From the IMG/VR virus record IMGVR_UViG_3300035661_000176, positions 1-36,769 of that record: a stretch of DNA of 36,769 nt; one strand, 5' to 3'. Source of the DNA: a virus. Each line of letters begins with the position of its first letter. Positions within the stretch are counted from its first letter, which is position 1. A program made the translations under genes and the position numbers. Positions 1 to 36,769 of this stretch are shown in pieces. Under the pieces are notes generated by a model. It worked only from the letters and a program-made list of their open reading frames with translations. It was not told where the DNA came from and did no database searches.

Positions 1-66
1 CTAACCCCCCTCTCCCCCCGAGCGCGCAGGGGGAATGCTGCCAAGCACGCTGAGTCACCTCCGCAG
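1..66. other. left genome end (probable cos-proximal leader)
   Basis: The first 66 bases hold no convincing gene. They contain a C-run followed by a G-run (14-19 and 29-33) that can form a short GC-rich hairpin. Together with the flush packaging genes at both ends of the window, this suggests the sequence starts at or near a packaging terminus. The overhang itself cannot be seen from one linear strand. Confidence 0.4.
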
Positions 67-552
67 GTGCCCGTCACGCCGCGCAATCGCACCGCGAAGG
101 CACTTGCGGAGCAGCCGAAGCCGGCACCTCGCAAGCGCGCCGCGAAGAAGGCCACTCCGCCGCCCCCGCCCGAGCCGCCGAAACCGGTGTTCGAGTCGGT
201 GCTCGAGGAGACCGATCGCGCGATCACCGCGGCCCCGCACCTCGGTGCGATGGACGCCGGCGCCATCGCGGTCGCTCGCGAGCTCGCATTCACCATCGAC
301 CAGATGCACGACCGACCCTCGACGGACATCGACGGCAAGGCGCTGCCGCTCGACAACGTGACGATCCCGACCTACCTGCGGTTCTGCGAGCAGCTGGGGC
401 TCACCCCGGCCGGGCGCATCAAGCTCGGCGACCCGAAGACGAAGGTCGGCGGCAAGCTCGGGCAGCTGCGCGCGATCCGCGGAGGTGACTCGGATGCCGC
501 CAGCGACGCGAAGCCGAAGCGCTCGAGTGGTCGCACTACCCGCCACACGTAG
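67..552 (+). CDS. terS: terminase small subunit (probable)
   Basis: This 161-residue protein starts with GTG and precedes the large terminase gene, overlapping it by about 60 bases. The N-terminus (about residues 1-40) is basic and then proline-rich. The middle (about 45-135) looks folded and includes the segment FCEQLGLTPAGRIKLG, and the C-terminus is basic. Small terminase subunits recognise the packaging site and hand DNA to the large subunit. The assignment rests on position and on general resemblance to actinophage small terminases, because no catalytic motif exists to confirm it. The start is uncertain, since no strong ribosome-binding site precedes the GTG. Confidence 0.65.
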   Translation: MPVTPRNRTAKALAEQPKPAPRKRAAKKATPPPPPEPPKPVFESVLEETDRAITAAPHLGAMDAGAIAVARELAFTIDQMHDRPSTDIDGKALPLDNVTIPTYLRFCEQLGLTPAGRIKLGDPKTKVGGKLGQLRAIRGGDSDAASDAKPKRSSGRTTRHT

Positions 553-2062
553 GCGCGTCGGCTCCGAGACGCCGCGGATCTTCACCCCGCCGCTGCGGAA
601 GCTCACGCCGAAGACGACGCTCGGGTTCGAGGTCATCGAGTTCGCCGAGGAAGTCCTCGGGATCATGCTGCTGCCCTGGCAGAAGTGGCTCCTCGTCCAC
701 GCGCTCGAGCTTCTCCCCGACGCCACGTTCCGGTTCCGCACCGTCGTCGTCCTCGTCGCCCGGCAGAACGGCAAGAGCACTCTCGCCCAGGTGCTCGCCC
801 TGTGGAAGCTCTACGTCGACGGCGCGCGCCTAGTCATCGGCACCGCGCAGAACCTCGACATCGCCGAGGACGTGTGGAAGGGCGCCGTCGAGATCGCGCA
901 GGAAGTGCCCGAGCTCGCCGAGGAGATCGAGCGCGTCGTCCAGGTCAACGGGAAGAAGGCGCTCGAGCTCACCTCGGGTGCGCGCTACAAGGTGCAGACC
1001 GCGAACCGCCGCGGCGGCCGTGGACTCTCGGGCGACCTCGTCATCCTCGACGAGCTGCGCGAGCACCAGACCTGGGACGCCTGGGCCGCGGTCACGAAGA
1101 CGACGCTCGCCCGGGCCGAGGCTCAGGTGTGGGCGCTGTCGAACGCCGGCGACTCGTCGTCGGTCGTGCTTCGGTTTCTGCGCCGCGCTGCGCACAAGGC
1201 GGTCGGTGATCCAGACGGTCTGTGGGAGAAGGACGACCTCCTCGTCGCCGACGAGGTCACCGACGACATCGGCGACTCACTCGCCGACCTCGAGGACGAC
1301 GACTCCCTGGGCCTGTTCGAGTGGTCCGCCCACCCCGACCGATCCGTGCACGACCGCGACGGCTGGGACGAAGCGAACCCCTCGCTCGGCCACACCATCA
1401 CCGAGCGCGCGATCTCTTCCGCGATCCGTACCGACCCCGAACCCGTGGCCCGCACCGAGGTGCTGTGCCAGTGGGTCGACGGGTCGATGGAGACCGTGAT
1501 CCCCGACGAGCGCTGGCGCGACGGTGCACCGAAGCAGGACGAGCCGGTCGCCGAGCTCGTCTCCGCGATCATCCCGTCGGTCGACGTCGCCCCCGGGCAG
1601 TCCTCCGGAGCGATCGCCGTCGCCGGCCTCCGCGCGGACGGGTTCGAGCAGGTCGAGATCATCGCCCACGAACCGGGCATGTCGTGGATCATCCCGCGGC
1701 TCCTCGACGTCGTCGCGAAGCACCACCTCCCGATGCGCGTCGCGATGATGCGCGGCCCCGGTGGGGCACTGGTCCCCGACCTGGTGAAGGCCGGGTTCGA
1801 GGTCGAGTACCTCGGCGGAGACAAGGCCTCGTCCGCGTGCGGCGGGTTCTTCTCCGCCGTGATGGAGGGGCGACTCAAGCACCTCGACGACGCATCCCTC
1901 AACGCCGCGGTGGGCGGCGCCGCCCGGCGGATGTCCGGGGACGCATGGACGTGGACCCGTAAGGACTCCACCTCCGACATCTCACCGCTCGTGGCTGCGA
2001 CCGCAGCACGGCACGTCATGGCCGGGCTCGTCGATGAGCCGCAGAGCATCCAGGTCTACTGA
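494..2062 (+). CDS. terL: terminase large subunit, ATPase and nuclease
   Basis: This is the 522-residue packaging motor. It has a Walker A motif at residues 89-96 (ARQNGKST), a Walker B motif at 182-187 (LVILDE) and a C-terminal RNase H-like nuclease region. That region starts near SVDVAPG (about residue 365) and ends near TSDISPLVAA. The ATP-driven motor translocates DNA into the prohead and cuts concatemers at the packaging site. ATG at 494 was preferred over the in-frame GTG at 485 because GGAGG at 481-485 overlaps that GTG but sits 8 bases before the ATG. The gene overlaps terS, which suggests translational coupling. The call is firm. Confidence 0.95.
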   Translation: MPPATRSRSARVVALPATRRRVGSETPRIFTPPLRKLTPKTTLGFEVIEFAEEVLGIMLLPWQKWLLVHALELLPDATFRFRTVVVLVARQNGKSTLAQVLALWKLYVDGARLVIGTAQNLDIAEDVWKGAVEIAQEVPELAEEIERVVQVNGKKALELTSGARYKVQTANRRGGRGLSGDLVILDELREHQTWDAWAAVTKTTLARAEAQVWALSNAGDSSSVVLRFLRRAAHKAVGDPDGLWEKDDLLVADEVTDDIGDSLADLEDDDSLGLFEWSAHPDRSVHDRDGWDEANPSLGHTITERAISSAIRTDPEPVARTEVLCQWVDGSMETVIPDERWRDGAPKQDEPVAELVSAIIPSVDVAPGQSSGAIAVAGLRADGFEQVEIIAHEPGMSWIIPRLLDVVAKHHLPMRVAMMRGPGGALVPDLVKAGFEVEYLGGDKASSACGGFFSAVMEGRLKHLDDASLNAAVGGAARRMSGDAWTWTRKDSTSDISPLVAATAARHVMAGLVDEPQSIQVY

Positions 2063-2071
2063 GGAGGCACG

Positions 2072-2242
2072 GTGCACAACGACCTCCTCGAACTGCTCGG
2101 AGCCCTCCTCGTTGTTGCGTTCTTCGCGGTCGTGTGGTGGCCGGCGGCACTCCTCGTCGCGGGTGTCCTGCTGATCCTCGCTGCGTGGATCCGCGAGCGC
2201 ACCGCACCCGCCGAGCCTGCCCCCACCGAGGAGTCGACGTGA
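2072..2242 (+). CDS. small two-helix membrane protein between terL and portal
   Basis: This 56-residue protein reads from GTG 2072 and ends in a GTGA overlap with the portal gene. GAGGAGG at 2061-2067 is a strong ribosome-binding site 4 bases upstream. Residues about 5-45 are almost entirely hydrophobic (for example LLVVAFFAVVWW and LLVAGVLLILAAW), with a short Pro/Glu-rich charged tail. That fits one hairpin or two membrane helices. The function is unknown. Its place in the packaging block suggests it is co-expressed with head genes, but membrane location makes a structural role less likely. Confidence 0.7.
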   Translation: MHNDLLELLGALLVVAFFAVVWWPAALLVAGVLLILAAWIRERTAPAEPAPTEEST

Positions 2243-3441
2243 CGTTCCTGGGGCGCCTCCTTGAGTCGCGTGGCCTCAACGACCCGCAGATCCCGATCTC
2301 CTCGCAGAACCTGTTCGAGTACCTCGGCTACGACACCGCCAACGACTCCGGTGAGCCGATCAGCGAGAAGCGGGTCATGGGCATCCCGGCGTTCATGCGT
2401 GGGGTTCGGATCATCTCCGGCACCGAGGCCGGGCTGCCGCTGAAGGTCTACCCCAACAAGGACAGCCGCGAGACGGTCGATGTCCCGTGGCAGGGTCAAT
2501 CCTCGACGACTGGGCAGACCTGGTTCGAGCGCGTCGAGACCTCAGCGATGCACCGGTGCACCTGGGGCGAGACGTTCTGGTACAAGAAGCGCGACAAGAA
2601 CCAGCGCATTGTCGACTCATTCCCGGTGCATCCGTCGCGAATCACGGTCGATGTGGTGCCGCTCGGGCGAGAGAAGATCGAGTTCTACAAGCTGTACCTC
2701 CTCGACGGGTCGATCCCCCTGACCGACTGGGAGATCATGCACGTCCCCGGCCCGTCGACCGACGGCGTGCGCGGCATCTCCCCGATCCAGGCACACCGCC
2801 AGTCCCTCGGCATCGCCATCGCCGCCGAGCGCACCGCCGCGCGCATGTACGGCCAGGGCATGTTCCATGCCGGCATCATCACGAGCGACAAGCCCATCGG
2901 TGAGGAAGACGCCAAGGCCGTCAAGTCGCGGTGGAAGTCCGTCCACGGCGCCGGCACCAACTCCGCCGGCGACATCATGGTCCTCGGCAACGGAGCCAGC
3001 TTCTCTCCGCTCACCATCCCGCCGGGTGACGCGCAGTTCCTCGAGTCGCGGATGTTCTCCGTCACCGAGATCAGCCGCATCCTCGGGCTCCCGTCGTGGA
3101 TGCTGAACGACCAGGAGAAGTCGACGTCCTGGGGCTCCGGGATGGAGCAGCAGTTCATCGCCTGGGTGACTCTGTCGGTCAAGCCCGAGGCGCAGCGCCT
3201 CGAGCAGCGCATCAGCGCCGAGCTCTGCCTCCCTCGCCAGGTCGCCGAGTTCAAGCTCGAAGGCCTCCTCCGCGGTGACTCTGCAGCGCGGGCTTCGTTC
3301 TACGGCTCCGGCATCGAACACGGGTGGCTCGTCCCCAACGACGTGCGCACCCTCGAGAACCTCGACCCCGTGGCTTGGGGAGATAAGCCGTACCTGCCCT
3401 ACAACAAGCCTGCCCAGACACAGCCAGGAGGTGCCGCATGA
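2239..3441 (+). CDS. portal protein (HK97 type)
   Basis: This 400-residue portal is expected to form the dodecameric ring at one capsid vertex through which DNA is packaged and ejected. The N-terminal segment PISEKRVMGIPAFMRGVRII followed by GLPLKVY is typical of the HK97-like portal family, as are ISPIQAHRQSLGIAIAAER and the later EISRILGLPSWML. The start at GTG 2239 overlaps the upstream stop and has GAGGAG a few bases upstream. Earlier in-frame GTG codons would run through the membrane-protein gene. Position between terminase and protease supports the call. Confidence 0.93.
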   Translation: MTFLGRLLESRGLNDPQIPISSQNLFEYLGYDTANDSGEPISEKRVMGIPAFMRGVRIISGTEAGLPLKVYPNKDSRETVDVPWQGQSSTTGQTWFERVETSAMHRCTWGETFWYKKRDKNQRIVDSFPVHPSRITVDVVPLGREKIEFYKLYLLDGSIPLTDWEIMHVPGPSTDGVRGISPIQAHRQSLGIAIAAERTAARMYGQGMFHAGIITSDKPIGEEDAKAVKSRWKSVHGAGTNSAGDIMVLGNGASFSPLTIPPGDAQFLESRMFSVTEISRILGLPSWMLNDQEKSTSWGSGMEQQFIAWVTLSVKPEAQRLEQRISAELCLPRQVAEFKLEGLLRGDSAARASFYGSGIEHGWLVPNDVRTLENLDPVAWGDKPYLPYNKPAQTQPGGAA

Positions 3442-4343
3442 CGGTCACTGCCACTCGGGCCACCCAGGTCATGGAGACCCGGACCGCGCCGATCGCGGCC
3501 GTCGCTGCGGAACTCCGTGCCACGGGCGACGCTGCGCCCCGGTTCCACGGAACCGCGATCGTCTACAACCAGCGCACCGCGATCGGGAACCCCGCGTCTT
3601 GGGGCTGGTACGAGGAGATCGCGCCCGGCTGCGCGTCGAAGACGCTCGCCGAGTCCGACGTGCGGTTCCTCGTCGACCACGAGTCGCAGCTCGTCGTCGC
3701 GCGCACCTCCGCCGGCACGCTGCAGCTCACCGACACCGCCGCCGCACTCGAGGTCGACGCCGACCTGGACCAGCGCCTGTCCTACGTGGCGGACCTCGCG
3801 GTCAACCTCGAGACGAAGAACGTCACCGGGATGTCGTTCGGGTTCTACGTCGTGAAGGACGAGTGGACGACCGAGACTGTCACGGTCACGAACTCCGCCG
3901 GCGCCGACACGGAGATCGAGGTCGAGGTCCGGCGCATCCTCGAGATCCGACTCGTCGAGGTCTCCGCCGTCACGTTCCCCGCCTACGACATGACCGACGC
4001 GGGCCTGCGCTCCATGTGCGCCGACGTCCGCTCGATCGCCCGTGGCGTCATCCCGCCGGCCGCCGCTCGGAAGCTCGCGGGCTGCATGTGCGGCGACGGG
4101 TCGTGCACGTGTGCCGACGGCACCTGCCTGTGCCCGACCGGGATGTGCGACTGCGCGAACTGCTCGGCGCAGCAGAACTCCACGAAGCTTCCCGACCCTT
4201 CCTCGGGCGGGACCCGCGAGCCGGCCGCAGCCACTCGCGAGAACAACGACGACGAGCCGGCCGCAGCCACTCGGAGTGACGAGGAGCACGACCGGGAGTT
4301 CCGCCGCAGGGCGATCCTCCTCGGCCAGCCGATCACCGACTGA
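3438..4343 (+). CDS. prohead (capsid maturation) protease with Cys-rich C-terminal tail
   Basis: This 301-residue HK97-type serine protease is expected to cleave the capsid delta domain during maturation. The protease fold spans about residues 35-195. Candidate catalytic residues are His81 in VDHE and Ser133 in GMSFGF, both in the usual motifs. The tail is unusual. Residues 216-242 carry nine cysteines as a tandem heptad: CMCGDGS, CTCADGT, CLCPTGM, CDCANC. This is followed by a duplicated EPAAATR element and a charged end. The Cys tail could bind metal or form disulfides and might survive as a separate peptide. ATG 3438 overlaps the portal stop (ATGA). Confidence 0.92.
   Translation: MTVTATRATQVMETRTAPIAAVAAELRATGDAAPRFHGTAIVYNQRTAIGNPASWGWYEEIAPGCASKTLAESDVRFLVDHESQLVVARTSAGTLQLTDTAAALEVDADLDQRLSYVADLAVNLETKNVTGMSFGFYVVKDEWTTETVTVTNSAGADTEIEVEVRRILEIRLVEVSAVTFPAYDMTDAGLRSMCADVRSIARGVIPPAAARKLAGCMCGDGSCTCADGTCLCPTGMCDCANCSAQQNSTKLPDPSSGGTREPAAATRENNDDEPAAATRSDEEHDREFRRRAILLGQPITD
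4218..4273 (+). repeat. 20-bp direct repeat in the protease gene
   Basis: Two identical 20-base copies lie at 4218-4237 and 4254-4273, a period of 36 bases. Each encodes EPAAATR. They sit in the charged linker after the Cys-rich tail and keep the reading frame, so copy-number change would only lengthen the linker. Confidence 0.85.
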
Positions 4344-4388
4344 CCACCTCCGCCCACCCACCCGCCGGCACCGCGCCGCCGGGTTCGT

Positions 4389-4408
4389 TGTCGTGCCCGA
4401 GCACGACA
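4389..4408 (+). promoter_or_regulatory. hairpin in the major capsid 5' leader
   Basis: A perfect 8-bp stem (4389-4396 with 4401-4408) closes a CCGA tetraloop in the 81-base gap before the major capsid gene. The purine-rich ribosome-binding site follows directly. It could stabilise or mark the 5' end of a processed capsid mRNA. It lacks a T-run, so it is not an obvious terminator. Confidence 0.5.
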
Positions 4409-4424
4409 GGAAGGGAGCACCGGC

Positions 4425-5669
4425 ATGACCGCCAAGCTCCGCAAGCTCCTCGAGGACCGCGCAAACGTCTGGTCCCAGATGACCGAGATCATGACCCGCT
4501 CCACGGGCGCGTTCTCCACCCTCCCCGCCGAGGACCGCGAGACCTACGCCAAGGCCGAGATCCGCCTCGACGAGCTCACGGCCGACATCGAGGCCGAGCA
4601 GCGCTACATCGCCAACGAGCGCACCATGGCCGAGGGCTCCCCGGCCACCGGCCCGCTCGGCGGCGGCGAGGACCGCGGCTCCGACGACGAGCGCTACTCG
4701 CGCGCGTTCAACTCGTTCATCCGTCGCGGCATCAACTCCGTCGACGCCGAGGACCGCGCCCTGCTCGAGGCCCGCTTCGAGAACCCCGAGACCCGCGCCC
4801 AGTCCTCGGGCACGACCACCACGGGTGGCTACTCCGTGCCCCAGGGCTTCTGGGCCAAGGTCACCGACACCCTCAAGGCCTACGGCGGCATCCTCGCGGT
4901 GTCGAACATCCTCACGACCGACACGGGCAACACCATCCCGTGGCCGACCGTGGACGACACGGCCAACGCCGGCGCGATCCTCGCGGAGAACGTCCAGGTC
5001 ACCGGCCAGGACATCACGTTCGGGCAGAACACTCTCGGCGCGTACACCTACACGTCGAAGCTGATCCTCGCCTCGATCCAGTTCCTCCAGGACACCGGCA
5101 TCGACGCCGAGGCGTTCCTCGCGAAGAAGATCGGCCAGCGCATCGGCCGCGCCCTCTCCGCGCACCTCGCGACCGGCACCGGTACCGGCCAGCCGCAGGG
5201 CCTGACCTCCTTCGCGACCGGCAAGACCGGCCTCGCCGGTCAGACCACGTCGGTCATCCTCGACGACCTCATCGACCTCGAGTACTCCGTCGACGTCGCC
5301 TACCGCCAGGCCGGGGTCTGCAACTGGGTCATGGCCGACTCCTCGGCCAAGGTCGTCCGCAAGATCAAGGACACCACCGGCCGCCCGCTGTGGGAGCCCA
5401 GCCTGCAGGCCGGCGCCTCGTCGACGCTCAACGGCTACGGCCTCATCGTCGACAACGGCATGCCCACGATGGCGGCGAACGCGAAGCCCATCGCGTTCGG
5501 TGACATCTCCTCGGGGCTCGTCGTCCGCCAGGTCTCCGGCGGGCAGCTGCTCCGCCTGACCGAGCGCTACGCCGACTACCTGCAGGTCGGGTTCCTCGGC
5601 TTCGGTCGCTTCGACGCCCGCGTCGACGACTCCGCCGCGGTGCGCCTGTACGTCAACAGCGCGACCTAA
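4425..5669 (+). CDS. major capsid protein (HK97 fold)
   Basis: This 414-residue protein is the main shell subunit. Residues 1 to about 120 are a charged, helical, coiled-coil-like delta (scaffold) domain, probably removed by the protease. The core follows with SSGTTTTGGYSVPQGFW, typical of the HK97 N-arm and E-loop area. ATGTGTGQPQGL and a C-terminal VGFLGFGRFDARVDDSAAVR, which matches the usual A-domain end, come later. The start ATG 4425 has GGAAGGGAG upstream. The gene is flanked by hairpins on both sides, which suggests a discrete, abundant mRNA. Confidence 0.95.
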   Translation: MTAKLRKLLEDRANVWSQMTEIMTRSTGAFSTLPAEDRETYAKAEIRLDELTADIEAEQRYIANERTMAEGSPATGPLGGGEDRGSDDERYSRAFNSFIRRGINSVDAEDRALLEARFENPETRAQSSGTTTTGGYSVPQGFWAKVTDTLKAYGGILAVSNILTTDTGNTIPWPTVDDTANAGAILAENVQVTGQDITFGQNTLGAYTYTSKLILASIQFLQDTGIDAEAFLAKKIGQRIGRALSAHLATGTGTGQPQGLTSFATGKTGLAGQTTSVILDDLIDLEYSVDVAYRQAGVCNWVMADSSAKVVRKIKDTTGRPLWEPSLQAGASSTLNGYGLIVDNGMPTMAANAKPIAFGDISSGLVVRQVSGGQLLRLTERYADYLQVGFLGFGRFDARVDDSAAVRLYVNSAT

Positions 5670-5682
5670 CCGGTCCTGCTAC

Positions 5683-5718
5683 CCACGTGGGGCGGGCTGC
5701 CATGCCCGCCCCACGTGG
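5683..5718 (+). terminator. perfect 15-bp hairpin after the capsid gene
   Basis: A perfect 15-bp GC-rich stem (5683-5697 with 5704-5718) with loop TGCCAT lies 13 bases after the capsid stop. No T-run follows, so it is more likely a partial terminator or a 3' mRNA stabiliser than a full stop, because essential head genes follow in the same direction. Confidence 0.75.
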
Positions 5719-5749
5719 TGCACGCCTCCTCCTCGGAAAGGAACTCGAC

Positions 5750-5959
5750 ATGGCACGCATCAAGGTCCTGCAGGCCATCTCTGGTCTCGAGTTCTCGTGG
5801 GCGGCCGGCGATGTCGTCGACCTCCCCGGCGACGAGGCCACGAAGTGGGCTGACGGCTACCGCGCCGAGCTCGTCCGCGCAGAGAAGCCCGAGCGTGCCG
5901 TGGTGTCCCCGCCGGCCGAGACGGCTACCACCCCGAAGACCCGCGCCAGGAAGGCCTGA
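5750..5959 (+). CDS. small head-region protein, function unknown
   Basis: This is a 69-residue protein. The first 45 residues have a compact beta-rich look (MARIKVLQAISGLEFSWAAG, then GDEATKWADGYRAELV) and the tail is Pro/Ala/Thr-rich and basic. The start ATG 5750 has GGAAAGGAA upstream; an earlier in-frame ATG would begin inside the hairpin. Small proteins of this size right after the capsid gene are common in actinophages and are often virion-associated, but no family is recognised here. Confidence 0.7.
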   Translation: MARIKVLQAISGLEFSWAAGDVVDLPGDEATKWADGYRAELVRAEKPERAVVSPPAETATTPKTRARKA

Positions 5960-5994
5960 CCCCCATGAGCCACGACATCGAGCCGAGGTAACCC

Positions 5995-6639
5995 ATGCCC
6001 GCGATGACAGCTCGCCCCTACGCCGCCGGTCTCCGTGCCGCGTTCGGTGGCGGCGTGGCCGGTGGCCGCGACCTCGACACCGACGCCCTCAAGGCCACAC
6101 TCCACACAGCGACGTACACCCCGAACTACGACACTGACGCGTTCGCGTCCGCGGCGACGAACGAGCTCGGCACCGCCGGTGGCTACACCGCGGGTGGTGT
6201 CGCGCTGGCGTCGGTGACGTTCACCGCGATCGCCGCGAACTCGTGGGCGCAGGTCGCCGCGACGACTACCGCCTACGTCGCCGGGCAGATCGTCCGACCC
6301 TCTGCGGGGAACGGGTTCATCTACGTCGCCGCTGTCGGTGGCACGTCCGGTGGTGCGGCCCCGACCTGGCCGACGACGCTGTACACGACTGTCGTCGATG
6401 GTGGTGTGACCTGGTGCTGCATCGGGCGCGGTGCGGTGGTCCTCGACTTCGCTGACCCTGCGTGGGCGACGTTCACGGCGGGCCCGTTCCGGTACGTCGT
6501 GATCTCCGACACCACCCCGGGCAGCGCTGCGACGAACCCGCTGCTGTGCGCCTTCGACTTCGGCGGGAGCCAGACGGGCGGTGGTGGCACCTTCACGGTG
6601 CAGGTCGACCCGTCCGGTGCCCTCGTCATGCCCTACTGA
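5995..6639 (+). CDS. putative head-associated structural protein
   Basis: This 214-residue protein is rich in Ala, Gly and Thr. It begins ARPYAAGLRAAFGGG and then DTDALKATLHTATYTPNYDTD, a pattern I associate with actinophage virion surface proteins. The second half contains TTAYVAGQIVRPSAGNGFIY and two Trp-rich beta segments, which suggest a carbohydrate-binding-like or decoration fold. It sits between the capsid gene and the connector genes, so a capsid decoration role is inferred. No enzymatic motif is visible. Confidence 0.6.
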   Translation: MPAMTARPYAAGLRAAFGGGVAGGRDLDTDALKATLHTATYTPNYDTDAFASAATNELGTAGGYTAGGVALASVTFTAIAANSWAQVAATTTAYVAGQIVRPSAGNGFIYVAAVGGTSGGAAPTWPTTLYTTVVDGGVTWCCIGRGAVVLDFADPAWATFTAGPFRYVVISDTTPGSAATNPLLCAFDFGGSQTGGGGTFTVQVDPSGALVMPY

Positions 6640-6678
6640 CCCGTTGCCCGCCAGCCCGTCCCATCCCGAGGAGTCCTC

Positions 6679-8049
6679 GTGCTACTGCTGACGAGTACCT
6701 CTGACCTTCTGCGCGTCACGTCGTCGACTGTCGCCGACCTCAACGTCCACGCATCGTGGGTCGACAACAACGCGGGCACGATCACCCCTGGTCGCACGAA
6801 CACGTTGATCACGACCGCGACGACGACGACTGTGGTCGGCTCACCTGCTGCGTCGACACAGCGCACCGTGCAGGCCCTCGTCGTCCGCAACGACCACGCC
6901 TCGACCGCGAACGACGTCACGGTGCTCCACACCGACGGCACGAACGCCGTGAACATGGTCAAGTGCACGCTGGCCGCCGGCGAGGTGCTGACCTACGAGG
7001 ATGGCGTCGGGTTCCAGCGGCTCAACACCTCGGGCGTCCTCGTAGCCAACGGCATCGCCGGTGCTTCGACCGTGCAGGTGTTCGCCGGGACCGGTGGCAC
7101 GTGGACGAAGCCGACCGGCGCGCAGACCGTCATCATCGAGCTCACCGGTGCCGGTGGCGGCGGCGGCGCTGGTGCGTCCCTCGCTACGGCTGTCGTCGCC
7201 AAGGGCGGCTCCGGTGGTGGAGGTGGTGCGTACACGGCTGGGCGCATGGCTGCCTCTGATCTTCCGTCGACCGTCACGGTCACCATCGGAACCGGTGGGA
7301 CCGCCGGTGCTGCGGGCGCTGCGGGCGCCGCAGGCAACCCCGGTGGCGTCGGCGGCACAACGACGTTCGGCACCTACCTCTCCGCCTTCGGCGGCGGTGG
7401 CGGTGCCGGTGGCAACAACACCGGCTCGGTAAGCGGCGGTGGCGGCGGCGGTGGCACGGCTGGCGCCGGTGGCGTCGGTAGCACTGGTGCCGGTGCTGCC
7501 GGTTACCCCTGGTACAGCGCGGCCCCGACAGCGGGTGGCGCGGTCGGTGGCTCCGGTGCCCTTGGCGGCGTCGCGCAGACTGCTGCGGGCACGGCTGCCA
7601 CGAACTGCGCCGAGTGGGGCGGCGGTGGCGGTGCCGGTTCCGCGAACCCGCCGACCACAGTCGGTCCCGCCGGTGGTTCATCCCTGCGCGGTGGCGCGGG
7701 CGGCGGTTCCGGCGGTGGACACACAGCAACCCCGGCCACGACCGTCGCTGGCCCCGGTGGCAAGTCCGGCTCCTACGCAGCCGGTGGCGGTGGCGGCGCT
7801 GGTGCCGATGGTGGCGCCGTGTCCGCTGGTGGCGCCGGTTCTGCGGGTGCCGCTGGCAACAGCACCATCGGCGGCTCCGGTGGAGGCGGTGGCGGCGCCA
7901 CGACGCTCGCCTCTGCAGCGGGCGGCGTCGGCGGAGCCGGCGGCATCGCGGGCGGCGGTGGCGGCGGCGGTGGCGTCGGGCAGAACCCCGGCCTCGGTGG
8001 CGCTGGTGGCGCCGGCGGCGCGGGCTACTGCATCGTCTACTCGTTCTGA
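6679..8049 (+). CDS. glycine-rich putative capsid fibre protein
   Basis: This 456-residue protein starts at GTG 6679 with GAGGAG upstream. Residues 1 to about 125 form a beta-sandwich-like base (VQALVVRNDHASTANDVTVL, then GVGFQRLNTSG). At TWTKPTGAQTVIIELTGAGG the protein enters a glycine-rich domain of the kind seen in phage tail fibres. Most of the remaining 300 residues are GGGGGAG, GGSGGGG and similar runs, with short non-Gly blocks. Such sequences can form packed polyglycine-II helices. The location next to the capsid gene rather than the tail genes suggests a head fibre. The gene is strongly GGC/GGT biased, so assembly errors in this stretch are possible. Confidence 0.7.
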   Translation: MLLLTSTSDLLRVTSSTVADLNVHASWVDNNAGTITPGRTNTLITTATTTTVVGSPAASTQRTVQALVVRNDHASTANDVTVLHTDGTNAVNMVKCTLAAGEVLTYEDGVGFQRLNTSGVLVANGIAGASTVQVFAGTGGTWTKPTGAQTVIIELTGAGGGGGAGASLATAVVAKGGSGGGGGAYTAGRMAASDLPSTVTVTIGTGGTAGAAGAAGAAGNPGGVGGTTTFGTYLSAFGGGGGAGGNNTGSVSGGGGGGGTAGAGGVGSTGAGAAGYPWYSAAPTAGGAVGGSGALGGVAQTAAGTAATNCAEWGGGGGAGSANPPTTVGPAGGSSLRGGAGGGSGGGHTATPATTVAGPGGKSGSYAAGGGGGAGADGGAVSAGGAGSAGAAGNSTIGGSGGGGGGATTLASAAGGVGGAGGIAGGGGGGGGVGQNPGLGGAGGAGGAGYCIVYSF

Positions 8050-8063
8050 CGAAGGGCTGACCC

Positions 8064-9047
8064 GTGGCCCTCACCCAGGTCTACGTCCCCAAGTTCAAGG
8101 TCACGGGCTGGTTCGACCCGACCCTCAAGGTTGAGGGCTGGTTCGGCGACGACCTCACGGCCGCTGCCGGTGGGGGCGCTGCTCTCACCGGAACCCCTGC
8201 CCCCGCTGTCATCGCCCTCTCGACGGTGCCCCCGGTCGCGGTCCTCACGATCATCGCCACCCCCACCTCCGCCATCGTGGGTGCCCGCACGACCCCGACG
8301 ACGGGTGCGCTCGGCCTGACCGCGACCACGCCCCCAGCCACAACCGCCCTACTCACCACTCCCGGCGCCGGCGCGCTCGGCCTGACGGGCAGCACCACAG
8401 TCGCGCAGCTCCGGATCGCGACCCCACCCACCGCGGCGACGTTCGCCCTGATCGCTGCCCCCGCACCCGCCATTGCCGCGACCACCACACCACCGGCCGT
8501 GGGGACGCTCGCGGCCTCTGGACCCCTCACCGGGACCCCGGCACCCGCTGTCCTCCCAGCCACGACCGTTGCCGCTGCGGGGCTCCTGGGGCTCACCGCC
8601 ACACCGGCCCCGGCTGCCGCACCACTGCAGACCACACCCCCGGTCGGGGCTCTCGGCCTGACGGCGACAACACCACCCGCCATCGCCGGGATCCGTGCCA
8701 CGCCCGCGTCGTCGACGTTCGCCCTCACCGGGACCGCCCCGCCGGCGTCCGCCCCGACCCTGACAATCTCGCCCGTCGGTGTGCTCGCAGCCAGTAGCGC
8801 ACTGACCGGGACACCAGCACCGGCGAGCATTTCGCTGCGCGCTCTTCCTGCAGTCGGGGCCCTCGACCTCACCACCACCGTGGGCCGCAGCGTCGCCATC
8901 GCCAGCGGGCAACTCGTGGGGGCACTCGCCGCGGGCGCACAGGTTGGCAGCAGCAGTGGAGCCAGTCAGGTCGCTGCGATCGAGCAGAGCACCCTCGTCA
9001 CCGCTTCGGCCACATCGTCCGCATCATCGTCAGGAGGAGCCTCGTGA
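8064..9047 (+). CDS. 22-residue tandem-repeat protein, putative head fibre
   Basis: This is a 327-residue protein. A short N-terminal anchor contains a 10-residue near-duplication (KVTGWFDPTL, KVEGWFGDDL). Residues 41-268 are ten consecutive 22-residue repeats with the pattern LTxTxPA(x)4LxTxPxxGALG, broken only by ASGP at 151-154 and ASSA at 243-246. An eleventh degenerate copy follows. The C-terminus is Ser/Ala-rich. Almost no charged residues occur in the repeats. This regular composition suggests an extended beta-rich rod. It lies between the glycine-rich gene and the connector gene, so a capsid-surface fibre is inferred. No homologue is named. Confidence 0.65.
   Translation: MALTQVYVPKFKVTGWFDPTLKVEGWFGDDLTAAAGGGAALTGTPAPAVIALSTVPPVAVLTIIATPTSAIVGARTTPTTGALGLTATTPPATTALLTTPGAGALGLTGSTTVAQLRIATPPTAATFALIAAPAPAIAATTTPPAVGTLAASGPLTGTPAPAVLPATTVAAAGLLGLTATPAPAAAPLQTTPPVGALGLTATTPPAIAGIRATPASSTFALTGTAPPASAPTLTISPVGVLAASSALTGTPAPASISLRALPAVGALDLTTTVGRSVAIASGQLVGALAAGAQVGSSSGASQVAAIEQSTLVTASATSSASSSGGAS
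8250..8801 (+). repeat. 92-residue higher-order duplication inside the 22-residue repeat array
   Basis: Repeats 2-5 plus the ASGP insert (8250-8525) align one-to-one with repeats 6-9 plus the ASSA insert (8526-8801). Each block is 276 bases. Corresponding units share their distinctive ends (for example TFA in units 4 and 8, and the 4-residue insert after units 5 and 9), which indicates block duplication after the 22-residue unit was already multiplied. Confidence 0.75.
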
Positions 9048-9892
9048 GCCTGTACACGCTCGGTGAGGTAGCGCAGCTCCAGCTCACGACCTACAACCTG
9101 GCCGGGGTAGCCACTGACGCAACCACCGTCGTCCTGACGATCACCGCACCCGATGGCACGACGTCGACCCCAGCCATCACGCACACGGCCAGCACGGGCA
9201 TCTACACCGTCGCGTTCACGCCCACCATGCTCGGCCGCTACAAGATCTCCTGGGTCGCCGCTGGGGCGAACTCCACCGCCGACACGCATGTGATCGACGT
9301 CTACGGCGCGACCATCGCCACACCAGGGGACCTGCGGGCCATGTTCGCTGGCGGCGCTGGCACATCGGACCTCTCCTCGACGACGCGCTACCCGGACACG
9401 AAGCTGCGCGCGGCCCTCCGTGCTGCCGTCGATCAGTGGAACAAGCTGGCCGGCGTCTCGATGGCTCCTTTCGCGAGGCTCTATTCCACGATCGGCTGCG
9501 GGCAGCGCACCCTCGCCCTCCCGAACGTGGCGATCCGCAGCATTGCGTCGCTGAAGATCAACGCAGCGACTATCGACCCGAGCCTCTACTACGTCGACCC
9601 CGACACAGGAGTCATCACGCTGACCTCCGGCGTCTTCACTCTGGGCAAGGCGGTCAGCGTCTTCTACGATCATGGCCTCGAGGACCCTCCAGGTGCCGTC
9701 GTCGATGCGGTTCTGCAGCGCGCAGCCGAGCTCGTCATCGGATCCTCCGTCCCCGCCCGCGCGGCTGGTCAGGCCAGCGACCTCGGCTACACCCGATTCA
9801 CCCTTGCCGGCAAGGACGGATCCACGGGAATCGCGGACTTCGACTCCACCGCCGCCCGGTTCGGGCGCCAGTCCTCGTTCATGAGCGGCTGA
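9044..9892 (+). CDS. head-tail connector (gp6-like) with N-terminal Ig-like domain
   Basis: This 282-residue protein has two parts. Residues 1 to about 88 form an Ig-like beta domain (VVLTITAPDGTTSTPAIT, then GIYTVAFTPTMLGRYKISW). Residues about 95-282 resemble the HK97 gp6/SPP1 gp15 adaptor family that docks on the portal. They are helical at first (PDTKLRAALRAAVDQWNKLA), then carry the typical YYVDPDTGVITLTSG segment and a C-terminal helix. The GTG start overlaps the preceding stop (GTGA). The Ig domain could decorate the neck. Confidence 0.8.
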   Translation: MSLYTLGEVAQLQLTTYNLAGVATDATTVVLTITAPDGTTSTPAITHTASTGIYTVAFTPTMLGRYKISWVAAGANSTADTHVIDVYGATIATPGDLRAMFAGGAGTSDLSSTTRYPDTKLRAALRAAVDQWNKLAGVSMAPFARLYSTIGCGQRTLALPNVAIRSIASLKINAATIDPSLYYVDPDTGVITLTSGVFTLGKAVSVFYDHGLEDPPGAVVDAVLQRAAELVIGSSVPARAAGQASDLGYTRFTLAGKDGSTGIADFDSTAARFGRQSSFMSG

Positions 9893-9893
9893 C

Positions 9894-10367
9894 GTGCCCT
9901 CCGCGATCTGGGGCGCCCTCGACGGCCTCGCAACGGCGATCAAGGCACAGTCGTCGTGGTCCAGCACGGAACTGTTCACCGGGCTCCCTACCCCTGCACA
10001 ACAGGCCCAGTTCGCCGTGCACGGGTACGTTGCTGGCGAGGTCGAGGACTGGTCCCAGGTCTGGGGCCAGACACCCTGGGACGACGGCTCCGGCTTGCAG
10101 GGCATCCGTGACGAGGCCTTCACCCTCAAGGCTGGCATCTACACCCGGCAGGCCGGTGGCACCTTCGCCACGCTCAAGGACGTCATCGGCCCGCTCCTCG
10201 ACGGCATCGAAGCAGCCGTCCGAGCGAATCGCACCCTCGGCGGCGCTCTCTCCGGATCAGGGATGGCGCAGACCGCAGGGCTCGAGATGTCGGAGTCCCT
10301 CGCCGACGAGAAGACCCGAGAGCTGCACATCCTCGTGCGCGTCTCGTGCACCGCCGTCATCGCCTGA
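9894..10367 (+). CDS. probable tail terminator / completion protein
   Basis: This 157-residue protein is encoded between the connector and tail tube genes. The helix IGPLLDGIEAAVRANRTLGG followed by a beta-rich C-terminus (TRELHILVRVSCTAVIA) matches the usual shape of siphophage tail terminators, which cap the tail tube and join it to the head. Assignment is by position and shape, not by a definitive motif. The start is GTG 9894, one base after the preceding stop. Confidence 0.6.
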   Translation: MPSAIWGALDGLATAIKAQSSWSSTELFTGLPTPAQQAQFAVHGYVAGEVEDWSQVWGQTPWDDGSGLQGIRDEAFTLKAGIYTRQAGGTFATLKDVIGPLLDGIEAAVRANRTLGGALSGSGMAQTAGLEMSESLADEKTRELHILVRVSCTAVIA

Positions 10368-10392
10368 CCCATCGACCAGGAGGCACTCTCCG

Positions 10393-10746
10393 ATGTTCAC
10401 CACCACTGACGACCACACCGTGACGGTGCACGAGGTCGACCCTGACCTCGACGCCTTCGTCGCCGTCGACGTCCACGTCCCGGCCGGGGACCACGAGCTG
10501 AGCGACGACGCCAGGACGAACGCCGCCCTCGAGCAGCTCTGGGCCACGGGCCTCGCCAGCGACGACGCCCGCCCCCATGACGTCATCGTCACGGACGTCG
10601 TCACCAGCGAGGACGTCGTCATCGAGAAGCCGAACCGCAGGTCGCGCTCGGCAGCGTCCACCAGCATCCCGTCGTCGGAGCCCTCCGACGCGGCAACCGA
10701 CGGCGCCGTCGTCGAGGGCACCACTGACACGACCACGGAGGTCTGA
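10393..10746 (+). CDS. acidic protein upstream of the tail tube gene, unknown
   Basis: This 117-residue, Asp/Thr-rich protein begins at ATG 10393 with GGAGG upstream (10379-10383). Residues 1-75 look folded (DLDAFVAVDVHVPAGDHELS) and the C-terminus is low-complexity Ser/Thr/Asp/Glu. It ends 3 bases before the tail tube start. It could be a neck or head-closure accessory, but nothing proves it. Confidence 0.65.
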   Translation: MFTTTDDHTVTVHEVDPDLDAFVAVDVHVPAGDHELSDDARTNAALEQLWATGLASDDARPHDVIVTDVVTSEDVVIEKPNRRSRSAASTSIPSSEPSDAATDGAVVEGTTDTTTEV

Positions 10747-10749
10747 GCC

Positions 10750-11736
10750 ATGGCACTGCAGAAGGCACTCGTCCGCGCCGGCATCGGCATCCAGGCGTCG
10801 AAGGGCACCGCGCTCACGAACCCCGTGTTCGCGCACGGCATCACCGGCGGCTCCCCGTTCGGCATCGACATCACCCAGGACCGGGCGCCCCTCACGTCGG
10901 CGACCCGTGTCGCAGTTGGTGTCGACCGCACCGGCGCTGTCGCGAAGTTCGACCTGAAGTTCCGGGCCACCCCGAAGGCAATCGGCGCCTGGCTGTACCT
11001 CGCGCTCATGTCGAAGTCGGTCACCGGCGCCGGCCCGTACACGCACACGATCACCCAGGGGAATACCCCGGTGTACGGCACCGTCTTCGGCGTGCTCGAC
11101 ACCGGTGAGATCCGGTCCCTGCAGGACTGCATCGTCGACAGCCTCGAGATCTCGTGGTCCGGCGCCGGACCCGTCGAGGTCGCAGTGTCCGGCATGGGCA
11201 CCATCCCCAGCTTCGCGCCCACGTTCACCCCGACGAACGACGAGTCCTTCGCGACCTACATGACCGCCCCCGGCGCCACCCCGACCGCTGCGAACTTCAA
11301 GTTCGCAGCGAGCGGCGCCGCCGCCCTGGCCGCGATCAGCGCCGGCAACGTGAAGATCACCAACAACGCCGGGGCAATCGAGCTGTCCTACAGCATCGTT
11401 CCCGACGAGATCTACCTCGGCCGCCAGGACTACGAGGCCGGCTTCACCCTCGTCCCCGGCGCGAACCTCAACGACTGGCGCACCGTCGTCACAGGCTCGG
11501 GCGGCGGCTCGACCATCTCCCAGGTCCCCGTCTACGGGGCCTTCGACGTCACGGTCGGCAACGGCACCGACAGCCTCAAGCTCGCCGCCACCCGGGTGCC
11601 CTACCTCGTCGACTACCCCGAGGGCGACCCCAACGGCGGCAACGTCACGCTCGACTTCGCGGGCATGCCCGTCCTCACGGCCGCCGGCGCAGCAGCGCTC
11701 ACGGCCACGCTCATCAACAGCCAGGCGACCTACTAA
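10750..11736 (+). CDS. major tail tube protein
   Basis: This 328-residue protein is expected to stack in hexameric rings to form the tail tube. It begins QKALVRAGIGIQASKGTALT and has a beta-rich core, with an Ig-like C-terminal part likely (VTGSGGGSTISQVPVYGAFD, then LKLAATRVPYLVDYPEGDP). Position right before the frameshifted chaperone pair and the tape measure is the canonical place for this gene. ATG 10750 follows the upstream stop by 3 bases. Confidence 0.85.
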   Translation: MALQKALVRAGIGIQASKGTALTNPVFAHGITGGSPFGIDITQDRAPLTSATRVAVGVDRTGAVAKFDLKFRATPKAIGAWLYLALMSKSVTGAGPYTHTITQGNTPVYGTVFGVLDTGEIRSLQDCIVDSLEISWSGAGPVEVAVSGMGTIPSFAPTFTPTNDESFATYMTAPGATPTAANFKFAASGAAALAAISAGNVKITNNAGAIELSYSIVPDEIYLGRQDYEAGFTLVPGANLNDWRTVVTGSGGGSTISQVPVYGAFDVTVGNGTDSLKLAATRVPYLVDYPEGDPNGGNVTLDFAGMPVLTAAGAAALTATLINSQATY

Positions 11737-11787
11737 GCCTGCAGCCGCTCGACCCACCCCCAGACCTCGACCTAGGGAGCCCTCGGC

Positions 11788-12099
11788 ATGGCCACGAAGA
11801 ACAAGACCCTGCGCATCGTCATCACCACCCCACAGGGGGACAAGCACGTCGTCCCGGTGAAGCCGTCGTCCCTGATCGCGCTGGAGGAGCGGTACGCGAT
11901 GCCGATCCTCCAGCGCATCAGCGAGGGCTACACCGGAGCGCTCGCCCGGCTCGGCTACGTCGTCGCGCTCGGCGCCGGCGACATCATCCCCGACGGCATG
12001 ACCTTCGAGGAGTTCGTCGACGGTGACGACCTCTGGACGATCGACTGGATCAGCCCCGAGGAAGACGTCGCAGTCGAGGACGCCGAGGGAAACGCCTGA
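11788..12099 (+). CDS. tail assembly chaperone, short (G-like) form
   Basis: This 103-residue protein is encoded between tail tube and tape measure genes, matching lambda G. These proteins bind the tape measure during tail assembly and are absent from virions. The C-terminus is acidic (ISPEEDVAVEDAEGNA). Just before the stop the mRNA reads GGGAAAC (12087-12093) in the frame needed for -1 slippage, so a fraction of ribosomes should produce a longer fusion. Confidence 0.85.
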   Translation: MATKNKTLRIVITTPQGDKHVVPVKPSSLIALEERYAMPILQRISEGYTGALARLGYVVALGAGDIIPDGMTFEEFVDGDDLWTIDWISPEEDVAVEDAEGNA

Positions 12100-12305
12100 C
12101 GGCCGCCGAGGAGGTCGCGTGGCTGTCCGACTATACCGGGCAGTCCGTGGCTGACCTCCTCGCCATCCCTGCGACGGCCTACGCCGCGGTCAAGGCGCGG
12201 ACGGTTGCTCGGATCCAGGCCGAGATCGAAGAACAGGTCGAGACAGCTCACACCGCAAACCGACGCGAGCTGATGGCGCGACTCAGACAGCAGATGGGCA
12301 GGTGA
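11788..12305 (+). CDS. tail assembly chaperone, -1 frameshift (G-T-like) fusion
   Basis: Simultaneous -1 slippage on G-GGA-AAC moves ribosomes into a frame open to the TGA at 12303-12305. This adds 70 residues after codon 102, for a total of 172. The added part starts RLTAAEEVAWLSDYTG, contains TAYAAVKARTVARIQAEIEE and ends with a charged helix, a normal T-domain look. The T frame has no credible independent start near its beginning. The downstream gene overlaps its stop (GTGA), which supports real translation to this point. Confidence 0.85.
12087..12093 (+). other. -1 programmed frameshift slippery heptamer GGGAAAC
   Basis: The heptamer fits X-XXY-YYZ exactly, with zero-frame codons GGA and AAC and -1 codons GGG and AAA. 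The zero-frame stop lies 4 bases downstream. This is the standard location and arrangement of the siphophage tail chaperone shift. Confidence 0.9.
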
Positions 12306-12871
12306 TCTCGGTGCCGACGTCCTCGCAGCAGTCTGTTGGTATCGAGATCCACGGCCTGCAGCAGCTCGACCGGGCGCTGCGCCAGCTCAGCCCGGACGTC
12401 GGCAAGCAGATGAACCGGTCGATCCGGACCTCGCTGAATAAGGTCCGCGACACCGCGCGTGGGCGCATCGGCTCCGACTCCCCAATGAGCGGCTGGTCCA
12501 CCTCGCCCGCTCGCCGAGGCCGCACCCGCGGTGGACAGGGATGGCCGGCGTTCGACGCCGGTGCGGCCCGTGCCGGGATCACCGTGCGCAAGGGGTCCGA
12601 GTACGGGCTGCGCTCAGGCGTGTCCGTCGCCTGGCGGGTCCGCTCCGAGAACTCCGTCGCCACGATCATCGACAAGGCCGCGACATCGCACTCGGCGCGC
12701 GGCCGCCAGTTCATCGCGAACCTCGACCGCCGCTCGGGCAAGTCGCAGCGCATCCTCTGGCCTGCATGGCTTGCCACCCGCCGCGTGGCCCTGACCCAGA
12801 TCCGGGTCGCCGTGTCCGAGGCAGAGAAGGCCCTGCAGGAGCGCGCTGACAAGATCGACGGACGGGTGTAG
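12302..12871 (+). CDS. HK97-gp10-like head-tail / tail completion protein
   Basis: This 189-residue basic protein begins with IEIHGLQQLDRALRQLSPDV, the typical HK97 gp10 family opening (an amphipathic helix around 'G-L-x-x-L-x-x-x-L'). It continues with a basic middle and a C-terminal helix. Family members help join head and tail. GTG 12302 overlaps the chaperone stop. An alternative GTG at 12311 is better spaced from AGGTGA at 12300-12305 and would shorten it by 3 residues. Its place after the chaperones, instead of before the tail tube, is unusual. Confidence 0.65.
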   Translation: MISVPTSSQQSVGIEIHGLQQLDRALRQLSPDVGKQMNRSIRTSLNKVRDTARGRIGSDSPMSGWSTSPARRGRTRGGQGWPAFDAGAARAGITVRKGSEYGLRSGVSVAWRVRSENSVATIIDKAATSHSARGRQFIANLDRRSGKSQRILWPAWLATRRVALTQIRVAVSEAEKALQERADKIDGRV

Positions 12872-12875
12872 CGCG

Positions 12876-15662
12876 ATGGCTGTAGTAGTCAACGTCGTCG
12901 GCAAATGGTCCGGCAAGGACATCGAGCGCGCCCGCAAGGAGCTCGGGAAGCTGGGAACCGACGCAGAGAAGTCCGCGCGCAAGTCTGCCGGCGGGTTCAA
13001 GATCGCCGGCCAGAACCTCGCTGACATGCTCAAGATCGGCGGCATCGCTGGCGGCGCGCTGTTCTTGAAGTCCGCCATCGAGAAGGCCGGCGACCTGCAG
13101 GACACCGTCTCTGCGACGGGGCAGATCTTCGGTGCCCAGCAGGGCGCGATCATCGAGTTCGGCAAGAGCGCCGCCCAGTCGATGGGCCTGTCCGAGACTG
13201 CCGCACTCAAGGCTGCTGACTCCTTCGCCGTCGTCGGCCGTTCGGCCGGGCTCAGTGGTGACGAGACCGCGGGGTTTTCCACGACGCTGACCCAGCTCGC
13301 CGGGGACATGGCGTCGTTCTACGGCGGCAACGTCGACGACGCGGTGACGGCCATCGGGTCCGCGCTGCGCGGCGAGATGGAGCCGATCCGCAAGTACAAC
13401 GTGCTGCTCGATGACGCGACGCTGCGGCACAAGGCCCTCGAGATGGGCATCATCTCGAACATCAAAACCGCGCTGACCCCGCAGCAGAAGGTGCTCGCGG
13501 CGAACGCTGCGATCCTCGCGCAGACCACGATCGTCCAGGGCGACTACAACCGCACCGCGGACCAGTTCTCCAATGTCCAGCGCACGATGCAGGCCGAGCT
13601 CGAGAACACCACCACGGCACTCGGGACCGCCTTCCTCCCGGCGGCGACGTCCGCGCTGTCGGGGACCCGGGCGCTCCTCGGCGGGTTCAACGACATTCCG
13701 ACCCCGATCAAGGTCGCTGCCGCGGCGATGATCGCCGGAATGGCCGCGTCTCGGATGCTCGACAAGCAGCTCGGGTCGTTGACGACCGGCGCCAAGGCCG
13801 TGCCCGCGTTCTTCAAGGACGTCGGCACCGCATGGAACTACGCGGGTCAGGCCGCGCGCACTCAGGCCGGCGGTGTCGCGACCCTCGGATCTCAGGTCAA
13901 GGCGTTCTCCGGTATCATGCGCTCTGGGTCCAGCGCGACGGGCCTGATGAAGTCCGCTGGATCCGGGCTCATGGGCATGCTCGGCGGCCCCTGGGGTATC
14001 GCCATCGGCGGCGCCACGATGGCCGTCACGGCCTACATGAACGCGCAGCAGAACGCGAAGGAAGCCGTGGACGGGCTCACGGGGAGCCTCGACAAGCAGA
14101 CGGGTGCGGCCACCGCCGAGACTTACAAGCAGATCGCGACCGCGCTGCAGGGCGACATCACCGGGGCCAAGGAGTGGGAGAAGCTCAACCGCGCCGGCCT
14201 CGGCCTCGACCGCGTCACCTTCGCTGTCGCCACCGGCGGCGATGCACTGCAGTCGCTGCGGGCCGACATCGACGCGGCCTCCAACAGCACGGGTGAAGCC
14301 TCCTTCCTGGCTCAGGCGCTCGGCTCCTCGGTGCAGAACCAGCTTGAGGTCGTCGGTGACGCCTCGAAGGAGTGGCGCTCGAACCAGGCCGCGACGAAGG
14401 CAGCGGCTCAGGCTGAGGCAGCCGCCAAGCCAGCCGTCGACTCCACCACTCGGGCGATCGACCTGCAGAAGGACGGCGTGAAGCGGCTCAGCGCCGCGCT
14501 CCGGTTCTGGCAGGGCCTCATCGACGCCGGCGCCGCGAAGGATGCGTTCACCACCTCGCTTCGCGACATCACGAAGGCCGTGCACGACAACGGCCGCGAG
14601 ATCGAAGGCAACAGCGCCAAGGCGATCGGGAACCGTGACGCCATCCGCGGCGCCCTCGACTCGCTGTCCGCCTATGCGAACGGCCAGAGGACCGCCGCCG
14701 GCAAGGCGAAGGTCCTCGGCGACGGCCTCGAGACCATCCGCACGCGGATGCGGAAGCTACACATCCCCGAGGCCGAGATCAAGGCCATGCTCGCCCCGTA
14801 CTCCCGCCTCGCAACCGGCGCGAAGAAGGCCGGCGAGGAGATCGCGACGGGCATCGCGGTCGGCATCGCGTCCAAGCGCGCCGCGGCCCTGGCCCAGGCC
14901 TACAAGCTCGGCCGCGGCGCTGCGCTCGCAGCCAAGGACGGCGCCCAGGTCGCGTCCCCGTCGAAGATCACGATCAAGGTCGGCGAGGAGATCGTCAACG
15001 GCCTCACCGTCGGGGTGCTGAAGAAGGCCGGTGGGGCCAAGCGGGTCATCGCCTCCGCCATGGCCGATGCACTGTCCGTCGCCAACGACGTCCTGACTAG
15101 GTTCCACGACCGCGGCCGTACCGCCCTGGACTTCATCAACGGCATCAAGGGCAGCATCAACGACTCCGGGTCATTCGCCGGATTCCAGGGTGTCGACGGG
15201 AAGACCGCGACCTCTGCCGACGTGCTCGCGCAGAAGCGCGAGAAGGTCCGTGCCGCCCAGGCGTTCGCCGGCGACGTCGCGAAGCTCCGCAAGCTCGGCC
15301 TGAACAACCAGGGCCTGCAGGAGATCATCGGCATGGGGCCGACCGCCGGCGACGAGGTTGCGAAGGCACTGCTATCCGGTGGGCTCGCCGCCATCACGGA
15401 GTCGAACAGTCTCCAGTCGCAGCTCAACGCCGCTGCCTCCTCGATCGGCGACACCGCGGGGGTCTCGCAGTACGGGCTCACCGCCGCACAGGCCACGGGC
15501 CTCATCAACACGACCGTCAAGATCGAGAAGGGCGCCATCGTCGTCCACGTCGGCACAGGCACGAAAGCGAGCGACGCGGCCGCGATCGAGAAGGCCGTCG
15601 GCAAGGCGCTCGACGCACTGGTGACGAAGCTGACCCGCGAGATCAAGGCAGGTAAGAGATGA
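12876..15662 (+). CDS. tape measure protein
   Basis: This 928-residue protein is the longest in the window, as usual for a tape measure. It is rich in Ala, Lys and coiled-coil-like helices. Hydrophobic stretches occur near residues 45-65 (IGGIAGGALFLKSAIEKAG), near 280-295 (VAAAAMIAGMAA) and near 365-385 (LMGMLGGPWGIAIGGATMAV). The C-terminus (VKIEKGAIVVHVGTGTKASD) is a common tape-measure ending. At about 0.15 nm per residue the length predicts a tail near 140 nm. Confidence 0.92.
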   Translation: MAVVVNVVGKWSGKDIERARKELGKLGTDAEKSARKSAGGFKIAGQNLADMLKIGGIAGGALFLKSAIEKAGDLQDTVSATGQIFGAQQGAIIEFGKSAAQSMGLSETAALKAADSFAVVGRSAGLSGDETAGFSTTLTQLAGDMASFYGGNVDDAVTAIGSALRGEMEPIRKYNVLLDDATLRHKALEMGIISNIKTALTPQQKVLAANAAILAQTTIVQGDYNRTADQFSNVQRTMQAELENTTTALGTAFLPAATSALSGTRALLGGFNDIPTPIKVAAAAMIAGMAASRMLDKQLGSLTTGAKAVPAFFKDVGTAWNYAGQAARTQAGGVATLGSQVKAFSGIMRSGSSATGLMKSAGSGLMGMLGGPWGIAIGGATMAVTAYMNAQQNAKEAVDGLTGSLDKQTGAATAETYKQIATALQGDITGAKEWEKLNRAGLGLDRVTFAVATGGDALQSLRADIDAASNSTGEASFLAQALGSSVQNQLEVVGDASKEWRSNQAATKAAAQAEAAAKPAVDSTTRAIDLQKDGVKRLSAALRFWQGLIDAGAAKDAFTTSLRDITKAVHDNGREIEGNSAKAIGNRDAIRGALDSLSAYANGQRTAAGKAKVLGDGLETIRTRMRKLHIPEAEIKAMLAPYSRLATGAKKAGEEIATGIAVGIASKRAAALAQAYKLGRGAALAAKDGAQVASPSKITIKVGEEIVNGLTVGVLKKAGGAKRVIASAMADALSVANDVLTRFHDRGRTALDFINGIKGSINDSGSFAGFQGVDGKTATSADVLAQKREKVRAAQAFAGDVAKLRKLGLNNQGLQEIIGMGPTAGDEVAKALLSGGLAAITESNSLQSQLNAAASSIGDTAGVSQYGLTAAQATGLINTTVKIEKGAIVVHVGTGTKASDAAAIEKAVGKALDALVTKLTREIKAGKR

Positions 15663-16042
15663 GCATCTGGCAGGGCAGCCCTCCGACCGCGATCAGCTAC
15701 TCGGTCGGCACCTGGGCCGCGACTGGCGGCGCCGCCACCTTCCCCGCGGTCGTGTCCGATGCATCTGATTCCAGCTGGGAGGCGAAGACCGCCACGACGA
15801 CGGCCAACGACTACATCCAGTGCCTCACGGCGCTGCCCGCGATCCCCGCGAACGAGGTGATAGTGCAGATCCGATCTCGAGCGAAGGTGACCCGGCCGAC
15901 GTCGGGAGCCTCGATCGTCATCTCGCTCATCAAGCGCGCGACGACATCAGACGGCGGTGTCACCGACACGACGCTGACCTCGTCGGCCTACACCGGTACG
16001 GCATCGCTCGTGACGCTCACCGGGTCCTGGTCGGCGGTGTAG
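15659..16042 (+). CDS. putative minor tail protein, small
   Basis: This 127-residue beta-rich protein is translationally coupled to the tape measure (ATGA). It is dominated by Thr, Ser and Ala and carries an alternating beta pattern (EVIVQIRSRAKVTR, then SIVISLIKRATT). The position is where distal tail components are encoded. No specific family is recognised. It may be an accessory of the following 619-residue protein. Confidence 0.65.
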   Translation: MSIWQGSPPTAISYSVGTWAATGGAATFPAVVSDASDSSWEAKTATTTANDYIQCLTALPAIPANEVIVQIRSRAKVTRPTSGASIVISLIKRATTSDGGVTDTTLTSSAYTGTASLVTLTGSWSAV

Positions 16043-16045
16043 TCG

Positions 16046-17905
16046 ATGGCTTCCAGTAGCACCACCTACAGCTACTTCCTGAAGTTCGCCGACAAGGCGC
16101 TCGTCTGGGCGAACGTCACGAAGCTGATCGAGTTCGGCCTCGACGTCCAGACCGTCAGCGTCCCGCAGGCCCCGACGATCTCTGCCCCGTCAGGCACGAT
16201 CACCGACACCTCTGCCCCCGCCATCGTCTGGGTGCACGTCGACGTGCTCAACGCGACAGTGACGACGAAGGCGCTCACGTCCAACGTCGCCACGATCACC
16301 ACATCAGCAGCACACGGGTTCCTCGTCGGCAACGACGTGACGGTGAACCTCACCACCCCCGATGCTGTGTTCGACGGGACCTACAAGATCACCGCGGTCA
16401 CCTCGACGACGTTCTCCTACGCCAGGACCAACGCCAACGTCGGATCAGTCGGCGCGCCCGGCACGGCGTCGATCGGCGACGGCGCGCCGCAGATCGGCTA
16501 CCAGGTCTACGTCTACTCCGCGGCCCAGTACGGCGCGGGTGGTTTCGTCGCCGGCACGTCCGCGGCCACCTGGTCCTCGAGCGGCGCCGGGCTCACGTCC
16601 GTCATCCCGACCGGGCTGGTCAACGGCACCACCTACCGCGCGTATGTTCGCACCGCGAAGGCGGCCGGCACCGGCTCGGCGTGGAGTGCCTTCGCGTTCT
16701 CCACCTTCACCCCGTCCATCGCCCTGCCAATCGTGACGCTCGCAGCGTCGTTCGACTCGGCGAACAACCGGGTGCAGCTGACCTACGCCGGGTCAGGGAA
16801 CCTGCTCACCGCGGACGAGGCGAACGCGGAGACGACCGTCGGCACGTGGACAGCGCTCACGAACGCAGCTGCCCCGACGCGAACGACTGCACAGGCAGCA
16901 GCGGGTGTCGCGTCGGTGCTGATGTCGTCGACCGCCGCTGGCACGATGGACGTCGTCACCTCAACGGGTCTCAACGCGAATCCGGTCATCGTCGGGGTCG
17001 CGTACTCCGCGATCGCTTCCTTCCGGGCTGCTGTCTCCGTTCGCACCGTCGGCATCAAGATCCGTTGGTACGACGCAGCCGGTGCATTCCTGTCCGACTC
17101 GACGATCTCCACCGCTGGGACCGCAGAGTCGACCTCGGCGTGGGTGACCCGATCGACCACGGCCACCGCCCCAGCATCGGCCGCCTTCGGCGCGGTCGTC
17201 GCCGAGGTCCAGGCCACAGCCGCGGGAGCCGAGCAGCACTACGTCGACCTCATCGCCCTGCACCCCGGATCGACCCCGGCCTACTCACCCGGTGGCCTGA
17301 CCTTCACCGCAGCCATCACCCGCACCCCGGCCGGCGGCAGTACCACCGACGTGCGCCCACCACTCACTCTCGACGCCGCGCAGCGCGCCACCCTCTACGA
17401 CTACGAGGCCATCCGCGGCGTCCTGACCACCTACAGCGCCACCCTGGTCGCCTCCGGCACTGCTGGGACGCTCACGAGCGCCGCCGCGACAGCGACAGCG
17501 ACCGCCACGAACGACGGCACCTGGTGGCTCAAGGCGGTCAGCACTCCCGCGCTCAACAAGGGCGCAGTCCGGGTCCTACAGAACCCCGCCGAGGCGACGG
17601 CCGAGAACCTCGGCGTGTTCCGACTCGATGGCCGCACGGACACTGTCGTCGTCTCCGGGCAGATGTTCGGCGACGACATCGACTTCGCGATCGCCACGTC
17701 GACGGCGGCCGACTTCGAGGCGGTCAAGGCCCTCGTCACCGCGCAGAGCACGCTGCTGCTGCAGGAGCCGTTCATCGACTCCACTGGCGTCGGCCTGCAG
17801 CGGTGGATCCGCATCATCGACCGGTCATGGACGAAGGAGGGCGTGCCGACCGCACCACGGCGCATCTTCACCGTCCGGGCCGTCGAGACCGGCAAGGGCT
17901 ACTGA
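16046..17905 (+). CDS. minor tail protein with Fn3/Ig-like repeats and a Dit-like C-terminal part
   Basis: This 619-residue protein is multi-domain. Residues about 40-210 show Fn3/Ig-like features (VPQAPTISAPSGTITDTSAP, then GYQVYVYSAAQYG). A jelly-roll-like section follows at about 245-410, with YYVDL-type beta strands (HYVDLIALHPG). The last 110 residues (VVVSGQMFGDDIDFAIATST, then STLLLQEPFIDSTGVG) resemble the distal-tail or belt module of actinophage tail tips. It probably builds part of the baseplate. The stop overlaps the next start (TGATG). Confidence 0.75.
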   Translation: MASSSTTYSYFLKFADKALVWANVTKLIEFGLDVQTVSVPQAPTISAPSGTITDTSAPAIVWVHVDVLNATVTTKALTSNVATITTSAAHGFLVGNDVTVNLTTPDAVFDGTYKITAVTSTTFSYARTNANVGSVGAPGTASIGDGAPQIGYQVYVYSAAQYGAGGFVAGTSAATWSSSGAGLTSVIPTGLVNGTTYRAYVRTAKAAGTGSAWSAFAFSTFTPSIALPIVTLAASFDSANNRVQLTYAGSGNLLTADEANAETTVGTWTALTNAAAPTRTTAQAAAGVASVLMSSTAAGTMDVVTSTGLNANPVIVGVAYSAIASFRAAVSVRTVGIKIRWYDAAGAFLSDSTISTAGTAESTSAWVTRSTTATAPASAAFGAVVAEVQATAAGAEQHYVDLIALHPGSTPAYSPGGLTFTAAITRTPAGGSTTDVRPPLTLDAAQRATLYDYEAIRGVLTTYSATLVASGTAGTLTSAAATATATATNDGTWWLKAVSTPALNKGAVRVLQNPAEATAENLGVFRLDGRTDTVVVSGQMFGDDIDFAIATSTAADFEAVKALVTAQSTLLLQEPFIDSTGVGLQRWIRIIDRSWTKEGVPTAPRRIFTVRAVETGKGY

Positions 17906-19029
17906 TGTCTTACCCGGTGTCTGCCGCGTTCCTCGCTGCCGTGCGTCAGTCACACCGGGTGGCGACGCGGCTCGACGTCTGCCTCGTCGACTCCACGGTG
18001 CTCGCGACCGTGCTCGCCAGCGACGGCGACGTCACCATCAACGCGACTCGCGCTGTACGCCGCGACTGCTCGTTCGAGATCCCTGACACCGACGGGACCC
18101 TGACCCCGGTTGCCCAGGGCAGCCTGCTGTCGTCGCTGTCGGGCAACGAGCTGCGCCCCTACAGGGGCGTCACGTTCGCTGACGGCACCAGCGAGCTCGT
18201 CCCGCTCGGGGTGTTCCCGATCCGGGAGGTCACACCCCGGTCAGCGGCGGGTGGCCCGACGCTGACCGTCGGTGGCCTCGACCGGTCGAGCACCATCACC
18301 CGAAACCGGTGGATCGCGCCGTACTCGATCACCGCCGGGACGGCGCTCGAGGTCGCCCTGGATGCCATCATCACCGACCGCGCGCCGCTGTTCTCGACGA
18401 ACTTCCCCGCCACCGGATTCACCGTGCCGGCGACGACGTTCGGGATGGACACGGAGAACGACCCGTGGGCCGACGCCCAGTCCCTCGCCACGGCTGCGGG
18501 CCTCGACCTGTTCTTCGACGCGCTCGGCGTCGCGCAGCTGCAGCAGCCCCTCGACCCGACCACCGCGTCACCGGTCATCAGCTACGCCGACGACTCCATC
18601 GCCGTCATCGACTCCGCCACGAAGGCGTGGGATGCGACGAAGGGCTACAACGGGTGCATCGCGATCGGCGAGTCATCGACCAGCCCACCGGTGACTGCGG
18701 TCGTGTGGGACGACGACCCGTCATCGCCGACCTACTACCTCGGGCAGTACGGCGCTTACCCGGAGTTCCTCGTGTCACCGTTCATCACGACGGCTGACCA
18801 GGCCCTCACGGCGGCCACTGCGCAGCGCGCCCGGCGTCGCGGAGTCGCGCAGAACGTCGCCTGGACACAGCTGGTGAATCCGGCCCTCGACGCCGGCGAT
18901 GCCGTCGCATTCACCAACGACCAGCTGAAGGTCTCAGGCCTCACCGTCGTCATCGACTCCCTGACGATCCCGTGGCGCGCGGATGCGACAGCGTCAGCGA
19001 CAACGAGGAGCAGGCAGGTGGCAGCATGA
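17905..19029 (+). CDS. minor tail protein, DUF5047-like, probable tail hub
   Basis: This 374-residue protein begins SAAFLAAVRQSHRVATRLDV and has the block RAVRRDCSFEIPDTDGTLTP. These features are characteristic of the DUF5047 group of actinophage minor tail proteins. It is beta-rich in the first 150 residues and mixed later. By analogy with tail-associated hub proteins it should sit at the tail tip. The ATG at 17905 shares one base with the upstream stop; earlier in-frame codons belong to a shadow reading of the previous gene. Confidence 0.78.
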   Translation: MSYPVSAAFLAAVRQSHRVATRLDVCLVDSTVLATVLASDGDVTINATRAVRRDCSFEIPDTDGTLTPVAQGSLLSSLSGNELRPYRGVTFADGTSELVPLGVFPIREVTPRSAAGGPTLTVGGLDRSSTITRNRWIAPYSITAGTALEVALDAIITDRAPLFSTNFPATGFTVPATTFGMDTENDPWADAQSLATAAGLDLFFDALGVAQLQQPLDPTTASPVISYADDSIAVIDSATKAWDATKGYNGCIAIGESSTSPPVTAVVWDDDPSSPTYYLGQYGAYPEFLVSPFITTADQALTAATAQRARRRGVAQNVAWTQLVNPALDAGDAVAFTNDQLKVSGLTVVIDSLTIPWRADATASATTRSRQVAA

Positions 19030-19568
19030 CCGCGACCGAGCAGCTGGCCGGACTGATCGCGCCGCCGTCGATCGCAGTCCCCATCCGCTACGCCGTCGTC
19101 ATCTCCGTGACCCCGACTACGGCGAAGGCCGTCGTGCGCCCATCGAACGCGACCGCGACCGATGGCAGCCAGGACATCACTGCCGCCTACCTCATGGCCG
19201 GCGCCCCAGCCGTCGGCGCACTCGTGCGGATCGAGGTGTACAAGGGCGACGTCATCATCATCGGGTCGCCCTCTGTCGACTCCGAGCCGGGGACGCCGTT
19301 CGCCACCTCTGGCGGAGTGGTGTCGGTGACCGCCACTGCCTCGACGTCGGGCGCAGCGTCGGTGACGTTCCCCACTGGCCGATTCACGGTGGCTCCGATT
19401 CTCACCCTCACTGCAACGGGCACGACGATCTGGGTCCCGTTCGTCTCCGCCCTGACCTCGACCGGCTGCACGGTCACCATCCGCCACATCGACAACACGG
19501 CCCTGACTGCCACGATCTCCGTGCAGTGGGCCGCTCTGCAGATGACCTCGTCTACAGCAGCCGGATGA
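19026..19568 (+). CDS. tail-tip protein, OB-like spike base plus lectin-like C-terminus
   Basis: This is a 180-residue protein. Residues 1 to about 90 look like a small OB-fold baseplate protein (RYAVVISVTPTTAKAVVRPS, then GALVRIEVYKGDVIIIGSPS). Residues about 105-175 have the layout of H-type lectins: SVTFPTGRFTVAPILTLTAT, then TGCTVTIRHIDNTALTATIS with a final Trp strand. If right, this would be a receptor-binding component. The evidence is a fold-pattern impression only. ATG 19026 overlaps the upstream stop. Confidence 0.65.
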   Translation: MTATEQLAGLIAPPSIAVPIRYAVVISVTPTTAKAVVRPSNATATDGSQDITAAYLMAGAPAVGALVRIEVYKGDVIIIGSPSVDSEPGTPFATSGGVVSVTATASTSGAASVTFPTGRFTVAPILTLTATGTTIWVPFVSALTSTGCTVTIRHIDNTALTATISVQWAALQMTSSTAAG

Positions 19569-19578
19569 TGGGAACTCC

Positions 19579-19947
19579 ATGAGCGAGGTCGACGACACCC
19601 CCGCCTACGAGATCACGACGCCCTCGGCGTCGGCGTCCCGTGTCCGGCTCGAGGTAGCCCTGGCCCGCATGGAGGGGAAACTCGACGTCGCGATCTCCAC
19701 CCACTCGACTCGCCTCGACGAGCACTCCCGCCAGATCGGCGAGCTCGGTGCGACCGCGAACCGCTACGGGGAGCGCATCGGGACGGTCGAGCAGGCCCTC
19801 GCCGCCAACTCCGCACGCGAGGCGTCCGAGATGGCCTCCCGTGCGACGGGGCTGACACGGACGCAGCTCGTCGGCCTCTGGCTCGCCCTGTCGGTGTCCG
19901 TCGTCGGCACCATGGCCAAGATCGTCGTCGACCTCATCCACACCTGA
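19579..19947 (+). CDS. coiled-coil plus C-terminal TM protein, lysis-associated
   Basis: This 122-residue protein has a long heptad-rich helix (about residues 25-85: VALARMEGKLDVAISTHSTR and onward). One C-terminal membrane helix follows at about 97-118 (GLWLALSVSVVGTMAKIVV). The architecture matches XhlA-type holin-associated proteins and similar actinophage proteins encoded beside holins. It lies just upstream of the holin and endolysin genes. A role in lysis is inferred; a tail or membrane anchor is the alternative. Confidence 0.65.
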   Translation: MSEVDDTPAYEITTPSASASRVRLEVALARMEGKLDVAISTHSTRLDEHSRQIGELGATANRYGERIGTVEQALAANSAREASEMASRATGLTRTQLVGLWLALSVSVVGTMAKIVVDLIHT

Positions 19948-20056
19948 CGTACACCTCGTGCTCAGCGCCTGCGTCGCCGCAGGTCAGAGCGACGTACAGC
20001 CCGACCCCTCGGCCCTCACCTCCGGTGGGGGTCTTCCTCATGTGGAAGGACCCGCC
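19948..20056. other. gap between the lysis-associated gene and the holin
   Basis: This 109-base gap holds one copy of the attP-type motif CGCAGGTCAGAGCG (19978-19991) and the hairpin at 20013-20031. No further reading frame is convincing. Confidence 0.6.
20013..20031 (+). promoter_or_regulatory. hairpin before the holin gene
   Basis: An 8-bp stem (20013-20020 with 20024-20031, one G-T pair) with a TCC loop is followed by the pyrimidine stretch TCTTCCTC. A competing outer stem is GACCCC 20003-20008 with GGGGTC 20028-20033. The alternative folds and short T-rich tail suggest a weak terminator or attenuator that limits holin and endolysin expression. Confidence 0.5.
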
Positions 20057-20311
20057 ATGACCACGCTCGCCGCACTCTGGGAGAAGATCCCGACCCCGCT
20101 CCGCACGATCATCAACGTCGCCCTCGGTGCTGCCCTGGCGGCCGCTGTCGGCTACCTCACCCAGGTCGTCTCGGGTGACAAGTTCGACGTGAACGTCTTC
20201 CTGGCTGTGGTCGCGACCGCTGTCGGCACGGCCGTCGTGCGCGCGCTCAACCCCGCCGACACGGGCTACGGCCTCGGGTCGGCGCCCAGCACGGACGGGC
20301 TCGCCCCGTGA
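20057..20311 (+). CDS. holin
   Basis: This 84-residue protein has two membrane helices, about residues 17-38 (RTIINVALGAALAAAVGYLT) and 46-64 (NVFLAVVATAVGTAVVRAL). A short loop separates them and a polar C-terminus follows. Holins form membrane lesions that time lysis. It sits directly upstream of, and overlaps (GTGA) with, the endolysin gene, which makes the call good although holins share little sequence. Confidence 0.8.
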   Translation: MTTLAALWEKIPTPLRTIINVALGAALAAAVGYLTQVVSGDKFDVNVFLAVVATAVGTAVVRALNPADTGYGLGSAPSTDGLAP

Positions 20312-21213
20312 CCGTCTACGGCCCCGACGTCTCCCACTACCAGGGCACCATCGACTGGAACGCCGTCGCCCACTCCGAGGGCTTCGCGATCATCAAGGCG
20401 TCGCAGGGCATGTCCACCGACGCGACGTTCACCCGCAACCGCGCCGGGTCGCTCGCGCTCCCGGTCCGTGGCGCGTACCACTTCGGCCAGTTCGCCGGTG
20501 ACCCCGTCGCCCAGGGCAACTACTTTGCCGGCGTCGTGGGCAAGGTCCACAACGGGGACATGCTCTGGCTCGACGCCGAGGACCCCGCCGCCGTGCGGAT
20601 GAGCCACGCTCACAACGTCTCGTGGATCGGGTCGTTCCTCACCACGGTCTGCATCGACACCGGCCTGCCCAAGTCCCGCGTCGGGATCTACACCGGCGCC
20701 TGGTGGTGGAACCCCAACACAGGCGGATCGGCCAAGTTCGCCGACCGCCCGCTGTGGGTGTCCGGCTACACGACGAAGGCCCCGATCCCCACCGGCTACA
20801 CCTCGGCGCTACTCTGGCAGTACACCAACAAGGCGACGGTACCGGGGATCTCCGGGCGCTGCGACCGCTCGGTGTACTCCGGCTCGCTCGCGCAGCTGCG
20901 CGCCCGCGCTGGCAACCCGCTGCCACTGCCCCCGGGCGGTTCCGGCGCCGGCGTCCCCGTCCCGCCGAACGCACTCGTCGTCCCGCCGTACCCGAAGGCG
21001 TCGTGGCCCGCGTTCACCCTCGGCCACACCGGCCCCCACGTCCGCGCGCTACAGGCGGGCCTCGGCCAGCCGCAGACCCCCGCCGGGATCACCGCCGCCG
21101 ACATCGGGCGCATCAAGGCGTGGCAGTGGCGACACATGGCGCAGGGCTTCGTCCCGACCGGTCGCGTCAACCCGCGGATGTACACCTACGTCGCCCGGCC
21201 CGTGAAGCCGTAG
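20308..21213 (+). CDS. endolysin, GH25 lysozyme with C-terminal binding domain
   Basis: This 301-residue muramidase cuts the glycan strands of peptidoglycan. The GH25 domain spans residues 1 to about 190. The opening GPDVSHYQGTIDW carries Asp7, and Asp89 and Glu91 (LWLDAED) match the catalytic DxE motif. A Pro/Gly-rich linker (about 205-230) leads to a C-terminal region (240-301) that looks like a peptidoglycan-binding fold (FTLGHTGPHVRALQAGLGQP). No signal peptide is seen, so export would depend on the holin. Confidence 0.92.
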   Translation: MTVYGPDVSHYQGTIDWNAVAHSEGFAIIKASQGMSTDATFTRNRAGSLALPVRGAYHFGQFAGDPVAQGNYFAGVVGKVHNGDMLWLDAEDPAAVRMSHAHNVSWIGSFLTTVCIDTGLPKSRVGIYTGAWWWNPNTGGSAKFADRPLWVSGYTTKAPIPTGYTSALLWQYTNKATVPGISGRCDRSVYSGSLAQLRARAGNPLPLPPGGSGAGVPVPPNALVVPPYPKASWPAFTLGHTGPHVRALQAGLGQPQTPAGITAADIGRIKAWQWRHMAQGFVPTGRVNPRMYTYVARPVKP

Positions 21214-21225
21214 CGCTTCCTGATC

Positions 21226-21257
21226 GCCGCCTGGACCTGCCGAGGGGTCCAGGCGGC
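21226..21257 (+). terminator. 12-bp hairpin terminator after the endolysin
   Basis: A perfect 12-bp GC-rich stem (21226-21237 with 21246-21257) with an 8-base loop starts 13 bases after the endolysin stop. There is no clear T-run, so it probably works with the stronger hairpin downstream. Confidence 0.75.
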
Positions 21258-21296
21258 TCGACCCGTCCGGCCGCGCCGCCACGCCGCCGGACACAA

Positions 21297-21343
21297 GCGC
21301 GCCCCGTCCCACCGCCCATCGGGCCGTGGTTGACGGGGCGCGC
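21297..21343. terminator. strong bidirectional terminator
   Basis: A perfect 12-bp outer stem (21297-21308 with 21332-21343) encloses a further imperfect stem (CCAC and GCCC pairing with GGGC and GTGG). On the plus strand it is followed by TTTCGTCGTT, and on the minus strand by TTGTGT. It lies between the rightward late operon and the leftward secreted-protein gene and should stop both. Confidence 0.85.
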
Positions 21344-21354
21344 TTTCGTCGTTG

Positions 21355-21669
21355 TCAGGCCGGGCGCGCCACGATCAGCGTGCGCCCGTGGTGCTCGAGC
21401 ACGACCCATGAGCGCGGCAGCCACATGCCCGGGGTAAGGCGGCACGTCTGGCCGGGCTTCGTCTTCGGCTGGCCGGTGTGCAGGTGTCGCCAGGTCGTCG
21501 TGACGCACAGCGGGACCACGATCACGGGGCGAGCCTGAGGCGTGCTCGGCGAGGGAGAGTCGCCAGTGGCAGCCGACGCCGGGGCGACGGCGAGGACCGC
21601 GAGTGCGAGGGTGGTGGCGAGGGTGGCGGCGAGGGTGGTGGCGGTGCGAGCGCGTTGCCTAGGCAACAT
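21355..21669 (-). CDS. small secreted protein, candidate lysogenic conversion gene
   Basis: This 104-residue protein is one of only two leftward genes. The N-terminus MLPRQRART is basic and is followed by a hydrophobic Ala/Leu/Thr segment and APASA, a good signal-peptidase site after residue 33. The mature part is about 71 residues, starts Ser/Pro-rich and contains two cysteines and the segment RHLHTGQPKTKPG. ATG 21669 is preferred over the upstream GTG 21696 because it gives a classical signal peptide. The gene lies between the late terminator and attP, so in a lysogen it is at the prophage edge, a usual place for host-modifying genes. The function is unknown. Confidence 0.65.
   Translation of the reverse strand: MLPRQRARTATTLAATLATTLALAVLAVAPASAATGDSPSPSTPQARPVIVVPLCVTTTWRHLHTGQPKTKPGQTCRLTPGMWLPRSWVVLEHHGRTLIVARPA
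21607..21642 (-). repeat. three tandem 12-bp repeats in the signal peptide
   Basis: Three adjacent 12-base units (21607-21618, 21619-21630, 21631-21642; the middle one differs at one base) encode the TTLA/ATLA repeats of the hydrophobic signal segment. Loss or gain of a unit would change signal length by 4 residues without a frameshift. Confidence 0.8.
21654..21667. repeat. 14-bp perfect palindrome GTTGCCTAGGCAAC
   Basis: The palindrome overlaps codons 2-5 of the secreted-protein gene. Its half-site CTAGGCAAC recurs in the two tandem repeats of the integrase leader (21839-21864), and CTAGGCAACATC is shared exactly with the second of these. A protein-binding site shared across attP is plausible. 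Confidence 0.6.
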
Positions 21670-21770
21670 CTGACGAGCATCTCGGGCGTGTCGCACGGTG
21701 GGTCACGGACCTCTCTAGAAGCCTGACCTGCGAAGATTCCTACGTCACCGCAGGTCAGGAAAACCGTTCA

Positions 21771-21795
21771 GCGGGTTCAAGTCCCGCCTTCCGCA
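21771..21795 (+). other. attP core, copy of a tRNA 3' end (probably tRNA-Leu)
   Basis: The sequence has a T-arm (GCGGG, loop TTCAAGT, CCCGC), then a 7-base acceptor strand CTTCCGC and discriminator A. This is the 3' part of a tRNA without the rest of the gene. The TTCAAGT loop and discriminator A are most like tRNA-Leu. A tRNA 3' end next to a tyrosine integrase is the standard attP signature: recombination with the host tRNA restores the gene. It points toward the integrase gene. Confidence 0.75.
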
Positions 21796-21838
21796 CTGAT
21801 ATCATCGCAGGTCAGAGCGTGTGTGATACCAGCACTGT

Positions 21839-21864
21839 AGCGCTAGGCAACAGCGCTAGGCAAC
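21839..21864 (+). repeat. two tandem 13-bp repeats in the integrase leader
   Basis: AGCGCTAGGCAAC occurs twice without a gap (21839-21851, 21852-21864), 36 bases before the integrase start. Direct repeats near attP are typical excisionase sites. The MerR-like protein encoded at 23983 is the candidate ligand. Confidence 0.8.
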
Positions 21865-21899
21865 ATCCCACGCAGGTCCAGCGATAGTCGAGGACAGTC

Positions 21900-23072
21900 A
21901 TGCCACACATCCAGCAGCGCCCAAGCGGGTCTTACCGGGTATCACTGAGGGTCAACGGACAGCAGAAGAGCGCCACGTTCGCGTCCATGAGGGATGCCGA
22001 AGCCTTCTCCCGGCTCGTCGACCGTCTCGGTGCCGCCGAGGCCCTCATGCTCCTCGACGCACAGCAGGGCATCGGCGCGTCCATCCCCACCGTCACCGAG
22101 CTCTGCGCCCGACACCTGGCCGGACTCGACGGCATCACCGACGGAACCCGCCTCGACTACGAACGCATGGTCGCGCGCCGCATCGAGACCCAGCCCATCG
22201 GCGCGCTCCCCGTCACCGTCGTCACCGTCGAACTCGTCCGCACCTGGCTCGCCTACCTCGAGCACGAGGGCCTGTCGACGAAGACCCGCCGCAACCACCA
22301 CGCGCTGCTCTCCGCCGCCTTCCAGACCGCGATCCGCGAGCAGCTACTCGGACGGAACCCGGCCAAGGGCATCACGCTCAAGAAGTCCGAGGCTGACGCC
22401 GGCCGCGTCTTCCTGACTGCGGGCGAGTTCGCGGTGCTCCTGGCCGCGATCGACTCACACTTCGTCCCCTTCGTCGCGTGGCTCGCCGGGACAGGGATGC
22501 GCTGGGGCGAGGTGACCGCGCTGCTGGTCGGTGACGTCGACCTCGACGCCCCCACTCCGGTGGCCTACGTGCGCCGCGCGTGGAAGCGCACCGGCAAAGG
22601 TGGGCATGACGCGGCGCCGCGCGCGCCGAAGACGCGCGCTGGGCTCCGTACCGTGCCGTTAGCGCCGGAGGTTGTCGCTGTTGTCCGGCATCTCGTCGAC
22701 GAGCGACCGGCCGACGCCTACGTCTTCACTGCGAAGGGTGGCGGCCCGGTCCGCAACGACCACTTTCACGCCCGAGTCTGGAAGCCCGCACTCGACCGGC
22801 TCAACGCCCGCGTCGACGAGAACGGCAACCCGAAGACCCCGGCCCTGACGAAGCGGCCGAACGTCCACTCCCTGCGCCACACCTTCGCATCCGCACAGAT
22901 CGCCGCCGGGGTGAACCTTCTCGACCTCAAGGTCCACCTTGGGCATGAGTCCATCACCACCACGGTCGACACCTACGGCCACCTGCAGACCGGAGCGCTC
23001 GCGACGGGAGCCGCGGCGTCGTCGCTGTTCCTGCGCCAGGCGCTGCCCGAGGTGCTCGAGATCGAGGGCTAG
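21900..23072 (+). CDS. int: tyrosine integrase
   Basis: This 390-residue site-specific recombinase has an N-terminal arm-binding region (about 1-60), a core-binding helical domain (about 65-160) and a catalytic domain (about 170-370). Catalytic residues are visible: Arg201 (TGMRWGE), Lys244 (APKTRAG), His323 and Arg326 (HSLRHTFA), His349 (HLGHE) and Tyr359 (DTYGHL). It should integrate the phage into the tRNA gene whose 3' end is copied at attP, 105 bases upstream. Its stop overlaps that of the convergent repressor gene by the CTAG bases. Antisense repressor transcription could reduce its expression in lysogens. Confidence 0.95.
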   Translation: MPHIQQRPSGSYRVSLRVNGQQKSATFASMRDAEAFSRLVDRLGAAEALMLLDAQQGIGASIPTVTELCARHLAGLDGITDGTRLDYERMVARRIETQPIGALPVTVVTVELVRTWLAYLEHEGLSTKTRRNHHALLSAAFQTAIREQLLGRNPAKGITLKKSEADAGRVFLTAGEFAVLLAAIDSHFVPFVAWLAGTGMRWGEVTALLVGDVDLDAPTPVAYVRRAWKRTGKGGHDAAPRAPKTRAGLRTVPLAPEVVAVVRHLVDERPADAYVFTAKGGGPVRNDHFHARVWKPALDRLNARVDENGNPKTPALTKRPNVHSLRHTFASAQIAAGVNLLDLKVHLGHESITTTVDTYGHLQTGALATGAAASSLFLRQALPEVLEIEG

Positions 23073-23518
23073 GTCTGCTCAGGCTCTCGCGGCTGGAGAG
23101 CGGCGACGACCCTCGCTAGCGACTCGTTCATCGTCTTCTGCATCTCAAGAACCGCAGTGAGTACGTCTTCCCTCTGACCCGGCATCCATCCCTCTCCCCG
23201 ATCGCGCTCTGCGATGGGTGGAGCCTTTCGGGAGGGTCCGACAACGGCCCTTGTCAAGGCGACACGCCGTGTCTCGCTATCCGGTGAGACGAGGTCGAAC
23301 TCCACGTCGAGTGGCCACCCGAAGGCATCGCCGAGCTTAGTGAGGGTGCTCTCGTCGACCCGCTCGATGCTGCCGTTCATGAATCGCTTCATGGTTCCGT
23401 CGGACGGCCCGCCGTTCGCCTGAAAGTCATCCCACGTCCAGCGATCTGTGCGCCGCCTGCGCTTCACGCTGTCTACCACGGCCTGGCGCAGTTCTGGGGT
23501 CACGTCCATGCGCTCCAT
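23069..23518 (-). CDS. immunity repressor (probable), HTH DNA-binding
   Basis: This is a 149-residue leftward protein. Residues about 8-72 form a helix-turn-helix region (VTPELRQAVVDSVKRRRRTD, then SDGTMKRFMNGSIERVDEST and LTKLGDAFGWP). The rest is charged and may mediate oligomerisation, ending in a helix (VLTAVLEMQKTMNESLARVV). It is divergent from the Cro-like gene and convergent with the integrase, the usual place for a repressor. ATG 23518 gives the folded start, and an ATG 3 codons later is also possible. TATCTT lies 9 bases before the ATG, so the mRNA may be leaderless. No protease-like autocleavage domain is seen. Confidence 0.75.
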   Translation of the reverse strand: MERMDVTPELRQAVVDSVKRRRRTDRWTWDDFQANGGPSDGTMKRFMNGSIERVDESTLTKLGDAFGWPLDVEFDLVSPDSETRRVALTRAVVGPSRKAPPIAERDRGEGWMPGQREDVLTAVLEMQKTMNESLARVVAALQPREPEQT

Positions 23519-23680
23519 CGTGTCTGCAAGATACCCGCAAACTCCAGGGCAACTTCGCAAAGAACACGATGGGGATTCCTCAGCGCGCCGCTCTGCCGCG
23601 CCGAGCGCTAGTGCCCTGACCTGCATCGTTACCAAACTTTCCTTGCGAGTCTTGTGCTTGTCGGTACTTTGCGGCACAGT
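23519..23680. promoter_or_regulatory. repressor/Cro divergent control region with four TTTGCG-type sites
   Basis: The 162 bases between the two regulator genes carry TTTGCGG and TTTGCGA on the minus strand (23535-23541, 23555-23561). CTTGCGA and TTTGCGG lie on the plus strand (23642-23648, 23668-23674). They are nearly symmetric about 23602-23604 and point outward, adjacent to -10-like TATCTT (minus strand, 23528-23533) and TACTTT (plus strand, 23665-23670). Operator function is inferred. A CCTGACCTGCA copy of the attP-type motif lies at 23614-23624. Confidence 0.55.
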
Positions 23681-23986
23681 ATGGGTATGCCAGCAACGAG
23701 CCGCCGAACCACCAAGGGCGGAACCCTCACCCCTCCCCTCGTCGGGCTCGGGCACCTGCGCGTGGCCCACGGATACACGCTGGACGAGGTCGCTGATGGT
23801 GTCGCCGCCATCACGGGCAAGTCGCGGCCGAACCCCGGAACCATCTCCGGTGTCGAGCTCGGCCACCGCAAGCCGTCCGAGGACCTCCTGGCAGCGCTCA
23901 TCGAGTTCTACGAGCTCGACAGCAAGCCGCACGTTTACCCCCGCCCGCGGCTCATCCCCACCCCGTCGAAGTCGGTCGCGGCGTGA
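23681..23986 (+). CDS. Cro-like XRE-family HTH regulator
   Basis: This 101-residue protein is the first gene of the early operon, divergent from the repressor. The HTH spans about residues 20-80: LTPPLVGLGHLRVAHGYTLD, then NPGTISGVELGHRKPSEDLL and ALIEFYEL. This pattern is typical of XRE proteins. No ribosome-binding site precedes ATG 23681 (or the alternative ATG 23687). With TACTTT 10 bases upstream of 23681, translation from a leaderless mRNA is likely. It probably represses the repressor promoter. The stop overlaps the next start (GTGA). Confidence 0.78.
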   Translation: MGMPATSRRTTKGGTLTPPLVGLGHLRVAHGYTLDEVADGVAAITGKSRPNPGTISGVELGHRKPSEDLLAALIEFYELDSKPHVYPRPRLIPTPSKSVAA

Positions 23987-24213
23987 GCGAGCCCGCCACC
24001 TTCGACGCCGCCGAGTTCGCGCGGCGCCTCGATGACGGCCACACCGCCGCATGGGTCAGCACCCAGGCCACGGCCGGCGTCATCCCCAGCCGGAAGGTCG
24101 GGAAGTACCGCCGCTACACGGCCGCCGATCTGGACGCCTACCTCGAGTCCGTCCGCGAGGGCGGCGATGCACCGCGCCTCTCGCGGCTCACGCGGAAGCG
24201 GAAGTCGGCATGA
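23983..24213 (+). CDS. MerR-like small DNA-binding protein, candidate excisionase
   Basis: This 76-residue protein has a winged-helix/excisionase layout. The N-terminal helix is DAAEFARRLDDGHTAAWVST, followed by GVIPSRKVGKYRRYTAADLD, in which the R-K-x-G-x-x-R-R-Y wing and the terminal ADLDAYLE helix are typical. The C-terminus is basic. Excisionases direct integrase toward excision. Being the second gene after the Cro-like gene and carrying this fold makes it the best candidate, although a general regulator is possible. Confidence 0.7.
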   Translation: MSEPATFDAAEFARRLDDGHTAAWVSTQATAGVIPSRKVGKYRRYTAADLDAYLESVREGGDAPRLSRLTRKRKSA

Positions 24214-24269
24214 AGACCTTCACCGGCGTCCGTCGCCAGCCGCGCCCGCGTCCCCCGCGGACCACCTGA
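24210..24269 (+). CDS. possible 19-residue Arg/Pro-rich peptide
   Basis: A short frame of 19 codons starts at an ATGA overlap with the preceding gene and encodes MKTFTGVRRQPRPRPPRTT. Coupling to the upstream stop is the only support. It may be chance or a leader peptide ahead of the hairpin at 24272-24319. Confidence 0.3.
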   Translation: MKTFTGVRRQPRPRPPRTT

Positions 24270-24271
24270 CC

Positions 24272-24319
24272 CGCCGGGCTGCGGCAGTCCACCCGGACCC
24301 CCACCGTCGCAGCCCGGCG
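24272..24319 (+). promoter_or_regulatory. 12-bp hairpin in the early-operon gap
   Basis: A perfect 12-bp stem (24272-24283 with 24308-24319) encloses a 24-base loop in the 130-base gap before the 24400 gene. No T-run follows. It could attenuate early transcription between the regulators and the recombination genes, or be a processing site. Confidence 0.6.
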
Positions 24320-24399
24320 CAAGCCCCGAAACGCCCGAGAGGCCCGGACCTCCCGCCAGGAAGACACCGGACCTCACGAACAGAACCGAGGTTACCGCA

Positions 24400-24804
24400 A
24401 TGACCTACCTCTCGGCCTCACTCGACATCGACGCCAACACCGTGGCGAACGCACTGACCAGCCATCTCGGGCAGGTCGAGATCCGCAATGGCGGCGAGTA
24501 CGGCACTCACGTCCTCACCATCGTCAGCACGAACCCCGATGCGTTCGAGGCGCTCGCCGCGAACCTCCTGACCGCCGCGAACCTGCTGCGCGCCACGGCT
24601 TCCGCCGGGGCCGGGGAAACCGACGCCGGACTCGTTAGACGCGAGCCCGAGTCGGAGGCCCCGGCGGTCGACGCTCCGGTCATGCCCACGGACTGCACCT
24701 GCAACATCGACGAGGCCCGCCAGATCTTTCACCCCGACGACGACTGCCCCGTTCACACCCTCGACGACGACCCGGTCTTCCTCGACGCCCGGCACGGTGA
24801 GTGA
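24400..24804 (+). CDS. early protein, unknown, acidic with Cys/His tail
   Basis: This 134-residue protein is preceded by GAGGTT. Residues 1-65 have a beta-alpha pattern (VEIRNGGEYGTHVLTIVSTN, then FEALAANLLTAANLL). The C-terminus contains CTCNIDEARQIFHPDDDCPV, where three cysteines and histidines might bind zinc. It begins the recombination block. No family is recognised. The stop overlaps the next start by one base. Confidence 0.65.
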   Translation: MTYLSASLDIDANTVANALTSHLGQVEIRNGGEYGTHVLTIVSTNPDAFEALAANLLTAANLLRATASAGAGETDAGLVRREPESEAPAVDAPVMPTDCTCNIDEARQIFHPDDDCPVHTLDDDPVFLDARHGE

Positions 24805-25025
24805 TGACCACCTTCCCGCCGCAGCACCCCGAGGTCGCACGCACCGCCGCCGCCGTCGAGGCGTTCTACACCCGGCCTCGCCCCATCGAGGTCGCGTTCT
24901 CCCGCGACGTCGACCCCGCGATGCTCGGCCGTCGCATCCTCGAGCTCGCCTGGACCGGTCGCGCGGTCATCGACCTGACGCTGTGTTCCGACGCCGACGA
25001 CGTGCTGCGACTGGTGACGCGATGA
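24804..25025 (+). CDS. small early protein, unknown
   Basis: This 73-residue protein is coupled to the upstream gene (TGATG); GTG 24801 is an equally coupled alternative start. It contains PIEVAFSRDVDPAMLGRRIL and ends VIDLTLCSDADDVLRLVTR, a mixed alpha-beta pattern. The stop overlaps the exonuclease start (ATGA). No function can be given. Confidence 0.6.
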   Translation: MTTFPPQHPEVARTAAAVEAFYTRPRPIEVAFSRDVDPAMLGRRILELAWTGRAVIDLTLCSDADDVLRLVTR

Positions 25026-25786
25026 GCCTCAAGTTCAGCCCCGGGAACCACCAGTACCGACTCGACGGCAAGCCGGTCCAGGGCGTCACGACGCTGCTCT
25101 CCGGCGGCATCCCGAAGCCTGCCCTCGTCTACTGGTCGGCCAAGCAGGTCGCCGAGTATGTCGCCGACAACCCCGAGCACGTCGAGCAGCTGCGCGCCAT
25201 GGGCCGTAACCCGATGGTCGCCGCGCTCAAGTCGGTCCCGTGGGAGTCCCGCGATACCGCCGCTGTCCGTGGCACCGACGTCCACGCGCTCGCCGAGGAA
25301 CTCGTCCACGGCCGCGAGGTCCAGGTTCCCGAGCACCTCGCCGAGTACGTCGAGGGGTACGTCCGCTTCCTCGACGAATGGAAGTCAATCCCGCTCCTCA
25401 CCGAGCACTCGTGCGCGTCCCGCGAGTGGGGTTACGCCGGGCGCTTCGACTTCATCGGTTCCCTCGGCGGTCCCTACGGCGATGCGACCGTCCTCGCCGA
25501 CTGGAAGACGTCCAAGGGCGTCTACGGCGAGACCGCGTTGCAGACCGCGGCCTACGCGCGCGCCGAGTTCTACGTCACCGACGACGACCCCGACACCGAG
25601 CACCCGATGCCGATTGTCGAGCGCATCGCCGTCGTCCACATCACTCCCGGTGAGACCCGCGTGCATGACCTCGGGGACATCGACAAGGCGTTCGGCGTGT
25701 TCCGCCACGTCCAGTACGTCGCCAAACAGAAGTCCTACCTCGAGGGCGTCGTCTCCGAGGCCCTGACGTTGGAGGAGTCCGCATGA
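25022..25786 (+). CDS. Cas4/RecB-like PD-(D/E)XK exonuclease
   Basis: This 254-residue nuclease is paired with the downstream RecT-like gene, forming a phage recombination module. Motifs are visible: GTDVHALAEEL with His88, GRFDFIG with Asp143, LADWKTSKG with Asp160 and Lys162, and the QTAAYAR motif with Gln174 and Tyr178. These are the PD-(D/E)XK hallmarks of the Cas4/AddB-type exonuclease family, which resects DNA ends to make single strands. No Cys cluster for an iron-sulphur centre is seen. ATG 25022 overlaps the upstream stop. Confidence 0.9.
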   Translation: MSLKFSPGNHQYRLDGKPVQGVTTLLSGGIPKPALVYWSAKQVAEYVADNPEHVEQLRAMGRNPMVAALKSVPWESRDTAAVRGTDVHALAEELVHGREVQVPEHLAEYVEGYVRFLDEWKSIPLLTEHSCASREWGYAGRFDFIGSLGGPYGDATVLADWKTSKGVYGETALQTAAYARAEFYVTDDDPDTEHPMPIVERIAVVHITPGETRVHDLGDIDKAFGVFRHVQYVAKQKSYLEGVVSEALTLEESA

Positions 25787-26763
25787 CCGTTCAGATGTAC
25801 GAGACGAGCGCGGACGGACGCCACCTCGTCCAGGTGCCGCAGCCCGAGTTCACCGCCAGCGACCCGACCGGCGGGCGCCTCGTCGCCTGGGCGTCGGGCC
25901 TGTCCGCAGCGCACGCCCTCGGGACCGCGCTCTGCTCCACCGCGTTCGTCCCCACCCACTTCAAGAACAAGCCCGAGGAGTGTGCCGCCGCGATCCTCTA
26001 CGGCGACGAGGTCGGCCTCACGCCGATGCAGTCGCTCGCGTCCATCTTCGTCATCAGTGGGAAGCCCGCGCTCTACGCCCGCGCTATGGTCGCCGTCGTC
26101 CTCGCCGCCGGCCACGAGGTCTGGACCGTGAGCACCTCGGACAAGAGCGTCACGGTCTGCGGGAAGCGTCGCGGATCGGCACGCACCGAGGAGTCGACCT
26201 GGACCTACGACCGGGCGCGCAAGGCGGGCTACACGAGCAACAAGAAGTACGAGTCCGACCCGCAGTCGATGCTCTACGCCCGCGCCGCCTCTGACATCTG
26301 CCGCCGCATCGCACCGGACGCGCTCGCGGGTCTGGCGTACTCCGCCGAGGAGCTCGAGCTCGACGAGGCCGCGCCCACCGTGACCGTCACCCGCGCACCG
26401 CGCGCCACCACCACGGCGAAGCGCGCTGCCGCATCGGAGCCGGTCGAGCCCTCGTTCGACGACTCCCCACAGACAGACGACGGGGCCGGGGAAACGACCG
26501 GCTCGACTGACGCCCATGAAGCCGCAGCGCAGCCGGCCGAGGCCCCGTCGTCTGACCTCATCGCCCGCTCGCAGATGACGAAGGTCGCCGCGCAGATGGG
26601 TGACCTGGGCATCACGAAGCGCCAGGACGCCCTCGACTACGTGAGCGCGGTCGTGGGCCGCGTCGTGGAGTCGCGGAACGAGCTGACCCGCGACGAGGCG
26701 CACGCGCTCATCGAGCACATGGGCCGCGAGCTCGGCGAGGTCACGGACGGAGAGGAGTCATGA
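25783..26763 (+). CDS. recT: RecT-family single-strand annealing protein
   Basis: This 326-residue recombinase anneals single strands exposed by the upstream exonuclease. Family features are ALGTALCSTAFVPTHFKNKP, then AAILYGDEVGLTPMQSLASI and IFVISGKPALYARAMVAVV, and the later DPQSMLYARAASDICRRIAP. Residues about 205-260 are an acidic, low-complexity linker. The C-terminal helical segment (about 265-320: DLIARSQMTKVAAQMGDLG and onward) may bind a partner. ATGA overlaps at both ends indicate tight coupling. Confidence 0.88.
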   Translation: MTVQMYETSADGRHLVQVPQPEFTASDPTGGRLVAWASGLSAAHALGTALCSTAFVPTHFKNKPEECAAAILYGDEVGLTPMQSLASIFVISGKPALYARAMVAVVLAAGHEVWTVSTSDKSVTVCGKRRGSARTEESTWTYDRARKAGYTSNKKYESDPQSMLYARAASDICRRIAPDALAGLAYSAEELELDEAAPTVTVTRAPRATTTAKRAAASEPVEPSFDDSPQTDDGAGETTGSTDAHEAAAQPAEAPSSDLIARSQMTKVAAQMGDLGITKRQDALDYVSAVVGRVVESRNELTRDEAHALIEHMGRELGEVTDGEES

Positions 26764-27002
26764 GAGACGCCACCCCCGCAGCGATCTTCGTCGCCCTCAT
26801 CGGAGGCGGCGCCCTCATCGCCATCGGCGCGTCCCTCGGCTGGTGGCTCGTCGAGACCGCTACGCCCCGCCTCATTGCCTGGGTGTCGTCGTGGTTCGCC
26901 CGCACCGAGGTCGACGGCACCGAGCGCACCGACGCCGGTGGGCGCGTCAACGTTTCGATGCGGCTCGCGCCGTTCACCCACGACGTCGAGGAGGGGTCAT
27001 GA
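26760..27002 (+). CDS. small membrane protein, unknown
   Basis: This 80-residue protein has one clear N-terminal membrane helix (about 7-30: AAIFVALIGGGALIAIGASL) and a second amphipathic segment (LIAWVSSWFA). A polar C-terminus follows (RTDAGGRVNVSMRLAPF). It is overlapped at both ends by ATGA junctions inside the early operon. Candidate roles include superinfection exclusion, but nothing demonstrates it. Confidence 0.65.
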   Translation: MRDATPAAIFVALIGGGALIAIGASLGWWLVETATPRLIAWVSSWFARTEVDGTERTDAGGRVNVSMRLAPFTHDVEEGS

Positions 27003-27349
27003 GCGAGCCCGTCATCGGCGAGCGGCGCCGAGCGTTCTACGGATCGGGCGGCAAGGACCAGACCCGCATCGAGGGCAAGGTCATCGCCTGGACCGACCAG
27101 CCGTCGGTCCTCGTCGAGGACGACCTCGGCAGCCGCGAGTGGTGGAACGTCAGCCTGACCGAGGCGGTTCCGGTGTCGTTGCGGAAGTCGCTCGCTGAGG
27201 CTCTGGCCTACGACTTCGAAGCGACCGACCGCGTGCTGGCCATCATCCGCGAGGAGTTTGCGGGCGCATGGACGCTGACGAACGGCGGCTACAGCGTCGA
27301 CACGGACGTCCTCGCCAAGTTCTCCGCTCGACTCTGGCGCGAGGCGTGA
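26999..27349 (+). CDS. early protein, unknown
   Basis: This 116-residue soluble protein opens EPVIGERRRAFYGSG and continues RIEGKVIAWTDQPSVLVEDD, a small beta-barrel-like start. The helical C-terminal half contains YDFEATDRVLAIIREEFAGA. It is coupled to its neighbours by overlaps at both ends. No family is recognised. Confidence 0.6.
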   Translation: MSEPVIGERRRAFYGSGGKDQTRIEGKVIAWTDQPSVLVEDDLGSREWWNVSLTEAVPVSLRKSLAEALAYDFEATDRVLAIIREEFAGAWTLTNGGYSVDTDVLAKFSARLWREA

Positions 27350-27450
27350 GGGGCCCCGAGCCCGCCCCGTGGACGCTGACGTGGCGCGGCATCGCTGTCG
27401 CGTTCGTCCTCCTGGTCGCCGTGCTCGCGTTCGCGCCGTGGGGGTCGTGA
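27346..27450 (+). CDS. tiny membrane protein
   Basis: This 34-residue protein starts at GTG 27346, overlapping the upstream stop (GTGA). It is essentially one membrane helix (GIAVAFVLLVAVLAFAPW) after a short proline-containing head. A longer in-frame reading from 27268 would overlap the previous gene by 80 bases and is less likely. Function unknown. Confidence 0.5.
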   Translation: MRGPEPAPWTLTWRGIAVAFVLLVAVLAFAPWGS

Positions 27451-27566
27451 TGCAGACCGTCGCTCTCGCTGCCCGGATCGTGCGGCTCATCGTCCTTGGC
27501 ATGTGGGACCTCGCCGTCATCAACGTCGAGCGCTTCCTCACCTGCGATGGCCGGTGGACGCTGTGA
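27450..27566 (+). CDS. tiny amphipathic or membrane protein
   Basis: This 38-residue protein starts at ATG 27450, sharing a base with the upstream stop (TGATG), and overlaps the next gene. It begins MQTVALAARIVRLIVLGMWD, an amphipathic or membrane helix, and carries one cysteine near its end. It may work with the preceding tiny membrane protein. Function unknown. Confidence 0.5.
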   Translation: MQTVALAARIVRLIVLGMWDLAVINVERFLTCDGRWTL

Positions 27567-27781
27567 CCGACTCCGCGTTCGACCGCCTCAGCGCGCCCGC
27601 CGGCTACGGCGCCGTGACCCCCGACCGCCTCGGCCAGCTGCTCGCGGAGAACGTCGCCCTGCGCCGCGAGCTCGCGGAGGTCCGCGCGCACCTGGCCGTG
27701 ATCGAGGAGCAGCGACTCGACCTGATCCGGCTCGCGGAGATTGCGGACCGCCCCCACTTCGCCTGCTCGAACGGAGCCTGA
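27563..27781 (+). CDS. small coiled-coil protein
   Basis: This 72-residue protein starts at GTG 27563. Residues about 25-60 form a heptad helix (LGQLLAENVALRRELAEVRA and onward). The C-terminus carries a single cysteine. It may be an oligomerisation partner of an early protein. No family is recognised. Confidence 0.6.
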   Translation: MTDSAFDRLSAPAGYGAVTPDRLGQLLAENVALRRELAEVRAHLAVIEEQRLDLIRLAEIADRPHFACSNGA

Positions 27782-27782
27782 C

Positions 27783-28757
27783 ATGGCTGGCATCAAGTCG
27801 TCCGGGTTCGAGGTCGAGATGATGATCCGCGAGGGAGCGACCCTCATGGAGATCGAGGTCGCGACGAACTGGCCGGCCGATGGGATCAAGGCCCTCGCGG
27901 TCGAGGTCGGGCATGGCGTGAACGCGGCGTCGGGTCGGTTCCAGAAGGTCGCCAAGGCGAAGCCGACCCCGATCGGGATCGTCCGTAACACCCTCGTGGC
28001 CGAGGCTGTCGCGTCGGTGGCGCTCGACGGTGAGACCCAGGCACTCGACACCGAGTGCGACGTGACCGACCACATCACCGGCCGCCTCTGTGCCCGCCCT
28101 ACGGGGCATGACGGCAACCACCAGGACCGGTCGGGTAACCGGGCCTGGTCACAGACGGACACCGGGGCGGCGAGTGCGAGCCGCGTCAACGGTGAGGGCC
28201 ACAGCACCCTCGACGCCCCCGCCCCGGTGTCTGAGATCACCGACGACGAGCCGGTGCGGGAGCTGACTCCGCCCGCACCGGTACCCCCGTCGCCGTCGGT
28301 GTCGACTGTGGTGGAGGTCGGGGCCCAGACCTCTCCTCCGGCCTCCACCACGGTCACCGACCCCAACGCGCCCATCACCGCGGGCCTCGCCCACGTCGAT
28401 GACCAGATTGGGGATCTCGCGCTCCAGGCGAAGGTCGCCCTCGACCGCCTCGCCGCCGCACTCGTCGACTACGAGCAGCGGGCGGACGCTCTCGCCGAGG
28501 TCCACCGCCTCGAAGCCGAACGCGTCCAGATTGACGACGCCCTCGTGGCGGCGCGTCGCGCGGCTGGCCTCGACGTCCCGCCGGTCGTGCCGGAGCCGGT
28601 GATGATCCCGGCCCCGACGAAGCGGAAGCCGGTCGGGGTGTCGTTCACGGAGATGCGTGAGTGGGCTCAGGCTGTGGGCCGTGATTGGGGGCGGGGTCGT
28701 CCGACGAACGCACTGATCGCGGAGTACCGGGCTGCGACTCAGGCGGTGCCAGCATGA
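27783..28757 (+). CDS. DNA-binding protein with Lsr2-like C-terminal domain
   Basis: This 324-residue protein begins with a helical domain (FEVEMMIREGATLMEIEVAT). A Cys/His motif follows at about residues 94-113 (C then C with GHDGNH), which could hold zinc. A long Pro/Thr-rich linker (about 135-200) comes next, then a coiled-coil (about 205-260: KVALDRLAAALVDYEQRADA and onward). The last 40 residues, FTEMREWAQAVGRDWGRGRP with NALIAEYRAA, match the Lsr2 C-terminal DNA-binding motif, including the Arg-Gly-Arg signature. It could silence or counter host xenogeneic silencing. The start is ATG 27783. Confidence 0.65.
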   Translation: MAGIKSSGFEVEMMIREGATLMEIEVATNWPADGIKALAVEVGHGVNAASGRFQKVAKAKPTPIGIVRNTLVAEAVASVALDGETQALDTECDVTDHITGRLCARPTGHDGNHQDRSGNRAWSQTDTGAASASRVNGEGHSTLDAPAPVSEITDDEPVRELTPPAPVPPSPSVSTVVEVGAQTSPPASTTVTDPNAPITAGLAHVDDQIGDLALQAKVALDRLAAALVDYEQRADALAEVHRLEAERVQIDDALVAARRAAGLDVPPVVPEPVMIPAPTKRKPVGVSFTEMREWAQAVGRDWGRGRPTNALIAEYRAATQAVPA

Positions 28758-29062
28758 CCGCCACCCAACTCGCGCTCACCCTCGACGGCCGTGACCGCAC
28801 CGACCCCGACGCCGAAGCCCGCGAGACGGTCCGGTGGGAGATCACGCAGGCCGCGACCGTCGCGGGTGGGGTCGTGTCCCCGAACGCTGTCCGGGTCCGC
28901 CTCGCGGGGTCGAACGTGCCCTCCCACATCGTGGGCCAGGTCTACGCCGCCCTCCGCCGTGAGGGTCGCCTCGTGCCCTACGCGACCGAGCGCAGCGATG
29001 ACAAGCGCGGCGGCAACGGTGGCCGCCTGATCGAGACGTACCGGTGGGTGAGTGTCCCGTGA
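28754..29062 (+). CDS. putative winged-helix DNA-binding protein
   Basis: This 102-residue protein starts at ATG 28754, overlapping the upstream stop. Residues about 25-85 have a winged-helix layout: RWEITQAATVAGGVVSPNAV, then VPSHIVGQVYAALRREGRLV and a basic wing (DDKRGGNGGR). The position in the replication/regulation block agrees with a DNA-binding role. The assignment is from pattern only. Confidence 0.55.
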   Translation: MTATQLALTLDGRDRTDPDAEARETVRWEITQAATVAGGVVSPNAVRVRLAGSNVPSHIVGQVYAALRREGRLVPYATERSDDKRGGNGGRLIETYRWVSVP

Positions 29063-29427
29063 CCACCACGACGATGCACCGCACCCAGCGTGGGCTCGAC
29101 GACGACCTCGAGCGCATCGCCCGCGGCCCTTGTGGCGGGTGGCACTGGAACGACTCCCGTGACCGCCGGCACTACTGCCCCGCGTGCGTGGCCCTGGCCA
29201 ACCCGATCCGCCCTGAAGCGCCGCTGGTGCGCCCGGTCCGCCCGCTCCCGGTCGTCGACGACGGTGTGGTCGACGAGATCGTCGTCGACCGCCTGGTCCA
29301 CGACCCCGCGCAGTGGCACAACCTCAACGCCACCCCAGGGGAACGGGTCGCAGCTGCTCGCATCCTCGGTGCCGGCTCGTGGCAGGCCCTCGGCCTCAAC
29401 GGCCGCGAGTTCCGGGCGGTGTCGTGA
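29059..29427 (+). CDS. small Cys/His protein with HTH-like C-terminus
   Basis: This is a 122-residue protein starting at GTG 29059. Residues about 24-47 hold a possible zinc site (GPCGGWHWNDSRDRRHYCPA followed by Cys). Residues about 67-118 resemble a small HTH found in actinophage regulators (VVDEIVVDRLVHDP, then TPGERVAAARILGAGS). The overlap junctions place it in the early operon. Exact role unknown. Confidence 0.55.
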   Translation: MTTTTMHRTQRGLDDDLERIARGPCGGWHWNDSRDRRHYCPACVALANPIRPEAPLVRPVRPLPVVDDGVVDEIVVDRLVHDPAQWHNLNATPGERVAAARILGAGSWQALGLNGREFRAVS

Positions 29428-29624
29428 GCATCGCCGCGCAGTACCCGGGCGAGTGCCCGGTGTGCGAGGGACCGATCGAGGTCGGCGAGATCATCGTCAG
29501 CCTCGGCGAGAGCGTGTGGACGCACCTCGAGTGCCCCGATGCTCCAGCACCGCGGGTGACCGCGACGTGCCCGCGGTGCTGGCAGGCCCTGTCCGTGGCC
29601 GGTGCCTGCGGGTGCATCGCATGA
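29424..29624 (+). CDS. small double zinc-finger protein
   Basis: This 66-residue protein starts at GTG 29424. It contains CPVCEGPIEVGEIIVSL and WTHLECP, giving a Cys4- or Cys3His-type zinc ribbon, and then CPRCWQAL and CGC, a second cysteine group. The first part resembles PARP-type or 'CxxC-IxxGE' fingers. Such fingers usually bind nucleic acid or proteins. No function is known. Confidence 0.65.
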   Translation: MSIAAQYPGECPVCEGPIEVGEIIVSLGESVWTHLECPDAPAPRVTATCPRCWQALSVAGACGCIA

Positions 29625-29803
29625 CGCCACCACTGTCGCCCGCGCAGCGGATGCAGGGCTCGACGAAGCCCCGTGAACGCAACCAATGGCAGTGCCATCT
29701 CTGCGAGGCGCGCGGCTACGGCCAGAACGCCGACGCAGCCCGTGCCGCCGGTGAGCGGCACTTCCTCGACACCCACGACGACACCTCGGAGACGACGTCA
29801 TGA
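29621..29803 (+). CDS. small C2H2-like zinc-finger protein
   Basis: This 60-residue protein starts at ATG 29621. CHLCEARGYGQNADAARAAG followed by ERHFLDTH gives C-x2-C and H-x4-H spacing, like a C2H2 finger with a long middle. The N-terminus is basic. It is coupled to the sliding-clamp-like gene downstream by an ATGA overlap. Confidence 0.65.
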   Translation: MTPPLSPAQRMQGSTKPRERNQWQCHLCEARGYGQNADAARAAGERHFLDTHDDTSETTS

Positions 29804-30480
29804 CTCAGCACATCCTCAAGGCCAAAGACCTCGCCTGGGTCCTCAGCGCGACCCTGCCCCACATCGAGACGACCGGCGTCCTACCGGCGCTCCACGGCGT
29901 CCTCATCGAGACGTCGCCGCGCACGTTCGAGGTCACCGCGACTGACCGCTACACGTTGGCTCACGGTGTGCTCAACGCCGAGACCGGTGACTCCGGCGGC
30001 TCCGTCGAGTGCCTCCTGCCCGCTCAGTACGTCAAGCAGCTCCTCGCGCTTGCTCGTGGGACCCAGGGGACGATCACCCTCGACGTCGATGACTTCGGTG
30101 TGACCGTTCGACCGATGACCTTCTCGACGATGGTCGACGGCGCGACCTACATCTTCCCGAGCCTCCGCGAGGGCATCTTCCCGAAGTGGCGCAAGATCGT
30201 GAACGACAACGTGCGCGCCGCGAGCCAGCTCGACGCGGAGAACACCAACGCGGTCGGGGTCAATGCGAACTTCATGGCCCGATGGAAGTACGGCAGCGTG
30301 AGCCCGTCGCTGCCGCTCGTCATGACCGTTCGCAAGAACGCGGCGGCCGTCCTCTTCCGATCGGGTCGCCCCGACGAGGACCGCTACTTCGTCGGCCTCC
30401 AGATGCCCGCCACCCTGGCTGACTTCGACGTCAACGCCAGCCACTGGACCACCTGGGCCACCGAGGAGACAGCGGCATGA
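29800..30480 (+). CDS. DNA sliding-clamp-like protein (DnaN-like, two-domain size)
   Basis: This 226-residue protein has an N-terminal part matching the first DnaN domain: TTGVLPALHGVLIETSPRTF, then ATDRYTLAHGVL and CLLPAQYVKQLLALARGTQG. Near the end, AAAVLFRSGRPDEDRYFVGL and QMPATL recall the end of the last DnaN domain. Bacterial clamps have three domains and about 370 residues, so this one is clearly shorter and close in size to two-domain clamps such as T4 gp45. It may load host polymerase on phage DNA. No polymerase or loader is encoded here. Confidence 0.7.
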   Translation: MTQHILKAKDLAWVLSATLPHIETTGVLPALHGVLIETSPRTFEVTATDRYTLAHGVLNAETGDSGGSVECLLPAQYVKQLLALARGTQGTITLDVDDFGVTVRPMTFSTMVDGATYIFPSLREGIFPKWRKIVNDNVRAASQLDAENTNAVGVNANFMARWKYGSVSPSLPLVMTVRKNAAAVLFRSGRPDEDRYFVGLQMPATLADFDVNASHWTTWATEETAA

Positions 30481-30569
30481 CCACGACGTTCCTGCCCGAC
30501 GTGCCCGTCCACCAGATCCGCGTCCACGGCAACAACCCCCGCCGCAGCATCGGCGACACCACGCGATGA
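30477..30569 (+). pseudogene. ParB-like N-terminal remnant (30 residues)
   Basis: A short coupled frame encodes MTTTFLPDVPVHQIRVHGNN and then PRRSIGDTTR. The pattern V-x-x-I-x-x-x-x-NPR-x-x-x-G-D is the start of ParB/Srx-type domains, but the frame stops at TGA 30567-30569 after 30 codons. No continuation is seen in other frames because the XF1762-like gene starts at 30566. It is probably a deletion remnant still translated as a peptide. Confidence 0.5.
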
Positions 30570-31015
30570 GCCTCAACCTCGTCCCTGTGTCGCAGCGCGC
30601 GGCGAAGAAGGCGTGTGCCGACTGGCACCGCCACAACAAGCCGCCCATCGGATCGCTGTTCCAGGTCGGTGCCGCCACGGCAGAGGGTGAGCTCGTCGCC
30701 GTAGGGCTGGCAGGACGCCCGGTCGCACGCCACCTCGACGATGGCAACACCGTCGAGGTCACCCGCGTCGCCTCGTCCGGATACCCGAACGCGACGTCGA
30801 TGCTCTATGGCGCTCTCCGTCGCGCCGCCTTCGCCCTCGGCTACACCCGCGTCATCACCTACACCCAGGCCGACGAGTCGGGCAGCAGCTTGCGCGCCGC
30901 TGGATACCGGGTCATTGGCGAGCGCCCCCCCCGTCCCGGCTGGGACAGCGCAGCACGCCCCCGCGATGACGCGGGCTACCGATCAACCGCACGCACACTC
31001 TGGGAGGCGTCATGA
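30566..31015 (+). CDS. XF1762-like (GNAT-related) protein
   Basis: This 149-residue protein carries the hallmarks of the XF1762 family of phage proteins: WHRHNKPPIGSLFQVGAA, then LAGRPVARHLDDGNTVEVTR, YPNATSMLYGALRRAAFALG and YTQADESGSSLRAAGYRVIG. The layout is that of an acetyltransferase-like fold, but a substrate is not known. It starts one base inside the ParB-remnant stop (TGATGA overlap). The C-terminal half is shared by many phage relatives. Confidence 0.75.
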   Translation: MSLNLVPVSQRAAKKACADWHRHNKPPIGSLFQVGAATAEGELVAVGLAGRPVARHLDDGNTVEVTRVASSGYPNATSMLYGALRRAAFALGYTRVITYTQADESGSSLRAAGYRVIGERPPRPGWDSAARPRDDAGYRSTARTLWEAS

Positions 31016-31146
31016 CCGGCTGGGACCTCGGGAAGTGCGGGTCGGAGCGGTGGCCCCACGACCACGTGCAGTCCATCCGCGTCGCCCAGGCGCTCGGGTA
31101 CGTCGTGAGCGACGTCGAGGCGCAGCTGCTCGGCGGTGCGTCGTGA
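31012..31146 (+). CDS. 44-residue protein, unknown
   Basis: A coupled frame (ATGA upstream, GTGA downstream) encodes MTGWDLGKCGSERWPHDHV followed by a helix (SIRVAQALGYVVSDVEAQLL). It has one Cys and two His. No family is recognised. Coupling at both ends is the main support. Confidence 0.5.
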   Translation: MTGWDLGKCGSERWPHDHVQSIRVAQALGYVVSDVEAQLLGGAS

Positions 31147-31358
31147 GCCGCATCGCTGCCAAGGAGCGCGGTGCGTGGCCGGTGTGCTGCGCCCCGGGCT
31201 GTGACCACGTCGCGCACTCCTACCCGAAGGAGGACTCGGTGCGGGACATGCGTCGCTTCGTCACGTCGGCTGGCCGCGCGTACTGCGTGTGCTGCGGCGT
31301 CGAGGCCGGTGCCGAGGGTGTCGAGGCGTTCACGTGCGACGAGAGCGGTGCGTCGTGA
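31143..31358 (+). CDS. small Cys-rich protein
   Basis: This 71-residue protein starts at GTG 31143. It carries VCCAPGCDHVAH and, further on, YCVCCGVEAG, giving seven cysteines with a final TCDE and two histidines. A treble-clef or double zinc-finger fold is likely. It lies in a cluster of similar small metal-binding proteins. Function unknown. Confidence 0.6.
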   Translation: MSRIAAKERGAWPVCCAPGCDHVAHSYPKEDSVRDMRRFVTSAGRAYCVCCGVEAGAEGVEAFTCDESGAS

Positions 31359-31795
31359 CCGGCCACGCGATCAAGGACGGTCGTCCCGTCTGCCTGGAGC
31401 CCGAGACCGCGCAGTGCCGGGCCCGCTGGGACTACCAGACCTGCGGGTGCGAGTCCTACTCCTGCGAGGCCCAACTCCCCGACGGTCGGTGGACCCACGT
31501 CGCCTACGACCCGCTCACCGACGACGACGTCGAGCACGTCTCTGTCGGCCACTACGACGCTCGCGACTGCAACGTCTGCAACTGGCTCAACGACGACCTC
31601 CACGGCACCGGCCCCGGCGAGACGTGGGCCTGGGGTGTGAGCGCCTACGACATGGAGTGGCCGGACGGCGCGATCACCGAGACGTGGGAGGGCGACTTCT
31701 ACACGTGGGACTACACCGAGCCGCGTGTGATCGGTGGCCTGATCGGTCGCTTGGAAGTCGCGCGCTGGGCTGACGAGATCGGTCTGGCGTCGTGA
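31355..31795 (+). CDS. acidic Cys-containing protein, unknown
   Basis: This 146-residue acidic protein starts at GTG 31355 (GTGA overlap); an in-frame ATG-like start at 31289 would overlap the previous gene by 70 bases. It has CRARWDYQTCGCESYSCEAQ and then CNVCNW, followed by many Trp, Asp and Glu residues (MEWPDGAITETWEGDFYTWD). No family is recognised. The Cys groups suggest a zinc-stabilised N-terminal half. Confidence 0.6.
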   Translation: MTGHAIKDGRPVCLEPETAQCRARWDYQTCGCESYSCEAQLPDGRWTHVAYDPLTDDDVEHVSVGHYDARDCNVCNWLNDDLHGTGPGETWAWGVSAYDMEWPDGAITETWEGDFYTWDYTEPRVIGGLIGRLEVARWADEIGLAS

Positions 31796-32241
31796 CCGCC
31801 CCCGGCACCGCGTGCGCCCGCTGCGGGACGACGCCACCGACCGAGATCGCCTGCGCTGACTGGCGCTGGGCTGACTGCGCCTACGTCCTCGCTCCGTCGC
31901 CCGCCGAGCGGACACCGACCGCGCTCGTCCAGGCCGCAGCCCGCGCGATGTGCGACGGGTCGCACGGGTGGACGCAGCCCTGTGACCTCTGCGACGAACT
32001 GGCCGAGGTCGCTGTCGCCGCCCTGGTCCCGCTGATCCGCGCACAGGCGTTCGCTGATGCTGCTGCCGTGTTCGCGCGGTGCCGGGATCAGTGGATCGCG
32101 GAGCGTGGCCTGCCCGACTACTCCGAGCGGGCTGAGTTCGCCTACACCGCTGCCGCTATCGCACTCACGGCGTGGGCTGCCGACCCGACTGTCATCGACG
32201 CGACGCTCGCCAAGATCGCCGTAGAGGGGACAGACCGATGA
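31792..32241 (+). CDS. Cys-containing helical protein, paralogue of the 32645 gene
   Basis: This 149-residue protein starts at GTG 31792. CARCGTTPP near the N-terminus and PCDLCDE in the middle are Cys pairs. The block VAVAALVPLIRAQAFADAAA closely matches the protein encoded at 32645-32902. It ends with VEGTDR, encoded by the junction sequence that recurs at several downstream gene boundaries. The function is unknown. Confidence 0.6.
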   Translation: MTAPGTACARCGTTPPTEIACADWRWADCAYVLAPSPAERTPTALVQAAARAMCDGSHGWTQPCDLCDELAEVAVAALVPLIRAQAFADAAAVFARCRDQWIAERGLPDYSERAEFAYTAAAIALTAWAADPTVIDATLAKIAVEGTDR

Positions 32242-32648
32242 GCGCGCGCAAGTCCGGCCTCTCAACCCGCGACCTCCACGCACTCGACATCGCGGTCGGC
32301 GGACTCACCTGGCTCTACAACGGGTACTGCACCTACCTCGTCGGGACCGCGCAGACCGGAGGCGAGTACCGCGACGTAGACGTGCGAACCATCCTCGGCG
32401 ATGAGGAGTTCGACGCGCTGATCGGCAACGACGCGAACCTCTGGTCGACGCTCTCCTACCTCATCGGCGACTGGCTCGGGCGGCAGACTGGCCTGCCCGT
32501 CGACTACCAGATCCAGCGGCAGACCGAGGCCAACGAGAAGCACAACGGCCCGCGCAACCCGCTCGGGCAGCGTCGGGGGTTCGCAGGGTACGGCGACGCG
32601 ACCCCGTTTGACGCCTACGGCAAGCGCACCGATGGGACCGACCGATGA
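32238..32648 (+). CDS. early protein, unknown
   Basis: This 136-residue protein starts at ATG 32238 with GAGGGG upstream. It contains HALDIAVGGLTWLYNGYCTY, then GDEEFDALIGNDANLWSTLS and IGDWLGRQTGLPVDYQIQRQ, suggesting a helical N-terminal domain and a basic, Gly-rich tail. It ends RTDGTDR, encoded by the recurrent junction sequence. No family is recognised. Confidence 0.6.
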   Translation: MSARKSGLSTRDLHALDIAVGGLTWLYNGYCTYLVGTAQTGGEYRDVDVRTILGDEEFDALIGNDANLWSTLSYLIGDWLGRQTGLPVDYQIQRQTEANEKHNGPRNPLGQRRGFAGYGDATPFDAYGKRTDGTDR

Positions 32649-32902
32649 CCGACGACCGACCGACCATCGACCGACTCGTCCAGGCCGTCGCGGAGGCGTT
32701 GGACCGTCCGCAACCCTACGGCGGCTGCACGCACCCCGACGACAAGGGGCGTTACTACGGGCCGTGCGTCGTGTGCGATGCCGCCGCTGTCGTCGCCGCG
32801 CTGGTCCCGTTGATCCGCGCACAGGTGGCGGAGGACCTGCTCGCGTGGTGGGAGTGCGACCACCCGCTCATCGCCCGTGTGACCGAGGGGACCGACCGAT
32901 GA
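32645..32902 (+). CDS. small Cys-containing protein, paralogue of the 31792 gene
   Basis: This 85-residue protein starts at ATG 32645, overlapping the upstream stop. The N-terminus MTDDRPTIDR is nearly the same as that of the 33062 protein because of a shared 23-bp DNA repeat. GPCVVCDAAAVVAALVPLIR matches the 31792 protein. Zinc binding through the Cys pair is possible. It ends VTEGTDR, a product of the junction repeat. Confidence 0.6.
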   Translation: MTDDRPTIDRLVQAVAEALDRPQPYGGCTHPDDKGRYYGPCVVCDAAAVVAALVPLIRAQVAEDLLAWWECDHPLIARVTEGTDR

Positions 32903-33090
32903 CCTTCCAGCAGGACGCCTACAACGACCTCCCCGACCCGTTCCCCACCACGAACCGTGCGACCCGCCGCCACTGCAAGCACCTGTGGAAGACCATCGGC
33001 GACCACACGGCGTGCGTGGACTGCGGGAAGACGCTGAACCGCGAGCCCGAGGGGACCGACTGTGGCTGACGACCGACCGACCATCGACCG
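32651..33090 (+). repeat. 23-bp direct repeat bounding the 32645-33062 gene block
   Basis: An identical 23-base sequence occurs at 32651-32673 and 33068-33090, coding DDRPTIDR in both genes. Both copies follow a junction of the type GGGACCGAC. Related junctions GAGGGGAC(A/C)GACCGATGA also occur at 32224-32241 and 32885-32902. Homologous exchange between copies would delete or duplicate the intervening small genes. Confidence 0.75.
32899..33069 (+). CDS. small zinc-ribbon-like protein
   Basis: This 56-residue protein starts at ATG 32899 with the recurrent GAGGGGACCGACC upstream. RRHCKHLWKTIGDHTACVDC gives a C-x-H, then C-x2-C arrangement typical of small zinc ribbons. It ends EPEGTDCG, where the junction repeat enters the next gene, whose GTG start lies 8 bases before this stop. 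Confidence 0.6.
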   Translation: MTFQQDAYNDLPDPFPTTNRATRRHCKHLWKTIGDHTACVDCGKTLNREPEGTDCG

Positions 33091-33640
33091 GGACGCTCCC
33101 GGTGCCACCACCTGCGACAAGGTGCCCTACCCGACGCACCAGGCAGCGATATCTACTCTAACGGACCTCATCGCCAGGGGCCGCGGCGAGCAGCGCGCCT
33201 ATCCGTGCTCCGAATGCTCGGCGTGGCACCTGACCTCGACGCCCCGCAAGGACCCGAACGCACCGAAGCCAGACCGCTGGACCATCGACGACTTCCGGGT
33301 GGCACTCGGGGAGGCGCGGACGCTTCTCGACGCTGAGACCCGCAGGGCCGACGCCGCCGAGGCTGAGGTGGCGGAGGTTCGCGAGGATCTACGACGCGCC
33401 GTAGCGCTCCTGGCTGAACCCCGCGACGACGAGGTGATGCGGCTGCGTGCCGACCTCGGTTACAGCGAGACCCACCGCCGTGCCCGTGCTGCCGAGCGCG
33501 ACGCTACCCGTGCCGAGCGGGACTCGCTGGGTGAGCGGATCGCCTCCGTCATCGCGCTCGACTGGTCCGGCATGAGTGCGCGGCAGTACCACGACGACGT
33601 GATCCGCGCCCTGGACGGCACCGATGGCGGTGCCACGTGA
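33062..33640 (+). CDS. zinc-ribbon plus coiled-coil protein
   Basis: This 192-residue protein starts at GTG 33062. After the duplicated ADDRPTIDR head, TTCDKVPYPTHQAAISTL and RAYPCSECSAWHLTS form a Cys/His ribbon of a type common in actinophages (Cys, then C-x2-C and WH). Residues about 80-165 form a charged coiled-coil (ETRRADAAEAEVAEVREDLR and onward). A structural or adaptor role is plausible but unproven. Confidence 0.65.
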   Translation: MADDRPTIDRDAPGATTCDKVPYPTHQAAISTLTDLIARGRGEQRAYPCSECSAWHLTSTPRKDPNAPKPDRWTIDDFRVALGEARTLLDAETRRADAAEAEVAEVREDLRRAVALLAEPRDDEVMRLRADLGYSETHRRARAAERDATRAERDSLGERIASVIALDWSGMSARQYHDDVIRALDGTDGGAT

Positions 33641-33768
33641 AGCGCTTCCGACGCGGCGGTGCCGCGGACTTCCTCCGCTGGCTCGACGTCATCGACACGC
33701 AGGGCGTTCGCCGCCACCCGCCGGTCAAGGCGAACCGACACCGCGTTCACAGGAGGCGTCGTGGCTGA
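33637..33768 (+). CDS. tiny basic protein
   Basis: A 43-codon frame starts at GTG 33637 (GTGA overlap). The product is extremely Arg-rich (KRFRRGGAADFLRWLDVID then a basic tail ending RRRRG). It may be a nucleic-acid-binding peptide or a chance frame bridging two real genes. AGGAGG inside it serves the next gene. Confidence 0.45.
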   Translation: MKRFRRGGAADFLRWLDVIDTQGVRRHPPVKANRHRVHRRRRG

Positions 33769-33961
33769 GCGCGACGACCCCGAGCACGAAGCCCACGTGG
33801 CGATGCTCTACGACCACCACGGCTTCACCACCGGCTACCAATACCTGTGCTCCTGCCAAGCCGCCGGCAGCCAGCAGCCGACGCAGATCGCGGCGATCCG
33901 CGAGCACTTCACCCACCTCGCCGACATCGGCATCCGACCGAAGGAGAAGATCGAGCAGTGA
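33761..33961 (+). CDS. small early protein, unknown
   Basis: This 66-residue protein starts at GTG 33761 with a perfect AGGAGG at 33751-33756. It contains HHGFTTGYQYLCSCQAAGSQ and REHFTHLADIGIRPKEKIEQ, with two cysteines and several histidines, possibly a small metal site. It overlaps the Ntn-hydrolase gene (GTGA), so the two may be functionally linked. Confidence 0.65.
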   Translation: MAERDDPEHEAHVAMLYDHHGFTTGYQYLCSCQAAGSQQPTQIAAIREHFTHLADIGIRPKEKIEQ

Positions 33962-34497
33962 CCTGCATCGTGGCCGTGGAGGCCGACGGCATCGTCTACA
34001 TGGGATCGGACCACGCCGGATCCAACGGCTACACCCTGACCCCTGTCGAGGCCTCGAAGACGTTCACGAACGGCCCCCTGCTCATCGGCTACACGACGTC
34101 GTTCCGCATGGGACAGATCCTCCAGTACGGCCTCATCGTCCCGTCGCACACGCTGTCCTGGGACCTCGACAGGTGGGTGGCAACTGACCTCATGGTCGCC
34201 GTCCGGGCCACGTTCGAGGCGCACGGGTGGAACCAGACCGAGAAGAACGTCGCCACCGGCGGCAACTTCCTCATGGCTGTCGGTGGCAGGTGCTACGAGA
34301 TCCAGTCGAACTACTCGTTCCTGCGATCGGCGACCGGAGAGTACGCCGTCGGTTCTGGTGAGAATCACGCCCTCGGATCGCTCCACACGACGCGGGGACA
34401 GGAGCCAGCCGTGCGCGTCATGCGCGCACTGGAGGCTGCGGCCGAACACTGCACCGGGGTCGCTGGTCCGTTCGACCTCACGACACAGAAGGCATGA
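33958..34497 (+). CDS. Ntn-hydrolase resembling HslV / proteasome beta subunit
   Basis: This 179-residue protein has nearly the length of HslV. After removal of the initiator Met, Thr would be residue 1 (TCIVAVEADGIVYMGSDHAG). Asp17 lies in GSDHAG and Lys33 in EASKTF, exactly the positions of the catalytic Thr1, Asp17 and Lys33 in proteasome-type proteases. The following GPLLIGYTTSFRMGQILQYG fits the next strand and helix of that fold. No ATPase partner such as HslU is encoded nearby. It could degrade or process host or phage proteins, or be a non-proteolytic Ntn-amidase. The GTG start overlaps the upstream gene (GTGA). Confidence 0.72.
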   Translation: MTCIVAVEADGIVYMGSDHAGSNGYTLTPVEASKTFTNGPLLIGYTTSFRMGQILQYGLIVPSHTLSWDLDRWVATDLMVAVRATFEAHGWNQTEKNVATGGNFLMAVGGRCYEIQSNYSFLRSATGEYAVGSGENHALGSLHTTRGQEPAVRVMRALEAAAEHCTGVAGPFDLTTQKA

Positions 34498-34498
34498 G

Positions 34499-34897
34499 AT
34501 GGCGCTGCCATGGGTCCGACTGGACTCCAACATCGGCACGCACGACAAGGTTCTCGACCTCCTGTCGCGACCCAACGGCCACAAGGCGTTCGTCTTCTAC
34601 ATCGCCGCGATGGGCTGGTGTGGCGGCCAGGGGACGGACGGCGTCATCACCCTCGCCGCCTTCACGATCAACCACGGCAGCCGCAAGCTCGCCGACCTCC
34701 TCGTCGACGTGCGCCTCTGGGAGCACCGCGAGGCCGGCGCCTACGCCTTCCCGACATGGGCGCGGCGCCAGGAGTCGGCCATGGTCCGCGAGGTCCGGGC
34801 CACGCTGCAGTCGATGGGCGCGAAGAAGGCCAACTGCATCAGGTGGCACGGCAAGGACTGCGGATGCTGGCAGCGACCCGAGAGCGAAGCGTCATGA
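34499..34897 (+). CDS. replication-initiator-like winged-helix protein
   Basis: This 132-residue protein starts at ATG 34499, one base after the upstream stop triplet. It opens ALPWVRLDSNIGTHDKVLDL, a common start of phage replication-organiser proteins. It continues KAFVFYIAAMGWCGGQGTDG, then a wHTH-like TLAAFTINHGSRKLADLLVD and RLWEHREAGAYAFPTWARRQ. The C-terminus has CGCW and basic residues. It is shorter than usual initiators, so it may be only the DNA-binding part. The next gene holds an AT-richer repeat tract that might be the origin. Confidence 0.65.
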   Translation: MALPWVRLDSNIGTHDKVLDLLSRPNGHKAFVFYIAAMGWCGGQGTDGVITLAAFTINHGSRKLADLLVDVRLWEHREAGAYAFPTWARRQESAMVREVRATLQSMGAKKANCIRWHGKDCGCWQRPESEAS

Positions 34898-35373
34898 CAG
34901 ACAACCGAGTGATCAGGTCGGGATCAGTAGAGCGATCCGAAGGCGACTCCGAAAAAGGTCAGTATCAGTATCCCGACGAACGAACGGACGAACGGACTGA
35001 CGGAGAAGGTCGCAACTACCAGCCGCATCATGACGCTTCCAGCACGCGCGAAGAGCGCAGCAACGGCGAGATGTCTGGACTGAGCTTCACGACGCAACTG
35101 ACGCCCGAGCAGGCCGACGAGATCAAGGCCAGATGGCTCGCGAACACGTCGATGCCGATGTGGTCGCTACAGGTTCTGCCGGATCCGAACTACAAGCCGC
35201 GTCACCGACGCCCCTGGCAGCGCACACGGCGCTGGGCCTGGTTCGTCGCGAGCATGGGGCCGCTCCTGACGTGGGCGCACATCGTGGTCCCTGACGCCGG
35301 GCTCGTCGCGATGGGTGCGCTCGGCGTGTGCGCGGGCATCGTGGGCATCGTCGAGCGGGAGGTCGGCCGGTGA
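34894..35373 (+). CDS. membrane protein with disordered N-terminus
   Basis: This 159-residue protein starts at ATG 34894 (ATGA overlap). The first about 60 residues are polar and repeat-containing (DERT twice) and look disordered. Residues about 105-125 (WAWFVASMGPLLTWAHIVV) and 135-155 (LVAMGALGVCAGIVGIVERE) are probable membrane helices. The early part is encoded by DNA poorer in G/C than its neighbours. Function unknown. Confidence 0.6.
   Translation: MTDNRVIRSGSVERSEGDSEKGQYQYPDERTDERTDGEGRNYQPHHDASSTREERSNGEMSGLSFTTQLTPEQADEIKARWLANTSMPMWSLQVLPDPNYKPRHRRPWQRTRRWAWFVASMGPLLTWAHIVVPDAGLVAMGALGVCAGIVGIVEREVGR
34921..35040. other. AT-richer repeat tract, candidate replication origin
   Basis: By hand count G+C is 31 of 60 bases in 34921-34980 and 36 of 60 in 34981-35040, while a nearby early segment (26341-26400) has 46 of 60. 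It contains AGTATC twice in tandem (34961-34972), a 12-bp imperfect tandem (34975-34998) and GAACGGAC twice in tandem (34982-34997). It follows the initiator-like gene, as phage origins often do. Confidence 0.4.
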
Positions 35374-36353
35374 AGTGCGTTCTGTGCGCGCGCCGCAACC
35401 GCACCCGCGAGCTCGAGACCGGCCACGTCTGCCCGCAGTGCCGGAACGGTCTGCGCGTCGACCTCGGCCAGATCCTCGACCTCGTCACCATCGCCGCGAC
35501 CATGCCCGACCCGTTCGCATCACGGGCGTCGTCCGGTGGTGGCAGGCCGCACCTCGCGTCACGGCCGCCGCTCGAGGTCGCGCGCATCGACCCGGAGCTG
35601 ATCCTCGTCCGGCTCGACCTAGCCGACACGTCGTCCACCGTGCCGCTGCTCGCCATGCTCGAGTCCTGGGAGCGCGCCGTGCGCGAGGATCGCGGCTTCG
35701 CGCCCTACGGCATCGCGAGCAGTCTCAGGGCGCCGCTGAGCGCCTACCAGGGTCGTGGTGGTCAGTACGGACCTCCGACACTGCTCGAGGCCGTGATCGC
35801 CCTCAGTGTCCCGCCGCTGCCCGCACCACGCGCGACGCTCGCGAGCACGCTGGCCTTCCTCGTGAGCCAGGTCGACTGGATGACCACCGAGCCGACCTTC
35901 GGCATCGAGGAGTTCGCAGGCCAGGTCCACCGCGCCATCGGCGCGCTGCGCGCCCTCGACCCGAGCCGCGAGCACCACGACGGCTGGGGCATCCCCTGCC
36001 TGGCCGATGTCGACACGGGCCTCCTCGACGACGAGATGGTCAACCCGACGATCGTCGAGGCGTGCGGTCGCCGACTCACCATCGAACGCCACGACGACGG
36101 CCGGCTCGACCTGCACTCGGACATCCACTGCCCCGACTGTGGCACCGTGTGGACGGCGCAGCGCCTGCTCCTCGTCGCGCTGGCTGATGACCGGGTGACC
36201 GTGTGGGGATACCCCGAGGCCATCACCGCGGCGCTGGGAATCCCACGCACGACGCTGCTGCGATGGGCTGAGCGAGGCGTGATCGGGCGACTGGGCAACC
36301 GCTACGACGCAGGCGCCGCCTTCAGGCAGCGACACGCGCAAGTCGAGGCGTGA
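35370..36353 (+). CDS. zinc-ribbon and HTH protein, putative regulator
   Basis: This is a 327-residue protein starting at GTG 35370. The N-terminus has CVLCARRNRTRELETGHVCP with a following QC, a four-Cys zinc ribbon. A second Cys pair (CPDCG) occurs near residue 255. The C-terminus carries a MerR/HTH-like helix pair (YPEAITAALGIPRTTLLRWA). Proteins with this ribbon-plus-HTH layout are widespread near the right end of actinophage genomes. A transcriptional role for late genes is inferred from position only. The frame ends 85 bases before the HNH start. Confidence 0.7.
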   Translation: MKCVLCARRNRTRELETGHVCPQCRNGLRVDLGQILDLVTIAATMPDPFASRASSGGGRPHLASRPPLEVARIDPELILVRLDLADTSSTVPLLAMLESWERAVREDRGFAPYGIASSLRAPLSAYQGRGGQYGPPTLLEAVIALSVPPLPAPRATLASTLAFLVSQVDWMTTEPTFGIEEFAGQVHRAIGALRALDPSREHHDGWGIPCLADVDTGLLDDEMVNPTIVEACGRRLTIERHDDGRLDLHSDIHCPDCGTVWTAQRLLLVALADDRVTVWGYPEAITAALGIPRTTLLRWAERGVIGRLGNRYDAGAAFRQRHAQVEA

Positions 36354-36438
36354 CCCGTGGACAGAAGATCGGGTACGCTGCGGCTGAGGCCCAGTGGTGA
36401 ACGTCGCCGCTGGCCTTCGTCATGTCGGGAGGTGCGAC
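36354..36438 (+). promoter_or_regulatory. probable promoter leader of the HNH/terminase operon
   Basis: The gap contains TACGCT at 36374-36379, a good actinobacterial -10 in the context GGGTACGCTG. TGGACA at 36358-36363 is spaced too closely to be its -35. A stem of about 9 bp with a bulge (GGCC-AGTGG with CCGCTGGCC, about 36388-36416) follows, then GGGAGGT as ribosome-binding site. A late-gene promoter is plausible but unproven. Confidence 0.4.
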
Positions 36439-36717
36439 GTGGCAGGTAAGCATGCAGGTCGCCACGGATCACGCTGGCGCAGAGTCAGGGCCGAAGTCCT
36501 CGCAGTCTCAGACGTGTGCCACATCTGCGGCCGCCCCGGCTCGACAACGATCGACCACTACCCGATCAGCCGCGCCGACTGCATCGCGACAGGCCGCCTC
36601 GACCTGCTCGAGGACAAGGCCAACCTCCGCCCCGCCCACCTCACCTGCAACAGCCGACGCGGCCGTGGTGGTGTCGTCGCAGCAGTCACACCGAGGAAGA
36701 CATCGCGAGCATGGTGA
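36439..36717 (+). CDS. HNH endonuclease
   Basis: This 92-residue protein starts at GTG 36439 with GGGAGGT 5 bases upstream; an earlier in-frame start at 36394 lacks such a site. The HNH fold shows CHICGRPGSTTIDHYPISRA and then NLRPAHLTCNSRRGRGG, providing the DH, Asn, His and the zinc Cys residues. HNH proteins encoded next to the terminase are known packaging components in cos phages and are needed for specific cutting. On the circular map it lies immediately before terS. Confidence 0.92.
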   Translation: MAGKHAGRHGSRWRRVRAEVLAVSDVCHICGRPGSTTIDHYPISRADCIATGRLDLLEDKANLRPAHLTCNSRRGRGGVVAAVTPRKTSRAW

Positions 36718-36769
36718 CGCAGCGTCAGACCCGGGGGGCGGGTCGAAGTCCAGCGGCGCCAGAGGTCAC
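36718..36769. other. right genome end, cos-proximal
   Basis: The last 52 bases contain no gene. A short GC-rich hairpin (GACCC around 36728-36732 pairing with GGGTC around 36740-36744) and the palindrome GGCGCC lie here. The end is consistent with the packaging site between the HNH and terS genes. Confidence 0.4.

Follow-up and report, generated by a model that had tools for sequence, protein, structure and literature searches.

A proteasome-like Ntn-hydrolase, probably an AAH-type threonine hydrolase, in a probable actinobacteriophage

The window, that is, the whole stretch of 36,769 nucleotides analyzed here (IMG/VR record IMGVR_UViG_3300035661_000176, positions 1 to 36,769), encodes near its right end a 179-residue protein for which computation shows a predicted Ntn-hydrolase fold of the proteasome beta type with invariant Thr1, Asp17, and Lys33. 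We consider it likely that this protein is a group I proteasome homologue of the AAH type (PHROG 1040), an N-terminal Thr hydrolase that forms a ring, works independently of HslU on few substrates, and is carried by an actinobacteriophage that is probably temperate. The family is already described and is widespread in phages, and the window protein adds to it. The features are listed in Table 1.

Table 1. Positions of the Ntn-hydrolase gene, its motifs, and other genes in the window
Feature	Position	Strand	Remark
Large terminase	485..2062	+	54% identical to Arthrobacter phages
Head maturation protease (phrog_80), ordinary	3438..4343	+	
Tyrosine integrase	21900..23072	+	closest to Gordonia/Mycobacterium phages
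Upstream gene, 66 aa	33761..33961	+	4-base overlap (GTGA) of its stop with the Ntn-hydrolase start
Likely ribosome-binding site AAGGAG	33941..33946	+	11 nt 5' of GTG; read from sequence
Proteasome-like Ntn-hydrolase gene	33958..34497	+	179 aa, GTG start; PHROG 1040, probably AAH-type
Thr2 codon (mature Thr1), predicted N-terminal nucleophile	33961..33963	+	invariant in 103/103; aligns with residue 1 of BPH, HslV, and 20S beta
Asp18 codon (mature Asp17)	34009..34011	+	invariant in 103/103
Lys34 codon (mature Lys33)	34057..34059	+	invariant in 103/103
Family motif G[FY]T[ST]SFRMGQ, here GYTTSFRMGQ	34087..34116	+	stands where HslV/proteasome have the AGG oxyanion-glycine motif
GSG motif	34351..34359	+	Ser133 aligned to the helper serine of HslV/BPH; Cys in most relatives
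Replication initiation protein (phrog_3926), next gene	34499..34897	+	closest to Mycobacterium/Gordonia/Rhodococcus phages
HNH endonuclease, right end	36394..36717	+	motif read from sequence; position relative to the Ntn-hydrolase as in Pitbull

Gene start, predicted fold, and catalytic residues

Translation of the open reading frame gave (V/M)TCIVAVEADGIVYMGSDHAGSNGYTLTPVEASKTF..., which bears out the 179 residues and the Thr1/Asp17/Lys33 register of the initial annotation; the removal of Met on which the numbering depends is something we infer. A second in-frame GTG lies upstream, at 33847. Three observations support the GTG at 33958 as the start: it follows an AAGGAG, its GTGA overlaps the stop of the upstream gene by 4 bases, and a start codon stands immediately 5' of the Thr codon in 117 of 117 homologues. 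This last observation also indicates that there is no propeptide and that plain Met removal would yield the nucleophile. The G+C content at the three codon positions of the gene is 0.60, 0.49, and 0.87; that of the record is 69%. Compared with its closest relatives, the gene has a dN/dS of about 0.3 to 0.4, which fits a protein under purifying selection.

An AlphaFold2 model built from an alignment of 89 homologues had a pLDDT of 94.8 and a pTM of 0.90, with helices at residues 49 to 58, 70 to 88, 135 to 144, and 150 to 164 and a strand as the final element. Foldseek ranked BPH first and HslV next. In VIA-align, the model matched BPH with a Z score of 21.2 (168 residues, 2.1 A), HslV with 19.4 to 19.6, and the Mycobacterium tuberculosis 20S beta subunit with 18.6; the superpositions cover 160 to 170 residues at Z scores of 18 to 21, and residue 2 of the model coincides with residue 1 of each of these enzymes. 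The proteasome-type Ntn fold that had been proposed is thus borne out by the model. A profile of the 89 homologues gave the same answer against the PDB (HslV, E of 6e-6; BPH, 1e-5; bacterial 20S beta, 1e-4), again with Thr2 on their Thr1. With the single sequence, phmmer against the PDB returned BPH alone, at an E of 0.47, and Pfam and NCBIfam gave no relevant match, so that the family was reached only through PHROG and the alignment profile. The PHROG 1040 match ('peptidase HslV family') has an E of 1.2e-21 over residues 1 to 176.

A tblastn search found homologues in 182 phage records of GenBank, in over 500 contig stretches of IMG/VR, and at 21 GTDB loci; the latter lie in Streptomyces (4), Nitratireductor, Gluconacetobacter, Hyphomicrobiales, and also Myxococcota, and viral contigs are many. 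The IMG/VR and GTDB loci were located with peptide patterns from the GFTSSFRMGQ region of the alignment, which do not include Thr1, Asp17, or Lys33; an earlier alignment with 18 sequences proved too divergent to serve for these searches. Thr1, Asp17, Lys33, Gly43, and Gly131 are constant in all 103 homologues of the set filtered to less than 90% identity. Neither of the outcomes that the initial annotation had named as refuting, another fold or variable catalytic residues among homologues, was thus observed. Family lengths range from 174 to 388 residues, with none below 160. Within the window, the Thr2/Asp18/Lys34 spacing occurs at only 1 of 1,139 starts with at least 60 open codons on either strand, namely that of the gene described here. 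The initial annotation had treated this spacing as diagnostic in itself. It is not; what decides is the invariance across 103 homologues together with the fold.

In the protein of Moorella phage MTATph1 (WPA89675; L006:4001-4558), the annotated start is 14 codons late and the catalytic Thr1 is lost; the conserved LTCIAG... start is recovered from a TTG farther upstream, at locus position 4001.

The region of the oxyanion hole differs from that of the proteasome. The hole is built by a backbone NH. At aligned residue 47, which is Gly47 in the proteasome, the window protein has Thr, and the family has S in 52, T in 44, D in 3, G in 3, and Q in 1, so that Ser or Thr stands at the oxyanion-glycine position in 96 of 103 relatives by sequence alignment. 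The helper-serine position is Cys in 69 of 103 relatives and Ser in the window protein. Given these two features of the family, ordinary peptidase activity is not assured. The altered residue 47 lowers our confidence in peptidase activity but not in the fold; it is read from the sequence alignment, and the geometry of the hole may or may not differ. The proteasome-like nucleophile is well supported; full peptidase competence we infer. The protein could also be cargo, a leftover that has lost catalysis or is purely structural; this would suit the altered motif, the sporadic distribution, and the lack of a known function, but we consider it very improbable, because Thr1, Asp17, Lys33, and the start position are fully invariant in 103 to 117 sequences and the dN/dS value points to constraint.

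Relation to AAH, BPH, HslV, and connectase

Fuchs, Alva, and Lupas named 22 new proteasome homologues in 2021 and marked out two, PPH (about 140 residues, no helix H2) and AAH, as strongly phage-borne (PMC8665760). The window protein is not PPH, as it has 179 residues with H2 at 70 to 88. It best fits AAH of group I, an assignment made from features and distribution rather than by comparison with the published AAH sequences. It shares with AAH the compact group I form with no propeptide, no insertions, and no C-terminal S12/H5, the Thr1/Asp17/Lys33 set, and relatives in Streptomyces, alpha-proteobacteria, and many phages. With PHROG 1040 the match is full length, and no difference was found. 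For AAH, the 2021 paper reported no informative gene context and no member with known substrate or phenotype, and in Actinobacteria neither a phage carrier nor a sign of phage transmission (PMC8665760). In contrast, the window record is an actinobacteriophage and a Streptomyces locus is a prophage, as described below. The literature that we searched contained no published functional test of AAH or of phage HslV-like proteins.

BPH (PDB 5ovs/5ovt/5ovu) is the closest solved fold, at 18% identity. As the window protein is predicted to do, it exposes Thr1 by Met removal, and it has no dedicated ATPase; unlike the window protein, it retains the oxyanion glycine, and it has a long acidic pore loop. 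The Thr1 of BPH is bound by epoxomicin, yet the enzyme is inert toward standard peptides and casein (PMC5777263).

HslV (ClpQ) was the comparison first proposed, and here the outcome is divided. The fold, length, Thr1/Asp17/Lys33, and GSG motif are held in common. However, the window protein had no match to the NCBIfam HslV models TIGR03692 and NF003964 at E values up to 1, it differs from HslV in the oxyanion region, and it falls instead in a separate, phage-rich group I family, AAH (PMC8665760). The same two models matched 21 to 27 of the 89 relatives weakly, at best with 1e-8. The window protein is HslV-like but not an HslV orthologue. The initial annotation had also noted that no HslU-like ATPase lies nearby, which holds for the whole 36.8-kb record, where no AAA or AAA_2 domain was found, and it had suggested a host ATPase as partner. 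In a Streptomyces-centered phylum sample of 149 genomes, none had an HslU score above the cut-off, whereas control genomes were positive, and partnership with a host HslU is therefore unlikely. A true HslV that docks on the HslU ATPase of the host and degrades unfolded host proteins would agree with the HslV-like length, N-terminus, and fold (Z of 19.6) and with the name HslV used by PHROG and GenBank annotators. We regard it as most improbable, given the HslU result, the lack of AAA+ in the record, the unmatched family models, the better fit to BPH, and a family motif that is unlike HslV near residue 47.

The fold is also compatible with a non-protease, for example, a specific amidase or a protein ligase. 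Connectase, a ligase, belongs to the proteasome family and provides the precedent (PMC8665760). The altered oxyanion motif T[ST]SFRMGQ, the replacement of the helper Ser by Cys in most relatives, the absence of a dedicated unfoldase, and the inertness of BPH in protease assays would all be in keeping with such an activity. However, the predicted model lacks the two-helix insertion that connectase has between S3 and S4; this region is made of short strands only, the first helix comes at 49, and a compact subunit like that of HslV or BPH favors assembly into a ring. A ligase or amidase is, on balance, fairly unlikely.

The phage and the context of the gene

The terminase identity, and likewise the nearest relatives of the integrase and of the replication initiator, group the phage with actinobacteriophages, and the presence of an integrase indicates that it is probably temperate. 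The Ntn-hydrolase gene lies in the replication arm, close to the right genome end and outside the head cassette. The early-lytic protease aimed at host proteins that had been suggested for it found nothing in its support: an integrase is encoded, the replication initiator adjoins the gene, and relatives often sit in a late head-packaging cassette.

Other genes of the window deserve mention. A Mom-like DNA modification protein (XF1762 family, NCBIfam E of 5e-51; phrog_1384) is encoded at 30566-31015 on the plus strand and may modify DNA against host restriction. A short sliding-clamp-like protein (DnaN central domain; phrog_12598/phrog_947) is encoded in this 37-kb phage at 29800-30480, also on the plus strand. 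The open reading frame that adjoins the integrase, at 23069-24052 on the minus strand, has a helix-turn-helix-like C-terminal part (MDVTPELRQAVVDSVKRR...) and is a candidate immunity repressor, although Pfam gave no confirmation.

Several relatives of the gene are actinobacterial. Gp77 of Arthrobacter phage Pitbull (PQ184828), annotated 'protease', is a homologue that starts with MTTIVAIE and occupies the same place, 5' of a right-end HNH gene with the terminase at the left end. It differs in its identity of only 27% to the window protein and in keeping an AG-type oxyanion motif (GVAGVALL). Actinomycetia phage DSL-LC01 has a further homologue, and a protein of Gordonia phage Daredevil has the same fold (BFVD). 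The chromosomal copy in Streptomyces sp. SID3212 (L035:3465-12445) is followed by genes for HNH, terminase, portal, protease, and capsid proteins, and this neighborhood identifies the locus as a prophage. With the window record, Pitbull, and the Streptomyces prophage, the 2021 statement on Actinobacteria is overtaken. In a quick tree with many open forks, the window clade (with L040 to L042, support of 100) stands among phage proteins, apart from the Streptomyces ones.

In many IMG/VR contigs, the genes follow the order terL-AAH-portal-protease-major capsid protein, with overlaps of 3 to 4 bp or junctions of a few bases (the terL-AAH-portal contigs include L049, L050, L068, L080, L084, L104, and L107). 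At less than 70% identity (nr70), terL or portal lies within 400 bp of the AAH gene at 15 of 86 loci. Since in a 40-kb phage any gene has head genes within reach, a within-locus control was used: in loci that hold terL or portal, 15 of 29 AAH genes were adjacent, compared to 41 of 215 other genes (odds ratio of 4.5; p of 3e-4). In the nr70 set, adjacency to terL alone was weak (6/20; p of 0.004 to 0.09), and adjacency to portal was stronger (11/24; p of 8e-7 to 6e-4). On the tree, the trait changes 12 times, with at least 4 changes forced. These calls come from a simple home-made gene caller and from profiles seeded with the head genes of the window, which other head-gene families may escape. 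The signal from the terL-portal placement is real, though moderate. Large Vibrio, Aeromonas, and T5-like phages carry the gene elsewhere, some of them among nucleotide-metabolism genes.

One reading of this placement gives the protein a part in head assembly or packaging, where it would be a second protease, or a processing enzyme, with a late action on a portal, scaffold, or terminase protein. This reading is favored by the recurrence of the full gene order in diverse contigs scattered on the tree, with overlapping or 3-bp junctions, and by the copies in the window, Pitbull, and the SID3212 prophage, which lie just upstream of the HNH/terminase segment. On the other hand, an ordinary head protease is also present, the window copy is in the replication arm, the Vibrio, T5-like, and Aeromonas copies are elsewhere, and HNH genes are also found in the gap near terL, which may therefore be a hot spot for cargo genes. 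We consider this reading quite unlikely for the window protein; because the gene lies elsewhere in the window and in the Vibrio, Aeromonas, and T5-like phages, a role in head assembly is a possibility and not our main claim. A substitute head protease was rejected: the phrog_80 protease indicates that the capsid protease role is already taken, and an ordinary protease is likewise present in Pitbull and at most terL-AAH-portal loci with downstream sequence.

Some further observations concern the large phages. In three Vibrio phages, a peptide deformylase gene lies about 0.2 to 1 kb upstream of the homologue (L011:1498-1995, L013:2283-2771, L018:133-630); the Met removal that exposes Thr1 requires prior deformylation. 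In large Pseudoalteromonas, Vibrio, and Aeromonas phages (L004, L010, L012, L015, and L017), the homologue is preceded, directly or after a short distance, by a gene for a PhoH-like ATPase. Several large marine phages have the same domain with 110 to 210 additional C-terminal residues (L004:4001-5167, L010:3001-3984, L015:3001-3963, L017:1501-2367).

Proposed mechanism and implications

For the AAH-type Thr hydrolase that we favor, established proteasome chemistry suggests the following course. Host deformylase and methionine aminopeptidase would take off fMet and leave Thr1 as the free N-terminus; Lys33, oriented by Asp17, would deprotonate Thr1, which would then attack an amide bond by way of an acyl-enzyme. 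Many proteasome-like Ntn-hydrolases self-assemble into rings with internal active sites, and by analogy with BPH and HslV, the subunits may form a homo-oligomeric ring that encloses the active sites. No HslU would take part, as the likely hosts appear to lack it. There is probably no dedicated unfoldase, or else the host may supply one (ClpX or Mpa, for example), and the enzyme may be independent of ATP. Its targets in the phage cycle would probably be specific and few, perhaps a single one. In relatives, the recurrence of the gene between terL and portal weakly suggests a phage structural or packaging protein as a better first guess for the substrate than a host protein.

The window record, Pitbull, and the Streptomyces prophage fill a gap in the family, that of actinobacterial phages with AAH. 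The recurrence of terL-AAH-portal, absent from the 2021 family paper, is the first hint from context known to us and opens the function of the family to testing. It is decidedly unlikely, though conceivable, that phage AAH proteins are late head-assembly Thr hydrolases of the terL-portal cassette which process or join a virion protein beside the usual capsid protease. Such a role, if true, would put the proteasome fold to a new use, in the assembly of virus particles.
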